Positions 1-64,000 of a stretch of 64,000 nt of DNA are shown piece by piece (the first letter of the stretch is position 1; the number at the start of each line of letters is the position of its first letter). Under the pieces are notes generated by a model. The model was not told where the DNA came from. It was given only the letters and a program-made list of their open reading frames with translations, and ran no database searches. The DNA is from Pseudomonadota bacterium. Lineage in GTDB: Bacteria; Pseudomonadota; Gammaproteobacteria; Steroidobacterales; Steroidobacteraceae. The stretch spans positions 1 through 64,000 of the forward strand of contig JAKBWB010000017.1 of assembly GCA_021843755.1 (NCBI GenBank). The letters run 5' to 3'. The translations under genes were made by a program, and so were the position numbers.

Positions 1-50
1 AGCGGCCTGCAAAGCCGTCTACGCCGGTTCGATTCCGACCCTAGCCTCCA
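1..50 (+). tRNA. tRNA-Cys (GCA), 3' part only
   Basis: The window opens inside a tRNA gene. The anticodon loop reads CTGCAAA, which gives anticodon GCA (Cys). It is followed by a short variable region, a T-arm with GGTTCGATTCC and an acceptor strand CTAGCCT ending in an encoded CCA at 48-50. The 5' half lies outside the window. The accessory genes that follow suggest that this tRNA 3' end may have served as an integration site, but no integrase is seen next to it. Confidence 0.9.
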
Positions 51-332
51 ATAAAACAACATGTGTGGAGCGTTTTGCTCACGGTCACTTCAACAAGAAA
101 CCGCTCATTGTCCGTTGAAATGTGGCAATAGGCACCCGGTTGAGAGTGTCAAAACGTGTACATGCCGTAATCCCTCGTGACGGCAGCCATCGTGCGGTGC
201 AGGCTTCACGATCGACCCGATAGTCGGATAGGCGGTTCGGTTGTCTTCGAATCGGACATCGGGAACGCAGCCCGCTCTCGATTGACGTGCTCTTCGCCAT
301 GAAGGAGAGAGCAAGTCGAGGAGGACGCCATT

Positions 333-746
333 TCAATCTTGCCCGTGTTCGGTGACCCATGCACTGGGCGTCATGGCATTCGCCCGTCGAAGGAGTTCCT
401 CGTCCCACGAGATGATGGTTCTGTCTTTATTTGTGGCGACAGCCGCATAGAACGCGTCGCCGGCACGCAGAAAGACCTCGGTTTCCACCGTCAGCGCGGT
501 TACCAACAACGATCCTAGATTCATTTCGGTGATGAGCGGGGATTGCACAAGGCCGTCAGCGAGTTCGCGGTCCCTTGCGGCATCGCGCAGCCGGCGCGAG
601 AGCGCACAGGCGACTTTCGGCCGCGCGATGGCGGGGGTGGTGCTGCCGCATGGCGGTGCGGAGAAACGTTCGGCTTGGGGTGGCAGTGTATCGGCGTCGT
701 CGGCTGCGGAGACCCAGACGCTGGCGTCAACCACGAGTGCCATCAC
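333..746 (-). CDS. PIN-domain toxin, VapC-like, probably inactive
   Basis: PIN-domain ribonuclease of a VapBC-type toxin-antitoxin pair, about 137 residues, the usual length. The family's first Asp (VVDASV, D7) is present, as are the later Asp residues in GDAFYAA and SWDEELL. Where relatives have Pro-Glu-Val-Ala the protein reads RPKVACAL, so the second acidic metal ligand is Lys (K44), a one-base change from GAA to AAA. That probably abolishes RNase activity (inference). The start is GTG at 746 or the adjacent ATG at 743; the ATG overlaps the antitoxin stop (TGATG), indicating translational coupling. The identity of the fold is fairly sure; the specificity is unknown. Confidence 0.8.
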   Translation of the reverse strand: MMALVVDASVWVSAADDADTLPPQAERFSAPPCGSTTPAIARPKVACALSRRLRDAARDRELADGLVQSPLITEMNLGSLLVTALTVETEVFLRAGDAFYAAVATNKDRTIISWDEELLRRANAMTPSAWVTEHGQD

Positions 747-1024
747 TTCGGCGTCCTGCGGTGATCCTGGCGGCTGCGGTCAGCGATCAGCACCTCGCGT
801 GCGGAAGGTCCGCGCGGAGCGGCTCGCATGGCCTCGTCGGCTTTAGCGAGCCATGTGTGCAGCCAAGTTTGGAGGGAGGCGTCAGGCTGTGGTTCATCGT
901 CCTCTCCCAACCAGTGCTGGTACAGCTCCACAGTGACCTCGCGCACTGGCTTGCCGAGCAGGGCGCTCTTGGCCTTGACCTTGCGATACAGCGTATCCGG
1001 AATATCGATAGTCGCTTTCATCAT
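743..1024 (-). CDS. Ribbon-helix-helix antitoxin, VapB-like
   Basis: Small partner of the downstream PIN toxin, 93 residues from ATG 1024 (a second ATG follows at 1021). The N-terminus MKATIDIPDTLYRKVK is a classic ribbon-helix-helix start: a short beta strand, then the DTLYRKVKAKSALLGK helix. The Pro- and Asp-rich C-terminus should wrap the toxin. An upstream in-frame extension to 1153 is open but has no domain character, so the internal start is preferred. Known pairs of this kind repress their own operon through the antitoxin. With the toxin apparently inactivated, this gene may be free of selection. Confidence 0.75.
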   Translation of the reverse strand: MMKATIDIPDTLYRKVKAKSALLGKPVREVTVELYQHWLGEDDEPQPDASLQTWLHTWLAKADEAMRAAPRGPSAREVLIADRSRQDHRRTPK

Positions 1025-1143
1025 GGCAGGATAGCTGTCTTCCGTATTCCTGTTAAGCTGGCTCTTGTGGAGCGCCGCCCAAAATGAAGTCACTGCAGCG
1101 ACGAATAGCAGCCCAAGAGTCATTCGGGCCAATGGGTAACCAT

Positions 1144-1193
1144 CCTCCGGCAAAGCCGGAGGCTTTCACGTCGCGGGGCCCCTCAAAGGGGCC
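1144..1193. repeat. Paired GC-rich triloop hairpins, IS200-like
   Basis: Two hairpins lie back to back. CCTCCGGC-AAA-GCCGGAGG (1144-1162) is an 8-bp perfect stem with a 3-nt loop. GGCCCCT-CAA-AGGGGCC (1177-1193) is a 7-bp stem with a 3-nt loop. The first is flanked by CTTTCAC, matching the end-hairpin style of IS200/IS605 elements (known feature of that family). No TnpA gene is present. Confidence 0.5.
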
Positions 1194-1365
1194 ATTTCCG
1201 CGACGCAAGAGTGAAGAATGTCGCTATGTTCAAGATCATGGCGCTATCCCATTCAGCACCCGGAGCGGTTCCAGTCCATATGCTGTCCATAGTCCATGAT
1301 CGTCCTCGGACGAGCTTCCACTCTTGCGACTGCATACTGCAGGAACTGTCGAACTTCTACTGTCA

Positions 1366-1382
1366 CCCCGGCAGAGCCGGGG
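1366..1382. repeat. GC-rich triloop hairpin, related to 1144-1162
   Basis: CCCCGGC-AGA-GCCGGGG forms a 7-bp stem with a 3-nt loop, followed by GGTTTCCCATGTG. The pattern is the same as at 1144-1170 (CCGGC, purine loop, GCCGG, then a short T run and CA). It lies about 220 bp from the first hairpin and could be the other end of a small non-autonomous element. Confidence 0.45.
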
Positions 1383-1859
1383 GGTTTCCCATGTGACTAA
1401 GGTTGCAATGGCACCATTTCCACCGGGAAGGCCGGCGGCAGCAACGCTTGCATGAGTGCCAGCCCGCCGCTGGAGCCTGTGAGCGCCCTGTTCATCCTGG
1501 TTACGCAGCAGGGGCGACTGTGGGCAGCGGATCGGCACGTTTGGCGAGGCCCGCACCCCCGGGAAGCGTCAGGATTGCCGATGTGGCGCGCCAGAGCCCG
1601 GATGTGGAAGGCAGCGCCCGCACGCGATCGCCAGGTCGAAATCGCAGTGTCGGTCGGCGAGGGCGTCGCGTCGCGGGGCGGGGCTGATGACCCGCAGGCC
1701 AGGAGCGGTCAGCGCGACGTTACCTGGCCCGCCTTGCGTGAACAAGTCACCGCAAAAAAGGTCCGAGTACTCAACTCCATCGTCAAGTCGCACTCCCAGG
1801 CATGCGGCACATGAGGCGTATCGAACCACCGCATTGTGTGGTGGCCAAGTGCGATTTCA

Positions 1860-2426
1860 TCAGAGTCGTTGAGCGAACGAGGGGGCCGTTCCGCGAAGTC
1901 TTCGACTGGGGTCATTGCCGCGATTCGGCCGCAGACAAGGGATGGCCCGTGGGCTGGCTGCGAGAAATGCGTTGAGCGAGCCGCATTCGTCGAAGATCTG
2001 CCCGAGCTCGGCCAAGACCATCATGCTCGATTTCAAGGCGGCCAGTTCCGCGTGAGGGAGCGGGGGAGTCCCGCGGACATGTGCCCGGACGAGCGCCGAG
2101 AGATATCCCGGCGCCTTCATGCCACGCACGGCTGCGTGTCGAGCGATCGCCGCCCCGTCCCCGGGGCGCAACCGAATGGTGATCCGATCGGTCGCTGCGA
2201 TACGTTCCATTGCAGTCGGCGTCTCCGATTTCTCGCCGTCGGGACCTAGGAAGTTCCGGATCGCCACGAGCGCGAGAGCCGACTCGGATACACCAGAGCG
2301 CAAGGCCAATGCCTTGAAGCGCATCTTCTCGACCACAGAGGGGCGGGCAGTGATGCAATGGCGCGACGACTTGGTGGTCGGTTCGGCCGTCGATGACACG
2401 GGATAATGTGCTGCAAACGCGGACAC
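1860..2426 (-). CDS. MobC-like relaxosome protein, two RHH motifs, likely C-terminally disrupted
   Basis: DNA-binding protein resembling MobC-type plasmid mobilisation accessory factors, which help a relaxase open oriT. Two tandem ribbon-helix-helix-like segments are visible: residues about 23-62 (FKALALRSGVSESALA) and about 79-118 (DRITIRLRPGDG, then AAVRGMKAPGYLSALVRAHV). The second is followed by the MobC-like PLPHAELAALKSS. After about residue 145 the sequence turns into Arg/Pro-rich low complexity, suggesting a frameshift. No relaxase follows downstream. The GTG start at 2426 has AGGATAGC upstream. Probably a leftover of a mobilisable element; function today is doubtful. Confidence 0.5.
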   Translation of the reverse strand: MSAFAAHYPVSSTAEPTTKSSRHCITARPSVVEKMRFKALALRSGVSESALALVAIRNFLGPDGEKSETPTAMERIAATDRITIRLRPGDGAAIARHAAVRGMKAPGYLSALVRAHVRGTPPLPHAELAALKSSMMVLAELGQIFDECGSLNAFLAASPRAIPCLRPNRGNDPSRRLRGTAPSFAQRL

Positions 2427-2779
2427 TTCGCTATCCTGCCATCAAACCACTTCCAACTCGGGCAAGGGCGGTGCTCATCACGATCTTACAGAAGACGCTC
2501 TATCGCGAATTGCGAAGAACTGTGACACCGGCCAGAGGGTGCCAATCTATGGCCTCTTCCGACAGGGCGCATGACCGTGCTTCGCAGTCCCCGGCTGCCT
2601 GACGGGATCGGCAGCCGGCTACGGGCGACAAACAGAAGGGAAGGGTTTTCTGGACCGACATGCGCGACCGGGCGTAGTCCCTGGACGGGCTAACATTCGT
2701 CGTCGACTTTTCGATGAGCGCCGCGATCGCCGTCGCGGCGATGAACCGCCGGCAGCCCGGGACCACGCTCGGAAGGTTG
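2427..2779. other. No gene recognised
   Basis: Short, unrelated open frames only. The right part probably contains the frameshifted C-terminal end of the adjacent transposase remnant, but no motif can be assigned with confidence. Confidence 0.4.
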
Positions 2780-3470
2780 CCCGAACGCAGAAGATCGTAG
2801 ATCGAACATGCAATAAGACACTTCGATGTCGCGCAGCTCCCAGCAGCTGGTGATGATCTGCGTCTGATGTCCGCTCTCGCACAGGCGCGTGATCTGCCGA
2901 AAGCGCAGTTACCCTTTCAGGAAGCGCACCGGCTGGTCATGCAGATCGTATGTCACCCAACGCCCATCGAGCTTGGCGCAGCGGCGTACGAAGCGCCGCT
3001 CGTTGACGAGCCGGCCCTTGCCTTTGCGGTAGGTGAGGATATCGAAGCCCTGTTTGATCATGCTGCGGAACAGCGTCGGACTCCAGCCGCCGCGGTCAAA
3101 GACGATGGTCATCGGCCGCTCCCCGAGCGTCATACGCACCCGGCGCAGAAACTCGGGGAAGGCCTTGGCCAAGGAGGTATCCACCTCTGCGGTGATCGGC
3201 AGCAGCGGATCGCCGCCGCGATCGTCGATCCAGTAGTCGGTGGTGGCGGCCATCGCCAGATGGCGCCGGGCCACGTAAGCCTTGGAAATCGTGCGCTCCC
3301 CGTGATAGGTGCGCACATCGCCATCGACGTACAAGAACCTCATCAGCTCGCCGCGCTCGGCCACGCGCACCTGCGCCAGCTCCGCGCCCATTTGCTCGGC
3401 GCAATGATGGGCGGCGAAGCGCCCGCCCGAGGGTCTTGACCTCGGGAGCCCGGTCAAGCCCGAGGAGTCT
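2780..3470 (-). pseudogene. DDE-type transposase remnant, nonsense and frameshifts
   Basis: The best block, about 2909-3340, contains FLYVDGDVRTYHGERTISK, ATTDYWIDDRGGDPLLPIT, VFDRGGWSPTLF and GRLVNERRFVRR. I know these from large unclassified DDE transposases. An in-frame TAA directly follows VRFLKG at about 2909, yet the same frame continues with family-like LRFRQITRLCESGHQTQIIT and WELRDIEV, so the stop is a mutation. The expected upstream part LLGLDRAPEVKTL sits in another frame at about 3425-3467. At least one nonsense and one or more frameshift mutations make this dead. No terminal repeats were found. Confidence 0.75.
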
Positions 3471-3612
3471 GCCGTCTGGCACCCGGTTCTGCCGGCTCCG
3501 GCACTGGTCTGCCGGGTTGGCGAGACGCATTCCTCGGCGTGGGAGGCAGGGCCGTGCAGCCCGTGTACATGCCCGAGCGAAAGTGCTGAGTCCGGTCCGG
3601 AATTGGGTACGA

Positions 3613-4182
3613 TCAGGGGGCCAGGATCGCGGCGATCCTGTCGGCAAGCCGGCCCAGGAGTCGACTCATTGCCGCGGCTTGCCCGCGGGAGCCCCCGGCC
3701 GGATGTGCCCGCGTTACCAGCTGCACGCGCTGCGGCAGTAACGGTTCCCCGGAGCCGGGTGCGAACTGCGCCCAACTCCCCTCGAGACGAACGGTGCCGG
3801 AGGGGCCGGCATCGAAGCGCAGCACATCGACCACGAGCACGTGTGTTCCGGCCGGCGGCAGCGATCCCGGAGGCAGCACAGTGCTTGCCGGCAGCCGTGC
3901 GGCGAGGTCCTGCTCCAGCACGCGCTGTATCATCCCGGCGAGCGGCGCGCCCCAGCGGTTGCGGTCGCTCAGATGAAGAGTTTCTGGTGCGCTCTCGCGC
4001 ACCATCTCCTGGCGCTGGAGAACCTCGGGGATATGCACCGCGGCGACCTGCAGCATGAGGCCGGCCGCCGGTAGCTGCACGCGTGGGGGTACAGGGTCGA
4101 GTGTGTAAAACCGACTGGGCGGGCTCGAGGCACAGCTGGCAAGCAGTAGCGCCAGGACCAAGCAGGGGGCGAGGGATCTCAT
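3613..4182 (-). CDS. pqiC: PqiC, outer-membrane lipoprotein of the Pqi lipid transport system
   Basis: ABC-type transport auxiliary lipoprotein (DUF330 family), 189 residues. The signal peptide ends in a lipobox (LLASC, Cys near residue 16). The mature part begins with the family hallmark SRFYTLDPVPP and includes HIPEVLQRQEMV. In E. coli PqiC forms an outer-membrane ring that docks the PqiB tunnel. Start ATG 4182 lies 4 bp after the pqiB stop, so the two are co-translated. It is the last gene of pqiABC, reading right to left. Confidence 0.93.
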   Translation of the reverse strand: MRSLAPCLVLALLLASCASSPPSRFYTLDPVPPRVQLPAAGLMLQVAAVHIPEVLQRQEMVRESAPETLHLSDRNRWGAPLAGMIQRVLEQDLAARLPASTVLPPGSLPPAGTHVLVVDVLRFDAGPSGTVRLEGSWAQFAPGSGEPLLPQRVQLVTRAHPAGGSRGQAAAMSRLLGRLADRIAAILAP

Positions 4183-4186
4183 GCGA

Positions 4187-5482
4187 TTACTCCGTACGCC
4201 CGCGCAGCAGGGCCCCGGGATGTTGGTCGAGGTAGTTTGCCAGCGAGCGGATCGCTCGCGCGGCGCCGGCGAGCGCTGTGAGCGTGTGCTCGACATTGCC
4301 ATTCGGCGCGGTCGGGCTGGCTCCCAGGGTGCCTCGGGCCGCCTCGGTGGTCACGTCGATCTGCTGGGCAACGGCGCGCAGCTGCTTGGCCGTTAGCCTG
4401 AGGCTGACCAGGGTCGGGGAGACCTGAGGTCCGGCCTGCCGTACCGTCTGCTCGAGCGCGGCGAGCGTGCCGTCGAGGTGCGCGATACTGCCGCGCAGCT
4501 GCGGCGAGGAAACGAGGCGGCTCAGTTGCGCCGTCAGGGTCCGCACATTGGCGGCAATCTGCGTGAGCGGCAGCGAGCCGAGCGTGCGCGACAGGGCGGC
4601 AAGCCCACCGCCCGGGGCCGTGGGGATGAGCGGGTAGCGCTGCGCTGTCTCGAGGTGCGCCGGCGCCGCGCCGGCGACCATTTCCAACACCACCTGACGG
4701 CTGCCGACCAGGGGCAGGGACCGCGTGAGCCTTGCACGCAAGCCTTTGCGCACGAGTCGCCCGAGTAATCGATTGAATGTCCGGCGCGAATAACCGGCGG
4801 CGATCCCTCGACCGACGAAGTGAAAGCGGCTCGGATCCAGATCGAGCACGACCGGCGTGCTGATGCGCCCGGTGCGCCGGTCGATTCGAAGTCCCACGCT
4901 CGCGACTTGCCCGACGGTAAATCCGCGCAGCGTGACCGGCGAGTGGACGGGCAGATTGCCTATCGCGGCGTCGAATTTGACCCGATAGGGCAGGGAGACG
5001 GCGAACATCTTGTACGGATTGCTTTCAATTCCCTTGAAGGAGCGCGTCGGCGCTCCGCCACCCGGTCTCATGACGATTACCGGGCCGGAGATCAGTGTCA
5101 TCAGTGAAGACGGATGCAACAGGCTCGGGTGCGCTCCTTCGAGAAAGAAATGGGTCCCGCTGCGCAACTCTCCCGCGAGGCTCTTCTCGATGTCGAGGTC
5201 CACGATGACGTGCAAGTTGTCGCTTGCCAACGCAACGCTCGTCACCGTACCGACCCGAACGCCGCGATACATCACGCGTGTACTACCGGGTTGCATGCCG
5301 TGGGCGTTGGTGTAGATGACCGTTACCTCGATGCCGTGCGAACTGAGCGTACGCACGAGCAGCCACACCACGAGGCCGATTGCGGCGATGGGTATGCCCC
5401 AGATCCAGCCCGGCCATCGAGTCGTGCGAGTGGCAGCCATCGTCCGCCGGGGCGTCTCGGCCTGTCGATCGGGCTCGTTCAT
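4187..5482 (-). CDS. pqiB: PqiB, MCE-domain tunnel protein, two-MCE form
   Basis: Inner-membrane-anchored MCE (MlaD-like) protein, 431 residues from ATG 5482. A cytoplasmic N-terminus is followed by one membrane helix (about residues 26-46, GWIWGIPIAAIGLVVWLLV). MCE domain 1 lies at about 52-145 (GIEVTVIYTNAHGMQPG, VMYRGVRVGTV) and MCE domain 2 at about 165-270 (LRGFTVGQVASVGL). A long Ser/Thr/Ala-rich helical tail follows that would build the needle. E. coli PqiB has three MCE domains; only two are evident here. The start codon overlaps the pqiA stop by 4 nt (ATGA), which decides the start. Confidence 0.92.
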   Translation of the reverse strand: MNEPDRQAETPRRTMAATRTTRWPGWIWGIPIAAIGLVVWLLVRTLSSHGIEVTVIYTNAHGMQPGSTRVMYRGVRVGTVTSVALASDNLHVIVDLDIEKSLAGELRSGTHFFLEGAHPSLLHPSSLMTLISGPVIVMRPGGGAPTRSFKGIESNPYKMFAVSLPYRVKFDAAIGNLPVHSPVTLRGFTVGQVASVGLRIDRRTGRISTPVVLDLDPSRFHFVGRGIAAGYSRRTFNRLLGRLVRKGLRARLTRSLPLVGSRQVVLEMVAGAAPAHLETAQRYPLIPTAPGGGLAALSRTLGSLPLTQIAANVRTLTAQLSRLVSSPQLRGSIAHLDGTLAALEQTVRQAGPQVSPTLVSLRLTAKQLRAVAQQIDVTTEAARGTLGASPTAPNGNVEHTLTALAGAARAIRSLANYLDQHPGALLRGRTE

Positions 5483-6705
5483 GGGTTTTCGGTTTGCCCA
5501 GACTGCAGAGGGAGACCGGCATCCCACATCAATCTAGGGTCGAATGTACGCGATGCAACCATCGTGAAAACGACCACGAGAATGAAAGCGGGCGCGCCGA
5601 CCGAAGCCCCGGCGGTGACGATCCCCGGGAATTGCAACAGCGGGGTGAATACGGCGATGGTGAACACATCAACGTTGGCCCAACGCCCAATCTCATCGAT
5701 GAAATGGCACAGACGGGTCTTCAGCACGAGGTGATGCGGCGAGCGGTGGCGAATCGAGACCAGAAACCAGGTGAGTCCGAGCAGCTTCAGCAGCGGAATG
5801 GCTATGCTCGTACAGAAGATCAGCACGCCAAGCGGGTACAGGTGAGCATGGAAGAGATCCTCGATGCCATCGACGATCCGGTATTGCACACGAACTCCGA
5901 ACTGGGTATCGGTGCTCATCGGGTAGATGTTGGCTGGGAGCAAAAGGGCGTAGCCGGCGATGACCAGGGCGAGCGTGCGCACGAATGCGTCGGGCTTGCG
6001 CGCCCGCAAGCGCACGGCGCATCGCGGACAGAGTGAGCCCTCGGAGGTGGCCGGCAGCACGAGTTCGCAAACCTCACAGCCTATCGTTGCCACACCGGCA
6101 CTCGGGAGCGCCCTTTCCGGGTAGATCGCCCGCCATACCGTGCGTGCATCCAGGGTTGCACGCGACAGCATGCACAGCAGCGCGGCGATGATCAGACAGA
6201 ATCCGCCTGCGTCGATCGCTACCGGCAAAACCGCCTCCAGGCGGCCGTACCCCACAATGCACCCGATGAGATACACATCCGGCATGGCCCAGCGATCGAG
6301 CCGCACCGACCAGCGGAACAACCGGCCGAGCCAGCGGGGGCGGTGCCCCAAATGCACCATCGCCAGGACAGTGCTCAGCAAGCCGAACCGCACGAACGGC
6401 GCGATGACGGCAAATGCCGCCACCAGCACCGCGAGGATCACCCAATGATGATTCCACAGGATGACAACGCCGGAACCCAAATGGCTCTGGCGGGTCATGC
6501 CGAGCATCGAGACGCTCATCAAAGGCAGAAAATTCGCCGGAAACAGCAGCACCAACGTGGCTATTGCGCAGGCGAGCGCCGCAGTGATGCTCCGCCCATT
6601 GGTCCGCTCGAGTCGGCTGTCGCAGACCGGGCATATGGCAACTTCCGCGCTAGCGAGCTGGGGGAGCTCTTCCAGCGTACCGCAATGACTGCACGCGATG
6701 GTCAT
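5479..6705 (-). CDS. pqiA: PqiA, integral membrane protein
   Basis: Paraquat-inducible protein A, 408 residues, made of two homologous halves each with a Cys-rich zinc-ribbon-like start and four membrane helices. Half 1 has CSHCG and CPVCDSR, then LLFPANFLPLMSVSMLG. Half 2 has CEVCELV and CPRCAVRL, then LLLPANIYPMSTDTQFG. The FPAN/LPAN-P signature is diagnostic. PqiA, PqiB and PqiC together move lipids between the inner and outer membrane and protect against membrane stress. First gene of the operon; the stop overlaps the pqiB start. Confidence 0.95.
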   Translation of the reverse strand: MTIACSHCGTLEELPQLASAEVAICPVCDSRLERTNGRSITAALACAIATLVLLFPANFLPLMSVSMLGMTRQSHLGSGVVILWNHHWVILAVLVAAFAVIAPFVRFGLLSTVLAMVHLGHRPRWLGRLFRWSVRLDRWAMPDVYLIGCIVGYGRLEAVLPVAIDAGGFCLIIAALLCMLSRATLDARTVWRAIYPERALPSAGVATIGCEVCELVLPATSEGSLCPRCAVRLRARKPDAFVRTLALVIAGYALLLPANIYPMSTDTQFGVRVQYRIVDGIEDLFHAHLYPLGVLIFCTSIAIPLLKLLGLTWFLVSIRHRSPHHLVLKTRLCHFIDEIGRWANVDVFTIAVFTPLLQFPGIVTAGASVGAPAFILVVVFTMVASRTFDPRLMWDAGLPLQSGQTENP

Positions 6706-7355
6706 GCCACTCGGCCCGCCTGGCGGCAGGCAGTTTCTTGCCCGAGTCCCGCGCTGTCATCTCGAATTCACGTTAGCACACGTTCGCACTCGAACCGCTG
6801 CTCACCTTAATTCTCGCGGAGCGGCGGATCGGTGCGATACCGCACAGACCCGCGCGCAAGATCACCGTGACGCTGCGGAACGGCTTGGTGCGTATGACGG
6901 GGCGAATGCCGAAAACGGCGCGGATGGTGCCGCCGGCACTCCGGCAGTGTGAACGGTGGTCAGGAACCGCCTGATTCCGGGGTTGGGCTGCGGTTTTGAG
7001 ATGACCGCCTGAGCCTCGAGGCGGTCGATACTGCCTGTCTCATCGTCTTCGGATTTCCCCCTCTATACGTCGTTCTTTGGCGCGTCGTCGCGCAGCGGCG
7101 GCGCGGTCTGACCGGCCGTTCAGGCCGGGCAGAGATCTACTTCTGCGATTGGACTTCTGGGGGTGTGCGCACCTGCGCCCCGGGTGCGGTTTTGTCTGCT
7201 TCGGCCATGCTGAGGGCACGAGACGCACATAGACGAAGGTCCGGGCAGTTTGATTGGCGTCGACCCCCGGGCCCTCGGTGCGCAGCGCCGTCGGAGGCGG
7301 CTTTGCCAGTCCTTTATGCCTCGCCGCCGCGGCGCTGTCCAAGGCCGTCGGGGAG
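6706..7355. other. Intergenic, upstream of pqiA and IS remnant
   Basis: About 650 bp with no supported gene. It must contain the pqiA promoter at its left end (minus strand), but no clear -35/-10 pair stands out. The right part leads into a decayed IS21-type element. Open frames here are Arg/Pro-rich shadows. Confidence 0.4.
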
Positions 7356-7848
7356 GGGGTCTAGGGGCTGCCCGAGGAGCCGGCAACCTACCGGCTCTAC
7401 CATTGCCGCCGCTGCGGGATGCAGGTGTGCATTTTCGCGCAATGCGATTGCGGGAACCTGTACTGCCCGGGAGATTTCCCGCAACAGGCTCGCCGGGAGT
7501 CTGTGCGCCGCTCCGGCGCCCGCTACCAGTGCATCCCCCCCCCCCCCCCCCCGGGGGGGAGCCCGTCGACATGCCGTACGACAACGGCGCTACCGGGAGC
7601 GGCAAAAGCGGGCGGTGACGGATCAGGGCTTCCCCCTCGTGACGCGCCGGTGCAGCGTATTGCGGCATCTTCTCAGCGCGAGCGAGTCGATCGACGTTGA
7701 CTCCAAAGAGCCTTCCCGTACTCCCACCCGTCTCCTGCAGACGCACTGTGCGTTCTGTGGACGGTCATTGCCGCCTTTGCCCGGCTTCACTCCTGGCGCT
7801 GGAGCGGATGAGTCCCGTCGTACCCGACACTTGAGGGTGCGGCGATGA
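7356..7848 (+). pseudogene. Cys-rich helper ORF of an IS21-type element, broken at a C18 tract
   Basis: Two reading frames together rebuild one protein. Before the homopolymer: TYRLYHCRRCG, then several Cys pairs (CDCGNLYC) and RRESVRRSGARYQ. After it, in another frame: RRHAVRQRRYRERQKRAVTD, later CAFCGRSLPPL. This Cys-rich then Arg-rich layout matches small proteins I associate with IS21-like transposase genes (from memory, not searched). The break is the run of 18 C and 7 G at 7535-7559. The stop overlaps the next ATG (7845), so it was coupled to the istA-like frame. Confidence 0.55.
7535..7559. repeat. Homopolymer: 18 C followed by 7 G
   Basis: An uninterrupted run of 18 C then 7 G, self-complementary over 7+7 bases. 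It sits exactly where the reading frame of the IS21-type helper ORF changes. It may be a slippage hotspot or an assembly error; long C runs are prone to both. Confidence 0.85.
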
Positions 7849-8084
7849 TCTTGCGCGAGTTCGAGGCCGAGATCCTGCGCCTGTACCATGTCGAGCACTG
7901 GCGGATCGGCACGCTCGCCCGCTACTCCAGCTTACGGGCCCCGCGCCTGTACGACATGGTGCATGAGCGCGGCCATCCGGGTCGTCCCGATCACTTCCGC
8001 ACCATCGTCGCCCGGTACCGGCCGCGGCCAGCCGCCGAGGCGTATTTGCGGTTGCGCACCTTACCGGCATTGCCGCTAAGGTAA
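7845..8084 (+). pseudogene. IstA-like transposase remnant, internal deletion (copy 1)
   Basis: 79-codon frame whose start ([26 protein letters not shown]) is the N-terminal helix-turn-helix region of an IS21-family IstA transposase. It jumps directly to [12 protein letters not shown], then [20 protein letters not shown], which in full IstA proteins lies some 60 residues later. The catalytic DDE domain is absent, so it is inactive. A second, inverted copy of the same N-terminal part lies at 9742-9867. Confidence 0.7.
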
Positions 8085-8152
8085 CTTTGGAGTAATTTCT
8101 TGGCTCTATCCGAGATTCCAATAACTTTGGGGGCGCATCCAGGTAGTTGATT

Positions 8153-8651
8153 CTATTGAGAGACACGGGTCTCATCCCGTCTGTTGAGTACCCGTCGACC
8201 GAGGAGAGAAGACCCGTGAGCTGGCAAACCTATGATGACGCCGATTCTCAGTCTGCATGGAATGGATAATTCAGAATCGGGCATTACGATGAACACGACG
8301 TTCTTGATCGTCGCGTTGCCGATCTTCAATAGCTTCGCAATGTCAAGTCGAACGGCGACAGACCGTCGAGTCGAACTGCAGACGGTCACGCGATGCCCAA
8401 ACATCTCGATTCCGAAACGCGTCGCGACGGAAGCGCTAATTGTCGAAAACGAGGCTCCGGTGTCGAGCATTGTTCCGCTCTGGTGTCCATCAATTTTGAT
8501 TGACGCTCGCATGAGGCCAGCCTTCTCGTCCGTGATCGACAACGATCCGGGCGTCTCGCGCACCACTTGCATAGGCTTTACCCCCGGAAATCGCATGGGC
8601 ATATGCGATGGCCTGTCGGTAGGCCATATTGACCGATGCAGGGGAGTCCAT
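8153..8651 (-). pseudogene. Retropepsin-like aspartic protease, truncated and frameshifted
   Basis: The main frame (8153-8602) carries the active-site motif of retroviral-type aspartic proteases, MLDTGASFSTIS, with flanking strands MRASIKIDG and later NVVFIVMPDSELS and IGVIIGLP. Relatives continue past IIG-x-P with a short conserved tail; here it changes to unrelated sequence. Upstream, another frame from ATG 8651 (MDSPASVNMAYRQAIAYAHA) would be the natural N-terminus, joined through a GGGGG run, so a one-base frameshift is likely. The gene seems to have been cut by the IS remnant on its 3' side. Confidence 0.55.
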
Positions 8652-8854
8652 ATGTCAGGCTAGGAATTGTCGTCGCCATCCGGCATGCCGGACCGATCGA
8701 TACCGTTTCCGCCGTCCTGGTGGAGCCGGAGCCAGCTTTCGCGCATGAACGGGTCCGTCACCGCGATCCCGGTTTCCGTTGCGTATGAGCGAGTTGCCGG
8801 CCCTCAGAGATTCACTCGCGTTTTGCTTGCGAATGGAGACAGTTGAGGGGCGGC

Positions 8855-8891
8855 GGGCCCCCGAGGGGGAATTCTCGCATCCTGGGGGCCC
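8855..8891. terminator. GC hairpin downstream of the Hsp20 gene
   Basis: GGGCCCCC (8855-8862) pairs with GGGGGCCC (8884-8891) across a 21-nt loop, 27 bp past the Hsp20 stop. There is no clear U tract, so factor-independent termination is only possible, not shown. Confidence 0.35.
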
Positions 8892-8917
8892 GTCTGCCCG
8901 CCGCAAAAGCCGAGACC

Positions 8918-9406
8918 TCACTTGGAGTTGATCCGGATGTGCTTGACGTCTTCCACTTCTCGCGCCGTCTTGGGCAGAGTCACGGTAAGGACGCCCCGAT
9001 GGAACGAAGCGGTGACCTTGTCACCCTCGACCTCGGCCGGGAGCACGATCCGACGCTCGAATTGGCCGTAATACCGCTCGCTCACGCGCCGGTGTCGGTC
9101 GTCGCTCGCGCTTAGCCGCTCCCCTCGGATCGTCAGAATCCCGTTGTGTAGCGTGATGTCGACGTCCTTCTCGTCCATTCCGGGGAGCTCCGCCTCAACC
9201 CTCACGTCTCGTTCGGTCTCGATGACCTCGACTCGCGGAAAGCCGGAGGAGGGCATCAGGGAGCTGCCGATCCCATCGAAGTCGCGCCAGAAGTCATCGA
9301 ACAGACGGTTCATCTCCTCGTGGAAGGCGGCGAGCGGATTGATGCTCTCGCTGCGCGCGACCGGCACTCGCCAGCGCATCCGCGGAATCAGATCTCTTAC
9401 AGCCAT
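8918..9406 (-). CDS. Small heat-shock protein, Hsp20/alpha-crystallin family
   Basis: ATP-independent holdase chaperone, 162 residues. A flexible N-terminal arm contains FHEEMNRLFDDFWRDF. The alpha-crystallin domain runs from about residue 55 to 150 with PRVEVIETERDV, VEAELPGMDEKDV, GILTIRGER and GVLTVTLPK. A short tail follows; the typical I-x-I anchor appears as IRI near the end. The start is unambiguous: AGGAGGTGA stands 6 nt before ATG. Upstream, CTTGAA on the minus strand (9505-9510) could be a heat-shock sigma-factor -35 box, but the -10 match is weak. It lies between two inverted IS21-type remnants, which suggests past co-mobilisation (inference). Confidence 0.93.
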   Translation of the reverse strand: MAVRDLIPRMRWRVPVARSESINPLAAFHEEMNRLFDDFWRDFDGIGSSLMPSSGFPRVEVIETERDVRVEAELPGMDEKDVDITLHNGILTIRGERLSASDDRHRRVSERYYGQFERRIVLPAEVEGDKVTASFHRGVLTVTLPKTAREVEDVKHIRINSK

Positions 9407-9741
9407 AGAACATCACCTCCTATAGCAGGGTTCGCATGAGTTTCGGCGGCGCCGGCTTCCGGAACCTCGCCGCCAGCTACCAAAGTAGGAGCGGCCGTGT
9501 GGACTTCAAGGGCAGAACCCACGCGGATTCATATGCCGAGATCGCGCTGCCGCCCGGCCCGAGGGCACCCCGCCGTTCACCGACGTCCTTGAACGGGATT
9601 CCGCGACTTGTGCGGCCGGGTGCGACGCCTCATGTCGAAGAGCATCGGGGGCGGGGTGGTGTTATGGAACCCTCAGCGCTTCATGCGGTCAGTGTGCAGG
9701 GTTCGTCTCACTGCGTAACCACCGGAACGATTCCGCCGGTC
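9407..9741. other. Upstream region of the Hsp20 gene, no gene
   Basis: Holds the strong ribosome binding site of the Hsp20 gene (revcomp of 9413-9421) and a possible sigma-32-like -35 box at 9505-9510. No coding sequence is supported. Confidence 0.4.
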
Positions 9742-10080
9742 CTAGCTGGGGCAGCACGTGCCGTACGGTGTCGTTGTGGAGCTGAGCTGGCGGGCGAGGG
9801 TGCCGAGCAGGTAGTTCCCGGCGTGGTACAGGCGCAGGATCTCGGCAACGAGCTCGCGCAAGATCATCGCCGTACCGGCGCGCATCCAGGATGGGGACTT
9901 GATCCGCACCGGCGCCAGGTGTGAGGCTGGGCAAAGACAGAGCATCCACAGCAGGCAAATGGGGAAACGGGGAGGCTCTTTGGCGTCGCGATCGCTCGGT
10001 GCGCTCGCGGTGACCCGATGCCGCGAAACGGCGCACCTGCTCCTCACGAGCGGCAAAGAAGGCGAGAGCACCCCGTGTAT
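9742..10080 (-). pseudogene. IS21-type remnant, inverted copy 2
   Basis: On the minus strand this repeats the layout of 7632-7930. A degraded helper-ORF end (CAAAGAGCCTCCCCGT matches CAAAGAGCCTTCCCGT of copy 1) is followed by an IstA-like start from ATG 9867 ([28 protein letters not shown]). After a small frameshift the next IstA block is readable as LHNDTVRHVLPQLG. Nothing of the catalytic domain remains. Copies 1 and 2 are clearly diverged, so the pair is old or came from two related elements. Confidence 0.65.
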
Positions 10081-10487
10081 TCGTGGCGGAGTTCGAGCTC
10101 GATCCGGCCCGCCGCTGCGGAAGCGTCACTTGGCTATGCGGCGGATCGTGCGGTTCGATCGTGTCTGATGTTCGGTATCCGTCCACAAAGGCTCGATCCT
10201 GTGCGTTTTTTGCTAAGCTGGGATCGTGAAAGGCGGGCTTCAACAGAGACGACGCTGCAGACAATGGGGGGGCTGGCGCGGTTGGCGGGCAGAAAATTGC
10301 CACATTCCAGGTGCCCGCACATCGGAGCGGCACGGCGACAACGGAACGGACGTGGACGGAATCGGCGCGGTCCCCATGGTCCGCGTGTTGGACCTCAGGA
10401 GGCGGCCATGCGGTGATGATGGCCGCGCGCAAACGGGGATCTCATGCGGTTGAGGGTGTTGCCCATACTGTCGCCCAGTGACGACAC
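10081..10487. other. Region between IS remnant and regulator, no gene
   Basis: Further decayed sequence. An in-frame TGA at 10479 separates the regulator ATG at 10488 from upstream sequence, so no N-terminal sensor domain is encoded here in that frame. Confidence 0.4.
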
Positions 10488-11486
10488 ATGCTGGAGGGCG
10501 GGGTGAGTTCGGTTGGGCGCCAGCAAGTCAGTCCGCGCGGCGACTTTCATGGAATGATCGGGCGCAGTCCTGCGATGAAGGCGCTTTATGAGCGTGTTTG
10601 TCGGATTGCCCGCGCCGCCGGACCGGTGCTGATTTCCGGGGAGAGCGGGGTCGGCAAGGAACTGATCACCCGTGCGCTGCATGAGGAAAGCGATCGCGCC
10701 AGCGGTCCGCTGGTTCCGGTCAACTGCGCCGGTATTCCTGCGGAGCTGCTCGAAAGCGAGCTGTTCGGGCATGCTTGCGGGGCGTTCACCGGAGCGCAGC
10801 GTGCCCGCAGTGGATTGTTCGCCGCAGCACACGGGGGAACCCTGCTGCTCGATGAAATCGGCGAGTTGCCAGCCGGCATGCAGGCAAAGCTGCTGCGGGC
10901 GCTCCAGGACGGCCGCGTTCGTCCGGTCGGTGCCAACATCGAGCGCACCGTCGACGTGCGTGTGGTCGCGGCCACCAATCGCAATCTCGAGCGCGAGGTC
11001 GTGCGCAAGACATTCCGCGAGGACCTGTTCTACCGCCTCAGCACCTTCAAGCTGCGGATACCACCGCTGCGCCAACGCGGCGAGGACCTGACCTTGCTTG
11101 CGGAGTATTTCACTCGCCATTTCAGCGCGAAGCTGAGCCGCGAAATCGCTGGTGTCGGCGATGACGCGTTATCGCTGCTCAGGCGGTATCCATTTCCGGG
11201 CAACGTGCGTGAGTTGGCGAGCATGATGGAGCAGGCCGTTGCGTTCTGTCGGGGCAAGTGGATTGCGCCGGCGGATTTGCCCGAGGAGCTGCACGGCGCG
11301 CAGGCGGGGGTGGCACCGGATGGCCTTGGAGCGGACCTGCGCGAGACGGATAGTCTGCCGACGCTGCGCGCGATGCAGCTGCGCTACATCAATCACGTAC
11401 TCGATCAGGTGCAGGGAAACAAACGCCTGGCGGCGGCAATTCTCGGGATAGGCCGCCGGACGTTGTATCGGTATCTGCAGGATTGA
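10488..11486 (+). CDS. Sigma-54-dependent activator lacking a sensor domain
   Basis: Bacterial enhancer-binding protein, 332 residues. The AAA+ domain begins almost at once (MIGRSPAMK, residue 23), with Walker A GESGVGKE (51-58), the sigma-54 contact loop GAFTGA (98-103), Walker B TLLLDEIG (118-125, D122/E123) and the sensor region ATNRNLE. A Fis-type helix-turn-helix closes the protein (NKRLAAAILGIGRRTLYRYL). There is no receiver, PAS or GAF domain, and a stop precedes the ATG. It should activate sigma-54 promoters constitutively or be controlled by a partner or by its level, as known for PspF-like activators. Its target is not evident nearby. Confidence 0.9.
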   Translation: MLEGGVSSVGRQQVSPRGDFHGMIGRSPAMKALYERVCRIARAAGPVLISGESGVGKELITRALHEESDRASGPLVPVNCAGIPAELLESELFGHACGAFTGAQRARSGLFAAAHGGTLLLDEIGELPAGMQAKLLRALQDGRVRPVGANIERTVDVRVVAATNRNLEREVVRKTFREDLFYRLSTFKLRIPPLRQRGEDLTLLAEYFTRHFSAKLSREIAGVGDDALSLLRRYPFPGNVRELASMMEQAVAFCRGKWIAPADLPEELHGAQAGVAPDGLGADLRETDSLPTLRAMQLRYINHVLDQVQGNKRLAAAILGIGRRTLYRYLQD

Positions 11487-11676
11487 GTCGCGTAGCGTGG
11501 GCCATATTGGCGCATGTGTCGATGTGACCCACGAGCGCCGCTTGAATCAGGGGTTGGCTCGGGGCTGATAACGCTGTGGCTGCGGCGAGAGTGCGCCATT
11601 GACCCTGCCTCTGGTGGCATGATCCTTGCAACGCTTCGCTAAGCGATCCAACCGGATACTTCAGAAGGAGATCTCG

Positions 11677-12060
11677 ATGCGAGTGAATCTCACGCCTCTG
11701 TCACTTGGAATCGTCATGTCGTTGGCGCTCGTCGCGAGCGGTACGGTCCTGGCTCGGCAATCGCCCGCGCCGGAGCAGTCGCCGGCGTGGCTGTCTGCGG
11801 CGGGCAACCCGCACGTGAGCGCGCAGACGCTTGCCAAATTCAAGCGAGCGTTTCTGTCGGTACGGAAGATCGAGAAGGAATACTCGACGAAAGTGCAACA
11901 GACTCACAGCGACAAGGTGGCGGTGAAATTGCGCGAGTGGGCCCAGACCGAGATGGTGACCGCGGTCAAGAGCGCAGGTCTGACGGTGGCGCAGTTCGAC
12001 AAGATGATGATGTTGGTGAGGCGTGATCCGACCTTGCGCAAGCAGTTGCTCGGGCAATAG
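11677..12060 (+). CDS. Exported DUF4168-family protein
   Basis: 127 residues from ATG 11677, chosen because AGAAGGAGATCTCG stands directly upstream. A Sec signal peptide covers about residues 1-30 (SLGIVMSLALVASGTVLA). The mature part is helical and charged and shows the DUF4168 pattern: LAKFKRAFLSVRKIEKEYS at the start, then LTVAQFDKMMMLVRRDPTLR at the end. The role of the family is unknown; it is periplasmic by prediction. It stands alone between the regulator and the glycogen genes. Confidence 0.8.
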   Translation: MRVNLTPLSLGIVMSLALVASGTVLARQSPAPEQSPAWLSAAGNPHVSAQTLAKFKRAFLSVRKIEKEYSTKVQQTHSDKVAVKLREWAQTEMVTAVKSAGLTVAQFDKMMMLVRRDPTLRKQLLGQ

Positions 12061-12235
12061 GAATTCGCGTGGACAGGACGTCAAGGTCCGCTCCCGCGGG
12101 CTATGACGCGAAGGCGCATGGGTGCGGGTGCAGGGCCAGAAGTCGCGGTGCCCGTCGCTACCGGCGCCGGCAGATGTAATGCCCGATGGATTGTGACACA
12201 ATCTCGCACGGAGTAAGCCGGCGCGGAGGAACGTT

Positions 12236-12394
12236 GTGTACGGGCCTGTCACGACAGTCTTGGAGGCTCGGGAGAGCCTCGCGGAGCGGAGACTGATCAG
12301 CACGGTGCTGTTGGATATGTGCCGCAGGCGCGCGGGTGCCGGGACGGCGCGCCGCCCGGCAAACGTCGGGCAATCCGGGCGGGATGGCGCCTGA
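12236..12394 (+). CDS. Possible 52-residue leader peptide before glgP
   Basis: A small frame begins at GTG 12236 with a good Shine-Dalgarno (GGAGGAACGTT), runs MYGPVTTVLEARESLAERR and LISTVLLDMCRRRA, and ends at TGA 12392-12394, overlapping the proposed glgP ATG by 11 nt. It has no recognised domain. It could be a coupling leader for glgP, whose own start has a poor ribosome binding site, or chance. Confidence 0.25.
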   Translation: MYGPVTTVLEARESLAERRLISTVLLDMCRRRAGAGTARRPANVGQSGRDGA

Positions 12395-14876
12395 GGTGCC
12401 TGTGGACACGGCCACTTTGGCGGCAGCCTTTGAGCGCCACTTGACGCTCGACCATGGGCTTAGGCTCGAGAACGCCAGCGACCGCGATCGCTTCGAGGTG
12501 CTCGCCGCGGCAATCCGCGAGGGGATCGCGGCAGGATGGCTGGGGACGGACGAGAGGTACGGAGCGCAGCGGCCGAAGCGCGTGTATTACCTGTCGATGG
12601 AGTACTTGCTCGGGCGGTCTCTTCAGTCCCATCTGACCAACCTGCGGATCGGGCCGAAGGTGCGAGCGATGCTCGAGCGCCGAGGCATAGACTTCGATCG
12701 TCTCCTTGCGACCGAGCCGGATGCCGGCCTCGGCAACGGAGGCCTCGGCCGTTTGGCGGCGTGTTTTCTCGAATCCCTGGCCACGCTGCACTTTCCGGCG
12801 ATGGGTTACGGCCTGCGCTATGAATACGGCATGTTCCGTCAGGAGATCGTCGACGGCTGGCAAGTCGAGCATCCGGACAATTGGCTGCGGCGCCCCGATC
12901 CCTGGGAGCTCGCGCGGCACCACCAGGCAGTGGATGCGCAGATCCGTTGCGCACTGAAGTTCGAGGAAGGCGAGGCGCGCTTGGTCGAGGATCACGCGGC
13001 GACGCTGCGCGGCATCCCCTACGACCGGCCGGTCGTGGGCTTCGGAGGTCAGACGATCAACACGCTGCGCTTGTGGAAGGCGACGTCACCGGATTACTTC
13101 GATCTCAACGAGTTCAATTACGGTGACTTTTTCGGCGCCGTTCACGAGAAAATCCTGGCGGAAACTCTCACCCGGGTGCTCTATCCGGACGATGCCACGC
13201 CTGCGGGCCGCCATTTGCGGTTTTTGCAGGAGTATTTCCTCGTGGCCTGCTCGCTGGCCGACATCGTGCGGCGCTTCCGCGGTGAAGGTGGTGAGTGGCC
13301 GACGTTTGCGGACCGTATCGCCATTCAGCTCAACGACACGCACCCGGCGATGGCCGTTGCGGAGCTCATGCGCATACTCCTCGATGACGCCCGACTCGGT
13401 TGGGATCAGTCTTGGGAGCTGACGGTCCGCACGTTTGCCTACACCAACCATACGCTGCTGCCGGAGGCGCTCGAGCGCTGGCCCGTGGAACTGTTCGAGC
13501 TGGCGGTGCCGCGCCAGCTCGAGATCATCTATGAGATCAATCGGCGATTTCTTGCGGATGTACGGGCGCGCTTTCCGCAGGACGAGGGTCGCATCGAGCG
13601 CATGAGTCTGATCGAAGAGCGGCCGGTAAAATCGGTCCGGATGGCGAATCTCGCCGTTGTGGGCTCGCACAGCACCAATGGGGTGTCGGGGATTCACAGC
13701 GAGCTGCTACGCACGCGCACGCTGAAGGACTTCGCGCAGATGCTGCCCGAGCGCTTGCGCAACGAGACGAACGGGGTGAGTCCGCGGCGCTGGCTGCTGG
13801 GGGCCAATCCGGAATTGGCCGAATTACTGACTGAGTCGATCGGGGAGGGCTGGATTACCGATCTTGGCGCTTTGCGCGCAATACGGCCGCTGGCGCAGGA
13901 CGCGGCGTTTCGCGCGCGATTCCGCGAGGTCAAGCGGACCGCCAAGACTCGCTTTGCCGACTGGTTAAAAGCGACGCAGGGCCGGATGGTCGATCCGGAC
14001 TCGGTGTTCGATTGCCAGATCAAGCGCATTCATGAGTACAAGCGCCAGCTGCTCAACGTGCTGCACATCATCATTCTGTATGATCGCCTGCGGCGCGAGG
14101 GTGCAACGCCGGGGGAGCCGCCGCGCACGTTCTTCTTCGCGGGCAAGGCGGCGCCCGGGTATGCGCTGGCGAAGCTCATCATCAAGCTGATAAACAACGT
14201 TGCGGCGGTGATCGATGCCGATCCGGCTACCGCCGGCCGGATCAAGGTGTTGTTTCTCGCCAACTACGACGTCACCTTGGCGCAGCGCGTTATCCCGGCG
14301 AGCGACGTGTCGGAGCAGATATCCACGGCGGGCTATGAGGCGAGCGGTACCAGTAACATGAAGTTCATGATGAACGGCGCGCTGACCATCGGCACTCGCG
14401 ATGGCGCGACCATAGAGATGGCCCGCGAAGCCGGCGAGGAGAATTTCTTCCTGTTCGGTCTCGGCGCCGAAGAGGTTCTCGGTAGTCGTGCGTGGTACGA
14501 TCCGCGGTGGCACTACGCGCACGAGCCGCAGACGCGCGCCGCGATCGACCTGATCGCGGAGAATTACTTCAGCCGCGGTGAGTCGGGGATTTTCGTCCCG
14601 ATCGTGGACGCATTGTTGGCGCACGGCGATTACTACATGCACCTCGCCGATCTGGCCGCCTACAGCCGTGCGCAGGCTCAGCTCGGCAAACTTTATCTCG
14701 ATCCGCACGCCTGGGCGGATCGCGCCATTCGCAACATCAGCTGCAGCGGAAACTTCTCCAGCGATCGCGCCGTTACCGGATACGCCGAGCAGATCTGGCG
14801 AGTCAAACCGAGCGCGCCGCGCACGGCTGATCGGCTCCGCAGCGGTGCGGCGCGCAACGCGCACGACCCACACTAG
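12384..14876 (+). CDS. glgP: Glycogen/starch phosphorylase
   Basis: Phosphorolytic removal of glucose-1-phosphate from alpha-1,4-glucan ends, cytoplasmic, 830 residues from ATG 12384 (a GTG at 12336 would add 16). GT35 landmarks are present: RVYYLSMEYLLGRSL, the glycine-rich DAGLGNGGLGRLAACFLES, QLNDTHPA, QIKRIHEYKRQLLN and the pyridoxal-phosphate site EASGTSNMKF (Lys about 660). Length is normal. It is followed 14 bp later by pgm and then glgX, a complete breakdown route to glucose-6-phosphate. The start is uncertain because only a weak GGGCGGG precedes it. Confidence 0.97.
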   Translation: MAPEVPVDTATLAAAFERHLTLDHGLRLENASDRDRFEVLAAAIREGIAAGWLGTDERYGAQRPKRVYYLSMEYLLGRSLQSHLTNLRIGPKVRAMLERRGIDFDRLLATEPDAGLGNGGLGRLAACFLESLATLHFPAMGYGLRYEYGMFRQEIVDGWQVEHPDNWLRRPDPWELARHHQAVDAQIRCALKFEEGEARLVEDHAATLRGIPYDRPVVGFGGQTINTLRLWKATSPDYFDLNEFNYGDFFGAVHEKILAETLTRVLYPDDATPAGRHLRFLQEYFLVACSLADIVRRFRGEGGEWPTFADRIAIQLNDTHPAMAVAELMRILLDDARLGWDQSWELTVRTFAYTNHTLLPEALERWPVELFELAVPRQLEIIYEINRRFLADVRARFPQDEGRIERMSLIEERPVKSVRMANLAVVGSHSTNGVSGIHSELLRTRTLKDFAQMLPERLRNETNGVSPRRWLLGANPELAELLTESIGEGWITDLGALRAIRPLAQDAAFRARFREVKRTAKTRFADWLKATQGRMVDPDSVFDCQIKRIHEYKRQLLNVLHIIILYDRLRREGATPGEPPRTFFFAGKAAPGYALAKLIIKLINNVAAVIDADPATAGRIKVLFLANYDVTLAQRVIPASDVSEQISTAGYEASGTSNMKFMMNGALTIGTRDGATIEMAREAGEENFFLFGLGAEEVLGSRAWYDPRWHYAHEPQTRAAIDLIAENYFSRGESGIFVPIVDALLAHGDYYMHLADLAAYSRAQAQLGKLYLDPHAWADRAIRNISCSGNFSSDRAVTGYAEQIWRVKPSAPRTADRLRSGAARNAHDPH

Positions 14877-14890
14877 CCGGAGTCACAGCG

Positions 14891-16540
14891 ATGCCGATCG
14901 ACCCACGCGCCGGCCAGCCTGCCCCGCCGCAGCTGCTGGTGGACCTGAACCGGCTTGAGAACGCGTATTACGAATGCAGTCCGGATCCGACCGATGCAGG
15001 TCAACGCGTGCAGTTCGGCACCAGCGGACACCGCGGGTCATCGCTGGATGCGACCTTCAACGAGGCGCATATCCTGGCCATCACCCAGGCCGTGTGCGAT
15101 TACCGTCGAAGTCAGGGTATCGACGGACCGGTGTTGGTGGGAAAGGACACCCATGCTCTGTCGGCGCCGGCCGAGCGCACCGCGATCGAGGTGCTGGCGG
15201 CCAATGGCGTCGCGGCCGTTGTGGCCGAGGGCGCGGGCATCACCCCCGTGCCGGTCATCTCCCGAGCCATCGTCAGGCACAACCGGGGCCGAACTGCGCA
15301 TATGGCCGACGGTCTGATTGCGACGCCGTCGCACAATCCGCCGCGTGACGGGGGCTTCAAGTACAATCCGCCGCACGGCGGACCGGCGGGCACCGAAGTG
15401 ACGGCCTGGATCGAGCGGCGTGCGAATGAGCTGCTCGCGGCAGGCAATCGCGAGGTCAAGCGCGTGGCGTATACATCGGCGCGGAATGCCGCCACGACCC
15501 ATGCGGCCGACTTCATCACACCGTATGTGGAGGACCTCTCCCTCGTGATCGACATGGAAGCGATCCGCCGCGCACGGCTTGCTCTCGGGGTCGATCCGCT
15601 GGGCGGGGCGGCGCTGTACTGCTGGGCGCCGATCAATGAGCGCTACGGCCTCGACATCGAAGTCGTGAACCCAAAGGTCGATCCGAGGTTCGCCTTCATG
15701 TCGCTGGATCACGACGGGAAAATCCGCATGGACTGTTCCAGCCCCTACGCAATGGCGAGACTCGTGGCGCTCAAGGACCGGTTCCGCCTGGCGTTCGGCA
15801 ACGATCCGGATTCGGACCGTCATGGAATCGTGACACCGTCGCAGGGGTTGATGAATCCAAATCAGTTCCTCGCCGTCGCGGTCGACTATCTGTTGACTCA
15901 CCGCCCGTTGTGGCGACTTGGAACGCCGGTGGGCAAAACTGCCGTCAGCAGCAGCCTGATCGACCGAGTGGTCGCGCACCGCGGCGGGCGGCTGTATGAG
16001 GTACCGGTGGGATTCAAATGGTTCGCGCCCGGGCTGCTCGCCGGCTCGCTCTGCTTCGGCGGCGAGGAGAGCGCCGGAGCGAGCCTGCTGCAGCGGGATG
16101 GCGCGGCGTGGACGACCGACAAGGACGGGCCGGTGATGAATCTGCTGGCCGCCGAGATCACCGCGGTCACCGGCAAGGATCCGAGTGAGCACGCCCGCCG
16201 TTTGGCCGATGCGCACGGTACCGCCTGCTACACTCGCATCGACGTGCCGGCGACCGTCCGGGAGAAGTCCGTGCTTGCCAAACTGGCATCCGAGGCAGTG
16301 ACGGAAACGGAGCTTGCCGCCGAGCCGATCGTCGCGAAGCTGACACGCGCGCCCGGCAACGATGCTCCCATCGGCGGGCTGAAGGTGATTGCCGCGCAGT
16401 GTTGGTTCGCCGCGCGCCCGTCCGGCACTGAGAATCTCTACAAGATATATGCCGAGAGCTTTCGTGGCCCGGAACATCTTGACAGCGTGGTGCGCGAGGC
16501 GGAGCGGATTGTCGGCCGTGCCTTGGCTCGGGAGAACTGA
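14891..16540 (+). CDS. pgm: Phosphoglucomutase (alpha-D-glucose-specific)
   Basis: Interconverts glucose-1-phosphate and glucose-6-phosphate, 549 residues, the length of E. coli Pgm. Visible sites: FGTSGHRGSS near the N-terminus, the phosphoserine loop TPSHNPP (Ser147), the metal loop DPDSDRHGI, the sugar-binding GGEESAG and the C-terminal phosphate-binding RPSGTEN. The CCGGAG Shine-Dalgarno stands 8 nt before ATG. It processes the glucose-1-phosphate released by the upstream phosphorylase. Confidence 0.97.
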   Translation: MPIDPRAGQPAPPQLLVDLNRLENAYYECSPDPTDAGQRVQFGTSGHRGSSLDATFNEAHILAITQAVCDYRRSQGIDGPVLVGKDTHALSAPAERTAIEVLAANGVAAVVAEGAGITPVPVISRAIVRHNRGRTAHMADGLIATPSHNPPRDGGFKYNPPHGGPAGTEVTAWIERRANELLAAGNREVKRVAYTSARNAATTHAADFITPYVEDLSLVIDMEAIRRARLALGVDPLGGAALYCWAPINERYGLDIEVVNPKVDPRFAFMSLDHDGKIRMDCSSPYAMARLVALKDRFRLAFGNDPDSDRHGIVTPSQGLMNPNQFLAVAVDYLLTHRPLWRLGTPVGKTAVSSSLIDRVVAHRGGRLYEVPVGFKWFAPGLLAGSLCFGGEESAGASLLQRDGAAWTTDKDGPVMNLLAAEITAVTGKDPSEHARRLADAHGTACYTRIDVPATVREKSVLAKLASEAVTETELAAEPIVAKLTRAPGNDAPIGGLKVIAAQCWFAARPSGTENLYKIYAESFRGPEHLDSVVREAERIVGRALAREN

Positions 16541-16583
16541 GTGCCGCGCGGGCGCTCATGGACCGGATGAAACGGTGGCTCAA

Positions 16584-18677
16584 ATGGTGAATTGGACCGA
16601 CACGGAAGGAGCGGCGCTGCCGCTCGGCGCCACGTGGTGCGCGGACACGCAGGCGTGGAACTTCGCGCTCTATTCCAAGCATGCCGAATCGGTCACGCTG
16701 TTGCTTTATGGTGGTCAGGAATTCGTCAAGCCGCTGCTGAGCCGCGCGCTGGACTACCTGCGCAACAAGTCTGGACGGATCTGGCATTGCCGCGTCCCGG
16801 CGAGCGATGCCCGTGGGGCCCGGTATTATGCGTATTCGGTGAGCGGCCCACCCTCCGACGGCGGTTTCGAGCGCTTCGCGTTCTGTGCGCAGAAGATACT
16901 GCTCGATCCGTATGCGCAGGCGGTATTCTTCCCGCCCGATTTCGAGCGCGCGGCCGCCTGCCGGCGGGGATCGAACGCGGGCAAGGCGCCGCTCGGCGTG
17001 CTCACGGGTCAAAACGCGAATTTCGATTGGGGCGCCGACCGCAGGCCGCGGCACGACTCCGATACCGTCATCTATGAGTTGCACGTGGCCGGCTTCACGC
17101 GCAGCCCGAGCAGCGGTGTCGACCCGCTCCGGCGCGGGACTTATAGCGGGTTGATCGACAAGATTCCCTATCTGAAGGACCTCGGCATCACCGTGGTGGA
17201 GTTGATGCCGGTCTTTCAATTCGATCCCCAGGAAGGCAATTTCTGGGGGTACATGCCGCTCGGCTTCTTCGCACCCCATCACGGCTACGGCTGTCGCCCA
17301 GAGGAGAGCAGCCAGCACGACGAGTTTCGCGAGATGGTAAAGGCGCTGCATGCCGCGGACATCGAGGTGATTCTCGATGTCGTCTACAACCATACCGCGG
17401 AGGCCGGCGAGCGCGGGCCGCTGTACAGTTACAAGGGGATAGACAACAGCACTTATTATATCCTCACCGGTCGGAGCAAACCGATGTACGAGGATTTCTC
17501 CGGCACGGGCAATACTCTGCATTGCGCCAATCGTTACGTGCGCAAGCTGATCGTGGACAGCCTGCGCTACTGGGTGCGCGAGATGCATGTCGACGGGTTC
17601 CGGTTCGATCTCGCCTCGGTGTTCTCCCGTGCCGCCGACGGCTCGCTGAGCAGCGCGGATCCGCCCATCTTCGGCGATATCCTCTCCGACCCGGATCTCG
17701 CCGGGACTCGGTTGATTGCCGAGCCCTGGGATGCGGCCGGGACATACCAGCTCGGTCGCGGCTTTCCGGGTGTGCGCTGGCTGCAGTGGAACGGCCGGTT
17801 TCGAGACGACATCCGCCTCTTCGTGCGCGGCGATGGGTCGATGATGGGTGCGCTCATGCAGCGTCTCTATGGGAGCGACGATCTGTTCCCGGACGATCGC
17901 GCGAGCGCATGTCATGCCTATCAGAGCGTCAATTTCGTCACCGTTCACGACGGGTTCACGCTCTACGATTTGGTAGCGTACAACGGCAAGCACAATGAGG
18001 CCAATGGCCACGGCAACGCGGACGGCGCCGCGGAGAATTTCAGCTGGAACTGCGGTTGGGAAGGCGATGACGCAGCGCCGCCGCAGGTGCTGGCGCTTCG
18101 CCGGCGGCAGGCGAAGAACTTCTGTGCGCTGCTGTTTCTGTCCAACGGTACACCGATGTTGCGCGCGGGGGACGAGTTCCTGCAGACCCAGGGCGGAAAC
18201 AACAACGCATATAATCAGGACAATCCGACCAGCTGGCTGAATTGGGAGCTCCTGGAGCGTAACGCGGAAATATTTCGGTTTTTCCGCGCCATGATTCGCT
18301 TCCGTACGTCGCATCCATCACTCGGCCGCAGCCGGTTCTGGCGCGACGACGTACGCTGGTTCGGCACCGGACCAACGGTCGACTTTGGGCCCCAGTCGCG
18401 CACGCTGGCCATGTACCTTGACGGTGAATCGCAGCAGGACGTCGATCTGTACATTCTGATCAACGGCTCCGATGAGGCCATGACGTTCCAGATCCAGGTG
18501 CCTCGCGCGGACGGTTGGCGGCTCGTCCTCGACACGGGTCTGGACAGCCCCGAGGACTTCCCGCAGCCACCGTCCGGCGAGCCGCTACCAGGAACGAGCT
18601 ATCGATTGGACGCCCGTGCAGTCGCGGTAATGGCCTCGGACGAGCGGCTGCGGAACGGAGCGTATACGTGTCGGTGA
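16584..18677 (+). CDS. glgX: Glycogen debranching enzyme GlgX
   Basis: GH13 isoamylase-type enzyme that hydrolyses alpha-1,6 branches of phosphorylase-limited glycogen, 697 residues. An N-terminal CBM48-like domain (LGATWCADTQAWNFALYS, YAYSVSG) precedes the barrel. Catalytic residues: nucleophile Asp342 (GFRFDL), acid/base Glu380 (IAEPWD) and Asp456 (TVHDGF). DVVYNHTAE is conserved region I. The C-terminal domain is all-beta. Start ATG 16584 is chosen because homology begins at VNWTDTEG; GTG 16575 in frame is an alternative, and no strong Shine-Dalgarno is seen. It is the last gene of the glgP-pgm-glgX set. Confidence 0.95.
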   Translation: MVNWTDTEGAALPLGATWCADTQAWNFALYSKHAESVTLLLYGGQEFVKPLLSRALDYLRNKSGRIWHCRVPASDARGARYYAYSVSGPPSDGGFERFAFCAQKILLDPYAQAVFFPPDFERAAACRRGSNAGKAPLGVLTGQNANFDWGADRRPRHDSDTVIYELHVAGFTRSPSSGVDPLRRGTYSGLIDKIPYLKDLGITVVELMPVFQFDPQEGNFWGYMPLGFFAPHHGYGCRPEESSQHDEFREMVKALHAADIEVILDVVYNHTAEAGERGPLYSYKGIDNSTYYILTGRSKPMYEDFSGTGNTLHCANRYVRKLIVDSLRYWVREMHVDGFRFDLASVFSRAADGSLSSADPPIFGDILSDPDLAGTRLIAEPWDAAGTYQLGRGFPGVRWLQWNGRFRDDIRLFVRGDGSMMGALMQRLYGSDDLFPDDRASACHAYQSVNFVTVHDGFTLYDLVAYNGKHNEANGHGNADGAAENFSWNCGWEGDDAAPPQVLALRRRQAKNFCALLFLSNGTPMLRAGDEFLQTQGGNNNAYNQDNPTSWLNWELLERNAEIFRFFRAMIRFRTSHPSLGRSRFWRDDVRWFGTGPTVDFGPQSRTLAMYLDGESQQDVDLYILINGSDEAMTFQIQVPRADGWRLVLDTGLDSPEDFPQPPSGEPLPGTSYRLDARAVAVMASDERLRNGAYTCR

Positions 18678-18708
18678 GCTGCCGGCCACAGTGGCGGGCC
18701 TGATACCG

Positions 18709-19302
18709 CTACGACGCGAGGGTTGGGCACAGCACGGCGGCGATGATCAGCACGAAGGTGACAGCCACGATCACCAGGCCGCGCACCGTGGCGTGAGCGT
18801 TGAGCCGGTCGGCTATGAGAGTCGTCATCACGATCGAGAGCATGCCCGCAGCCACGCCGGCGATGCCGGCGATCTGGTTGATCCGGTACCATCGGGCAAG
18901 GCTGCCGTGCAGCAGGCGCGCCTCGTGAATCCCATACAACGGGTTGCGCGGGATCCAGCGCATGGCCAGCGGAATACACAGGCCGATGAGCACCGCCGCG
19001 ACGACGTAAGCGCTGATCCGGTAGGCCTTCAGTAGCGAGCCGCCTTCTTGTTCGGCATCGGCCGCGCCGTCGGCACCACGGGGCGGGGGCTCGCCCTTGA
19101 TCAGAAAGACGAGGCTCAAGCCGATGCTGAGCACGATGGCGGCGAGGAACGCGGCATTGAAGCCCCAGAATGCCTCGATCACCGGCAGCGCCACCAGCAT
19201 CAGAGCGATGTACGCGGCGAGGGTCACCCAGCCCTGCCAGCCCAGGGGGAGGCCCCAGCCGAACTGCTTGTGCGGGAACCACCATTCGCTTCGCTCACTC
19301 AC
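18709..19302 (-). CDS. SdpI-family membrane protein
   Basis: 197 residues, about six membrane helices. The SdpI/DUF1648-type signature is at the centre: RNPLYGIHEARLLHGS, then ARWYRINQIAG, typical of proteins related to Bacillus SdpI (immunity to the SdpC toxin). The GTG start at 19302 is set by its 4-nt overlap (GTGA) with the stop of the upstream SRPBCC gene, so the two are translated together. Function in this organism is unknown; many proteobacterial members are uncharacterised. Confidence 0.75.
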   Translation of the reverse strand: MSERSEWWFPHKQFGWGLPLGWQGWVTLAAYIALMLVALPVIEAFWGFNAAFLAAIVLSIGLSLVFLIKGEPPPRGADGAADAEQEGGSLLKAYRISAYVVAAVLIGLCIPLAMRWIPRNPLYGIHEARLLHGSLARWYRINQIAGIAGVAAGMLSIVMTTLIADRLNAHATVRGLVIVAVTFVLIIAAVLCPTLAS

Positions 19303-19985
19303 GGACGTGCCCGCAGGGAGGCTGTCTGAGCGGCCGAAGCGATGCCCAACCTGTGGTGGCGAATCCGATGCGCACGAGGGTGCGCATCCCGCCCCAGGGC
19401 GAGCTGTTGTAAGCCGGCGCTTGCGCGGCGCGTCTGCGCGAGGGCGTGCGCGCGGATGATCCAGGGGCCTATCAGCGGGGGGATCCAGAATCTGGGCACG
19501 AACGCGAAGCGGATCCGCATACAGGTCGTCGCCGGATGCGCGGCGCAGGGCCCGACGAGCCACCGTCCGACGGCGTATTTGAAGTCACTCAACGGCCGGA
19601 TCAGGGTCGCCCGCAAGACACCGCCGTGCGCATCGCCATGGACCTCGATGAGCTGCTCCTCGTGGAGGGTCTTGCAGAAAAACAGGACACAGGCGTGGAG
19701 CGTCGTATAAAGCCACACGCGATCGGGGTTGCCTGAGCGCCGGATACGGTCGAGATGCAGACTCGGGTTGTACCGCGACACGGCACGGTAGTCCTGCAGT
19801 GCGCGAAATACCGCAGGCGGGGGAGCATCGATGCGCACCTGCATGCGCACCACGAACCGGGCGTGGTGGTGTGTCACCTGTACGCTCAAGACTTGGGCCG
19901 CGTGGCCGAGGGAGGCGACACACAGCAGTGGCAACAGCAGCCATGTGGTCGAGACACGGTGTCGCGAATTGCTCTTGCCTGGCAT
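19299..19985 (-). CDS. Exported SRPBCC/START-like protein
   Basis: 228 residues from ATG 19985, chosen because a clear signal peptide follows (TWLLLPLLCVASLGHA, cleaved near residue 29). The mature part is START/polyketide-cyclase-like: VRIDAPPPAVFRALQDY, then SRYNPSL. This fold binds hydrophobic ligands. The C-terminal 50 residues are Arg/Ala/His-rich and may be less conserved. It is coupled to the SdpI-like gene by the GTGA overlap. The ligand and role are unknown. Confidence 0.7.
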   Translation of the reverse strand: MPGKSNSRHRVSTTWLLLPLLCVASLGHAAQVLSVQVTHHHARFVVRMQVRIDAPPPAVFRALQDYRAVSRYNPSLHLDRIRRSGNPDRVWLYTTLHACVLFFCKTLHEEQLIEVHGDAHGGVLRATLIRPLSDFKYAVGRWLVGPCAAHPATTCMRIRFAFVPRFWIPPLIGPWIIRAHALAQTRRASAGLQQLALGRDAHPRAHRIRHHRLGIASAAQTASLRARP

Positions 19986-20201
19986 CTGGCCCCGTTCAGG
20001 CTGGCCGTTCGTGCCGGCCGTCGCGGCCGGGATGTCTACTGTACCGCTCGTCAGCACTTCCGGCGCAATGGTCTTTGAGTGGCCGCCCGCGGGCGGTGCA
20101 CCGCCCCAGCGATCCCCCGATGGGTCGCGGGTGAGACGCGGCGCCCGGCTCCGGTCGGCCACGCACGCACGCGCCCGAGTAGCCAGGGTGCATCCTGCAG
20201 C

Positions 20202-23200
20202 CTAGGGCGCGGCGGGTACGGACAGGGCCACAGGGAATGGGCCTACCGGGAACGAATTCAGCACTCGCCGGGAATGCGTGCCGATCGTGACGAGGTGTCC
20301 CGTCTGGGTGTCGATGACGTAGGCGGTCTTGCCGTTCGAGCCGAATGCGACGGCGATTGGACCGCCACCGACTTTGATCGGCGCGGTAGCGCGGCTCGCT
20401 CCGGTACGGATCACGCTCAGCGTATCGACTGCCGAATCCGCGACGAACAGCCACGTCCCGCGCGGGGATATCGCCAACTGCCGAGGCGAAAGGCCGGTCG
20501 CGATCACTCTCCCGGCTCGTCCCGTGGCTGCACTGATCGGCCGTACCGCGTTCGCGAGGGTGTCGGCGACGTAGAGCGTGTTGCCGCCGGGTGCGATTAC
20601 GATCCCGGCCGGTCCGGCGCCTGCCGAATATGTGGTGCGCACCCTGTCTGTGCGCGTGTCGACGACACTGACTGTATTGGCGCTCTGATTCGTGACATAG
20701 AGGCTCGCACCGCCGGGAGCGAGCACCAGGCCCGCCGGCGCCGTTCCGACCGGGATGGGCTTACCCGCCGTCAGCGTCGTGGTGTTGACGGGTTGAACCG
20801 TGTTGTCACCGCCATTGACCACCCAGAGCGTGTGACCGCCGGGGCTCAACGCAAGCGCATCCGGTCCCGTTCCGACCGTGACGGTGGCAATGACTCGCAG
20901 AGTACGGGTATTGATGACAGACACGGTATTCGCGCCACCATTGGCGACGTACAGTCGGGTGCCTTGGGTGCCGGTCACGAGCGCCGAGGGGTTCTCGCCC
21001 ACCGCGATCGAGGGTCCCACCGACTCGGTGGCGGGATCCACCGGGATCACGGCGTTGCTGGCCGTGCTGGCCACGAACACCAGCGGCAGCAGACGACCCG
21101 GCGCCGCGGTGCGCACGATCAGGCGGGCGACATTCAGCAGGGCGCCATTTGCGGCGCGGGCGTGTACCGCGACGTTATAGTAGCCGGGAGGCAGAGCGCT
21201 TCCTGCAGCCATGCGCAACCGCACGGTCCGGTGCTGACCGGCGGGAATCGTCAGTCGGCCTGAATGGGGCCGTACACGTAGGCCCGCCGGACTCTGCAGA
21301 TACCAGTGGATCGACACGGGCGGTGAGCCGGTCGCGACCCGGATCGTGAATCCAGTCGTCGCGCGCTGTCCGGGCCGCAGCAACGTCTGAGTCTGTGTGG
21401 GCGCGATGCTTGCCGCTACCGCCGGCGGAAAGTGCGTAACGCCGGCCCTGAACGACGGCGGAGCATCGTGCCCGCCGCTTCCCCAGTGTCGGTCCGGGGT
21501 GCTGCCGAGAGTGAAGTGCAGCCGGACGGTGCCCGTGAGCGGCAGCTTGATCCAGGGCCGCTGTGTTGGGTGGCCATTGACGCTGAGCGCGTGCACATAG
21601 GGCGTTGCCGCGCTCGCACCGGGAGCGTCGATTTCGATGGTGGGTCCGGCGGGAGAAATCAGTGTGATGTGACTGAACAACGGACTGCCCACATCGAGGC
21701 CTCGCACTGCCGGGATCTGCGGATAGAGCCCGATGGCGGACCAGACATACCAGGCGCTCATGGTGCCGAGATCATCGTTGCCCGGCAGGCCCGCGGGGGT
21801 GTCCGAATACAGCGAATCGATCGCGCGGCGCACCACCTTCTGGGCGCGCCAGGGCGCGCCGGCGGACAGATAGACCCATGGCGATCCGAGCGAGGGCTCG
21901 TTGCCGAGCCAGGCATACGGGGCGGCCTGGCCGGCGTTGAGCTGCGAGAAGAATGTATTCAGGCGCCGCCGTGCCGCGGCCCGCCCGCCCATCGCCGCAA
22001 TCAGGTCGTGCAGGTCCTGTGGCACCATCCAGGTGTACTGTGCCGCGTTGCCTTCCTGGAAGCCCCGCTGGCCATTGGAGTTGATGGGCGTCTGCACGAA
22101 CGCGCCGCTTGCCTGGCGGGCGCAGATCGAGCCGCTGGCGGTATCGAAGACGTTCTGCCAGTTCATCGAGCGGCGCAGAAAGCGCTGCGCCAGCGCCGAA
22201 TCGCCCGCTTCAGCGGCCAGGCGCGCGATTGAGAAGTCATCCTCGGCATACTCGAGCGTTTCCGACGAGCCGTTCGGCACCGGGGCCGAGGAGGTGGTCA
22301 GGTCGTCGTCCACATAGCCCTTGCGCAAATACTGTGGGAGACCCGGGCGCTCGACATACCAGCCCTGTCCGAGGGGTCCGTGCGTATCGGTGGCGCCCTT
22401 GACCATCTCGCGCAGCGCCGCGTGGACATGGAGGTCCCGCGCGCCGAAGGCCCAACCGCCCGCCAGGATGTTGTCCGCCGAATCCCCGCCCATCACCCCG
22501 GTGTAGCCGTTCTCGAGCGGCCACTTCGGCAACCATCCGCCCTGGCGGCCCGCATCGACCAGCGATTGCATCATGTCGCTTACACGGTTCGGTGCCAGCA
22601 GCGCGATCAGCGGTATTTCCGTGCGGTAGATGTCCCAGCCGGAGTAGTTGGCATACTCGGCATGGCCGGGTGCGACGTGGTGCACCTTGGCGTCGAACCC
22701 CCGATATTCGCCGTTCACGTCGCTGTAGAGGGTCGGCTCGAGCAGCGTGTGATAAAGCGCCGTGTAGAAAGTCGCCTGCTCGGCATGCGTGCCGCCGGTG
22801 ATGCGGATTCTCCCCAACATGTCGTTCCAGGTCTGGGTCGCACGCCGGCGCAGGGCCGCGAGGTGCCACTGGTCGGGTGCGGCCTGCAGATTGGCGAGCG
22901 CATCGGCGCGGCTTACGTAGGAGAGGGCGACTTGCATCTCGACGCTGCGCGCGCTGCCGGTGTGGAAGGTGACCCAGCCGCCGCTGTTGATGCCCCGCAC
23001 CTGCGCGGTCCCCGGCATCAGCGTGCGGTTGTGCCAGGTGCCGAAGGCACTCATGGGCCGATTGAAGCGGGCCACGAAGTAGACTGTATAGGTGTCAGGT
23101 GCGCCGCAGAATGCTCCACCGGTGGCCGAGCCGCTCACTTGGCGTGGTCCGTCGACCTGAAAATGCGCCGCCGTGACCCCCGCTTGATTTGACGACACAT

Positions 23201-23747
23201 TGAAGAGCAGGTTGGCCGCCTTGTCGGCCGGAAACGTGAAGCGTCCGAGCCCGCTGCGCAGGGCGACGGCGAGCTGCACGCGAATGCCGGTGTGAGCAAA
23301 CGAGACGTCGTACCAGCCCGGCCCGGCGCGCTCATCGGCGTGGGAGAAGGGCTGGGCGGCGGTGGCGGGCGAGCGCACCGGGCCGCTCGTGGGCAGGATG
23401 CGAAAGTCTCCGGCCACGGCGCATCCGGGGCCGCTGAGGTGGGTCAGACTGAACCCGGTGATCGCGTGATCGGTGTAGTCGTATCCCCCGCCGTCGGGCG
23501 AGGTCGGCGTGTCCGGGCTCCACTGGATCATGCCGAACGGCAGGCTCGCTCCGGGAAAGGTGTCGATCGGTCCGCCGGCCGTCGTACCGGAGGTGCCGAC
23601 GAACACGTTCACGAGGGCGGCGGGGTCGGTCACGGGCTGCGGGGGAATGGGCGCTCGTGTCGCCAGTGCGCTGGTCGCGGCGGCGAGCATTCCGGCTGTG
23701 AAGGCCCGCGCGAGGAAGCGGTTGGAACCTGAGGGGAATCGTCTCAT
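20202..23747 (-). CDS. Exported GH92 glycosidase fused to a YVTN beta-propeller
   Basis: 1181 residues from ATG 23747, preceded by GGGAG. A signal peptide spans about 1-31. The GH92 (calcium-dependent exo-alpha-mannosidase) module covers about 40-760: VFVGTSGTTAGGPIDTFPGA, YSGWDIYRTEIPL, GGDSADNILA, FQEGNAAQYTW (general acid Glu565 by family analogy) and GNDDLGTMSAWY (catalytic Asp658/Asp659 region). A linker domain with NEW-type beta structure (780-880) follows, then about seven 42-residue YVTN-type repeats (LYVANGGANTVSVINTRTL, LYVTNQSANTVSVVDTRT) forming a C-terminal propeller. Members usually end after the GH92 C-terminal domain, so the propeller fusion is unusual. It probably trims alpha-mannosides outside the cytoplasm. 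Confidence 0.9.
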   Translation of the reverse strand: MRRFPSGSNRFLARAFTAGMLAAATSALATRAPIPPQPVTDPAALVNVFVGTSGTTAGGPIDTFPGASLPFGMIQWSPDTPTSPDGGGYDYTDHAITGFSLTHLSGPGCAVAGDFRILPTSGPVRSPATAAQPFSHADERAGPGWYDVSFAHTGIRVQLAVALRSGLGRFTFPADKAANLLFNVSSNQAGVTAAHFQVDGPRQVSGSATGGAFCGAPDTYTVYFVARFNRPMSAFGTWHNRTLMPGTAQVRGINSGGWVTFHTGSARSVEMQVALSYVSRADALANLQAAPDQWHLAALRRRATQTWNDMLGRIRITGGTHAEQATFYTALYHTLLEPTLYSDVNGEYRGFDAKVHHVAPGHAEYANYSGWDIYRTEIPLIALLAPNRVSDMMQSLVDAGRQGGWLPKWPLENGYTGVMGGDSADNILAGGWAFGARDLHVHAALREMVKGATDTHGPLGQGWYVERPGLPQYLRKGYVDDDLTTSSAPVPNGSSETLEYAEDDFSIARLAAEAGDSALAQRFLRRSMNWQNVFDTASGSICARQASGAFVQTPINSNGQRGFQEGNAAQYTWMVPQDLHDLIAAMGGRAAARRRLNTFFSQLNAGQAAPYAWLGNEPSLGSPWVYLSAGAPWRAQKVVRRAIDSLYSDTPAGLPGNDDLGTMSAWYVWSAIGLYPQIPAVRGLDVGSPLFSHITLISPAGPTIEIDAPGASAATPYVHALSVNGHPTQRPWIKLPLTGTVRLHFTLGSTPDRHWGSGGHDAPPSFRAGVTHFPPAVAASIAPTQTQTLLRPGQRATTGFTIRVATGSPPVSIHWYLQSPAGLRVRPHSGRLTIPAGQHRTVRLRMAAGSALPPGYYNVAVHARAANGALLNVARLIVRTAAPGRLLPLVFVASTASNAVIPVDPATESVGPSIAVGENPSALVTGTQGTRLYVANGGANTVSVINTRTLRVIATVTVGTGPDALALSPGGHTLWVVNGGDNTVQPVNTTTLTAGKPIPVGTAPAGLVLAPGGASLYVTNQSANTVSVVDTRTDRVRTTYSAGAGPAGIVIAPGGNTLYVADTLANAVRPISAATGRAGRVIATGLSPRQLAISPRGTWLFVADSAVDTLSVIRTGASRATAPIKVGGGPIAVAFGSNGKTAYVIDTQTGHLVTIGTHSRRVLNSFPVGPFPVALSVPAAP

Positions 23748-23909
23748 TGCGCGCTCCCGGTGCGAGATGGCGTGCCGGTCGGTACGGCAGGGCCGAGGGC
23801 GGTAGGGTACCGCGCCCGGCGCGCAGTACAAGCATCTTGCGCCGAGCGGACGGGGTGGCGCGGCTCGATTGCCCGGCCAACGGCGCCGCCATGTATGGAC
23901 GGCGCTGAT

Positions 23910-23924
23910 TGATACAATATATCA
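23910..23924. promoter_or_regulatory. Probable Zur operator
   Basis: TGATACAATATATCA is an AT-rich inverted repeat (TGATA / TATCA around a 5-bp centre) in an otherwise GC-rich intergenic region. It stands 45 bp before the znuA start, in an operon that encodes its own Zur-like regulator. Zur boxes of proteobacteria are AT-rich palindromes of this type. It could also act on the divergent GH92 gene. Confidence 0.6.
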
Positions 23925-23968
23925 TTTCGCGGATGCGCACTTCGGTCCGAACGCGATGGTGGAATTTG

Positions 23969-24865
23969 ATGTGGGCAGGGCTCGCGGGCTATGTGGCGCT
24001 GGCGGCCGGCTGCGCGCCGCAAGCGAATCACGGCGCGCCAATGGCGATCGGGGTGGAGAGCCAGTACGCCAATGTGCTCTGGCAGGTCGGCGCGCCGTAC
24101 GTGACAGTGCGCGCGATCGAGACCAACCCTAACACGAACCCGCACGCTTTCGAGGCCAGTCCCGCGGTGGCCCGAGAGATCGCGCGGGCGAGCCTCATCG
24201 TGGAGAACGGCCTCGGCTACGATGCGTGGATCAAGCCCCTCGTCGCGGCGGCTCCCAAGCCGGATCGGCGGGTGCTCGTCGTGCGCCGGCTGCTCGCTCT
24301 GCCGGCCGACACCGTCAACCCGCATCTGTGGTACGACCCGCGCACCATGCCGGCGGTGGCCCGGGCAGCGGCCGCGGCCTTCGCGGCGATGGATCCGGCG
24401 CACGCGGCATACTTTGCGGCCAACGCCCGCCGCTTCGACGCCTCGCTCGCGCCCTGGCGGGCGCAGATCGCAGCCTTCCGCAAGCGCTATGCGGGTACCG
24501 CGGTCGCGGTCACCGAGCCGGTGGCCGATCTGCTGCTGCAGGCCGCCGGCTGCCGCATCCGCACGCCGATGGCATTGCAGCTGGCCCTGATGAACGGCAC
24601 CGATCCGGCACCCCAGGATGTGGCCGCCGAGCAGGCGCTGTTGCGTGACCGGTCAGTGAAAGTATTCGTATACAACCAACAGGTCACCGACGCGCTGACC
24701 ACCTCGCTTCTGCAGCTGGCCCGGGCCGAGCACATTCCGGTGGTGGGGGTCTACGAGACGATGCCGCAGCCCGGCTATGACTATCAACGCTGGATGCTTG
24801 CGGAGACGCAGGCGCTGCGGGCCGCGGTGGCCCACGGCCTCTCGACCGCCACCCTCGGCCGATGA
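23969..24865 (+). CDS. znuA: Zinc ABC transporter substrate-binding lipoprotein (ZnuA-like)
   Basis: Cluster A-I metal-binding protein, 298 residues from ATG 23969. This start is preferred over upstream TTG/ATG codons because GGTGGAA stands 5 nt before it and it gives a lipoprotein signal with a perfect lipobox (VALAAGC, Cys15). Metal ligands in family positions: NPHAFE and NPHLWYDP (His). The last ligand region is VYETMPQPGYDYQRWM. It lacks the His-rich loop of E. coli ZnuA. The stop overlaps znuC (ATGA). Confidence 0.9.
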   Translation: MWAGLAGYVALAAGCAPQANHGAPMAIGVESQYANVLWQVGAPYVTVRAIETNPNTNPHAFEASPAVAREIARASLIVENGLGYDAWIKPLVAAAPKPDRRVLVVRRLLALPADTVNPHLWYDPRTMPAVARAAAAAFAAMDPAHAAYFAANARRFDASLAPWRAQIAAFRKRYAGTAVAVTEPVADLLLQAAGCRIRTPMALQLALMNGTDPAPQDVAAEQALLRDRSVKVFVYNQQVTDALTTSLLQLARAEHIPVVGVYETMPQPGYDYQRWMLAETQALRAAVAHGLSTATLGR

Positions 24866-25671
24866 ACGCCGGGGAAGCAGCAGTTGCGCTCGATCGGGTG
24901 GCTGTCACGCTCGGTGAGCGGCCCGTGCTGCGCGAGGTCAGCTTCAGGCTCGAGGCCGAGCAGTTCTGCGCGCTCATCGGCACGAACGGCTCGGGCAAGA
25001 CGACGTTGCTACGGGCGATTCTCGGTTTCATCCCGGTGCAAGCCGGGCGGATCGATCTGCCCGCCGGAGCCATCGGCTACGTGCCGCAGAAGATCACCCT
25101 CGACCCGGGGTTGCCGCTGCGCGCCCGGGACGTCATTGCCCTCGGGCTCGACGGGGCACGCTTCGGAACGCGATTGCCCTCGAAGGCGCGTGCGGTGCGC
25201 GTGCAGGAGATGCTGCGGGCGGTCGGGGCCGAGGAATTCGCCGAGCAGCGCGTCGGGACGCTCTCGGGTGGGCAGCAGCAACGGGTTCTGCTTGCCCACG
25301 CCTTGGTTCGCCGGCCGAAGCTGCTGTTGTTGGATGAGCCGCTTGCGAACCTCGACGTCGGCAGTACCGCCGAGATCGTTGCGCTGCTGCGCCGGCTTTC
25401 GCACGAATTCGGCGCCGCGGTGCTGCTCTCGGCCCACGACATGAATCCGCTGCTGCCGGTGGTGGACCGTATCGTCTATCTGGCCAACGGCTGCGCCGTC
25501 TCCGGCAAGGCCGATGAGGTAGTGCGCACCGAGGTGCTCAGCCGCCTCTATGGCTACCACGTTGATGTGCTGCGGGTACACGGCCGGGTGGTGGTGATCG
25601 CCGCCGGGGCGCGCACTGAGAGCCGGGACGCACTCGAGCGCGACCCGGTTCATACCATCACGGTGCCGTAG
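24862..25671 (+). CDS. znuC: Zinc ABC transporter ATPase (ZnuC-like)
   Basis: 269 residues. Walker A GTNGSGKTT, Q-loop GYVPQK, signature LSGGQQQR, Walker B LLLLDEPLANLD and H-loop SAHDMNP are all intact. It drives uptake through the two downstream permeases. A 4-nt overlap with znuA shows translational coupling; znuB begins 6 bp after the stop. Confidence 0.93.
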   Translation: MNAGEAAVALDRVAVTLGERPVLREVSFRLEAEQFCALIGTNGSGKTTLLRAILGFIPVQAGRIDLPAGAIGYVPQKITLDPGLPLRARDVIALGLDGARFGTRLPSKARAVRVQEMLRAVGAEEFAEQRVGTLSGGQQQRVLLAHALVRRPKLLLLDEPLANLDVGSTAEIVALLRRLSHEFGAAVLLSAHDMNPLLPVVDRIVYLANGCAVSGKADEVVRTEVLSRLYGYHVDVLRVHGRVVVIAAGARTESRDALERDPVHTITVP

Positions 25672-25677
25672 GACGCC

Positions 25678-26580
25678 ATGGACTCGATTTGCACATGGGG
25701 GCACATGGGCGGGTTCTGGTGCAACCAGCCGGTCCGGGTCGCACTTGCGGTCGGCGGGGGGGCGGCGCTGGTGTGCGCAGTGGTCGGATTGTCGACCGTG
25801 ATGCGCCGTCAGGCGTTTGCCGGCCACGCACTTGCCGATGTCAGTGGCGCGGGTGGTTCGGCGTCCTACCTGCTCGGGATCAATCCTCTGTTTGGCTTTC
25901 TGGGCATGGCCGCCGCAGCGGCCGGAGTGATGGAGTGGGCCCAGGTACGCGAGGCCCGCGAGCGAGACCTGCTGACCGGGGTCGTGTTGGGTGCGGGCCT
26001 GGGACTGGCGGCGCTGCTGCTCTACCTCGATATGACGGTGCGCAACGTCAGCGGCGCGGCGATCACCGTGCTGTTTGGCTCGATGTTCACCATCCCGCCC
26101 TCGATCGTGCCCGTGGCGCTCATCGTTGCCGCGGCCGCGCTGGGGGCGAGTGCGTTGATATTCCGGCCGCTGCTCGTCAGTACGCTGTCGATCGATCTGG
26201 CGCGCGCGCAGGGCGCGCGCGTCAGGACCATTGCGCGGATTCACGCGATGGCGCTTGCCCTGGCGGTGTCGCTCGCGGCGATGACGGTCGGGGCCATCCT
26301 TTCGACCGCGTTGCTGATCGGACCGGCCGCCGCGGCGCTGCAGGTTGCGCGTCGGCCCGCGAGCGCACTCGCGCTGGCGGTGCTCATTGGCCTTGCTGCC
26401 ACCTGGGGCGGCATTGCACTGGCGTACCAGAGCTACTATTGGACGCCCGGGCGTGGCTGGCCGGTGAGCTTCTTCATCGTCATGCTGATTGTTTGCGCCT
26501 ATCTGTTGGCGAGCGCAGTGGCACGCCGTCGCAGCGGCTCTTCTGCCACGGCACCGCTTTCGGGCTGCCAGGAGCATTGA
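25678..26580 (+). CDS. znuB: Zinc ABC transporter permease 1 (ZnuB-like)
   Basis: 300 residues, ABC-3 family with about eight or nine membrane helices. Conserved start of the family core: RRQAFAGHALADVSGAGG; later LTGVVLGAGLGLAALLLYLD and GAILSTALLIGPAAAAL. It is one of two consecutive, distinct permease genes, so the transporter may be a heterodimer rather than the ZnuB homodimer of E. coli. Confidence 0.9.
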   Translation: MDSICTWGHMGGFWCNQPVRVALAVGGGAALVCAVVGLSTVMRRQAFAGHALADVSGAGGSASYLLGINPLFGFLGMAAAAAGVMEWAQVREARERDLLTGVVLGAGLGLAALLLYLDMTVRNVSGAAITVLFGSMFTIPPSIVPVALIVAAAALGASALIFRPLLVSTLSIDLARAQGARVRTIARIHAMALALAVSLAAMTVGAILSTALLIGPAAAALQVARRPASALALAVLIGLAATWGGIALAYQSYYWTPGRGWPVSFFIVMLIVCAYLLASAVARRRSGSSATAPLSGCQEH

Positions 26581-26581
26581 G

Positions 26582-27382
26582 GTGTTCTCCGCGTTCATGC
26601 TGCATGCCTGGATCGTTGCCACGCTGGTGGCTGTGGCAGCCGGGTGCGTCGGGTTTTTCGTGGTGGCACGCCGGGCGGCATTCGCGGCGCACGCGTTGCC
26701 TCTTGGCGCGTTTCCGGGCGCGGCGGCAGCCAGCCTGATGGGGGTGAACGAGTTCTGGGGCCTCGCGGGGTTTGCCGTGCTGGGAGTGCTGGCAATCGGC
26801 CAGCTGCAGCGCGCCGGACGGCGCGAGGTCGCCAGCGCACTGTGGCTCGCCAGTGCACTGGCGCTCGGGGTGCTGCTGCTTGGCCTCTCGGGCCGATACG
26901 CACAGAGCGTCTATGGCCTGCTGTTCGGCGATCTGCTCGGCATCGACACGAGGCAGATGGCGGTCGTGGCCGGTTTCAGTGGACTCACCGTGGCGCTGGT
27001 GGCATGGGTTGCCCGGCCGCTTTTGCTGGATTCGCTCTCGAGCGAGTTGGCCTCGGCGGCCGGGGCGCGCGCTGCCGCCCTCGAGTTCGTGTTTCTGGGC
27101 ATTTTGGCGCTCTCGACCGCAATCGCCGTACCGGTGGTGGGCGCACTGCTGGTGTTCAGCCTGATGGTCGGGCCGGCCAGTGCGGCGCGCGCGTTCACGG
27201 ATCGGCCGTGGCGCTCGCTCGCTGTCGCGGTCGGGATCTGTCTGGCCACCGTCTGGAGCGCCATCGCACTGGCGTACGTGACCAACTGGCCGGTGGGATT
27301 CTTCGTGGGTGCGTTGAGTGCATTGTGTTATGCCGCAGGACGGCTGCGTGGCGGCACTGTCGCGCTGGCGCAGGTGGCATGA
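26582..27382 (+). CDS. Zinc ABC transporter permease 2 (ZnuB-like)
   Basis: 266 residues, second ABC-3 permease. The GTG start at 26582 is supported by CAGGAG 5 nt upstream; ATG 26597 is an alternative. Conserved segments: VVARRAAFAAHALPLGAFPG, SVYGLLFGDLLG and VPVVGALLVFSLMVGPA. It is diverged from permease 1, arguing against a recent duplication. The stop overlaps the zur start (ATGA). Confidence 0.88.
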   Translation: MFSAFMLHAWIVATLVAVAAGCVGFFVVARRAAFAAHALPLGAFPGAAAASLMGVNEFWGLAGFAVLGVLAIGQLQRAGRREVASALWLASALALGVLLLGLSGRYAQSVYGLLFGDLLGIDTRQMAVVAGFSGLTVALVAWVARPLLLDSLSSELASAAGARAAALEFVFLGILALSTAIAVPVVGALLVFSLMVGPASAARAFTDRPWRSLAVAVGICLATVWSAIALAYVTNWPVGFFVGALSALCYAAGRLRGGTVALAQVA

Positions 27383-27897
27383 ACGGTACCGCGCCGATGT
27401 ACAAGGCAACCCAACGCCCCGAAGCCGAGGCGCAGCTGCGCACGCTCGAGCGGCTCGAGACCGTGTGCCGCGCCCGCGGGCGACGTGTGACCCGCCAGCG
27501 GCGTGCGGTGCTACGCGCGTTGCTTGCGGAGGGCGGCGCTCTGACGGCATACGAGCTGCTCGAGCGACTGCGCGTGGAGGACGGACGCTCGACGCCGGCG
27601 GGGGTGTACCGCGCGCTCGAGTTTTGGATGGCCGCGGGAGCGGTGCACCGTCTGGAGTCCACACGCTCGTTCATTCTGTGTGAACATCCCGAGGCACCGC
27701 ATCCGGGACAGCTGCTGATCTGTCGCGAGTGCGGCCAGGTGGTCGAGACCGAGGATAAGGGGGTCGCGGCCGCTGCCCATCGCCTCGGCGAGCAGCTCGG
27801 CTTTGTGCTCGATCGACACCTCGTCGAGCTTACCGGTGTGTGCGGCTCGTGCCGCGCGCGAGGTCGGGCAGCGGAGCCGGGGCGCCGCCCCGCCTGA
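27379..27897 (+). CDS. zur: Zur-type Fur-family zinc regulator
   Basis: 172 residues. Winged helix: RGRRVTRQRRAVLRALLAEG, ALTAYELLERLR and TPAGVYRALEFW. Zinc-sensing and structural parts: the CEHPEAPHPGQLLIC block and two Cys pairs, CRECG and CGSC, that hold structural zinc. As the last gene of the uptake operon it should repress the palindrome upstream of znuA when zinc is plentiful. ATG 27379 overlaps the permease stop. Confidence 0.9.
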   Translation: MNGTAPMYKATQRPEAEAQLRTLERLETVCRARGRRVTRQRRAVLRALLAEGGALTAYELLERLRVEDGRSTPAGVYRALEFWMAAGAVHRLESTRSFILCEHPEAPHPGQLLICRECGQVVETEDKGVAAAAHRLGEQLGFVLDRHLVELTGVCGSCRARGRAAEPGRRPA

Positions 27898-27924
27898 TGA
27901 ACTTATGACGGAGCACCGACGGAC

Positions 27925-28818
27925 ATGACTGACACACTCGATAAGCTGCAACGCGTGGCGCTGCTCGCCGGCGCGGTCTTTTCCCTGGTGCTTCCGCTGA
28001 CCTCGTGGGCTACCCCAACCGGGCCGGCCACGGCGATGAGCGCACACCCCTGTGCCGGGGAGCCGAGCGGCTTGCCGGGACCGGCGTTCATGCACATGAT
28101 CCTCGCGCCCGGGGCGCATTTCGTGCTGCCGGCGCAAACGGCGCGGCAGAAGGGGCGGGCGGCGAGGGCGACGAACCTGCAGCGCGCCCGGGACTGGGCG
28201 GATCTGTGTCGCTATCGAACCGCAAACGCCGCGCTGAAGCACGGGGCGCGAGTGGTGTTCATGGGCGACTCGATCACCGATTTCTGGCAGGATGCGCAGC
28301 CGTCGTTCTTCACCGATGGCGTGGTGGATCGCGGTATCAGCGGCCAGACTACGCAACAGATGCTGGTGCGCTTCTGGCCCGACGTAATTGCGCTGCATCC
28401 GAAGATCGTGCAGATCCTCGCCGGCACGAATGACATCGCCGGCAACACCGGTCCGAGCACCGCGCAGTGGTACAAAGACGATATCAAGGCGATGGTGACG
28501 CTGGCGCGCGCCAATCACATCCACGTCCTCCTCGGCTCGATACCGCCCTCCAAGCGCTACTGGTGGGCGCCGCAGTACCGCCCGGCCGCCGAGATCCGCC
28601 GCCTGAATGCCTGGTTGGGCCGCTATGCCCGCGCGCATCGCCTGCGGTTCGTGAACTACTACGCCCATCTGGTCTCGTCCAGCGGCGGTTTTCGCCGCAC
28701 TCTCTCCAATGACGGCGTACACCCCAATCGCAACGGCTTCAAGGTGATGAGCGCTCTGGCGCGGGCGGCAATCGACAAGCCGTGGCGGCATCGTCCGGCT
28801 CGAGGCATGCACCGCTAG
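27925..28818 (+). CDS. Exported SGNH/GDSL hydrolase
   Basis: 297 residues with an N-terminal hydrophobic signal (LLAGAVFSLVLPLTSWA). SGNH blocks: GDSIT (catalytic Ser), the Gly block RGISGQTTQQ, GTNDIAG (Asn) and DGVHPN (catalytic Asp/His). This arrangement is close to platelet-activating-factor acetylhydrolase-like esterases. It starts 27 bp after zur and may be read from the same transcript. The substrate is unknown; acetylated glycans or lipids are possible. Confidence 0.85.
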   Translation: MTDTLDKLQRVALLAGAVFSLVLPLTSWATPTGPATAMSAHPCAGEPSGLPGPAFMHMILAPGAHFVLPAQTARQKGRAARATNLQRARDWADLCRYRTANAALKHGARVVFMGDSITDFWQDAQPSFFTDGVVDRGISGQTTQQMLVRFWPDVIALHPKIVQILAGTNDIAGNTGPSTAQWYKDDIKAMVTLARANHIHVLLGSIPPSKRYWWAPQYRPAAEIRRLNAWLGRYARAHRLRFVNYYAHLVSSSGGFRRTLSNDGVHPNRNGFKVMSALARAAIDKPWRHRPARGMHR

Positions 28819-28896
28819 CGCGCTCCCCGCCCGGTGGCGGGTCGAGACGGCAACTGCGTATGGACGCGCAGGACCCGCCGCTCAAAGATTCAGCCG

Positions 28897-29919
28897 ATGC
28901 GGATCTCGACCCGCAACTTCACCGCACTGCACAGCCCAGTCGTGCTGCTCGCCGGGCTGCTGCTCGGCTGCAACCTACTCGTGTGGCTCTGGGCACTCGG
29001 CGCATTTCGCCAGCATGTGCTGTTGCTGGGCACCGCGGTGCTGGCCTATGGCTTTGGCCTGCGGCACGCGGTCGACGCCGATCACATCACGGCCATCGAC
29101 AACGTGACGCGCAAGCTGATGCAGGAGGGCCAGCGGCCGGTCACGGCCGGGCTGTACTTCTCCCTTGGACACTCGACGGTCGTGGGGGCGCTGACCGTGC
29201 TGGTCGTGCTGGGGACCGGGATGATGCGCTATCACTTGGGCCATCTGAAGGTCATCGGCGGGGTGATCGGCACGTCCGTGTCTGCGCTGTTTCTCTTCGC
29301 CATCGCAGCGGTAAATGTGGCAGTGCTCGCTGACACCTGGCGACACCTCCACGAGGTACGTTCAGGCGCACAGGTTGCTGACGCCTCGGACACGCCCGTC
29401 GGCGGTGGTGTTATGGCGCGCCTTTGGCGCAGAGCCTTCCGGCTGGTCGACCGGAGCCGTCAGATGTACGGGATCGGCCTGCTCTTCGGGCTCGGCTTCG
29501 ATACGGCCACCGAGGTGGGCGTGCTCGCATTATCGGCCGCCGGCGCCGCGAAAGGTCTGTCCCCATGGGACATCATGGTGTTTCCGGCGCTCTTTTCGGC
29601 CGGCATGGCGTTGATCGATACGGCCGACAGCATCCTGATGGTGGGCGCGTACGGCTGGGCGTTCATCACGCCCATTCGCAAGCTCTATTACAATCTGTCG
29701 ATCACGACGTTGTCGGTTGTGGTGGCGGTGATCGTGGGGGGTATCGAGACGCTCGGGCTCATCGGCCGGTATCTGCATCCAAACGGCGCGCTCGGTCGGC
29801 TCACCCGCACGCTCACCGGCCATTCCGATGCGCTCGGGTTCGGTATCGCAGCAATGTTTCTGTTCGGCTGGCTGGTCTCGTTCGCGCTCTACAGACTCAG
29901 GCGCTACGAGACCGCTTGA
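28897..29919 (+). CDS. Nickel/cobalt permease, NicT (HoxN/NixA) family
   Basis: 340 residues from ATG 28897 (GTG 28834 would add 21; neither has a strong Shine-Dalgarno). The NicT signature RHAVDADHITAIDN in helix II is complete, followed by SLGHSTVV and GLGFDTATEVG, with about eight membrane helices. It imports Ni2+ or Co2+ across the inner membrane. Placement behind a zinc regulon and an SGNH hydrolase suggests a metal-uptake neighbourhood; no urease or hydrogenase gene is present in the window. Confidence 0.92.
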   Translation: MRISTRNFTALHSPVVLLAGLLLGCNLLVWLWALGAFRQHVLLLGTAVLAYGFGLRHAVDADHITAIDNVTRKLMQEGQRPVTAGLYFSLGHSTVVGALTVLVVLGTGMMRYHLGHLKVIGGVIGTSVSALFLFAIAAVNVAVLADTWRHLHEVRSGAQVADASDTPVGGGVMARLWRRAFRLVDRSRQMYGIGLLFGLGFDTATEVGVLALSAAGAAKGLSPWDIMVFPALFSAGMALIDTADSILMVGAYGWAFITPIRKLYYNLSITTLSVVVAVIVGGIETLGLIGRYLHPNGALGRLTRTLTGHSDALGFGIAAMFLFGWLVSFALYRLRRYETA

Positions 29920-29998
29920 TGTGATGGTGGGTGAGCCCGCCGGGTGCGCTGAAGCGCCCCCGGCGCATGGTCGTTTCAGCGAACGGCGAGGTCGCCGC

Positions 29999-30355
29999 TC
30001 AGCTGCGAGCGTTGAACGAAGCGCACCAGCCTTGAGCGTCGACCGAGTAGCCGGCAAAAATTTGGCAGCCGGCATAGCCGGATTTCTGCCCGGGCGTTCC
30101 CATGAAAAAGCGGCATTTTCCGCAGCGTTCACCCGGCTGATACGTGGGGAATTTCTTGCGATCGACGTTGTGCGCATTTATCTGGTAGCCGAGGGACTTC
30201 GCCAGCGGGTCGGCCTCGGACAGGTGCGGTAGTTTCGTGTCAGCTGCGCGTGCACCGCGCGGGCGCAGCCCGATGGCGGCTACGGACGCTGCAACCGCCG
30301 CGGTCGCGAGGAAGGCGCGGCGAGACGGATCAGTAGTATTTTTGGACTGGGACAC
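29999..30355 (-). CDS. High-potential iron-sulfur protein (HiPIP)
   Basis: 118 residues. The GTG start at 30355 is decided by GGAGGTG 4 nt upstream. A twin-arginine signal (SRRAFLATAA, R12/R13) directs folded export. The mature domain carries the four [4Fe-4S] ligands Cys78, Cys81 (CGKC), Cys97 and Cys111 (GWCASF) in HiPIP spacing. It is a periplasmic one-electron carrier, often serving photosynthetic or respiratory oxidases. It fits with the ccm operon in the same window. Confidence 0.95.
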   Translation of the reverse strand: MSQSKNTTDPSRRAFLATAAVAASVAAIGLRPRGARAADTKLPHLSEADPLAKSLGYQINAHNVDRKKFPTYQPGERCGKCRFFMGTPGQKSGYAGCQIFAGYSVDAQGWCASFNARS

Positions 30356-30484
30356 GGCACACCTCCACATCGACGTGTGGCGGCAGTATCGGTCAAGGGC
30401 CCTGACGGAGGCAACCGGGCAGGCGCGCGATTTGTGCGTATGGGCGGTCCAGGGCCTGGTTGGCCGGCCGCACCCCCCCTGGAT

Positions 30485-31144
30485 TCAGGTGGGGCAGGCG
30501 CGCCGCAGCGTCAGATTGATGCGCTGGCGGCCGAGTCCGGAGTGAAGCCCTGCGACGATCGGCGCCACGCCATGAAAGATCATGCGGGCCGGTCCTCCCC
30601 AGACGATCACGTCGCCGTGGGCCAGAGGGAGGCGCACCGGGCGCGCACTGCGCTCGAGGCCGCCGAGCAGGAATACGGCCGGCAGTCCCAGGGAAGCCGA
30701 GACGATCGGTGCGTTCAGATCCTGTTCGTCACGATCCTGGTGCAGCGACATGCGGGTTCCAGGCGCGTAGCGATTGATCAAGCACGCATCGGGCGCGAAT
30801 CCGACGAACCCGGCGGCCTCGGCGGCCCGGCGCGCCAGCGTCGAGAAGGAGCCTGGCAGCGCAGGCCACGGCTGGCCGGTGTGCGGATCAAGACTTGCGT
30901 AGCGATAGCCCGAGCGATCCGAAATCCAGCCCACCGAGCCGCAATTGGTCATCGCAGCCGACATGCGCTGACCGCCCGGGGTGATCATGTGGCGAAAGGG
31001 TGCCGCGGCGACCACACGGTTGATGTCGGCGAGCAGGGCCGCCTCCCAGGGCAGGGAAAAACCTCGCAGCAACCGCACGCCGGGGGGCAGGCGCACCTGT
31101 TCCGGGGGTTCGATCAGCTCGAGCTCGATCACACATCTGCCCAT
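30485..31144 (-). CDS. alkB: AlkB-type DNA oxidative demethylase
   Basis: 2-oxoglutarate/Fe(II) dioxygenase that reverses 1-methyladenine and 3-methylcytosine, 219 residues. Iron ligands His135 and Asp137 (LHQDRDE) and His191 are present, as is the 2-oxoglutarate-binding RINLTLRRA (Arg208, Arg214). NRYAPGTRMSLHQD is typical. It is a single gene on the minus strand, 130 bp upstream of HiPIP. No Ada gene or Ada box is evident. Confidence 0.93.
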   Translation of the reverse strand: MGRCVIELELIEPPEQVRLPPGVRLLRGFSLPWEAALLADINRVVAAAPFRHMITPGGQRMSAAMTNCGSVGWISDRSGYRYASLDPHTGQPWPALPGSFSTLARRAAEAAGFVGFAPDACLINRYAPGTRMSLHQDRDEQDLNAPIVSASLGLPAVFLLGGLERSARPVRLPLAHGDVIVWGGPARMIFHGVAPIVAGLHSGLGRQRINLTLRRACPT

Positions 31145-31424
31145 CGGTGAACCATGATCAGGATTCTACGCTGAGGAAGGATCGGTCCCGGCGCGCGCTC
31201 CGATGAGACGTGACCGTCAAGCGCCACGGCTGCGGTATGCCGATGCTCGGGAGAGTCCATGTAATAACTTAGGAATAATCTGCAAGAACATGATTATTCG
31301 CATATACATAGCTCATCCCAGACGGCATTTCCGACCAAATTCCCGGCGGCCGTTCTGAGTCGGCTCACCGCTGGCGGTCGGTCTGCGCGTCGATCAGACG
31401 CTCGGTTTGAGTCTCCCGGGAACG
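31145..31424. other. Left flank of the decayed element
   Basis: No gene. It contains an unusually AT-rich patch (about 31258-31320) against the GC-rich background. It may hold the old left junction of the integrated element, but no copy of the tRNA-Leu 3' end was found here by eye. Confidence 0.35.
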
Positions 31425-31899
31425 TCAGCGCTTTCTGAGCCGGCGGTAGTTGGCGATTGCCCGGCGCAGCAGGCCGGCCTGCTCGGGGGAGACGAGCCGG
31501 TGGAGGATCTTGCCCGCCTTCATGGGTCCCCATTCGTATACCGTGTTCACGGACATCGGTCTGTTGCGGCTTTGCAGGGACGGGAAAGGATATCGGCTCT
31601 TGCGGGTGACGCCGCGAAACTCCCGGAGCGGGGCGATGGCTTGCGGGGACAGCGGGACGATGTGCCGCTCGCGCATCTTCAAGCGCTCTGCCGGGATGGG
31701 CCACTCGGCGGCGTGCAGATCGATCTCGCTCCATTCAGCGGCACGTCGGGGTAGACGCCGAGCGAGATCCGGCGTTCCTTGCCGCCGAAGTAGTACTTGA
31801 ACCCCACCGGCGCGATCCGTTGGGGTTCACCAGCAGGTAGAGGCCCCTGTGCGCCTTCTCTCTGGGGTTGAGGCTTCGAATCTTCCCATTCCACAGCAT
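31425..31899 (-). pseudogene. Chimeric tyrosine-integrase remnant
   Basis: The N-terminal integrase block is readable in two frames: KIRSLNPREKAHRGLYLLV, then FKYYFGGKERRISLGVYPD. It jumps to a middle block, MKMRERHIVPLSPQAI and RYPFPSLQSRNRPMS, that belongs about 200 residues later. The frame then leaves the integrase family and ends as KAGKILHRLVSPEQAGLL and RRAIANYRRLRKR, resembling small proteins found beside transposases. The catalytic HxxR and Tyr are missing. Dead, with at least one deletion, one frameshift and one foreign junction. Confidence 0.7.
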
Positions 31900-32448
31900 G
31901 GCGCCACTCCTTCGAACGCCGGGGATAACCCGAACCTGCCTCGGTCCAAACCAGGAACTCACAAACATTGCGACTCACAGCGGACGCAATTACCCCAGCA
32001 CGAACCTGCCGTACCGGCAGGACTTCCTCGGCAATCCCGCCCTGACCAAGGCTTGCTCAGTCGGTTGCGCGAGCGCTGCCACACCGTGCTCATTGACGGG
32101 CCGTGCCTGCGGTCACAAACCGGCTGAGCGCCGCCACAGCTCCACCTGCCTGCCTCCCATCGGTCTCGACGGCCCCGCCCGCAGGCGCCCTCGCGCCGCT
32201 GGCCTCATCCCATCCCGCGCGCAATCGTGCGCGATATCTCGTCACCCAAGCGGGTTCTTCTTGACGAGCAGACCCGGATCATTTTTGCCGAGCGCCGCAG
32301 AGCCGGTGAAGGGGCCGGCGTTCGGGAGCTACCCTAGCCGCGGCGCATCCAGTCTATTGCCTTATGCCTCGCGCCCGATCGGCACGCCGTTGGCGCTGTC
32401 CGTGAGCAGATCGATGTAGTGCGGTGCTGCCTGCATCATCCGATCGTA
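31900..32448. other. No recognised gene downstream of higA
   Basis: Only short frames. A 25-codon minus-strand frame (32362-32439, MMQAAPHYIDLLTDSANGV) just after the higA stop reads like the start of a real protein but ends quickly; it may be a truncated gene. Otherwise nothing is supported. Confidence 0.4.
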
Positions 32449-32751
32449 TCAGGCCGCGTCGGCAGTCTCTGCCGGCGGGGTGGTGATGCGGCGCACCTTG
32501 GCCCTGAACTGGCGCTGCGCATGCCACAGGTCGTAATCGGCCTGCATGCCGTACCAGAGCCCGGGGGTGGTGCCGAGGGCCTTCGACAGGCGCAAGTCCA
32601 TGTCGGCGCTCACGCCGGCCGCGCCATTGAGCACGCGCGACAGCGCCGCGCGCGTCACGCCCAGCCGCTTGGCTGCCTCAGTGACGCTGATCTCGGAAAG
32701 CCACTCGCGCAGCACTTCGCCGGGGTGCGGGGGGTTGTACATCTGGGTCAT
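32449..32751 (-). CDS. higA: HigA-type XRE antitoxin
   Basis: 100 residues. The start MYNPPHPGEVLREWL is the hallmark of HigA/VapI antitoxins. The helix-turn-helix follows (VTEAAKRLGVTRAALSRVLN), then AADMDLRLSKALGTTPGLW-like sequence, where W engages the toxin in relatives. It normally neutralises HigB and represses the operon. It lies 11 bp after higB, in the usual toxin-first order. The toxin gene is frameshifted, so this antitoxin is now orphaned. Confidence 0.92.
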   Translation of the reverse strand: MTQMYNPPHPGEVLREWLSEISVTEAAKRLGVTRAALSRVLNGAAGVSADMDLRLSKALGTTPGLWYGMQADYDLWHAQRQFRAKVRRITTPPAETADAA

Positions 32752-32762
32752 GGCGGTCCTCC

Positions 32763-33046
32763 TCAGTGGTAGTCGCGGTAATCGACGAGGACGGCATCCT
32801 TGGCCTCGAATGCGAACGTCAGTCGCCAGTTCTCATCCACCCAGACAGCCCAGTGGCCCTTGAGTTGAGGTCCCCGTGCAGCGGGTGCAGGTGCCAGCTC
32901 GGCACGGCCATGCCGTTCGCGCCGCTCGCGCGGTTCAGCGAACCCAACTGCTTGCGCAGCCGGTTCGCATGCTTCGGCTGAATCCCTGCCTTGGAGCCGG
33001 AGCGGAAGAACGCCTCAAGTCCAGCATGGCGGAACGAGCGGATCAC
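32763..33046 (-). pseudogene. higB: higB toxin gene, frameshifted by a 5-bp duplication
   Basis: The N-terminal frame reads MIRSFRHAGLEAFFRSGSKA and ends in family-like WHLHPLHGDL. The C-terminal third continues in another frame as KGHWAVWVDENWRLTFAF, ending VDYRDYH just before higA. The frame change falls on a perfect tandem 5-mer (TTGAGTTGAG on the plus strand, 32860-32869). Removing one copy restores a full HigB (RelE-type mRNA interferase). Inactivated by recent duplication. Confidence 0.88.
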
Positions 33047-33076
33047 GGTGAGCAGTGTATAGGCGCGCTATACGAA

Positions 33077-33097
33077 TGTCAACGGACGGTGGCGGAT
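33077..33097. repeat. Arm-type repeat flanking the integrase gene (downstream copy)
   Basis: TGTCAACGGACGGTG-G-CGGAT is repeated at 34414-34434 with one mismatch. The next bases (TGGCGGATTGCTGCGGA, overlapping) match 34494-34510 (TGGCGGATGGCTGCGGA). Direct repeats on both sides of an integrase gene are typical of integrase arm-binding sites. Confidence 0.55.
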
Positions 33098-33118
33098 TGC
33101 TGCGGATCGTGAATCGCG

Positions 33119-34336
33119 TCATGCCTTGCGCCGGATCGGCGTCACCTTCGCGCCCCCGGCCTTCAGCCCGTCGAGGTAATCCGCCCACGCCTGCATCATC
33201 TTGCGGCGCTCAGGCAGGCGCTGCGCCCGGTTGTACGCGGCCCGGACCTTGTTCCGCTCCGCACGCGCGAGCTGCAGCTCGATGACATCGGGCGGGACCC
33301 CCTGCTCGTTGAGCAGCGTCGAGGCCATTGCCCGGAAGCCGTGCGCGGTCATTTCGTCTGTGGTGTACCCGAGCCGGCGCAGCGCAGCGTTCAGGGTGTT
33401 CTCGCTCATCGGCCGCTCACGCGAGCGCAGCGACGGGAACAGATAGCGGCCGTTGCCGGTGATCGCCTGCAGGCCGGTGAGAATTCCAACGGCCTGAGAG
33501 GAGAGGGGGACGATGTGCGCGTCGCCCACCTTCATGCGCTCGCCCGGGATGCGCCACTCGCCGCCCTCGAGGTCGAACTCACGCCACTCCGCACCGCGGA
33601 GCTCGCCGGGACGCACGAAGGTGAGGGGGGCGAGCTTCAGAGCCGCTGCGGTCGCTGGTTCGCCCGCGTAGCCGTCGATGGCGCGCAGCAGCTCACCGAC
33701 GCGCACCGGGTCGGTGATCGCAGCTCGATTCTTCGTCGGTACGGGAGCCAGCGCGCCGCGCAGGTCGGCGGTGATGTCGCGCTCGGCTCGGCCCGTCGCG
33801 ATGGCGTACCGGAAAATCTGCCCGCAGCGCTGCTTGGTGCGCATCGCAGTCTCGTGTCGGCCTTTGGCCTCGATGACGCGCAGGGCCGCCAGCAATTCCG
33901 GCGCCTTGATCTCGTTGATGAGCTTGTCGCCCAGGCGAGGGTAGATGAACGCCTCGAGCATCCATCGGCCTTTCTCGAGCGTCACGTCGGCGAGCTTCTT
34001 TGCTTGCAGTCCCAGCCACTCCTCGGCGACGAGTCTGAACGTGTCGGCCTGAATGACCTTGCTGCTGCGCTTTTTCTCCGAGGGGTCAGTGCCGCGAACC
34101 AGGAGCTTCTTGGCATCGTCGCGGGCCTCCCGGGCTTCCCGCAGGTTGATATCGGGGTAGGTCCCGATCGCCAGCACCTTCTCCTTGCCATGCACACGGT
34201 ACTTCAGGCGCCAGTAGCGCCCCGCTGAGCCGTCTTTCTGGGCGGACACCATAAGGTACAGCCCCCCGCCGTCAAACAGCTTGTAGGGCCTCTCACGCGG
34301 CTTGGCGGTGCGGATCTTCGTGTCGGTGAGCTTCAT
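33119..34336 (-). CDS. int: P4-type tyrosine recombinase (integrase)
   Basis: 405 residues from ATG 34336. N-terminal DUF4102 domain: LTDTKIRTAKPRERPYKL, DGGGLYLMV. A central SAM-like domain and the C-terminal catalytic domain follow. Catalytic residues seen: Arg in LTFVRPGELRG, HGFRAMASTLL (HxxR) and Tyr in RAAYNRAQ. The second His expected in LAH-ERNKVR is Arg (LARAERNKVR), a CAT to CGT type change. The gene reads away from the tRNA-Leu 3' end, 177 bp from it, the classic placement for an element integrated at a tRNA. The length is complete; activity is questionable. Confidence 0.93.
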   Translation of the reverse strand: MKLTDTKIRTAKPRERPYKLFDGGGLYLMVSAQKDGSAGRYWRLKYRVHGKEKVLAIGTYPDINLREAREARDDAKKLLVRGTDPSEKKRSSKVIQADTFRLVAEEWLGLQAKKLADVTLEKGRWMLEAFIYPRLGDKLINEIKAPELLAALRVIEAKGRHETAMRTKQRCGQIFRYAIATGRAERDITADLRGALAPVPTKNRAAITDPVRVGELLRAIDGYAGEPATAAALKLAPLTFVRPGELRGAEWREFDLEGGEWRIPGERMKVGDAHIVPLSSQAVGILTGLQAITGNGRYLFPSLRSRERPMSENTLNAALRRLGYTTDEMTAHGFRAMASTLLNEQGVPPDVIELQLARAERNKVRAAYNRAQRLPERRKMMQAWADYLDGLKAGGAKVTPIRRKA

Positions 34337-34413
34337 CAGATATCCCCTGATACCCCGAACAAGGACCCACATTGGGGAACTTGAAGCGCACGGTACCCCC
34401 GAGTATGCTCGGC

Positions 34414-34434
34414 TGTCAACGGACGGTGACGGAT
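34414..34434. repeat. Arm-type repeat, upstream copy
   Basis: TGTCAACGGACGGTG-A-CGGAT, partner of 33077-33097. It lies between the int start and the tRNA-Leu 3' end, where attL arm sites are expected. Confidence 0.55.
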
Positions 34435-34513
34435 CCTCGCGCACGGAAAGTACGGGTTCTCAGGGGATTTTCCGAGCGGTCAGGATGCTGGCGGATGGCT
34501 GCGGACGCTTGAG

Positions 34514-34850
34514 TGGTGCCCGGGGCCGGACTCGAACCGGCATGGGGTTGCCCCCGAGGGATTTTCGTACCCGCTACGGCTTTCGCCGCTGCGCGCCGCT
34601 GCGAACAACGGGCGCATTTGGGGTCTGGACTTTACCTTTACCATGCCGCACGGCGTATACCGCGTGGTTTAGGCAGGGGCCGTCAAGTCTCTACACTTTC
34701 CGCGCGCCGAGGCGGCGGCTTAGCTCGGTATTGCAGGCACCGCAACGTGCTGCTGTTCCACCGACTTTGACCCCATTCACGCCGGGCGTTTCCGCCCCGG
34801 GTGCTCAATTTCGTTAAGTCCCTTGCGTCTACCTATTCCGCCACCCGGGC
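34514..34850 (-). tRNA. tRNA-Leu (UAA) interrupted by a group I intron
   Basis: The 5' exon is 34850-34816 (35 nt: acceptor GCCCGGG, D-arm, anticodon stem AGGGA, loop CTT). The 3' exon is 34565-34514 (52 nt: AAAA, TCCCT, variable arm, T-arm GCCGG-TTCGAGT-CCGGC, acceptor CCCGGGC, A, CCA encoded). The exons join to a perfect 7-bp acceptor stem, a 5-bp anticodon stem and loop CUUAAAA, anticodon UAA. The gene is transcribed toward the integrase and its 3' end is the presumed attachment site. Confidence 0.93.
34566..34815 (-). ncRNA. Group I intron (IC3-like) in tRNA-Leu
   Basis: A 250-nt self-splicing intron candidate inserted after U34, the same position as the cyanobacterial/plastid tRNA-Leu(UAA) intron. 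It starts after U and ends in G. Conserved elements: P-like AAATTGAGC (34811-34803); a GAAA-capped P2 hairpin (GGGCG-GAAA-CGCCC); Q-like CAATACCGAGCTAAGCCG (34733-34716); R/S-like AAGTGTAGAGACTTGACGG; GGTAAAGGTAAAGTCCAGA; and a P9-like GCAGCGGCGAAAGCCGTAGC near the 3' end. These follow the order and wording of the Anabaena intron. It contains no ORF, so it depends on self-splicing and is not a homing element by itself. Confidence 0.9.
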
Positions 34851-35028
34851 AGGGAGGTTGTCCCATTCTACCTGAGGGGCCGCGAAGAAGCGGGCCGCCG
34901 TGCCGTAAAACGCCATGGGAAGCAATACGCAGGGGTACGTACCTCCCGTAGCGCTGTCCCTATGGCGATATCCAGCGGAATTAGCGAGACTTATCTCCCT
35001 TGGAGACTTTCACGGGCCGACAACCGGC

Positions 35029-35658
35029 ATGTCCGAAGCGACGCTTGAGGGCGAGAAGATTCATCTGTGGCGGGGTGAGCGGCATGTTCTGCGCGGCGTG
35101 AGTTTCAGGGTCACCGGCGGGGAGTGCCTGCAATTGACCGGGCCGAACGGGGCGGGCAAGACGAGTCTGCTGCGGACCATATGCGGCCTGTCCTATCCGG
35201 AGGCTGGAGCCATCCACTGGCGGGGCGAGGACGTGCGCCGGGATCTGCCGGCTTTCCACGCGGAAATGGCTTATCTGGGTCACGAGCCGCCGTTGAAAAT
35301 GGAGTTCACAGCGCGGGAGAATCTCACCTACTGGATTGGCGTGCGGCGGCGGTTGACTCGCGCGGAACTTGATCAGAAGCTCGAGCGGGTGGGCGGGGAG
35401 CGCTGGGCCGACCGGCCGGTGCATACGCTTTCGGCCGGGCAAAAGCGGCGCGTGGCGCTGGCGGGGCTGCTTCTCATGAACGTTCCGCTGTGGCTCCTCG
35501 ATGAGCCCACGACCCATCTCGATGTGGACGGTCAGCGATTGGTGGGCACATTGCTTGATGAGCACCTGGCCGGCGGCGGGCTCGCGGTGGCGGCCGTACA
35601 TCATGCTCTGATGATGTCGGAGCGCACCCTGCGGTCGCTGGAGCTCGGCGTTGTCTGA
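35029..35658 (+). CDS. ccmA: CcmA, ATPase of cytochrome c maturation
   Basis: 209 residues. Walker A GPNGAGKTS (38-46), signature LSAGQKRRVALAGLLL, Walker B LWLLDEPTTHLD. With CcmB, C and D it powers release of holo-CcmE from the heme-loading complex. ATG 35029 fits the family N-terminus; an upstream in-frame extension to 34915 lacks homology. It is the first gene of ccmABCDEFGHI. The CcmB start lies inside the last codons. Confidence 0.94.
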   Translation: MSEATLEGEKIHLWRGERHVLRGVSFRVTGGECLQLTGPNGAGKTSLLRTICGLSYPEAGAIHWRGEDVRRDLPAFHAEMAYLGHEPPLKMEFTARENLTYWIGVRRRLTRAELDQKLERVGGERWADRPVHTLSAGQKRRVALAGLLLMNVPLWLLDEPTTHLDVDGQRLVGTLLDEHLAGGGLAVAAVHHALMMSERTLRSLELGVV

Positions 35659-36388
35659 GGTCAGCGCATGGTCCGCCGCGCTACCGGCCGCGGTACCCGA
35701 GCGCAGAGCGGCGCCCTCGGCACTGGCCGTGGCTCGCCTGATGCTCGAACGGGATCTTCGCCTGGCGTTCCGCAAGGCGAGCCAACTCATCCAGCCCCTG
35801 GCGTTCTTCGTCATCGTGACGACGCTCTTTCCGCTGGCGGTCACACCCAGTCTCCCCGAGCTGCGCCGCATCGCCCCCGGGGTGGTGTGGGCGGCGGCCC
35901 TGCTGTCCTCGCTCCTGGCGCTCGAATTCCTGTTCCGCGATGACGCCCAGGACGGCACGCTCGAGCAGTTCGCGCTCTCGGGCCGGGCACTGACCGGGTT
36001 GCTGGTGGCCAAGACCGCTGCGCATTGGCTGCTCACCGGGCTGCCGCTCGCGTTGATGGCGCCGATCGCCGGGGCGGCCCTCGGTGTACCGCAGGCCGCG
36101 ATGCCCGGCATCCTGGCTTCGGTCGGCCTCGGAACGGTGACGCTGAGCCTGATCGGCGCGGTCGGAGCGGCGCTCACGATGGGACTGCGCCGCTCAGGTG
36201 CGCTGCTGTCGCTGTTGACGCTGCCGCTGGTGATCCCGGTGTTGATTTTCGGAGCGCGCGCCACGCAGCTCGCGATCAAGGGCGAATCCTATTCGGCGCC
36301 GCTGCTGTTGCTCGCGGCGCTCGCCGTGCTCGCCACGACCCTCGCGCCGCTCGCGGCCACCGCGGCGGTGCACATCAATCTCGAGTGA
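35651..36388 (+). CDS. ccmB: CcmB, membrane subunit of the heme-release ABC complex
   Basis: 245 residues with six membrane helices. Family blocks: RDLRLAFRKASQLIQPLAFF, PGVVWAAALLSSLLALEFLF and DGTLEQFALS. The start is TTG 35651, overlapping ccmA by 8 nt with GGAG 8 nt upstream; no better ATG precedes the conserved part. It pairs with CcmA in the inner membrane. Confidence 0.93.
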   Translation: MSEVSAWSAALPAAVPERRAAPSALAVARLMLERDLRLAFRKASQLIQPLAFFVIVTTLFPLAVTPSLPELRRIAPGVVWAAALLSSLLALEFLFRDDAQDGTLEQFALSGRALTGLLVAKTAAHWLLTGLPLALMAPIAGAALGVPQAAMPGILASVGLGTVTLSLIGAVGAALTMGLRRSGALLSLLTLPLVIPVLIFGARATQLAIKGESYSAPLLLLAALAVLATTLAPLAATAAVHINLE

Positions 36389-36401
36389 GACTCGCACCGC
36401 A

Positions 36402-37136
36402 ATGACCTGGACTTGGTTTCATCGTCTGGCCTCGCCGCCGTACCTATACCGGACCGCTGGCCGCCTGATCGCCTGGTTCGCCTGGCCGGCCGCGATCCTG
36501 ATCGTCGCGGGCCTGATCGGCGGGTTGTGGCTGGCGCCTCCGGACTACCAGCAGGGCGATGCATATCGAATCATCTACGTGCATGCGCCGAGCGCCTGGT
36601 TGTCGTTGATGATGTACGGGGTCATGGGGATTGCCGGGGGCATCGGCCTGATCTGGCGGATAAAGGCGGCACATGCGCTCGCGGCGAGCGCCGCTCCGAT
36701 CGGCGCCTCTTTCGCCCTGGTGACCTTGGTGACCGGCTCGCTCTGGGGCAAACCGATGTGGGGAACGTACTGGGCGTGGGATCCGCGGCTGACCTCGGAG
36801 CTGTTCTTGTTGCTGCTCTACCTGGGGTACATGGGCCTGCGGGCCGCATTCGAGGATTTGCAGCGCGCCGACCGCGCCAGCGCCGTGCTGGCGGTGGTCG
36901 GACTGGTCGATGTTCCGATCGTGCATTACTCGGTCGTCTGGTGGAATTCCCTGCACCAGGGGGCGCTGGTGTTCATCGGCAGAAAGGCGATGCCGCCCTC
37001 GATGCTGATTCCGTTGATGGTGATGTTTCTGGGGTTCACGCTCTACAGCGTGGCCGTGCTGTTGATGCGCCTTCGTGCCGAGGTGCTCAACCGGGAGCGC
37101 ACCGCACGCTGGGTGCGGGAGGAGGTGGGAGCATGA
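36402..37136 (+). CDS. ccmC: CcmC, heme handling protein
   Basis: 244 residues, six membrane helices, with the Trp-rich WWD-type loop GKPMWGTYWAWDPRLTSE and flanking His residues (VHAPSAW, VHYSVVWWNSLHQG) that hold heme. It loads heme onto CcmE in the periplasm. The stop overlaps the ccmD start (ATGA). Confidence 0.95.
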   Translation: MTWTWFHRLASPPYLYRTAGRLIAWFAWPAAILIVAGLIGGLWLAPPDYQQGDAYRIIYVHAPSAWLSLMMYGVMGIAGGIGLIWRIKAAHALAASAAPIGASFALVTLVTGSLWGKPMWGTYWAWDPRLTSELFLLLLYLGYMGLRAAFEDLQRADRASAVLAVVGLVDVPIVHYSVVWWNSLHQGALVFIGRKAMPPSMLIPLMVMFLGFTLYSVAVLLMRLRAEVLNRERTARWVREEVGA

Positions 37137-37309
37137 TGAAATTCCTGTGGATGGGCGGCTATTACCCGTTCGTCTGGCCGTCCTATGCGGTCACGTTCGT
37201 CGTGATCGGCCTCAATATCTATTGGGCCAAGCGGCTGCTCGTGCGGGCACGCCGCGCCGCGCATCGCCGGATGGAGATCCAGCTCGAGATGCAGGAGGAG
37301 CCGACATGA
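37133..37309 (+). CDS. ccmD: CcmD, small membrane protein
   Basis: 58 residues: one membrane helix (YAVTFVVIGLNIYWA) preceded by MGGYYPFVWPSY and followed by a charged tail, the standard CcmD layout. It stabilises the CcmABC-CcmE complex. ATG 37133 overlaps ccmC, and the stop overlaps ccmE (ATGA), which fixes both ends. Confidence 0.92.
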   Translation: MMKFLWMGGYYPFVWPSYAVTFVVIGLNIYWAKRLLVRARRAAHRRMEIQLEMQEEPT

Positions 37310-37797
37310 CCCCGAGACGGCGCCGTTTGCTGCTGGTGGTCGGGCTGCTCGGGGGCGTCGCCCTCGCCGGCGGCCTCGCGCTCTCGGCGCTGCGGAACAA
37401 CGTGATGTTCTATTTCGTGCCGACCCAGGTGGCCGAGGGCAAGGCCCCGGTCGGGCAGACGTTCCGGCTCGGCGGCATGGTCGCCAAAGGGAGCGTGTAT
37501 CGCACGCCCGGTACGATGGAAGTGCATTTCCGGGTCACGGACTACAAGCACGAGATTCCGGTCGAGTATACGGGCGTGCTGCCGGACCTGTTCCGCGCTG
37601 ATTCCGGGGTGATCGTCCAGGGCAAACTGCTGCCCGATGGAGTGTTCCGGGCCGACCAGGTGCTGGCCAAGCACGATCAGTACTATCGTCCGCCGGGCAT
37701 CCATCCGAAATGGGGCATCGACTACGGCGACCCGCGCGATCCGTCGCTTGCCGTCAATGCGGATGATTACAGCGGCGGCAGGGGAGTGGGCAAATGA
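37306..37797 (+). CDS. ccmE: CcmE, periplasmic heme chaperone
   Basis: 163 residues. N-terminal membrane anchor (LLLVVGLLGGVALAGGLAL), then the OB-fold: FYFVPTQVAEG, FRLGGMVAKGSV, FRADSGVIVQG. The covalent heme site is His123 in AKHDQYY (HxxxY form with Tyr127). It ferries heme from CcmC to CcmF. It overlaps neighbours at both ends. Confidence 0.95.
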   Translation: MTPRRRRLLLVVGLLGGVALAGGLALSALRNNVMFYFVPTQVAEGKAPVGQTFRLGGMVAKGSVYRTPGTMEVHFRVTDYKHEIPVEYTGVLPDLFRADSGVIVQGKLLPDGVFRADQVLAKHDQYYRPPGIHPKWGIDYGDPRDPSLAVNADDYSGGRGVGK

Positions 37798-39749
37798 TTC
37801 CGGAACTCGGGGAATTCGCGCTCATCCTCGCGTTGCTGCTGGCGGGGCTGCAGGCGTTGTTCGGCATCGGTGGTCCGGCTTTGCGGCGCGAGCGTTGGGT
37901 CGCAGCGGTCAACCCGGCGGTGGCCGGACAGTTCGTGATGGTCGCGACCTCGATGGGCTGCCTGGTGACGGCCTTCGTGCAGAACAACTTCACGGTACGC
38001 TACGTCGCCGAGAACTCCAACTCGCAGCTGCCGTTGTTCTATCGGGTGGCCGGCGTGTGGGGGGCGCATTCCGGATCGCTGCTGCTGTGGATCTTCCTGC
38101 TTGGGTGCTGGACGGTGGCGACAGCGTTCGGCACTGCGCGATTGCCGAAGCAATTTTCCGCGCGGGTGCTCGGCGTGCTCGGCGCCATCAGTTTCGGCTT
38201 TCTGCTGTACACGCTCCTGACCTCCAACCCGTTCATCAGACTCACGACCCCCTGGGCGGATGGGCTCGGCTTGAACCCGTTGCTGCAGGACCCGGGGCTC
38301 GCTGGCCACCCCCCGATGCTCTATACCGGCTACGTTGGCCTGTCGGTTGCGTTTGCCTTTGCCTGTGCCGCGCTGCTGGAGGGCAAGCTCGATCGCGAGT
38401 GGGCGCGCTGGACACGGCCGTGGACGACGGCTGCCTGGGCGTTTCTCACCTGCGGCATCGTGTTGGGTAGCTGGTGGGCGTACTATACCCTCGGCTGGGG
38501 CGGGTTCTGGTTCTGGGATCCGGTCGAGAACGCCTCGTTCATGCCGTGGCTGATGGCGACCGCGCTCATCCACTCCCTGGCGGTGACCGAAAAGCGGGGA
38601 CTGTTCAAGAGTTGGACGGTGCTGCTGGCGGTGCTCGGGTTCTCGCTGAGCTTGATCGGCACGTTCCTGGTGCGCTCCGGGATTCTGATCTCGGTACACT
38701 CCTTCGCCGTGAGTCCGGGCCGCGGGGTATTTCTACTGACCTTCCTCGTGGTCATGATCGGCGCGGCGCTCTCACTCTACGCCTGGCGCGTGCCGCATCT
38801 GAAGTCCGAGGCCGGCTTCGAGCTCACCGCGCGCGAATCGTTCCTGCTGTTCAATAACATTCTGCTGGTCACCGCCTGCGGCACAGTGTTTGCCGGTGAG
38901 ATGGCCCCGATCATCTCCCTGGCGCTGGGGCTCGGCAAGCTCTCGGTTGGTCCCCCGTACTTCAACCCGACCTTCCTGATCTCGATGCTGCCGCTGCTGG
39001 CGCTGCTGGCAGTCGGCATTCACGCGCGCTGGAAGCGTGGCGGATTGGGCGGCCAGGGGCGCACACTGCTGCTGACTCTTGCGGCCGCGGCGCTCGTCGG
39101 TTGCGTGACGGCCATCGTGATCTTTCACGGCAGGGGCGTGCTGGCGCCGGTCGGCATGACGCTCGGGACGTGGATCATCTTCTCCTCGCTGATCGACCCG
39201 ATCGAGCGGCTGCGTCGGCGTATCGCCATACCGCGCGCGGTGCTCGGGATGACCATCGCGCACATCGCGCTGGGGATCTTCGTGTTCTCGATGACTGCGG
39301 TGCAGGGCTTTACGGCCGAGCGCGACGTGGCGCTCGCCAACGGCGCGAGCGCCCGCGCCGGCGGCTACACCTTTCAGTTCGAGGGCGTCGGTCCGTTGCA
39401 CGGACGGGACTATGGCGGGTCGATCGCCAAAGTGGTCGTGACACGCGATGGACGGGCGGTGGCGGTGATGCATCCTGCGACGCGCATGTACTGGGTACAA
39501 CATACCGTGACGACCAAGTCCGCCGTGCTGTTCCACGACGGGAGCAACATCCTGGTGGCGCTCGGGCAGAACCTCGGCGATGGCCGCTGGAGCCTGCGGC
39601 TGCAGGTGCGCCCGCTGGTCAGCTTCATCTGGATCGCGGCACTCATCATGGCCTTCGGCGGCCTGCTGGCGATCACGGACCGACGCTACCGCATCGAGCA
39701 AGCACGGGCGCAGGAGACGGTTGCGGCGCTCGCCGGAGGCAAGACCTGA
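37794..39749 (+). CDS. ccmF: CcmF, heme lyase membrane subunit
   Basis: 651 residues, about 15 membrane helices. WWD domain: WWAYYTLGWGGFWFWDPVEN. VWGAHSGSLLLWIF and PWADGLGLNPLLQDPGLAGH carry the conserved His residues. It attaches heme to CxxCH of apocytochromes together with CcmH. It starts inside the ccmE stop and ends at TGATG with ccmG. Confidence 0.96.
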   Translation: MIPELGEFALILALLLAGLQALFGIGGPALRRERWVAAVNPAVAGQFVMVATSMGCLVTAFVQNNFTVRYVAENSNSQLPLFYRVAGVWGAHSGSLLLWIFLLGCWTVATAFGTARLPKQFSARVLGVLGAISFGFLLYTLLTSNPFIRLTTPWADGLGLNPLLQDPGLAGHPPMLYTGYVGLSVAFAFACAALLEGKLDREWARWTRPWTTAAWAFLTCGIVLGSWWAYYTLGWGGFWFWDPVENASFMPWLMATALIHSLAVTEKRGLFKSWTVLLAVLGFSLSLIGTFLVRSGILISVHSFAVSPGRGVFLLTFLVVMIGAALSLYAWRVPHLKSEAGFELTARESFLLFNNILLVTACGTVFAGEMAPIISLALGLGKLSVGPPYFNPTFLISMLPLLALLAVGIHARWKRGGLGGQGRTLLLTLAAAALVGCVTAIVIFHGRGVLAPVGMTLGTWIIFSSLIDPIERLRRRIAIPRAVLGMTIAHIALGIFVFSMTAVQGFTAERDVALANGASARAGGYTFQFEGVGPLHGRDYGGSIAKVVVTRDGRAVAVMHPATRMYWVQHTVTTKSAVLFHDGSNILVALGQNLGDGRWSLRLQVRPLVSFIWIAALIMAFGGLLAITDRRYRIEQARAQETVAALAGGKT

Positions 39750-40291
39750 TGATTCGTCGTTTCATCCCGCTGCTGGTGTTCGTCGGGGTGGCCGCACTGT
39801 TGGCGATGGGCATCATGCAGGCGCCGCGCAAGGACCTGGTGCCTTCGCCGCTGATCGGAAAGCATGCGCCGAACTTCTCCCTGCCGAGCCTCATGCACCC
39901 GCATCGAATGGTCAGTTCCACCCAGTTGATCGGACATTGGTATCTGTTCAACGTCTGGGGCACCTGGTGCATCTCCTGTCGCCAGGAGTACCCGGAGCTG
40001 CTGGCGATCGCGCGCACCGGCATCGTGCCGCTGATCGGCCTCGATTGGAAGGACACGCGCGGTGAGGCTTTGGCGTTTCTCAGCACCAAGGGCGATCCCT
40101 ACCAGCGCATCGCCTTCGATCCGGGCGGCCTGGAGGCGATTCACTGGGGTGTCTACGGTGCGCCGGAGACTTTCCTCGTCAATCCGCAAGGCATCATCGT
40201 GTACAAGTACATCGGGCCGATCACCCCGCGGGCGTGGACCGAAGACATCCTGCCGCGCCTGCCGGCCGACACCACCGTGGCGGGCTCGTGA
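39749..40291 (+). CDS. ccmG: CcmG/DsbE, membrane-anchored thioredoxin
   Basis: 180 residues. One N-terminal membrane anchor; redox motif WCISC in NVWGTWCISCRQEYPEL; the glutamate-containing conserved PETFLVNPQG (cis-Pro region GVYGAPETF). It reduces apocytochrome c or CcmH disulfides. ATG 39749 shares a base with the ccmF stop; the stop shares a base with the ccmH ATG. Confidence 0.93.
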   Translation: MIRRFIPLLVFVGVAALLAMGIMQAPRKDLVPSPLIGKHAPNFSLPSLMHPHRMVSSTQLIGHWYLFNVWGTWCISCRQEYPELLAIARTGIVPLIGLDWKDTRGEALAFLSTKGDPYQRIAFDPGGLEAIHWGVYGAPETFLVNPQGIIVYKYIGPITPRAWTEDILPRLPADTTVAGS

Positions 40292-40761
40292 TGCGCCTGA
40301 CACGACTGGCTCTGGCGCTGCTGCCCATCGCGCTGCTGCTCGGTGCGCCGTGGGCGCGCGCGATCGCACCGACGCAGATGCCGACACCGGCGCTCGAGGC
40401 GCGCTACGAGCGGCTCATTCACGGGTTTCGCTGCATGCAGTGTCAGGACGAGTCGCTCGCCAACTCGCCGGTGAGCCTCGCGGCCGATATGCGCCGGCAG
40501 ATCCGGCAGATGCTGCTCGCCGGAGACACCGATCGGCAGATCCGCAAGTTCTTCGTTTCCCGCTATGGCTATTTCATACTCTTCAAGCCGCCGTTCGTAT
40601 GGAAGACCGCGTGGCTGTGGCTCACGCCGGGCATCCTGCTGCTGGTGGGCGCGGTTGCCGCCGGCGTGGTCATCCACCGGCGTACGCTGCTGGTGCAGAG
40701 CGATCACGAGGAGCCAGATCCTCGCGACGGGTTGACTCGAACCCAGGAGCGCGGCCGATGA
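40291..40761 (+). CDS. ccmH: CcmH (CcmL-type), apocytochrome thiol reductase
   Basis: 156 residues. Cleaved signal (LALALLPIALLLGAPWARA), the redox pair FRCMQCQDESLANS (RCxxC), a three-helix domain (DMRRQIRQMLLAGDTDRQI, RYGYFILFKPP) and a C-terminal membrane helix. It is the short form without a fused TPR part, which is supplied by the next gene. ATGA overlap with ccmI. Confidence 0.93.
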   Translation: MRLTRLALALLPIALLLGAPWARAIAPTQMPTPALEARYERLIHGFRCMQCQDESLANSPVSLAADMRRQIRQMLLAGDTDRQIRKFFVSRYGYFILFKPPFVWKTAWLWLTPGILLLVGAVAAGVVIHRRTLLVQSDHEEPDPRDGLTRTQERGR

Positions 40762-41429
40762 TCCTATTCATATTCCTCGTGACGCTCCTGATCGCCATCG
40801 CGATTGGTTTGGTCGTGGTTCCGCTGATCCGGCCGCTGCGCACGCAGCTGCCGCCGGCTCGCTGGACGGCGCTGCTGGTCGGTGCGCTGCTTGCAGCGGG
40901 CTCGGTCGGTCTGTACCTGAAGTCGAGCAACTGGCCGTGGAAGCGCTACCCGGGGGTCGCCTCGCCGCGATCCCCCATCATCGCGCTGATCGATCATCTC
41001 GATCGCGACCCGAAAGATCTCGATGATTGGCTGAAGCTCGGACGCTCATACATCATCGTGCAGGAGTATCCGTTCGCGGTGCGCGCGTTCGCACGTGCGA
41101 ATCAGGTGGCGGGCGGCCGCAACGCGACAGCGTTGGTGGGTGAGGCCGAGGCGATGATCCTGATCCATGATTCTTCGCTCGAAGGGCGCGCCGGACAGCT
41201 GATCGACGAGGCACTGGCCATCGACCCGACTTCCCCGCAGGCGCTGTTCTTCGGTGCCGCCGAAGCCATGCGCCTGGGGGATCTGCGACTGGCGCGGCTG
41301 CGCTTCTCAAAATTACTCGCGATGAATCCACCGGCACAGGTCAAGACCATGCTAAAACAAGAAATCACCGCGATTGACGCGAAAATAGACCTGAAAGTCG
41401 CTGATCCTGCGGGTAAAAAACATAAATGA
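40758..41429 (+). CDS. ccmI: CcmI-like TPR protein of cytochrome c maturation
   Basis: 223 residues. Two N-terminal membrane helices (LFIFLVTLLIAIAIGLVVVP, TALLVGALLAAGSVGLYL), then TPR repeats (LDDWLKLGRSYIIVQEYPFA, ARANQVAGG, EALAIDPTSPQALFFGAAEA). It binds apocytochrome c tails and presents them to CcmFH. It is short compared with CcmI proteins of about 400 residues, with only about three TPRs. Last gene of the operon. Confidence 0.85.
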   Translation: MILFIFLVTLLIAIAIGLVVVPLIRPLRTQLPPARWTALLVGALLAAGSVGLYLKSSNWPWKRYPGVASPRSPIIALIDHLDRDPKDLDDWLKLGRSYIIVQEYPFAVRAFARANQVAGGRNATALVGEAEAMILIHDSSLEGRAGQLIDEALAIDPTSPQALFFGAAEAMRLGDLRLARLRFSKLLAMNPPAQVKTMLKQEITAIDAKIDLKVADPAGKKHK

Positions 41430-41573
41430 ACTCGATGATGAGCGGTGGGGTATCCTGGGCGAAATCGCTGCAGGAACCCTTTGGGCATCTAAGGGGTCTT
41501 ATGTTCAGCGGTGGCTCGGTCGCCGCGGGCTTATGCTGAGCCCCATTTCTGTTTCGACCAGAGGAGAGAGCCC

Positions 41574-41936
41574 ATGATCCAGCCAGCTCATGAGGGAACC
41601 CAGCCCCAGAAGGGCGTCAGCGGCCGTGGATTTGCGTCCATGAGTCAGGAGCGGCAGCGCCAGATTGCCAGCATGGGTGGCAAGGCGGTACCGGACGGGA
41701 AGCGCAGCTTCTCACAAAACCGTCACTTGGCGGCGGAAGCCGGTCGTAAGGGCGGTCAGAGTGTGCCGGATGAGAAGCGCAGCTTCTCGCAGAACCGGCG
41801 TCTGGCGGCGGAAGCCGGTCGTAAGGGCGGTCAGAGTGTGCCGGATGAGAAGCGCAGCTTCTCGCAGAACCGTCAGTTGGCGGCCGAGGCCGGCCGCAAG
41901 GGCGGGCAAGCCAGTCACGCCACCCACCGGGAGTAA
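41574..41936 (+). CDS. KGG-repeat general stress protein
   Basis: 120 residues, strongly hydrophilic, no signal. A conserved lead GRGFASMSQERQRQIASMGGK is followed by three 25-residue repeats (VPDEKRSFSQNR-LAAEAGRKG). KGG (GsiB/YciG-like) motifs occur in stress-induced, desiccation-type proteins; the molecular role is unclear. ATG 41574 is preceded by AGAGGAGAGAGCCC. The gene stands alone between the ccm and thi operons. Confidence 0.88.
   Translation: MIQPAHEGTQPQKGVSGRGFASMSQERQRQIASMGGKAVPDGKRSFSQNRHLAAEAGRKGGQSVPDEKRSFSQNRRLAAEAGRKGGQSVPDEKRSFSQNRQLAAEAGRKGGQASHATHRE
41688..41912 (+). repeat. Three 75-bp in-frame tandem repeats
   Basis: Units begin at 41688, 41763 and 41838. Units 2 and 3 are nearly identical at the DNA level, including synonymous positions, pointing to recent expansion by slippage or unequal crossing-over. 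Confidence 0.85.
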
Positions 41937-42138
41937 GGACGGTGGACCCGCCGTCACGCTGAACGGTGACGCCGGGGTCTCGCGGCGGCCCGCGCTCGAG
42001 GACTCGAGTGCGAGCAATGGGAAGGCAGAGCGCCGGTGTCCTCGGGGCACGCGGTGGGAGCACGTTTGTTGCCTTGCTCGGGAACGCCCGCGCGGCGGCG
42101 TTGACCCGCGTTGATTCACGTACTATCGTGTGCGCATG

Positions 42139-42238
42139 ACTAGGGGAGCCCCGTCAAGGGGCTGAGAGGCCGACGGCGCCCGCGGGCGCGGCGCGGCGAC
42201 CCTTTGAACCTGATCCAGTTTATGCTGGCGTAGGAAAG
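42139..42238 (+). promoter_or_regulatory. TPP riboswitch (THI element)
   Basis: Contains the conserved core: GGGGCTGAGAGG in the left half and ACCCTTTGAACCTGATC, then CAGTTTATGCTGGCGTAGG in the right half. Between them is a variable GC-rich P3 arm. It stands 73 bp before thiC. It binds thiamine pyrophosphate and should reduce thi expression when TPP is plentiful. Since thiC has its own AAGGAG, control could be by ribosome-site occlusion or termination; no poly-U terminator is obvious. Confidence 0.97.
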
Positions 42239-42289
42239 TTTCGGCTCTCGCCTTTCTCGCGCCGGCGACTCTGGGTCTTCTGCGGTTGA

Positions 42290-44110
<1,821 letters not shown>

Positions 44111-45100
44111 GTGGTGCGCGCCACCGTGATCGGCGCCGGTGTCGCCGGACTCGCCTGCGCCCTGGAGCTCGCCGAGCGGGGTGCGCGCGTGGAAGTGCTC
44201 GAGCGCAGCGCCCAGCTCGGCGCAGACTCATGTTCCTGGTTCGCCGGCGGCATGCTGGCACCGTGGTGCGAGCGCGTCCACGCCCCACCGCTCATCGTAG
44301 CGCTCGGGGATGAGGGCTTCGCGTGGTGGGGTGAGAAGTACCCTGCCATGGTGCGACGTGGAACTCTGGTTCTGGCGCATGGGCGTGACGGTGCGGAGCT
44401 GAACCAATTTGCCCGTCGCACCGAGCATTACGAGTGGCTGGATGCCGAGGGGATTGCCGCGCTCGAACCTGATCTTGCCGGGCGTTTCGAGCGTGGTCTG
44501 TACTTCAAAGGCGAGGCGCACATCGATCCGCGAGCGGCACTCGTGGCGCTCGCCGAACGGCTGCGCACGCTCGGCGGCACCATCCGTTTCGCCACCGCAG
44601 CGGATTCCGCCGCCGCACAAGATGGCCAGTGTGTGCTCGACTGCACCGGGCTTGCGGCCCGAAACGTGCTCACGGATCTGCGCGGGGTCAAGGGCGAGAT
44701 GCTGCATGTGCGCGCACCGGATCTGACTTTGACTCGCCCGGTGCGCGTGCTGCATCCGCGCACACCGGTGTATGTGGTGCCGCGGGAGGCGGGACACTAC
44801 ATGATCGGCGCGACCATGATCGAGAGTGACCAGGCGAGCCGTATCACTGCCCGCTCGATGCTGGAGCTGCTTGGGGCGGCCTATGCGTTGCATCCTGCTT
44901 TTGGCGAGGGGGAGATCCTCGAGATCGGCACCGGCGTCCGACCCGCCTTCCCCGACAACCTGCCACGGCTCGTTCGGCGCGGCGGCACGCTCTACGTGAA
45001 CGGCCTGTTCCGTCATGGATTTCTGGCCGCTCCAGCCTTGGCGCGCCGTGCCGCGGCATACGTGCTCGAGGGGCGCGAGGCCCCCGAGGTGATGCAGTGA
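44111..45100 (+). CDS. thiO: ThiO, glycine oxidase
   Basis: FAD-dependent oxidase making dehydroglycine for the thiazole ring, 329 residues. FAD dinucleotide fold at the N-terminus (VIGAGVAGLACALELAERGA), WFAGGMLAPWCE, and the C-terminal GTGVRPAFPDNLPRLVRRGG-like segment. The start is GTG 44111, directly after the thiC TGA (second GTG 44114 equally possible). In strict aerobes ThiO replaces ThiH. Overlaps thiS. Confidence 0.93.
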   Translation: MVRATVIGAGVAGLACALELAERGARVEVLERSAQLGADSCSWFAGGMLAPWCERVHAPPLIVALGDEGFAWWGEKYPAMVRRGTLVLAHGRDGAELNQFARRTEHYEWLDAEGIAALEPDLAGRFERGLYFKGEAHIDPRAALVALAERLRTLGGTIRFATAADSAAAQDGQCVLDCTGLAARNVLTDLRGVKGEMLHVRAPDLTLTRPVRVLHPRTPVYVVPREAGHYMIGATMIESDQASRITARSMLELLGAAYALHPAFGEGEILEIGTGVRPAFPDNLPRLVRRGGTLYVNGLFRHGFLAAPALARRAAAYVLEGREAPEVMQ

Positions 45101-45294
45101 AAGTTCAGGTCAACGGCGAGTGGCGCGAGCTGCGCGCCGCCGACCTCGCCGCTGCGCTGAGCGAGCTCGGCTTCGAGCACGCCGTTATCGCAACGGCGGT
45201 CAACGATGAGTTCGTGCCGGTCGGAGGCCGAGCCACACTCGCCCTGAGTGAGGGCGACCGGATCGAAGTGCTGGCGCCGATGCAGGGAGGTTGA
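45097..45294 (+). CDS. thiS: ThiS, sulfur carrier protein
   Basis: 65-residue ubiquitin-like protein. It starts VQVNGEWREL and ends in the diagnostic Gly-Gly (APMQGG), which ThiF adenylates before conversion to a thiocarboxylate. GTG 45097 overlaps the thiO stop (GTGA). thiG follows with no gap. Confidence 0.95.
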   Translation: MKVQVNGEWRELRAADLAAALSELGFEHAVIATAVNDEFVPVGGRATLALSEGDRIEVLAPMQGG

Positions 45295-46068
45295 ATGCTC
45301 GCGCTATACGATGTGCCACTGGGCTCGCGTCTGCTGCTTGGGACGGCACGCTATCCGTCTCCGGCCGTCCTCGCCGAGGCGGTCAAGGCGAGCGCAACCG
45401 AGGTGGTCACCGTGTCCCTGCGGCGCGAGTCTGCGGGCGATCGGGCCGGCCAGGGGTTCTGGTCGATCGTGCGGGAGCTCGGGGTGCGGGTGTTACCCAA
45501 CACCGCGGGTTGCCATTCGGTCAAAGAGGCGGTGACGACCGCGCACATGGCTCGCGAGGTGTTCGGCAGCACCTGGCTGAAGCTCGAAGTGATCGGCGAT
45601 GGGGACACCCTGCAGCCGGATGTGTTCGCGCTGGTCGAGGCGGCCCGCGTCCTGTGCGCGGAGGGTTTCGAGGTGTTTCCCTATACCACCGAGGATCCGA
45701 CCGTCGCCGAGCGGCTGTGTGCGGCGGGCTGCCGGGTGCTGATGCCCTGGGGCTCGCCCATCGGCTCCGGGCGCGGCCTGAATAACCTGTTCGGCCTTAA
45801 GGCGTTGCGAGCGCGCTTCCCGGAGGTGCCGCTGGTCATCGATGCGGGGATCGGTGTGCCCTCGCACGCGGCCCAGGCTCTCGAGCTCGGTTTCGATGCC
45901 GTGCTGATCAATACGGCGATCTCGCAGGCGGCCGACCCGGTGCGCATGGCGCGCGCGTTCGCGCAGGCGGTCGCCGCCGGACGGCAGGCACATCAGGCCG
46001 GACCGATGGAACCGCGCGAGATGGCGGTGCCCTCGACACCGATCGTGGGCACGGCTCTGCTGCGTTGA
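45295..46068 (+). CDS. thiG: ThiG, thiazole synthase
   Basis: 257 residues, TIM barrel. The Schiff-base lysine lies in WLKLEVIGD; phosphate binding in [35 protein letters not shown] follows. It joins DXP, the ThiS thiocarboxylate and dehydroglycine. It starts right after thiS; the stop overlaps thiE (TGATG). Confidence 0.96.
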
Positions 46069-46664
46069 TGCTGGGGCGGGTCTACCCCATCGTCGAGAGC
46101 GCCGAGTGGGTCGGCCGATTGCTGCCCTGCGGTGTACGCCTGATACAGCTGCGGATCAAGGATCGACCGGAGGCGCTGCGCGCAGAGATTCGTGCGGCCC
46201 GCGCGCAGTGCGTACACGCCGGCGCGCAACTGGTGGTCAACGATCACTGGCAGCTCGCGCTCGAGGAGGGGTGCGATTTCGTTCATCTGGGTCAGAGCGA
46301 TCTGGATACGGCCGACATCCCGGCGCTGCGCCGTGCCGCGGTGCGTCTCGGGATCAGCACGCATGACGAGCGGGAACTCGAGCGGGCGATGGCGCTTGAG
46401 CCCGACTACCTCGCACTCGGGCCAATTTATCCGACGCTGCTGAAGGCCATGCCATTCCCACCGCAGGGATTGGCTCGCATCAGGACATGGAAACGGCGCA
46501 TCGGTGCGCGGCCGCTGGTGGCCATCGGTGGATTGACACTCGAGCGTCTGCCCGGCGTGCTCGCGGCCGGCGCGGATTCAGCGGCGGTGGTGACGGACAT
46601 TGTCCGCAATCCCGATCCCGAGGCGCGCATGCGCGCCTGGGTGCGCGTGGGGCAGGCGGCATGA
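46068..46664 (+). CDS. thiE: ThiE, thiamine-phosphate synthase
   Basis: 198 residues, TIM barrel that couples HMP-PP and thiazole phosphate. Visible: IQLRIKDRPEALRAEI, VNDHWQLALEEGCDFVHLGQ, LGPIYPTLLKAMPF and AIGGLTLERLPGVLAAGADS. ATG 46068 is chosen over TTG 46065 because it overlaps the thiG stop. ATGA overlap with thiF. Confidence 0.94.
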   Translation: MLGRVYPIVESAEWVGRLLPCGVRLIQLRIKDRPEALRAEIRAARAQCVHAGAQLVVNDHWQLALEEGCDFVHLGQSDLDTADIPALRRAAVRLGISTHDERELERAMALEPDYLALGPIYPTLLKAMPFPPQGLARIRTWKRRIGARPLVAIGGLTLERLPGVLAAGADSAAVVTDIVRNPDPEARMRAWVRVGQAA

Positions 46665-47629
46665 GTGATCGCTATGTCCGCCAGACTGTTCTGCCTGAGA
46701 TCGGCCTTCAGGGGCAGGCGCGATTGCGCGCGGCGGCCGTACTGGTCGTCGGGGCCGGAGGCCTGGGTTGTGCGGTGCTGCAGTATCTGTGTGCCGCGGG
46801 TGTCGGCCGGCTGCGGGTGGTGGATCCGGATCGGGTGGATGTGACCAACTTGCATCGCCAGCCGATCTATCAGATGAGCGATCTCGGGGCGCCCAAGGCC
46901 GCCGCGGCGGCCGAACGCCTGATTGCGCTCAACCCGGACGTCGCGATCGAGGCTGCCATCGAGCGGCTGACCCCGCAGAATGCCGCACATTGGTGCGGAT
47001 GCGCCGATATCGTGGTCGATGCGGGCGACAGCCTCGCGCTGACGTACATTCTGAGCGATGAGTGTCGCCGACTCGGCAAGGCGCTGGTCAGCGCCTCGGT
47101 ACTGGGCCTGTCCGGCTATGCCGGGGTGTTCTGCGGCGGCGGCCCGAGCTATCGCGCAGTGTTTCCCGAGATGCCGCGGCGAGCCGGCTCGTGCGCGCAG
47201 ACCGGTGTGCTCGGCAGCGCGGTGGGCGTGCTCGGCACGCTGCAGGCTCATCTGACGCTCGCGCAGGTATTGGGGCTCGATCCGCCCGTGCTCAGCCGGC
47301 TGGTGACCGTGGACCTCGCCAGGCTGCGATTCGGGGGTTTCTCCTTCTCACGGGTCGCGGAGCCGCCTGAGCCGCTGCTGCGCTTCATCGCCCCGAGCGA
47401 GGTGCGACCGGAGGATGTCGTTGTGGACTTGCGCAGCTGCAGCGAGGCGCCCGTTTCCCCGTTTCCCGGCGCCCTGCGGCTCGCCGTCGAACAGATGGCC
47501 GGTCAGGCGCTGCCGAGCGGGGTGCGCATCGTGTTGTGTTGCCGTTCGGGCATTCGGGCCTGGCGGGCCGCGCGGTTGCTGCTGGAGCGAGAGGCGCGCG
47601 ACGTTGCGCTGATCGCGCTTGGGGAGTGA
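46661..47629 (+). CDS. thiF: ThiF/MoeB-type adenylyltransferase with rhodanese-like C-terminus
   Basis: 322 residues. The E1-like domain has VLVVGAGGLGCAVLQYLCAAG (ATP loop), VDVTNLHRQPIY and SCAQTGVLGSAVGVLG with the putative catalytic Cys. The paired zinc CxxC motifs of E. coli ThiF/MoeB are not evident. The C-terminal 90 residues look like a degenerate rhodanese (VVDLRSCSEAPVSPFPGALR, VLCCRSGIRAWRAARLL) with Cys-Cys at the active-site loop, possibly replacing ThiI for sulfur delivery (inference). Overlaps thiD. Confidence 0.88.
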   Translation: MSDRYVRQTVLPEIGLQGQARLRAAAVLVVGAGGLGCAVLQYLCAAGVGRLRVVDPDRVDVTNLHRQPIYQMSDLGAPKAAAAAERLIALNPDVAIEAAIERLTPQNAAHWCGCADIVVDAGDSLALTYILSDECRRLGKALVSASVLGLSGYAGVFCGGGPSYRAVFPEMPRRAGSCAQTGVLGSAVGVLGTLQAHLTLAQVLGLDPPVLSRLVTVDLARLRFGGFSFSRVAEPPEPLLRFIAPSEVRPEDVVVDLRSCSEAPVSPFPGALRLAVEQMAGQALPSGVRIVLCCRSGIRAWRAARLLLEREARDVALIALGE

Positions 47630-47631
47630 CG

Positions 47632-48417
47632 GTGCCGCGGCCGATCGTGCTGGTGATCGCCGGGACGGACAGCAGCGGCGGAGCGGGGCTTTTGCGCGAT
47701 GCGCGCACGCTCGAGCGGATGGGCGTGGATGTTGCGTGCGCGGTCACGTCCGTGACGGCGCAAACCGACGCTGGCGTGCTCAGCGTGCACCCGGTACCGC
47801 CGGCGCAAGTGCGTGCACAGATGGTCGCGGCATTGAGTGCGCGGGCCATCGGCGCCGTCAAGATCGGAATGTTGGGCACGCAGGCCACCATCGAGGCGGT
47901 GGCCGAAGTGCTCGAGGAACGTCGTGGGAGCGCGCCCGTGGTACTCGACCCGCTGCTGTACGCCTCCTCGGGTGCGGCGCTGCTCGAGGTGGCCGGTCTG
48001 GCTGCGCTGCGCGCGCGGCTCTTTCCGCTCGCGACGCTCCTCACGCCCAACCTTCCCGAAGCCGCCTATCTGGCCCGCGGTGGCACCTTCGGAAGCGCGG
48101 TGTCGAGTCCGCGGGAAGCTCGCCTCGATTGGGCAAATGCGCTGCTCGCCGAGGGCCCGCGGGCGATACTGCTGAAGGGCGGGCATGACGAGGGACCCGA
48201 AACGAACGACGTGCTGGTGCGTCCCGGGCTCGCGCCGTTGTGGCTCACCGCCGTGCGACTCGATGTCCGCATGCGTGGCACCGGCTGCGCGCTGGCATCA
48301 GCAATCGCGGGGGCACTGGCCTCAGGGGCGGATCTGGTCCAGGCGTGCCGGCGGGGGCGTGCGCACGTGCGCGAGCTGCTCGGGCAGGCTCGGGCGGATG
48401 CCCCGGATTCCTTATGA
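47632..48417 (+). CDS. thiD: ThiD, hydroxymethylpyrimidine (phosphate) kinase
   Basis: 261 residues, ribokinase fold. VIAGTDSSGGAGLLRDARTL, then CAVTSVTAQTDAGV, PNLPEAAYLARGG and MRGTGCALASAIAGALA (anion hole and catalytic region). GTG 47632 has GGGGAG at ideal spacing; GTG 47626, overlapping the thiF stop, is an alternative. Last gene of the thi operon. The active-site Cys common in bifunctional ThiD proteins appears as GTGCA. Confidence 0.92.
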   Translation: MPRPIVLVIAGTDSSGGAGLLRDARTLERMGVDVACAVTSVTAQTDAGVLSVHPVPPAQVRAQMVAALSARAIGAVKIGMLGTQATIEAVAEVLEERRGSAPVVLDPLLYASSGAALLEVAGLAALRARLFPLATLLTPNLPEAAYLARGGTFGSAVSSPREARLDWANALLAEGPRAILLKGGHDEGPETNDVLVRPGLAPLWLTAVRLDVRMRGTGCALASAIAGALASGADLVQACRRGRAHVRELLGQARADAPDSL

Positions 48418-48508
48418 CCGCGCACATGCCGTACGGTGAACGCCCCAAGACCCTGTTCCGATAAGGACAATCACCCGCCACGTCTCCGGCGATCCAGCGA
48501 CCCGCGTT

Positions 48509-49756
48509 TCAGGTATCGTCGGCGACGCTTATCCAGCGCCGCGCCAGGGGCTCGACGGTGGTGGCCTGTACCAAGATGCTGAAGATCGCCACCACGTAGG
48601 TGGCGGTGACGATCAGCTCGCGGGCAGGCCCCTGGGGTAACGACAGCGCGAGTGCGATGGAGAGCACGCCGCGCAGCCCCGCCCAGGTCATCAATTTCAC
48701 GAAATGAGGCTCGAAGCGCTGGAAGCGCCGCAGGAGCGCGGTGGGCAGCGCGACGCTCACGTAGCGTGCCGCCAGTACCAAGGGCAGGGCCAGAGCGGCC
48801 GGGAGCAGGTACTCGCGCACTGCGCCCGCGAGCGCCGTGAGCTGCAGTCCGACGAGCCCGAAGAGCAACAGATTGAGCAGATCGTCGGCAAGCTGCCAGA
48901 ACTGATACAGGCGCTCACGCACCGGCGCCGGGGTCGCGAAGCGGCGGCTGTCCGCACCGACCACCAGGCCCATGACGACGATGGCGATCGGTGCGGATAT
49001 CCCCAGGCCCGCCGCGGCGTCGTAACCGGCGGTGGCGAGCGCCAGGGTAATCAGGATCTCCACCGACGGGCTGTCGACGCTGCGCAGCAATGTCACGGCC
49101 GCAAAGCCCACCAGGACACCGAAGGCCAGACCTCCGAACACTTCACGCGCGAACAGCGTCGCAATGTGCGCGGTGGAAGGCAGCTGTGCACCCGTTACGC
49201 CGAGCAGCGCGACGAACAGCGCCACGCCCGTGCCGTCGTTGAACAGCGCCTCACCGGTAATTTTGGTGAGCAGCGACAGTGGGACACGCGCCTTGCGCAG
49301 CAGGCCGAGCGCCGCGATCGGATCGGTGGGGGAGATCAGCGCGCCGAACAATAGACTCTCGCGCAGCGTGATGGGTAGGCCGAGTGCGCGCGTGAGGTAG
49401 AAAAACGCCCAGCCGATCACGGCCGTCGAGATGGCGACCCCTGCGGTGGCGAGCACCAGCACCACCCAGCGCGCTCGGCGCAGCGCATGCAGGTCGACGT
49501 GCAGGCTTCCGGCGAACAGGAGCAGTCCGAGCAGGCCGTGGAACACCAGTTCCGGGAAATTCACGCCGTGTGCCACCTGCTCGCCCCAGGCGGACACCCG
49601 CGGTACGAACTGGCCGACGATTACGGTGACAATCGACAGCAGCATCGCCACCACCGTGATGCCGATCGAGTCCGGCAGGCGCACCAGCTTGTGATTGGCA
49701 TAGGCGCTCAAGGCCACCACGGCGATGACCGCCGAAATCAGCGTAAAGACGGGCAT
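48509..49756 (-). CDS. Na+/H+ antiporter, CPA1 family
   Basis: 415 residues, about 12 membrane helices. CPA1 motifs: LLGLLLFAGSLHVDL, ISPTDPIAALGLLRKARVP (Asp of the ion site), TGEALFNDGTGVALF (Asn-Asp pair) and WAGLRGVLSIALALSLP. No long cytoplasmic C-terminal domain. It is convergent with the thi operon. The ion preference cannot be told from sequence. Confidence 0.92.
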   Translation of the reverse strand: MPVFTLISAVIAVVALSAYANHKLVRLPDSIGITVVAMLLSIVTVIVGQFVPRVSAWGEQVAHGVNFPELVFHGLLGLLLFAGSLHVDLHALRRARWVVLVLATAGVAISTAVIGWAFFYLTRALGLPITLRESLLFGALISPTDPIAALGLLRKARVPLSLLTKITGEALFNDGTGVALFVALLGVTGAQLPSTAHIATLFAREVFGGLAFGVLVGFAAVTLLRSVDSPSVEILITLALATAGYDAAAGLGISAPIAIVVMGLVVGADSRRFATPAPVRERLYQFWQLADDLLNLLLFGLVGLQLTALAGAVREYLLPAALALPLVLAARYVSVALPTALLRRFQRFEPHFVKLMTWAGLRGVLSIALALSLPQGPARELIVTATYVVAIFSILVQATTVEPLARRWISVADDT

Positions 49757-50042
49757 CGGGCGCGCGGGCTCCCAAGGCTGCTACGGCTCGGACGAGACAG
49801 GAGGGAATTATGGCATGTCTGGGCGCGGCTCGGCCGTCGGTCGGACGGTCAGAGGTGCCGCGCCGAAGCGCAAGAGGTCCGGTGTTCGTGGTCGAGGGTC
49901 AATCGCGCGGTTCGGCGTGCGCGGACCACCCGCCGTAGCCTCATTGGCGGCGCTGCGGGGTGCGGCGAGCGCGGCCGGCAGCCTGCCGTGCGCGCCAGAG
50001 CGCGGGGCGATTCGCCCCGCGCCGGTCAAAGCTGGGACGGCG

Positions 50043-50438
50043 TTAGAAGATGCTGCCGACCAGGTCGCTCGCGAGCCCGAAGCCCGCGCCCATGCCGAGT
50101 CCCGACATGATGCTGCCCAGGAAACCCCCGCTGCTGCCGGCATAGGACTGGGATGACCAGCCGCGCGTCTGGTAATTCGGCTGGGGCTGGGAATCGATGT
50201 GCGTCTCAAGGCCGTGAATATACTCCGCCATCTGCTGGATGAGCATCACGGCCGACTGATTCTGTTGCTGGATCGCGAGGGCGGTTTCGCGCAGATCGAG
50301 CAGCAGCTCGCGAGACAGCGCAGGGTCGCTCAGCTTGGCTTGCAGCTTGTCGGCCAGCGCCTTGACGCTCTGGGCGACTTGATCTGCCTGTTTCTGCAGC
50401 TGCACGGCCTGATTTTCGGCGGTCTGATAATCCATCAT
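50043..50438 (-). CDS. Unrecognised coiled-coil protein with Gly-rich tail
   Basis: 131 residues from ATG 50438 (a second ATG follows; CGGAG upstream). Residues 5-75 are a Gln-rich heptad-like helix (NQAVQLQKQADQVAQSVKAL, QQQNQSAVMLIQQMAEYIHG). The tail is Gly/Ser-rich and hydrophobic (GGFLGSIMSGLGMGAGFGLA), reminiscent of DUF2076-type proteins. No signal peptide. It may be a membrane-associated oligomer; the function is unknown. It stands alone upstream of pilE on the same strand's downstream side. Confidence 0.65.
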   Translation of the reverse strand: MMDYQTAENQAVQLQKQADQVAQSVKALADKLQAKLSDPALSRELLLDLRETALAIQQQNQSAVMLIQQMAEYIHGLETHIDSQPQPNYQTRGWSSQSYAGSSGGFLGSIMSGLGMGAGFGLASDLVGSIF

Positions 50439-50604
50439 GTGCTCCGGTGATTTTCGGGACTACAGGGCCGAGCGCCCGCGGGTTGGACCCCGGAGCCACC
50501 CGGTCGGTTCCGCGAATGATGGGGCCGCAGTCAAGACGGTTCAAGGCCCGTACGGCCTCAGCAGGGAACGGCAGCGCGGATCACGGCGGCTGGGCAGGGG
50601 GGAA

Positions 50605-51084
50605 TCACCAGCAGTCGGTCGTTACGCTCCCCGCGGCATTGTAGGAGGTCTCCACACCGGTGGAATCGACGGTGAAGATCTGGCAGTCCGTATCGGCCGT
50701 CTGGCTCCCGATCGCCGTCGCGGTGAGCAGGTAGGAGGGGACCGCGAGATTGGGATCCGGCACGGTCGCCTCGATCTGGTAATAGCCGCTGCCGATCGTG
50801 ACGGGCCAGGCCACCGGTGCCGCCGCGGTGCCGTAGCCGAGATCCGCCGGGTCGCTCGTGTAGGCATTGTTGGTCGCGTAGTAGCGCTCCTCCCGCTCGG
50901 CGAGCTCCAGCAGCGCGGTGCGCGCATCCGTGCGGCGCGACTCCTCGATCTGATGCTCGTAGATCGGCACGGCGATCATGGTGAGAATTGCCAGCACCAC
51001 CAGGGTAATCATCAGCTCGATCAAGGTGAAGCCGGCGGAGCGGCCTGCCGGGCGGGCGAGCGTCTTTCTATGCGTTCGTGTCAT
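50605..51084 (-). CDS. pilE: PilE-type type IV pilin (minor)
   Basis: 159 residues. Prepilin leader of 18 residues ending in Gly, then FTLIELMITLVVLAILTMIA with Glu at +5, so it is cleaved and N-methylated by PilD. It continues AVPIYEHQIEESRRTDARTA, typical of PilE minor pilins. Two C-terminal cysteines (TDCQIF, TTDCW) would close the D-loop. It lies 12 bp after pilY1 and ends the minor-pilin operon. Confidence 0.93.
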   Translation of the reverse strand: MTRTHRKTLARPAGRSAGFTLIELMITLVVLAILTMIAVPIYEHQIEESRRTDARTALLELAEREERYYATNNAYTSDPADLGYGTAAAPVAWPVTIGSGYYQIEATVPDPNLAVPSYLLTATAIGSQTADTDCQIFTVDSTGVETSYNAAGSVTTDCW

Positions 51085-51095
51085 GGCAGGTCACC

Positions 51096-54000
51096 CTAGC
51101 GCAATTCGATCCAGGTCTCGGGCATGCCGTTGATATCGTTGGCCTCGATGATCTGCTGCGAGCCGGCCGTTCCGTTGATCGTCTGGTAGACCAGATAGGT
51201 CTTGCCGACGCTGGCGCTGCCCGAGCTGCCCGTCCCGTTCGTGGTCACCACGGAGTCGGTACCGGTCGCCTCGGACGCGAACGCCACCGTGAACACGTTG
51301 CCGTTATTGAGCGTTGTCGAGGAATCATTGAAGAAGTTCGGGATCGGCCCGCCCGTCTGCGCGTCGATCGCGTATGTGTAGCCCGTATCGGTGCCGGGAT
51401 TGCAGTCGAGCGGCGAATTGATCGCCGGCAGCGTCGAGTTGAACACCACCGCGGTGCTCACGATCGTCGGATTGTAGATCAGCTGCTCGTCGGTGGTCTC
51501 GTTGTAACCGGTGCTGCTGCCCGGAAAATCAATGTACCAACCGAACTGATCGTTCCCGCCGCTGCACGCGAGCGTTCCGGCCCAGCAGATCGGCGCAGCC
51601 GTGCCCATCGTCCGGTCACCGTTGGCGCCGAGGCTGACGGTCTGCTGCACGAGATTGCCGGCCGTCAGCGTTGGATTCGAGCCGCTCGAGCTGATCAGCC
51701 CGGCGACGGTGGCGGGGCTGAGGCTCGCGAACTGGGTCAGGCCGTACGCGTTCCAGCCGTCCATGTTCCAGTCCCACACGCCGTAGAATGCCTGCGTGCC
51801 GCTGGCATAGCTCGTGGCGCTGGAGTTGGTGAGCGGGAATTTCTCGCCCGTGCCGAAGAACAGCATGAGCTGAGTCTCACTTGTCACCGCGTTCGTGACG
51901 AACGCCGGCTGCACCGCGGTGGTAATCGGCTGGCCTTTCGGCGTGCTGAAGATCGGGCCGGGTGTCACCGCCCAGTTCGACGGCGATTGGCTCGTCAGGT
52001 CGAAGCGCCATACGTGGCCGTTGACGTCGCCCGCATAAACATAGTCAACGATGTGGTCGCCGGTCATGTCGACGGGCGTGACGAACGCTATGCCGTCGCC
52101 GGTCCCTGCCTGTCCGGTCGACAGGTAGTAGGTGGTGATTGCGCCCGTGGTCGAATTGACGTCCATGATGTAGATGCCCGCATCGCCGCTTGCGCTGCCA
52201 AGTCCGTTGCCGAAGATTATGCCCCAGTTGCCGTCGTGCAGTCGGCGAATCACCGGGGTGCCGTAGGTGTCACCCAGATCGGTGCCGCAGTTCGACACGT
52301 TCGCGCACGTGAGGTTCGAGGCCATCCAGTCGCCGATCACGAGGTTGGACGCGTTGCTCTCGCTGAATTGCGAGGGATGCGTCACGTTCAGTGCGAAGAT
52401 CTCCGCGCCGCCCGGCCCGAGCCCGCTCACCAGCCACGTGTGCCAGCGGCCCGCATAGTACAGGTCGCCCACCCCTGGGGTGGCGTCGACATAGAAGTTA
52501 TGACCGTACTGCGGGTTCGAGTAATCGAGATTCGGATTGGTCGCGTTGTGGATGTCGTCGAGTACGCCCTGCGGCGTGTACGCCAGGACCTCCTCGCCGG
52601 TATTGGTGCTGCTGTCGTAGGTCGTGCCGGTCGAATTGTACGAGCCGGCGGCAAAGCCGTGCAGGAAGCCGTCGTTCGCGCCGACGTATACGACGTTCAG
52701 GCGCGTCGCTTCGTTGGCCTCGTACTGACTGTAGGTCTCGCCGGAATTCTCCGGCATGACGGTGTTCGGATAGAGATCGTCCTTCCAGGTGAGCGGTGTC
52801 TGGTAGGCGCTGAAGCTCATCTTCGAGGGCGGTCCGACCCACACCGGACTGGAATCCACGATGTCACCGAGCACGCTGACCCGATCGCGGAACAGTCCGC
52901 TGCCGGTCGAGGTGATCTCGTTGCTGCGATCGCCGCGCAGATATTCCAGCAGATCCTGTCCGAAGGTGGTGTTGTTCGTGGTTCCAGATGCCGTCTGCTC
53001 GACGTCGAGCGCATTCTGTTCCGGGGCGGTCAGGTCGGACCACTCGAAGGGAATGCCCGCCGAGCCGCTCCAGGTGAGCATCACGCGGCTGCTGGGGGAT
53101 TCGGCATCGATTGGGCCGGCCTGCCCGGTGGTGGGGCAGCTGCTGCCGCTCAGAACGCCGGTGAGGACGCACGAGGCGTCCCAGTTGGCGTACTGCGAGA
53201 TCACGAGATTCCCCGAGCTGTCCGTGGAGAGCTCATTGGCGGTGAGCCGTCCGGTCCAATTCGATGGATCGTAGTAACTGAGGTAGACCTGCGAGCCGTT
53301 TTGGACGCGGGAAGACTCCTGCTGATTCAGCGCCGAGGAACTCGCGGCCTGGGTCACGGGCTCGGCCCGGAAGCACAGCAGTTCGTGAATGTTCGTGTCG
53401 CCGCCCGTGGAGCCGGCGAATCCGAAGCGCAGCAGCGCGGGCAGGGGGCCGTTCGAGTCGGTGATGTTCTGGTTCTGCAGCACCCCGATCCACGAGCCGC
53501 CGTCGTAGCTGTACCACATGCTGAGCAGGCCGTTATCGGTGATCTTCACCCGATAGGTGATCGGCGTGGCATCCTGGCGCGAATAGCCGCCATTGGCGTA
53601 CTCGTCGCCGATCAGCACGGCATTCTTGCCGGAGGTGGGCAGAACCGCGTAGGCGTTTGGAATCGCGGAATAATCCATGACCGGGGTGCCGGTATTCTTC
53701 GGGTTGTCCGGATGGGAAAAATTCCATATATCCCCGGTCTCGCACGTCTGCTGCACCGCGTACTCTTGTTCGCTCGCCGATAAGGTGTCCGGATAGTCGG
53801 TCGGGTAGTTGGCCGTCAGCCACGGCCAGGCAATGTTGCCGGCGCCGCGCATGCCGATGCGATTGGGCTGGTAGCCGCCCCCGGTCGCGGTGTTGTCGCC
53901 GCTGGTGTACAGGCTGTTCTCCCCGAGCGTGTTCACCGTGCCGTTCAGGAAGTTGCCGAACTCATCGATGCCGAGGCCGAGATAAGCGCCGACGATGCCG

Positions 54001-54641
54001 TTATAAGGGGGATTTGTATTCGAGCAGTCGTAGCCCAGGCTGCCGCCGAAGGCGCCGATCGAATTCTGTATCGGGCTCCATTGCGCGGCATTGACCAGGA
54101 AGAAGCTCATGCCGTCGGCGCCATCACCGTCCGCACCCCCGGAATTACCGCGATACGTGACGGTCTTGAAGGTGATATCCAGACCCTCGTTCGTCGTGAA
54201 CGTGTCGCCCGAGACGATCGCGCCGTTTTGATTGTAGCCACCACTGCCGCAGCCGCTGTCCGTGCAGCCGTTCGTGAAGCGCAGGGCGCCTTCGCCGACC
54301 GGGTCCGGCAGCGTTTCGGTGCTGCCCGGCACGCCGTTGAAGCCCCCCACGAGCGGCTCATTGTAGTAAGCGTTCGATCCGCCGGTTCCGCCGCTCGAGG
54401 ACGTCTGGATGGCAATGCAGCCCGGCGGACTGCCGGGTCCCGGCGCCGCCGCGGCGCTGGCGGTGCTCGCGGTGAGACACGCGCCGTTGAAGTAGAACCA
54501 CGGATTCTCGGTCGTCGCGCCGGTGAAGTCCTCTTTCAAGTTCGACACGGTGGAGGTCGTGTAGGTTTGCGCGCGCGCCGGCAGCAACTGCACGACGCAG
54601 GCTGTGAACAGCGCGGCGAACCACAACTTGTTGCGAACCAT
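51096..54641 (-). CDS. pilY1: PilY1 pilus-tip adhesin with lectin-like N-terminus
   Basis: 1181 residues from ATG 54641 (GGAG 8 nt upstream), cleaved signal (FAALFTACVVQLLPARA). N-terminal region about 35-300 resembles an L-type lectin sandwich: GADGMSFFLVN, IGAFGGSLGYDC, GAYLGLGIDEFGNFLNG. There is no von Willebrand A domain. The C-terminal part (about 640-1130) is the conserved PilY1 propeller: DLGDTYGTPVIRRLHDGNWG, then the calcium-loop-like DMTGDHIVDYVYAGDVNGH and WRFDL. Needed for pilus extension and adhesion in Pseudomonas. Between pilX and pilE, tightly packed. Confidence 0.92.
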   Translation of the reverse strand: MVRNKLWFAALFTACVVQLLPARAQTYTTSTVSNLKEDFTGATTENPWFYFNGACLTASTASAAAAPGPGSPPGCIAIQTSSSGGTGGSNAYYNEPLVGGFNGVPGSTETLPDPVGEGALRFTNGCTDSGCGSGGYNQNGAIVSGDTFTTNEGLDITFKTVTYRGNSGGADGDGADGMSFFLVNAAQWSPIQNSIGAFGGSLGYDCSNTNPPYNGIVGAYLGLGIDEFGNFLNGTVNTLGENSLYTSGDNTATGGGYQPNRIGMRGAGNIAWPWLTANYPTDYPDTLSASEQEYAVQQTCETGDIWNFSHPDNPKNTGTPVMDYSAIPNAYAVLPTSGKNAVLIGDEYANGGYSRQDATPITYRVKITDNGLLSMWYSYDGGSWIGVLQNQNITDSNGPLPALLRFGFAGSTGGDTNIHELLCFRAEPVTQAASSSALNQQESSRVQNGSQVYLSYYDPSNWTGRLTANELSTDSSGNLVISQYANWDASCVLTGVLSGSSCPTTGQAGPIDAESPSSRVMLTWSGSAGIPFEWSDLTAPEQNALDVEQTASGTTNNTTFGQDLLEYLRGDRSNEITSTGSGLFRDRVSVLGDIVDSSPVWVGPPSKMSFSAYQTPLTWKDDLYPNTVMPENSGETYSQYEANEATRLNVVYVGANDGFLHGFAAGSYNSTGTTYDSSTNTGEEVLAYTPQGVLDDIHNATNPNLDYSNPQYGHNFYVDATPGVGDLYYAGRWHTWLVSGLGPGGAEIFALNVTHPSQFSESNASNLVIGDWMASNLTCANVSNCGTDLGDTYGTPVIRRLHDGNWGIIFGNGLGSASGDAGIYIMDVNSTTGAITTYYLSTGQAGTGDGIAFVTPVDMTGDHIVDYVYAGDVNGHVWRFDLTSQSPSNWAVTPGPIFSTPKGQPITTAVQPAFVTNAVTSETQLMLFFGTGEKFPLTNSSATSYASGTQAFYGVWDWNMDGWNAYGLTQFASLSPATVAGLISSSGSNPTLTAGNLVQQTVSLGANGDRTMGTAAPICWAGTLACSGGNDQFGWYIDFPGSSTGYNETTDEQLIYNPTIVSTAVVFNSTLPAINSPLDCNPGTDTGYTYAIDAQTGGPIPNFFNDSSTTLNNGNVFTVAFASEATGTDSVVTTNGTGSSGSASVGKTYLVYQTINGTAGSQQIIEANDINGMPETWIELR

Positions 54642-54658
54642 GGATGATCTCCGTACGT

Positions 54659-55225
54659 TCATGGACCGCTGGCCGATGCGACGGTATAGCGGATCTGATA
54701 CGTGCTCTCCACCACCGCAACCGTGGCCTGAGAGCCGCCGTATGACCATGCGTCCACGACGTAGTCTTGGGCACCGGGAACGGTGGCGTCGGCGCCGAGA
54801 TAACCGATGTAGGCCATCGGATAGCCGTACAGTGTATTCTGGCCGCCGGTGGTGCTGGTGGTGATGTCGGTCGTGTACTGGAAGGCCCCGCCGGCCGCCC
54901 ACGGCACCTCGCTCGGTTGGGTCTGGTCGATGAGCGGCTCATTGCAGATCACGGGCGTGCTCAGCGCGACGGTCTCGGTGGCGCAACTGACGAGCGGGGT
55001 GGTCGTGACGTCGTCGTACAGCCACTGTTCGGCGTATTGCTGCGCACTGTCGGCCGCCTGCAGCGCCCGCTGCTTATCGAGCACGTTGCCGGCGATACGA
55101 TTATCGAGTCCGGTGCCGCGGAACATCGCGAGCGCAAGGATCGTGATGACGATCAGCAGCAGCAGCGTCGTGACCAGGACCATGCCGGTCTGCGCGCAGC
55201 AAGGACTTCGGTACGGCGCGCGCAT
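54659..55225 (-). CDS. pilX: PilX minor pilin
   Basis: 188 residues. Short basic leader ending in Gly14, then MVLVTTLLLLIVITILALAM, where the +5 Glu is Thr, as usual for PilX-like (GspK-like) pilins. RALQAADSAQQYAEQWL is the conserved helix continuation. AGGAGG stands 9 nt before ATG. Stop to pilY1 start: 17 bp. Confidence 0.88.
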   Translation of the reverse strand: MRAPYRSPCCAQTGMVLVTTLLLLIVITILALAMFRGTGLDNRIAGNVLDKQRALQAADSAQQYAEQWLYDDVTTTPLVSCATETVALSTPVICNEPLIDQTQPSEVPWAAGGAFQYTTDITTSTTGGQNTLYGYPMAYIGYLGADATVPGAQDYVVDAWSYGGSQATVAVVESTYQIRYTVASASGP

Positions 55226-55227
55226 GC

Positions 55228-56040
55228 TCACGATCCTCCTGTGCGGCTCATCAGCGCGATTACCTTGGTGAAGGTTGCCGCCTGCTGACCGACATCGGCC
55301 TGCAGGGGATTTTTGAACATCACGGTGATCCGGACCGCGGTGACTTCGCTCCAGTCCGAGGCGGTCATCGCGGCGGCCGGGACGTAGGTATCGACGGAGT
55401 AGTCCCCGGGAGTCACGCTGGCGGCGGTATGCAGGCCATACCAGATCTGCATGGCCTCGACGTTCTCGACGAGCTGCACGGGGCTGGTCGGCGACCAGGT
55501 GTTGCCGATCTCCAGCGCGCAATACAGATAGCTCGTGCCGTTGACCACGCCGATGTAGAAGTAATTGGTGTAGACGGTGTCGCTTCCGGTCTGATTCGAA
55601 GTGCCGTCACACAGCGGAATGCCATCGCCGCTGGCGGTCATGAACCGCACGGCGATCGAATCGTCGTCATAGGTGGCGCCGTTGACCACGGTCGTGTTCG
55701 GGACGCCGTCGATGGCCTGTCCAGAGACGAACGACAGCGCCGCGCCGTTCGGTGCGGTGGCCGTGGCGGCCGGCAGGGCCGCGACCTGCGAGGTCACGGC
55801 CGGATCTGGATAGTAGCCGGCCGACTGGGTGATCTCACTCAGCATCGACATCGTGAAGCGCTCGTCGTTTTCCAGCTGGGCGACGCCGCTGCGGTCGGTG
55901 TAGGAGTTGCGCACACTCTGCTCGATGGTGATGACCCCGGCAATCAAGAACAGGGCGATCAGGATCGCCACCATCAGCTCGATGAGCGAGTAGCCACGCT
56001 CGCGCCGCGAACCCGTATCGCTGTTGCGCGGGCTGCTCAT
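55228..56040 (-). CDS. pilW: PilW minor pilin
   Basis: 270 residues. Leader ending in Gly16, then YSLIELMVAILIALFLIAGV with Glu at +5. QLENDERFTMSMLSEITQSA is the standard PilW region. It is a large minor pilin that helps prime assembly. ATG 56040 overlaps the pilV stop by 4 nt; the stop lies 2 bp before the pilX ATG. Confidence 0.92.
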   Translation of the reverse strand: MSSPRNSDTGSRRERGYSLIELMVAILIALFLIAGVITIEQSVRNSYTDRSGVAQLENDERFTMSMLSEITQSAGYYPDPAVTSQVAALPAATATAPNGAALSFVSGQAIDGVPNTTVVNGATYDDDSIAVRFMTASGDGIPLCDGTSNQTGSDTVYTNYFYIGVVNGTSYLYCALEIGNTWSPTSPVQLVENVEAMQIWYGLHTAASVTPGDYSVDTYVPAAAMTASDWSEVTAVRITVMFKNPLQADVGQQAATFTKVIALMSRTGGS

Positions 56041-56642
56041 GGATCCACCACCAGCTGGTAGACCTGATTCTGGAAGGCGGCGTTGTTGTCTTCCTGCCGG
56101 TTCGCGTTCACCGTGTTTTCCGTCCAGGAAATCGTGATGGTGCACACGGCGATTTCGGTGATCCCGTTGTTGACCGGCGCGCACACGATGTCGGTGGTGG
56201 CCGTGTTGAGCACGTTCGCCATCGCTTGTTCCCATTGCACCAGCTGATAGCCGGCCATGTCCGCGGCGGTGCAGGGGACCGAGCCGCTGCCAAGTTCGCA
56301 CAGATTGGGATTGCCGAGCGCCGCCGAGATCGCACTGGCCAGGTTGTTGTCGCCCGCCGAGGTCACGGTCGTAGCGGCGCTCGGGTCGATGGTCACGGTG
56401 AGATTGCCGGGCAGCGTAGTCGGCGCGACGGCCCAGTAATCGGCGTTGGCGTGCATGGAAGCCGCGAGGCTCGAGGCCTCGAGCGCCACCAGGGTGCGCA
56501 GGCGCGACACACCGGTGTCGGCAAGCAGCAGCGCCTGCATTTTGGCGATGCCGAGCAGCCCGACCGCGATGATGATCAGGGCGACCAGCACCTCGACCAG
56601 GCTGAAACCGCGCGCAAGGCGCTTGTGGGTGCAACGGCGCAT
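56037..56642 (-). CDS. pilV: PilV minor pilin
   Basis: 201 residues. Leader ending in Gly12, then FSLVEVLVALIIIAVGLLGI with Glu at +5. KMQALLLADTGVSRLRTLVA follows, characteristic of PilV. Start 56642 overlaps the stop of the upstream fimT-like gene by one base. Confidence 0.93.
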   Translation of the reverse strand: MRRCTHKRLARGFSLVEVLVALIIIAVGLLGIAKMQALLLADTGVSRLRTLVALEASSLAASMHANADYWAVAPTTLPGNLTVTIDPSAATTVTSAGDNNLASAISAALGNPNLCELGSGSVPCTAADMAGYQLVQWEQAMANVLNTATTDIVCAPVNNGITEIAVCTITISWTENTVNANRQEDNNAAFQNQVYQLVVDP

Positions 56643-57238
56643 CAGGTCCCCGGGCAGTCCGTCGGATCGGTCTGGTGCAGCGCGGTGGTCATCATGCCGG
56701 ACTGGCTGAGGAGCAGGCAGCGCGTGAACACGGCGTCGTTCGAGGAGTTCTTCAGGGTGATCGTCACGTTTGCCTCGCCGGTATAGGCGAAGCCGTCACG
56801 ATTGAAGGACACGGAACTGATGCCGTAGTTCGCTTCGAAGGTGTCGCCGCTGGTGAACGGCTCGTGTACTCGCAATACGTCCTGGTCGGACGCGATGGTC
56901 TGATTGTCGTTGACGTCGACGAAGACGATCCAACCGTCCTGCCAGGTATTGACGCCGCTGGCCGCGCACGAATACGGACTGGTGACGCTGCCGGCGACGC
57001 ATACCGTGATCGTGCGCCCCTCGCGCACCGCCTCGGAGCGCGCGTATTCCAGGTCGCCGAGCAGCGCATTGACCTCGGTCGCCATCCGGTTGTCAGTGGT
57101 GACGTGGCGATACAGGGGAACACCGATGGCGGTGATGATCGCCACGATCAACATGACGATGACCAACTCGGCCATCGTTACGCCGCGCTGGAGCGCGCGG
57201 CCGACCGGACGTCGGCGTTGCGGGGCGTATGTTGCCAT
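56642..57238 (-). CDS. fimT: FimT/FimU (GspH-like) minor pilin
   Basis: 198 residues from ATG 57238, chosen because it leaves a 19-residue leader ending in Gly before VTMAELVIVMLIVAIITAIG (Glu +5); ATG 57259 is also possible. Typical GspH features: EYARSEAVREGRTITVCVAG, then DGWIVFVDVND. First gene of fimT-pilV-pilW-pilX-pilY1-pilE. Confidence 0.9.
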   Translation of the reverse strand: MATYAPQRRRPVGRALQRGVTMAELVIVMLIVAIITAIGVPLYRHVTTDNRMATEVNALLGDLEYARSEAVREGRTITVCVAGSVTSPYSCAASGVNTWQDGWIVFVDVNDNQTIASDQDVLRVHEPFTSGDTFEANYGISSVSFNRDGFAYTGEANVTITLKNSSNDAVFTRCLLLSQSGMMTTALHQTDPTDCPGT

Positions 57239-57612
57239 CACGTTGTACACGGATTTCATGCGCGGTGTGTTCCGGGTGCGCATTACTCTACCGGTCACAC
57301 AGGGCTCGCTTGGAGCGATCCGACCGGCGGCCGGCGGAGACCGACGAGCGGTCGATGCGGCACGATGCGACGCGCGTCACAAAACACCGAGTCCTCGCCG
57401 CGCGATCGGCGCGGACCCCTGGCCTCACTGTTGGCCGCGGGCGGGAGATGCCGGCGACGCGGCGGGTCGTAAGTCATTGAAAAATAGATCGAAAATGCAT
57501 GGCGCGCGTGGGCCGGCCTTTCCAAAGGCCTCCGGTACGCCTATCCTCGCGGCACCAAAGCGCGGGCGGCGCGAGCGGGTCGCGAACGCGCGGTTTTGTA
57601 CGGGAGCGAGTT
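57239..57612. other. Divergent intergenic between pilin operon and S46 gene
   Basis: About 370 bp with no gene. It should contain the promoters of both transcripts. An AT-rich stretch at 57476-57500 (AAAAATAGATCGAAAAT) is the only promoter-like spot; no consensus is claimed. Confidence 0.4.
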
Positions 57613-59694
57613 ATGAAAAATCGGGGCGCTGTGTGGGTGTTCGGGCTGCTGCTGACGATGCTGTTGGCTCTGCCGGCGGCGCACGCGGCGGAGGGAATGT
57701 GGCCGCTGTCGAACCTACCGGTGACCGCTCTGCAGCGGCGCTTCGGCTTCACGCCGACGGCGAAGTGGATCCGTCACGTGCAGCTCGCATCCGTACGATT
57801 GGCGGGCGGCTGTTCGGGTTCGTTCGTCTCGCCGCACGGGCTGGTGTTGAGCAACCATCACTGCGCGGTCGGATGCCTGGAGGGCCTGTCGCGGCCCGGG
57901 CAGAATCTCATGGCCCGCTATTTCTATGCCGCCACGCGCAAGGAGGAACCCAAATGCCCCGCGATGGAAATCGAGCAGCTGGTATCGCTGCAAAACGTGA
58001 CGGCGGCGGTGAACCGGGCGACGCACGGCAAGAGCGGAGCGGCCTACGCGGCCGCGATGCGCGCGGTGTCGAATCATCTCGAGTCCGCCTGCGTGGCCGG
58101 CGATGCGCGGCAATGGCGCTGCGAGCTGGTGCGACTCTACCATGGCGGGCAGGACTGGATGTACAAGTACCGGCGCTATCAGGACGTCAGATTGGTATTC
58201 GTGCCGAGCCAGTCGACCTCGTTCTTCGGGGGCTATCCGGATAATTTCAATTATCCCCGCTACGACTACGACATCAGCCTGCTGCGGGTATACGTGCATG
58301 GCAAGCCGGCGCACACGCCGGAGTATTTCCGGCTCTCGGCGCGCGGACCGCACGCGGGCGAGCTGGTATTCACCTCCGGCAATCCGGGCGCAACCGAGCG
58401 CGACGATACGGTCGCGCAGCTGAAGTCGCTGCGCTATCCGGTGTTCCCGCTCTTTCTGCAGTTCCTCTCGCACCAGCAGGGTCTGCTCGAGGCCTTCTCG
58501 GCCGAAAGCGCGCATAACGCCGAGATCGCCGCCGGCCAGCTGTTCTTCGTCGACAATGCCATCAAGTCCCTCGATGGGCAGCTCGCGGCTCTGAACGATG
58601 CGCGGCAGTTCGCCCGCAAGGTACGTGCCGAGCGGGCCTTGCGCGCCAAGGTATCGGCCAGTGCGCGGCTCAAACGCGAGTACGGCGGCGCCTGGAAGGC
58701 AATCGCCGCGGCCGAGAAGCGCAATGTGGCGATGTTTCTGCCGTACAGCCTGATCGTCGGAGGGCGGTTTTTCAACGCTCGGCTGTTCAATCTGGCATTC
58801 AGCATCGTGCTCGGCGCACATGAGCGGACGCTGCCGGATGCGCAGCGACTGAGCGCGTATCGCGCTGCGAATCTGCCGCTGCTCGAGCAGCAGCTGTTCT
58901 CGGCGGCGCCAGTGCATCCGAGCCTGAACAAGCTCGAGCTGGTCTCGACGCTGACCATGATGCGTGACCTGCTGGGCGACGATGCGCCGATCTGCGCGAC
59001 GCTCTTCGCGCATCGCTCCCCTCGCGCGGTCGCGCTGCGGGCGGTCAACGGCACTCGTGTCGGGGATGTCTCGGTTCGCAAGGCGCTCTGGAACGGTGGT
59101 GAAGCGGCGGTGCGGGCCTCGAGAGACCCGATGATCGTGCTGGCGCGCAAGGTGCTGCCGTTCTATCTGAAGCTCTACAGGCAGCATGAAGACGAGGTCA
59201 GCGCCCCCATCCAGGCGAACACGGCCAGGATCGCCCGTCTGCGCTTCGCGTTGTATGGGTCGCGCATCGCCCCCGACGCGACATTCACGGAGCGAGTGTC
59301 CTACGGGGTGGTCAAGGGCTGGCTGCGCGATGGCAAGCCGGTTCCGCCGTTCACCACCGTGGCGGGACTCTATGCTCGCGCGCGCGATTACAACCCGTTG
59401 AAGCTGAGTCCGCAATGGCTCGCGGCGCGGGGCCGGCTCAAACCGACCACACCCATGAACTTCGTCTCCAGCAACGACATCGTCGGCGGGAATTCCGGCA
59501 GCCCCGTGATTGACCGCCACGGCCGCCTGGTCGGATTGATCTTCGACGGCAACCCGCCGTCGCTCGGCGGAGCGTTCTGGTACGACGACGCGAACAACAG
59601 GGCCGTGGCCGTCGATAGCGCGGTGATTCTCGCAGCGCTGAAGCACGTATATCACGCCGACGCGCTGGTCAGGGAATTGCGCACGGGGAATTAG
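57613..59694 (+). CDS. S46-family dipeptidyl peptidase (DPP7/DPP11-like)
   Basis: 694 residues from ATG 57613, signal peptide 1-25. Chymotrypsin-like double barrel with an inserted helical domain. Triad by family position: His83 (LSNHHCAVG), Asp in PRYDYDIS (about 220) and Ser629 (GGNSGSPVID). GMWPLSNLP at the mature N-terminus is typical, as the free amino end of the substrate is held there. Downstream of the Ser, the FDGN segment carries Gly where DPP11 has Arg, which hints at DPP7-like preference for hydrophobic residues (inference). It acts in the periplasm on oligopeptides. Confidence 0.93.
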   Translation: MKNRGAVWVFGLLLTMLLALPAAHAAEGMWPLSNLPVTALQRRFGFTPTAKWIRHVQLASVRLAGGCSGSFVSPHGLVLSNHHCAVGCLEGLSRPGQNLMARYFYAATRKEEPKCPAMEIEQLVSLQNVTAAVNRATHGKSGAAYAAAMRAVSNHLESACVAGDARQWRCELVRLYHGGQDWMYKYRRYQDVRLVFVPSQSTSFFGGYPDNFNYPRYDYDISLLRVYVHGKPAHTPEYFRLSARGPHAGELVFTSGNPGATERDDTVAQLKSLRYPVFPLFLQFLSHQQGLLEAFSAESAHNAEIAAGQLFFVDNAIKSLDGQLAALNDARQFARKVRAERALRAKVSASARLKREYGGAWKAIAAAEKRNVAMFLPYSLIVGGRFFNARLFNLAFSIVLGAHERTLPDAQRLSAYRAANLPLLEQQLFSAAPVHPSLNKLELVSTLTMMRDLLGDDAPICATLFAHRSPRAVALRAVNGTRVGDVSVRKALWNGGEAAVRASRDPMIVLARKVLPFYLKLYRQHEDEVSAPIQANTARIARLRFALYGSRIAPDATFTERVSYGVVKGWLRDGKPVPPFTTVAGLYARARDYNPLKLSPQWLAARGRLKPTTPMNFVSSNDIVGGNSGSPVIDRHGRLVGLIFDGNPPSLGGAFWYDDANNRAVAVDSAVILAALKHVYHADALVRELRTGN

Positions 59695-59710
59695 GCTTCG
59701 CACGGGGGTA

Positions 59711-59738
59711 CAGCGCCGGCCCTCGGGGGCCGGCGCTG
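59711..59738. terminator. GC hairpin between convergent genes
   Basis: CAGCGCCGGCC and GGCCGGCGCTG form an 11-bp perfect stem with a 6-nt loop, 17 bp after the S46 stop and 31 bp before the stop of the convergent gene. No U tract on either side, so it may be a bidirectional or Rho-assisted end. Confidence 0.5.
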
Positions 59739-59768
59739 GCGGAATTGCGGCCCGAAGGCGGCCGCGGC

Positions 59769-60623
59769 TCAGTCTTGATAGTCCTCGTTCCCGGGCGTGG
59801 GGAGCGGGTGCAGACGCGCGATCGCCGCCTGATTCTGGAACTCGAGCACGTAGAATCCGCCATGGCTCGATGTGACCCAGAGGTACAGTCGATGATGCCG
59901 CCAGACGAAGCGACTGTGGGCCTTGGACCAGGCAAAGTTGATCGGCGGGCGGACTCCCTGAAACACGTTGAGCAGTGATCCCGGGTCGATCTCGGTGGGG
60001 ACCGGCGGGGCGGGACCGACGAAATAGGCGATCTCCCGAGGGCGGCTCGGATCATGAATATCGAATACCCGAATGCCCGCCTGATGAGCAGAGCAGGCGA
60101 GCAGCTTGGCATCCAGCGGGTTGTCGAAGGTGCAGTCGTGCACGCTGTAGCCGTAACCGCCCATCGTGACCGTGATGTCGTGCTCCGTCAGCGCGCAGTT
60201 CGCCGGATCGTCGAGATGCGTCACGTACCGCGGCGCGTGAGGATTTGAGACGTCGAGGACCTGGATGCCGGGGTGGATCAGCGGCGGCACGCCCCGCTGG
60301 CCGGCCTCATAGCCCTCCGTGGTGACGTAGGCGCAGTGGCCGTACCACAAGAGCTGATGGCCAGCCCCCTGGCCGGCGTATTCACCGACGATGGCAAGAT
60401 TGCAGTTGTACGGGCGCTTGGACCCGCCGCTTGCGCGCTCGGCGCTCGTCAGCTGGCCGTCGAGGCCGCGTTCGGTCCGGTCGCCGGCGTGGCACCTCGG
60501 GGGGGCTACGGGGCCCATGAATGGAGCGTGCGCCTGCGCCACCGCGGGCATCGCGGCGATGCCGAGGATGCTGGCGGCGAGCGCAAGGCCGCCAGCGCGA
60601 ATGATCCGACAGACCTGATGCAT
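59769..60623 (-). CDS. Exported LVIVD-repeat protein, shortened
   Basis: 284 residues with a signal peptide (LALAASILGIAAMPAVAQA). N-terminal part: YNCNLAIVGEYAGQGAGHQL, CAYV, HPGIQVLDVSNPHAPRYVTH. C-terminal part: GYSVHDCTFDN, AKLLACSAHQAGIRVFDIHD. Relatives I know are about 500-600 residues; the central propeller repeats between these two parts are absent, joined near DDPAN-CALTEHD, apparently in frame. It may be a deletion derivative or a compact member. Function unknown. Confidence 0.65.
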   Translation of the reverse strand: MHQVCRIIRAGGLALAASILGIAAMPAVAQAHAPFMGPVAPPRCHAGDRTERGLDGQLTSAERASGGSKRPYNCNLAIVGEYAGQGAGHQLLWYGHCAYVTTEGYEAGQRGVPPLIHPGIQVLDVSNPHAPRYVTHLDDPANCALTEHDITVTMGGYGYSVHDCTFDNPLDAKLLACSAHQAGIRVFDIHDPSRPREIAYFVGPAPPVPTEIDPGSLLNVFQGVRPPINFAWSKAHSRFVWRHHRLYLWVTSSHGGFYVLEFQNQAAIARLHPLPTPGNEDYQD

Positions 60624-60688
60624 GGTGAGCCTCGCGGGATCTGCTGTGACAGGTGAGGAAGGAAGCTGCGCGCCGAACCCGACAGTGA

Positions 60689-60891
60689 TCAGCGCAAATG
60701 ATAGCGGATGGTTGCATAGACATAACGCCCGCGCGGATCGCCGTACGTGAGATCGTATCCGCCGACGAAGTTGTTGGCAAACGACGCGGAGTTGGCGTAA
60801 ACGTGTGACGCCATCGGACGATCGTCATCCTGCCGGCTTCTCCAACCTGTGACAGTCCTATATTGAGCACATTGGTCCATGTGCCGTTGTC
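60689..60891 (-). pseudogene. C-terminal scrap of a TonB-dependent receptor
   Basis: Last about 65 residues of an outer-membrane receptor in two frames: NGTWTNVLNIGLSQVGEAG, then QDDDRPMASHVYANSASFAN and TYGDPRGRYVYATIRYHLR, ending in the aromatic last beta strand (YATIRYHL-R) typical of TonB-dependent barrels. A one-base frameshift sits near 60822. It is joined directly to a sigma-factor remnant, so most of the receptor was deleted. Confidence 0.7.
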
Positions 60892-61211
60892 GCGTGCACC
60901 TTTGGGGCGAGACTCTCGAGCGCGCGTGTCAGCGCTTCGAGACACTGCTCGCCATGGGCCTGCAGCAGCGGATCGGTGTCGGGGGAGGCCGGCAGCTGGG
61001 CGGGCAGTTCATCGATCTGCGCCGACGGCGGGATGGCCGAGTTCTGCATGGCATGCTGCTGCGCGACGTGTAAAGCGACCGTAAACAGGTAGGCCTCGGG
61101 CGAGCGGACCACCTCCTGATCGGGGATCCTCAGCATGCGCAGGAAGACTTCCTGGGTCAGATCCGGGATGTCCGCGCGGTTGTGCACCCGGAATGCGAAA
61201 AAACGCCGCAA
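60858..61211 (-). pseudogene. FecI-type ECF sigma factor, C-terminally truncated
   Basis: Sigma region 2 is clear: RRFFAFRVHNRADIPDLTQE, VFLRMLRIPDQE, SPEAYLFTVALHVAQQHA. The linker and the first bases of region 4 (RALESLAPKVHAT) are present, then the frame runs into receptor sequence and stops. The helix-turn-helix of region 4 is missing. Homology extends upstream of 61211 (about 61250) in the same frame without a good start codon. Non-functional. Confidence 0.8.
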
Positions 61212-61673
61212 TTTCCCACTCTGAGAGTGGACCAGCGAAGCGGCCAGATGGGATGACTTATCCGTTGGCAGGTTCGAGCGGCGGTGGCGACGCCATGCGT
61301 CTGTGTGCTTAAGAGCACTTCCAGCGGCAGTTTATACCCCTGTGACCCAAGTCTGTTTCGAGCGCCGCTGCCGGATGTGGCACATCGGAGCGGCCGCCGG
61401 TGGAGGGCAGGAGACGTACGTCGCGTGCAACGTCGCGACGGCGGAACGGGCGGCCGACGAGAAGAAGAGTACGTATATCTAGAAATATCAATGTATTGTG
61501 AGACTATTATGATAACTTACAGCGGCATAGCGATCAGGGCGGCCGCAATCGCGCACACCGCTCGGGGCGGCCGCAGGCCCCATCACGACAGCCAGCGGGC
61601 GAAACTCATCGGTACGGCCCTCGGGTGGAGCTCGCGCGCGGAGCCCGGGTGATGCCCTACCGCGACCCCGGGG
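61212..61673. other. Intergenic, no gene
   Basis: Upstream of the broken sigma factor and downstream of the esterase. It holds the degraded N-terminal codons of the sigma gene (to about 61320) and an AT-rich patch (61465-61525) that could be its old promoter. Confidence 0.4.
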
Positions 61674-63302
61674 TCAATGGAACGGCACGGCGGCCAGGGC
61701 TTTCCATTGGGCGGGCGCATTCGGATGGGCGCGCAGATACATTTGCGCCGCGATAGTGTCGAACAGCGCCATGTGATCGCCATCCTTCCAATAGAGATTG
61801 AAGTGGGTGCGCCCCTTGCGGAACGTGAAGTGGGCGTGGGCGTCGAGTTTGCTGAGCACGGTGTCGAGATCGCGGGCGGATTCGTTGAGATAAAAGGTGT
61901 CCGCCGTTCCGACATAGACGTGAATCTTGCCCCTGAGGTAGGGTCCGCGCCGCGCCCAGGTCGCCTTGAGAATGTGGGCCAGATCGTAATGGGTGCGCCA
62001 GTACGCGACCACCTTGGGATTCACATCGCCGCTCTTGCGGTCGAACATCGGCTCGGGACGTCCGCCGGGGCCGCGCGGCGAGAACACCCAGTCGAACGAG
62101 GCCAGCTGTCCGCCGTATGGACCGAGGACGTTCTCGAGCTTGGCGAATTGCTCGAACGTCTCGATCACTTTGCCGTGCATGCGCACCAGCGGGTAGGGCT
62201 GGCCATCGGGCTTGCGATAGACGTTGGCGTGCCGCCCATACAGATCGATGCCGGTGAAGTTATGGAAGTCGCTCGGATCGGGCGAGGTGGACCACGTGCC
62301 GCCGAAGAGGCGCGGGTAGTTGATCTGCAATTGCAGGGTCGCCCAGCCGCCGGAGGAGTGGCCTTGCAGGAAGCGGTCGCGGGCATGATCCAGCATCCGG
62401 AAGTGGGACTGGATCCACGGGATGTATTCCGCCGTCAAAGCGGTGCCCCACGGGCCGTCGTTGACCGAATTGGCGAACTCGTGCGTTCCGGTGGGCAGAT
62501 GCTCATCGAGCATGACCCAGATCATCGGCGGCATCTTGCCCGCGGCCATGCGCTCGTAGATCTTGATGCCCATGAGCTTGCAGTAAGGCAGCGTCCCGCC
62601 GAATCCGTGCGTCCAGTAGACCGTCGGATAACGCAAAGCGGCATGGCGGTGATAGCCCGGAGGCAATACGACCCAGGCGCGGATGAACTGCGGACGCCCC
62701 CAGAACTTCGTGAGGACGGCGCTCTGCTCCGTCGCGAGGCGCAGATGCGTGGCCGCCTGTTGGTCCTGAGGACTCAACTTGCGCGGCGCACGCGCTGGAA
62801 CGACCTCATCCAGCGAGAGTCGGGGCTCTACGCCCCGGCCAGGTGTCCAGTCCTTCAGGGTGAGGACGGGACTGATCAGATCGCCGGCCGTGAGGCCACT
62901 GTAGTTATATGTGTGATCGACATCGAGGACGGCTTGGACTTGATAGGTGCCGGCGTGCAGATCGGAGAATGGCTTGGGGAACGCACTGTGATCGGTGTCG
63001 ATGTCGATGCTGGCGCCGGGCTCGAGATCGTGCACGGTGCGGGCGGCGACCCAGGTTGCGTCGGGGCGCCACTCGTTGATCGACACCCGCTTGGCGCCGG
63101 TCCCTCGGGCAATGAAGACCAGCAGGCGCCCGGACACGGGGGTATGGACCGCGGTTCCGGCGGTAATGCCGAAGAACAGATGCGGGGTCAGGGTCGTGGG
63201 CTTGTGCGCACATGCCGTGAGAGAGGCGCAGGCCGCGAAGAGTCCCACAGCCACAGAGGCGCGAAACCACCTCGCGGGAGAGGCGCTAGGCTGATTTGGC
63301 AT
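61674..63302 (-). CDS. Lipoprotein alpha/beta-hydrolase (putative esterase family)
   Basis: 542 residues. Signal with lipobox (ASLTAC, Cys31). Residues 40-165 form a beta-rich domain (VSGRLLVFIARGTGAKRVS). The hydrolase domain of the esterase-D/feruloyl-esterase type begins about 205: AWVVLPPGYHRH, YPTVYWTHGFGG, nucleophile Ser316 in GHSSGGW. The acid and His probably lie in GTADTFYLNE and the HFNLYWKDGDH region. The substrate is unknown; outer-membrane or periplasmic location is expected. Confidence 0.85.
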   Translation of the reverse strand: MPNQPSASPARWFRASVAVGLFAACASLTACAHKPTTLTPHLFFGITAGTAVHTPVSGRLLVFIARGTGAKRVSINEWRPDATWVAARTVHDLEPGASIDIDTDHSAFPKPFSDLHAGTYQVQAVLDVDHTYNYSGLTAGDLISPVLTLKDWTPGRGVEPRLSLDEVVPARAPRKLSPQDQQAATHLRLATEQSAVLTKFWGRPQFIRAWVVLPPGYHRHAALRYPTVYWTHGFGGTLPYCKLMGIKIYERMAAGKMPPMIWVMLDEHLPTGTHEFANSVNDGPWGTALTAEYIPWIQSHFRMLDHARDRFLQGHSSGGWATLQLQINYPRLFGGTWSTSPDPSDFHNFTGIDLYGRHANVYRKPDGQPYPLVRMHGKVIETFEQFAKLENVLGPYGGQLASFDWVFSPRGPGGRPEPMFDRKSGDVNPKVVAYWRTHYDLAHILKATWARRGPYLRGKIHVYVGTADTFYLNESARDLDTVLSKLDAHAHFTFRKGRTHFNLYWKDGDHMALFDTIAAQMYLRAHPNAPAQWKALAAVPFH

Positions 63303-63844
63303 GACATGATCCCCCTGGACGATGCATGAATTCTACGCGCCGCATAGGCACACACCGCGTGCCGAGCCGTCGTTCGTCGACTCGTGACAACGACATGTCG
63401 CGCTTTACCGGACCGATGGCGAGCGACGGGGGCACGTGCGCTAACCCTCAGATGCGCGGCCGGCGTCCGGGCCGCGCGCATCGGCCGGATCAGGTCGCGG
63501 GCGGCAGGAGAGAACGGGCCGTTGCCATCGAAGCTGTTGGACAGCGTGCGCGTGGATCGAAATAGCCGAGGGGCATGCCGTTGGAGAGTTTCCATGGGCA
63601 GCCCAGTCGACACGAGCCGCCGGTGCGGGCGAGTCGGCGTGTGCGAGCGGTTCCGGTAACGTCCCGAGCCGCCGCACTCTCAATGAAACTCAACATAATC
63701 AATTTGTTACAGTGTTATAGTCAAGTGTCGCCGAGGCATGGTCCGTGCCCCGGTTCCGCGTGCAGGTCGGATCAAGGGTGGCAAGTGGCCCGAGCGCGCG
63801 GACGGTATCCGCGTAAGGAGTTGACCCGGACCTGTGGCGCCGGG
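63303..63844. other. Intergenic, no gene
   Basis: About 540 bp between divergent genes. An AT-rich stretch at 63683-63725 ends in TGTTATAGT, which looks like an extended -10 element for the rightward gene; no convincing -35 was found. Confidence 0.4.
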
Positions 63845-64000
63845 ATGCTAAAGCGCATGGCCTCGACACTGTGGATCGGGACGCGTAAGGGCGCCTTTGC
63901 GCTGCGTCCAGACGTGCGCCGGCGGGGTTGGAAACTGTCCGGACCGCAGATTCTCGGTCACATCATTCACCACGGAACGAGCACGGAGGCGAGTGACCCC
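63845..64000 (+). CDS. BNR/WD40-like repeat protein, N-terminal part
   Basis: The first 52 codons only; the frame is open to the window end. MASTLWIGTRKGAFALRPDV, then RRRGWKLSGPQILGH and IIHH resembles the first blade of sialidase-like (BNR-repeat) glycosyl-hydrolase-related proteins. ATG 63845 or the in-frame ATG 63857 may start it; neither has a strong Shine-Dalgarno. Function unknown. Confidence 0.6.
   Translation, partial: MLKRMASTLWIGTRKGAFALRPDVRRRGWKLSGPQILGHIIHHGTSTEASDP

What the first reader, a model, noticed from the sequence alone, without database searches (positions are those of the whole stretch)
34514..34850. Group I intron in a proteobacterial tRNA-Leu(UAA) gene
The tRNA-Leu gene is split after U34 by a 250-nt insert starting after U and ending in G. 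Exons rejoin to perfect acceptor and anticodon stems. The insert reproduces the ordered core blocks of the cyanobacterial/plastid tRNA-Leu intron (AAATTGAGC, CCGAGCTAAGCCG, GTGTAGAGAC, AAAGTCCAGA, GCGAAAGC). Group I introns in proteobacterial tRNAs are known for tRNA-Ile and tRNA-Arg; finding the tRNA-Leu type at the same site raises the question of horizontal transfer or great age.
Basis: partly seen in the sequence, partly recalled or inferred. Interest (0 to 1): 0.85.

Follow-up and report, generated by a model that had tools for sequence, protein, structure and literature searches.

The report
Self-splicing intron in bacterial leucine tRNA
A leucine transfer-RNA gene of a gammaproteobacterium is interrupted by a group I (ribozyme-type) intron that must be cut out before the tRNA can work; it is one member of a widespread, mostly unannotated family, and some of its relatives carry the kind of enzyme gene that lets such introns spread.

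Summary
On the minus strand, tRNA-Leu(UAA) (34850-34514) is split after U34 by a 250-nt insert (34815-34566). Joined exons fold as a tRNA-Leu(UAA), and intact alleles exist in sister species. The insert is a group I intron of the IC3 kind: its P3-P7 core covaries across 43 relatives (96.9% standard pairs; 20 of 28 pairs with double changes; 0 of 500 shuffles as high). Rfam's general group I model misses it; a sub-threshold LOOT RNA match is probably coincidence. No intact copy was found in the 96.8% complete genome, and its tRNA-Leu(CAA) has a second intron, so both UUR decoders seem to need splicing. Apparently undescribed (open-access searches only): introns in tRNA-Leu(CAA) with C-G instead of U-G at the splice site, HNH endonuclease genes in 13 relatives' introns, and an intron-bearing tRNA-Leu on about 1,280 plasmid records. 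Splicing is inferred, not shown. The window's intron is a new member of a known kind.

The parts
34514..34850 (-). tRNA-Leu(UAA) gene with intron (precursor 337 nt, CCA encoded)
34816..34850 (-). 5' exon, ends C32 U33 U34
   Evidence: CTT| in 119 of 119 distinct UAA introns
34566..34815 (-). group IC3 intron, 250 nt, ends in G
   Evidence: (127.6 bits with model R1)
34514..34565 (-). 3' exon (A35 onward)
   Evidence: identical in intronless sister species
34803..34808 (-). internal guide TTGAGC; GAG pairs with exon CUU (U34-G wobble at the splice site)
34778..34803 (-). P2 hairpin with GAAA loop
   Evidence: and sequence; inner P2 pairs are only partly kept in relatives
34769..34774 (-). P3 5' strand GGGGTC
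   Evidence: 100% paired across 43 rows, 4 of 6 pairs change on both sides
34760..34764 (-). P4 5' strand TCGGT
   Evidence: 98.6% paired
34725..34729 (-). P4 3' strand ACCGA (element Q)
34700..34719 (-). P6 hairpin; the place where relatives carry HNH genes
   Evidence: base of P6 95.9% paired; HNH ORFs between Q and R
34685..34689 (-). P7 5' strand GACTT (element R; guanosine-binding helix)
   Evidence: 100% paired, 3 of 5 pairs change on both sides
34676..34681 (-). P3 3' strand GGCCCC
34639..34675 (-). P8 hairpin with CCUAA/AUGG, resembling the 11-nt GAAA-loop receptor; part of the weak LOOT match
   Evidence: outer P8 97.7%, inner P8 81.4% paired; receptor identity recalled
34628..34632 (-). 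P7 3' strand AAGTC (element S)
34576..34616 (-). P9.1 and P9 hairpins (P9 with GAAA loop)
   Evidence: P9 18 of 18 rows; outer P9.1 16-18 of 18; inner P9.1 not kept

Best explanation
This is a functional group I intron of subgroup IC3 that removes itself from the precursor of tRNA-Leu(UAA). Inferred steps: a guanosine bound at P7 attacks after U34, held by the U-G wobble of P1 (exon CUU with guide GAG); the freed exon then attacks after the terminal intron G, joining U34 to A35 and giving a normal tRNA-Leu(UAA). Shown here: exact boundaries, the P1-P9 anatomy, a covarying P3/P7 core, no intact copy detected in the genome, intact alleles in sister species. Splicing is inferred from the anatomy and from the need for a UUA-reading tRNA. 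The intron has no endonuclease frame; relatives at the same site carry HNH genes in P6, so it is best read as a resident, ORF-less descendant of a lineage that spreads or spread by homing (inferred).
For: Joined exons are a tRNA-Leu(taa). Core pairs on 43 relatives: 96.9% standard, 253 double-change cells against 86.7 shuffled, 0 of 500 shuffles as high. Among 139 distinct introns, R was located in 138, and in 135 of these the P7 5' strand is met by its exact complement, in six different combinations. R1 scores the window 127.6 bits with no other window match at E up to 1. No intronless UAA or CAA tRNA-Leu by pattern in the own genome. All 139 distinct introns end in G and keep guide GAG. HNH ORFs in open frames in 13 of 16 long introns, broken remains in the other three.
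Against: Rfam RF00028 does not match it, neither at gathering score nor at E up to 10 in the local search. No transcript data. The assembly is 96.8% complete, so an intact copy could be missing. No sigma-70-like promoter in the scan of 34400-35050. R1 includes the window row and the structure was drawn from these sequences, so scores and pairing percentage lean towards it; the double changes are the stronger support. Three of 138 introns lack an exact P7 complement.
Confidence: 0.92

Rival explanations
1. The intron is a dead relic: a tRNA-Leu(UAA) pseudogene, with the function supplied by another gene.
For: UUA is rare: 17 of 1,546 leucine codons in 36 mechanical ORFs of the window. The assembly is not closed.
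Against: No intact copy found. The split gene is kept in 20 of 36 same-genus genomes (two of them cut by contig ends), 5 of 36 are intronless, in 11 of 36 neither was found (my reading). 14 of the 36 ORFs use UUA (ORFs mechanical, some surely spurious).
Confidence: 0.04
2. The 3' half is a LOOT RNA (RF03000), a separate structured RNA overlapping the tRNA.
For: cmscan match 30.5 bits, E 6e-4, at 34557-34675; a weaker match (24.1 bits) at the same gene of a sister species.
Against: Below the gathering score (46.4); the middle of the LOOT model is not aligned and its last hairpin falls on the 3' exon. Over the cut-off in 0 of 60 relatives, 0 of 30 intron-bearing genomes and 0 of 369 class genomes. 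The shared part is the P8 receptor-like loop and a GAAA hairpin; that these are common in many RNAs is recalled.
Confidence: 0.03
3. The intron entered recently from cyanobacteria or plastids.
For: Same insertion site; R1 scores the cyanobacterial intron L113 at 102.1 bits.
Against: Nearest relatives are introns of the same genus and Steroidobacteraceae (20-row clade, 100/95); the one cyanobacterial row lies on a long branch elsewhere and has P7 GACUC rather than GACUU. One row is thin evidence.
Confidence: 0.05
4. The own-genome tRNA-Leu(CAA) intron is a local copy of the tRNA-Leu(UAA) intron.
For: Same genome, same site.
Against: AU test rejects the genus's UAA and CAA introns as one clade (23 rows, p 0.0075), while one clade of all 15 CAA rows is not rejected (p 0.67) (groups were named after the tree was seen). 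CAA introns share P7 GAGCA/UGCUC with UAA introns of other hosts.
Confidence: 0.03

Closest known systems
tRNA-Leu(UAA) group I (IC3) intron of cyanobacteria and plastids
   Same: Insertion site after U34, IC3-type anatomy, U-G splice-site pair; R1 scores the one example I had (L113) at 102.1 bits
   Different: P7 sequence (GACUC in L113, GACUU here), peripheral helices, host clade; some relatives of the window intron carry HNH genes. That cyanobacterial tRNA-Leu introns lack such genes is recalled, not tested.
Putative tRNA-Leu-TAA (and tRNA-Arg-TCT) introns of Beggiatoa BOGUAY and Ca. Thiomargarita nelsonii (PMC4853749, passages seen)
   Same: Gammaproteobacterial hosts, same tRNA, called putative group I introns
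   Different: There the type and structure were not determined; here the fold is supported by covariation and the family is surveyed
Azoarcus tRNA-Ile(CAU) IC3 intron (recalled) and tRNA-Ile2 introns of Acidovorax and Burkholderia (PMC8450103, passages seen)
   Same: IC3 core, proteobacterial hosts, anticodon-loop site
   Different: Other tRNA, inserted after CAU instead of after U34; R1 scores two such introns at only 44-46 bits

Membership tests
Group I intron (subgroup IC3) | P3/P7 pseudoknot core with P4-P6 | tested here: met
   P3 and P7 100% paired on 43 rows, with double changes in both
Group I intron (subgroup IC3) | U-G wobble at the 5' splice site within P1 | tested here: met
   CTT/GAG in 119 of 119 distinct UAA introns; the 20 CAA introns of the same count have CTC/GAG, i.e. 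C-G
Group I intron (subgroup IC3) | Intron ends in G | tested here: met
   139 of 139; note that the extraction script asked for a G before the 3' exon, so this is partly by construction; the boundary is confirmed for the window by intronless alleles
Group I intron (subgroup IC3) | Guanosine-binding G-C pair in P7 | tested here: met
   first P7 pair G-C in 43 of 43; its role is established knowledge, recalled
Group I intron (subgroup IC3) | Match to Rfam Intron_gpI (RF00028) at gathering score | tested here: not met
   A weak test: it passed its cut-off in only 10 of 30 genomes known to hold such introns (30 of the 120 scan loci given), some of those hits being other introns; PMC6125680 (passages) expected no single alignment to capture group I diversity
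Group I intron (subgroup IC3) | Self-splicing with guanosine | not testable with these tools
   needs RNA work
Cyanobacterial/plastid tRNA-Leu intron lineage | Branches with cyanobacterial tRNA-Leu introns | tested here: inconclusive
   a single cyanobacterial row on a long branch, not near the window
LOOT RNA (RF03000) | Match at gathering score 46.4 | tested here: not met
   30.5 bits
Homing (HNH-bearing) group I intron | Endonuclease gene inside the intron | tested here: not met
   the window intron is 250 nt; the only ORF of 120 codons or more across it is a plus-strand frame that runs through the whole tRNA. Present in relatives

The most novel reading that the evidence does not exclude
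Proteobacterial tRNA-Leu introns are one mobile IC3 lineage that spreads by HNH-driven homing into the anticodon loop, has hopped from tRNA-Leu(UAA) into tRNA-Leu(CAA), accepting a C-G pair where (as recalled) nearly all group I introns use U-G, and into tRNA-Ser(UGA), and has reached enterobacterial plasmids. In the window's host both UUR-decoding tRNAs depend on such ribozymes, so splicing could limit or gate translation of UUA and UUG codons.
Probability: 0.35. Interest if true: 0.72.

Novelty: new member of a known kind. Interest (0 to 1): 0.5.

Why it matters
The tRNA-Leu(UAA) intron is the textbook case of an ancient intron shared by cyanobacteria and chloroplasts (recalled). Finding the same site filled by IC3 introns across many Beta- and Gammaproteobacteria, and in records titled Acidobacteriota, Bacilli and Planctomycetia, some with HNH genes, turns 'ancient or transferred' into a question that dense trees and homing assays can answer. 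It also shows that the tRNA and Rfam searches run here miss such genes, in the window and in an unannotated plasmid copy whose sequence is in about a ninth of the complete E. coli genomes searched.

Tried and rejected
LOOT RNA as the identity of the 3' half: followed up and dropped as probable coincidence of a receptor-like loop and GNRA hairpins. Relic hypothesis: no intact copy found. Local copying between the genome's two tRNA-Leu introns: rejected by AU test. ARAGORN's labels for several intron-bearing genes are wrong: genes it called tRNA-Gln(ctg) or tRNA-Arg(ccg) have the loop of a CAU anticodon in 12 of 13 loci checked (L172, L176, L177, L240-L246, L248, L249; not L247); L237 is tRNA-Thr(UGU) and L171 probably tRNA-Asn(GUU) by eye; it calls the plasmid gene tRNA-Stop(tta) because it places the intron a few bases off. 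A 31-bp match in own contig C24 has no tRNA. A first test for the CAU loop was too strict and found nothing, then redone. The first core extraction mis-cut some rows and was redone. The P8 and inner P5/P6 entries were mis-indexed or poorly kept and are not used. A second copy of the tRNA end, as partner site of the neighbouring integrase, was sought and not found.

Rows dropped: of the 120 scan loci the script did not parse L058, L095 and L113; by eye L058 and L113 are complete split genes and L095 ends at the contig edge inside the intron. From the tree: 9 introns whose landmarks the script missed, all but three (L188, L190, L195) of the loci L181-L210, then near-copies, leaving 116 of 159. 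Earlier counts (141 introns, 143) held duplicates; one search recounts distinct introns.

Full report
What is there. On the minus strand at 34850-34514 lies a tRNA-Leu(UAA) gene interrupted after U34 by 250 nt. The tRNA finder as offered reports nothing in the window; allowing introns, on locus L003 (same DNA), it finds tRNA-Leu(taa). Joined exons give an 87-base tRNA with complete acceptor, D, anticodon, variable and T arms. Among 36 same-genus relatives, by my reading of the blast rows, 20 have the split gene (two cut by contig ends), 5 have an intronless one (G003, G010, G014, G017, G022), and in 11 neither was found (8 of these 11 are under 90% complete).

Structure. I aligned the P3-to-P7 core of 43 of the relatives (A3) and counted a hand-drawn structure with the P3/P7 pseudoknot: 96.9% of 1,202 cells form standard pairs, 20 of 28 pairs change on both sides, 253 double-change cells against a shuffled mean of 86.7, 0 of 500 shuffles as high on any of the five measures; sliding the partners by 1-3 columns drops pairing to 27-48%. 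The weakest helix is inner P8 (81.4%). The structure was drawn from the same sequences, which favours the pairing percentage most; and related sequences can beat shuffles without structure, but on the counts of double-changed pairs rarely (tool note). P7, the guanosine-binding helix, is GACTT/AAGTC (window type) in 61, GAGCA/TGCTC in 61, GACTA/TAGTC in 10 and three further combinations in one each: exact complements in 135 of 138 distinct introns with R located; 3 of 138 are not exact, and in L065 R was not found. The anatomy (P1 with guide GAG, P2 with GAAA loop, P3-P8, P9 with GAAA loop, short P5) fits subgroup IC3; the subgroup name rests on recalled knowledge. R1, a covariance model from A3, finds one place in the window, 127.6 bits.

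What annotation says. Rfam's Intron_gpI does not match. This is a limit of that model: in 30 genomes known to hold such introns (30 of the 120 scan loci) it had any match at E up to 0.1 in 20 and reached its cut-off in 10, in part through other introns, and PMC6125680 (passages) expected no single alignment to capture the diversity. The only other Rfam signals at the locus are a sub-threshold LOOT match, which I read as shared loop and hairpin motifs, and a weak tRNA-Sec match.

Own genome. R1 finds a second intron at C51:26546-26688, in tRNA-Leu(CAA), 229 nt (L195). A pattern for intronless UAA or CAA tRNA-Leu has no match in the genome. As far as this 96.8% complete assembly shows, both tRNAs that read UUA and UUG need splicing. 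In 36 mechanically chosen ORFs of the window UUA is 17 and UUG 168 of 1,546 leucine codons, and 14 of 36 ORFs hold UUA.

Family. The script parsed 117 of 120 as split tRNA-Leu genes, with 116 distinct introns, 102 UAA and 14 CAA. By record title most are Beta- or Gammaproteobacteria, among them Achromobacter, Stutzerimonas, Pseudomonas jinjuensis, Rhodanobacter, Lysobacter, Cupriavidus, Burkholderia and Nitrosovibrio. Titles outside these include four Bacilli, two Acidobacteriota, and one each of Planctomycetia, Cyanobacteria, Desulfobulbus, Chloroflexi and Mycobacterium; most of these are metagenome bins and some may be misassigned. The pattern left out the usual cyanobacterial stem on purpose, so it says nothing on their share. 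In an even sample of the class, 68 of 369 genomes have an R1 match at E <= 1e-4 (the own genome is in that list). Of its 29 fetched loci other than the own genome (the best-scoring), 20 are tRNA-Leu(UAA), 1 tRNA-Leu(CAA), 6 other tRNAs (3 Arg(CCU), 1 Arg(UCU), Ser(UGA), Thr(UGU)) and 2 unresolved (partly by eye). Of 10 weaker matches fetched, 9 are in genes with a CAU anticodon loop, the known tRNA-Ile type.

tRNA-Leu(CAA). The 20 distinct CAA introns of the first set, and all 33 when those are added, have exon CTC; the guide is GAG in the 20 counted, so the splice-site pair is C-G, against U-G in all 119 distinct UAA introns. In the tree of 116 rows (bootstrap not settled, many open forks) 14 of 15 CAA rows form a clade (100/95) inside the GAGCA-type introns, whose other members sit in tRNA-Leu(UAA). 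Holding all 15 CAA together is not rejected (p 0.67, and the held tree scored higher); holding the genus's own UAA and CAA introns together is rejected (p 0.0075) (groups named after seeing the tree). So the two introns of the window's genome most likely have separate origins.

Homing. Sixteen introns are longer than 460 nt. In 13 of 16 an HNH-type ORF lies in one open frame of 154-200 codons stop to stop; in L041 (window's genus), L127 and L163 it is broken. Eleven of the 13 are antisense (10 from records titled as proteobacteria, 1 Acidobacteriota), two sense (Bacilli; L060 has an ATG only near the end of its frame). They fill the space between Q and R, i.e. P6; in L041 and L119 the frame runs on past Q. 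Pfam called HNH in the three proteins I tested (from L074, L060, L041); the L074 protein has relatives in 235 phage records. This supports homing as the mode of spread, but nothing here tests cleavage. The window's intron has no such gene.

Evolution. The window intron lies in a 20-row clade (100/95): 14 rows of its genus, one of its family, Steroidobacter, Peristeroidobacter and another Steroidobacteraceae bacterium, and two less well named rows. This places the host near Steroidobacteraceae; a same-genus genome is titled Gammaproteobacteria bacterium (L078). Vertical descent there is inferred, as I made no host tree.

What is in print. [quoted passage not shown] PMC4033280 (passages) lists bacterial tRNA introns in cyanobacteria and few alpha- and betaproteobacteria; PMC8450103 (passages) notes tRNA-Ile2 introns in Acidovorax and Burkholderia; PMC3984707 (passages) is a general review; PMC11835236 (passages) is a group I database paper. 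Ten searches of the open-access library listed, as far as titles and abstract starts show, nothing on tRNA-Leu(CAA) introns, HNH-bearing tRNA-Leu introns or the plasmid gene; subscription papers were not searched and no paper was read whole.

Verdict. Real, essential-looking and very probably self-splicing; the window's intron itself is a new member of a known kind. The wider pattern is the more interesting part.

Noticed in passing
L250:1493-1795 (plasmid pKlebA1, CP041648.1 4495-4797); L251, L252, L253: A complete-looking tRNA-Leu(UAA) gene with its own IC3 intron (R1 122.9 bits in L250; anticodon by eye, ARAGORN says tRNA-Stop(tta)) lies near tmrB and aac(3)-IId in three of the four records looked at. 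1,280 of 72,556 plasmid records match (1,257 cover at least 80%), and 624 of 5,426 complete E. coli genomes hold it at 80% cover or more; three sequences were read in full. In the RefSeq record looked at (L253) no feature is annotated there. Described only.
   Followed up: partly
window 33122-34333 (-): Tyrosine integrase (arm-binding, central and catalytic domains) starting 180 bases beyond the 3' end of the tRNA-Leu gene, as in islands that integrate at tRNA 3' ends; no second copy of the 3' exon of 13 bases or more in the window.
   Followed up: partly
L218:1395-1725 (-): IC3 intron at the U34 site of a tRNA-Ser(UGA) gene, R1 130.8 bits (anticodon by eye, ARAGORN agrees).
   Followed up: partly
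L237:1410-1730 (-): IC3-like intron in tRNA-Thr(UGU) by eye, labelled tRNA-Tyr by ARAGORN, R1 81.5 bits.
   Followed up: partly
L209, L210, L239; L224, L231, L232; L171: Introns in tRNA-Arg(UCU), tRNA-Arg(CCU) and probably tRNA-Asn(GUU) genes.
   Followed up: no
L022 (334-nt intron) and L133 (332-nt intron): Intermediate-length inserts before R in close relatives of the window intron, possibly scars of lost HNH genes.
   Followed up: no
window 42132-42253 (+): TPP riboswitch, 71.2 bits.
   Followed up: no
window 34915-37136 (+): ORFs that look like cytochrome c maturation genes ccmA, ccmB, ccmC just upstream of the tRNA on the other strand (names by eye).
   Followed up: no
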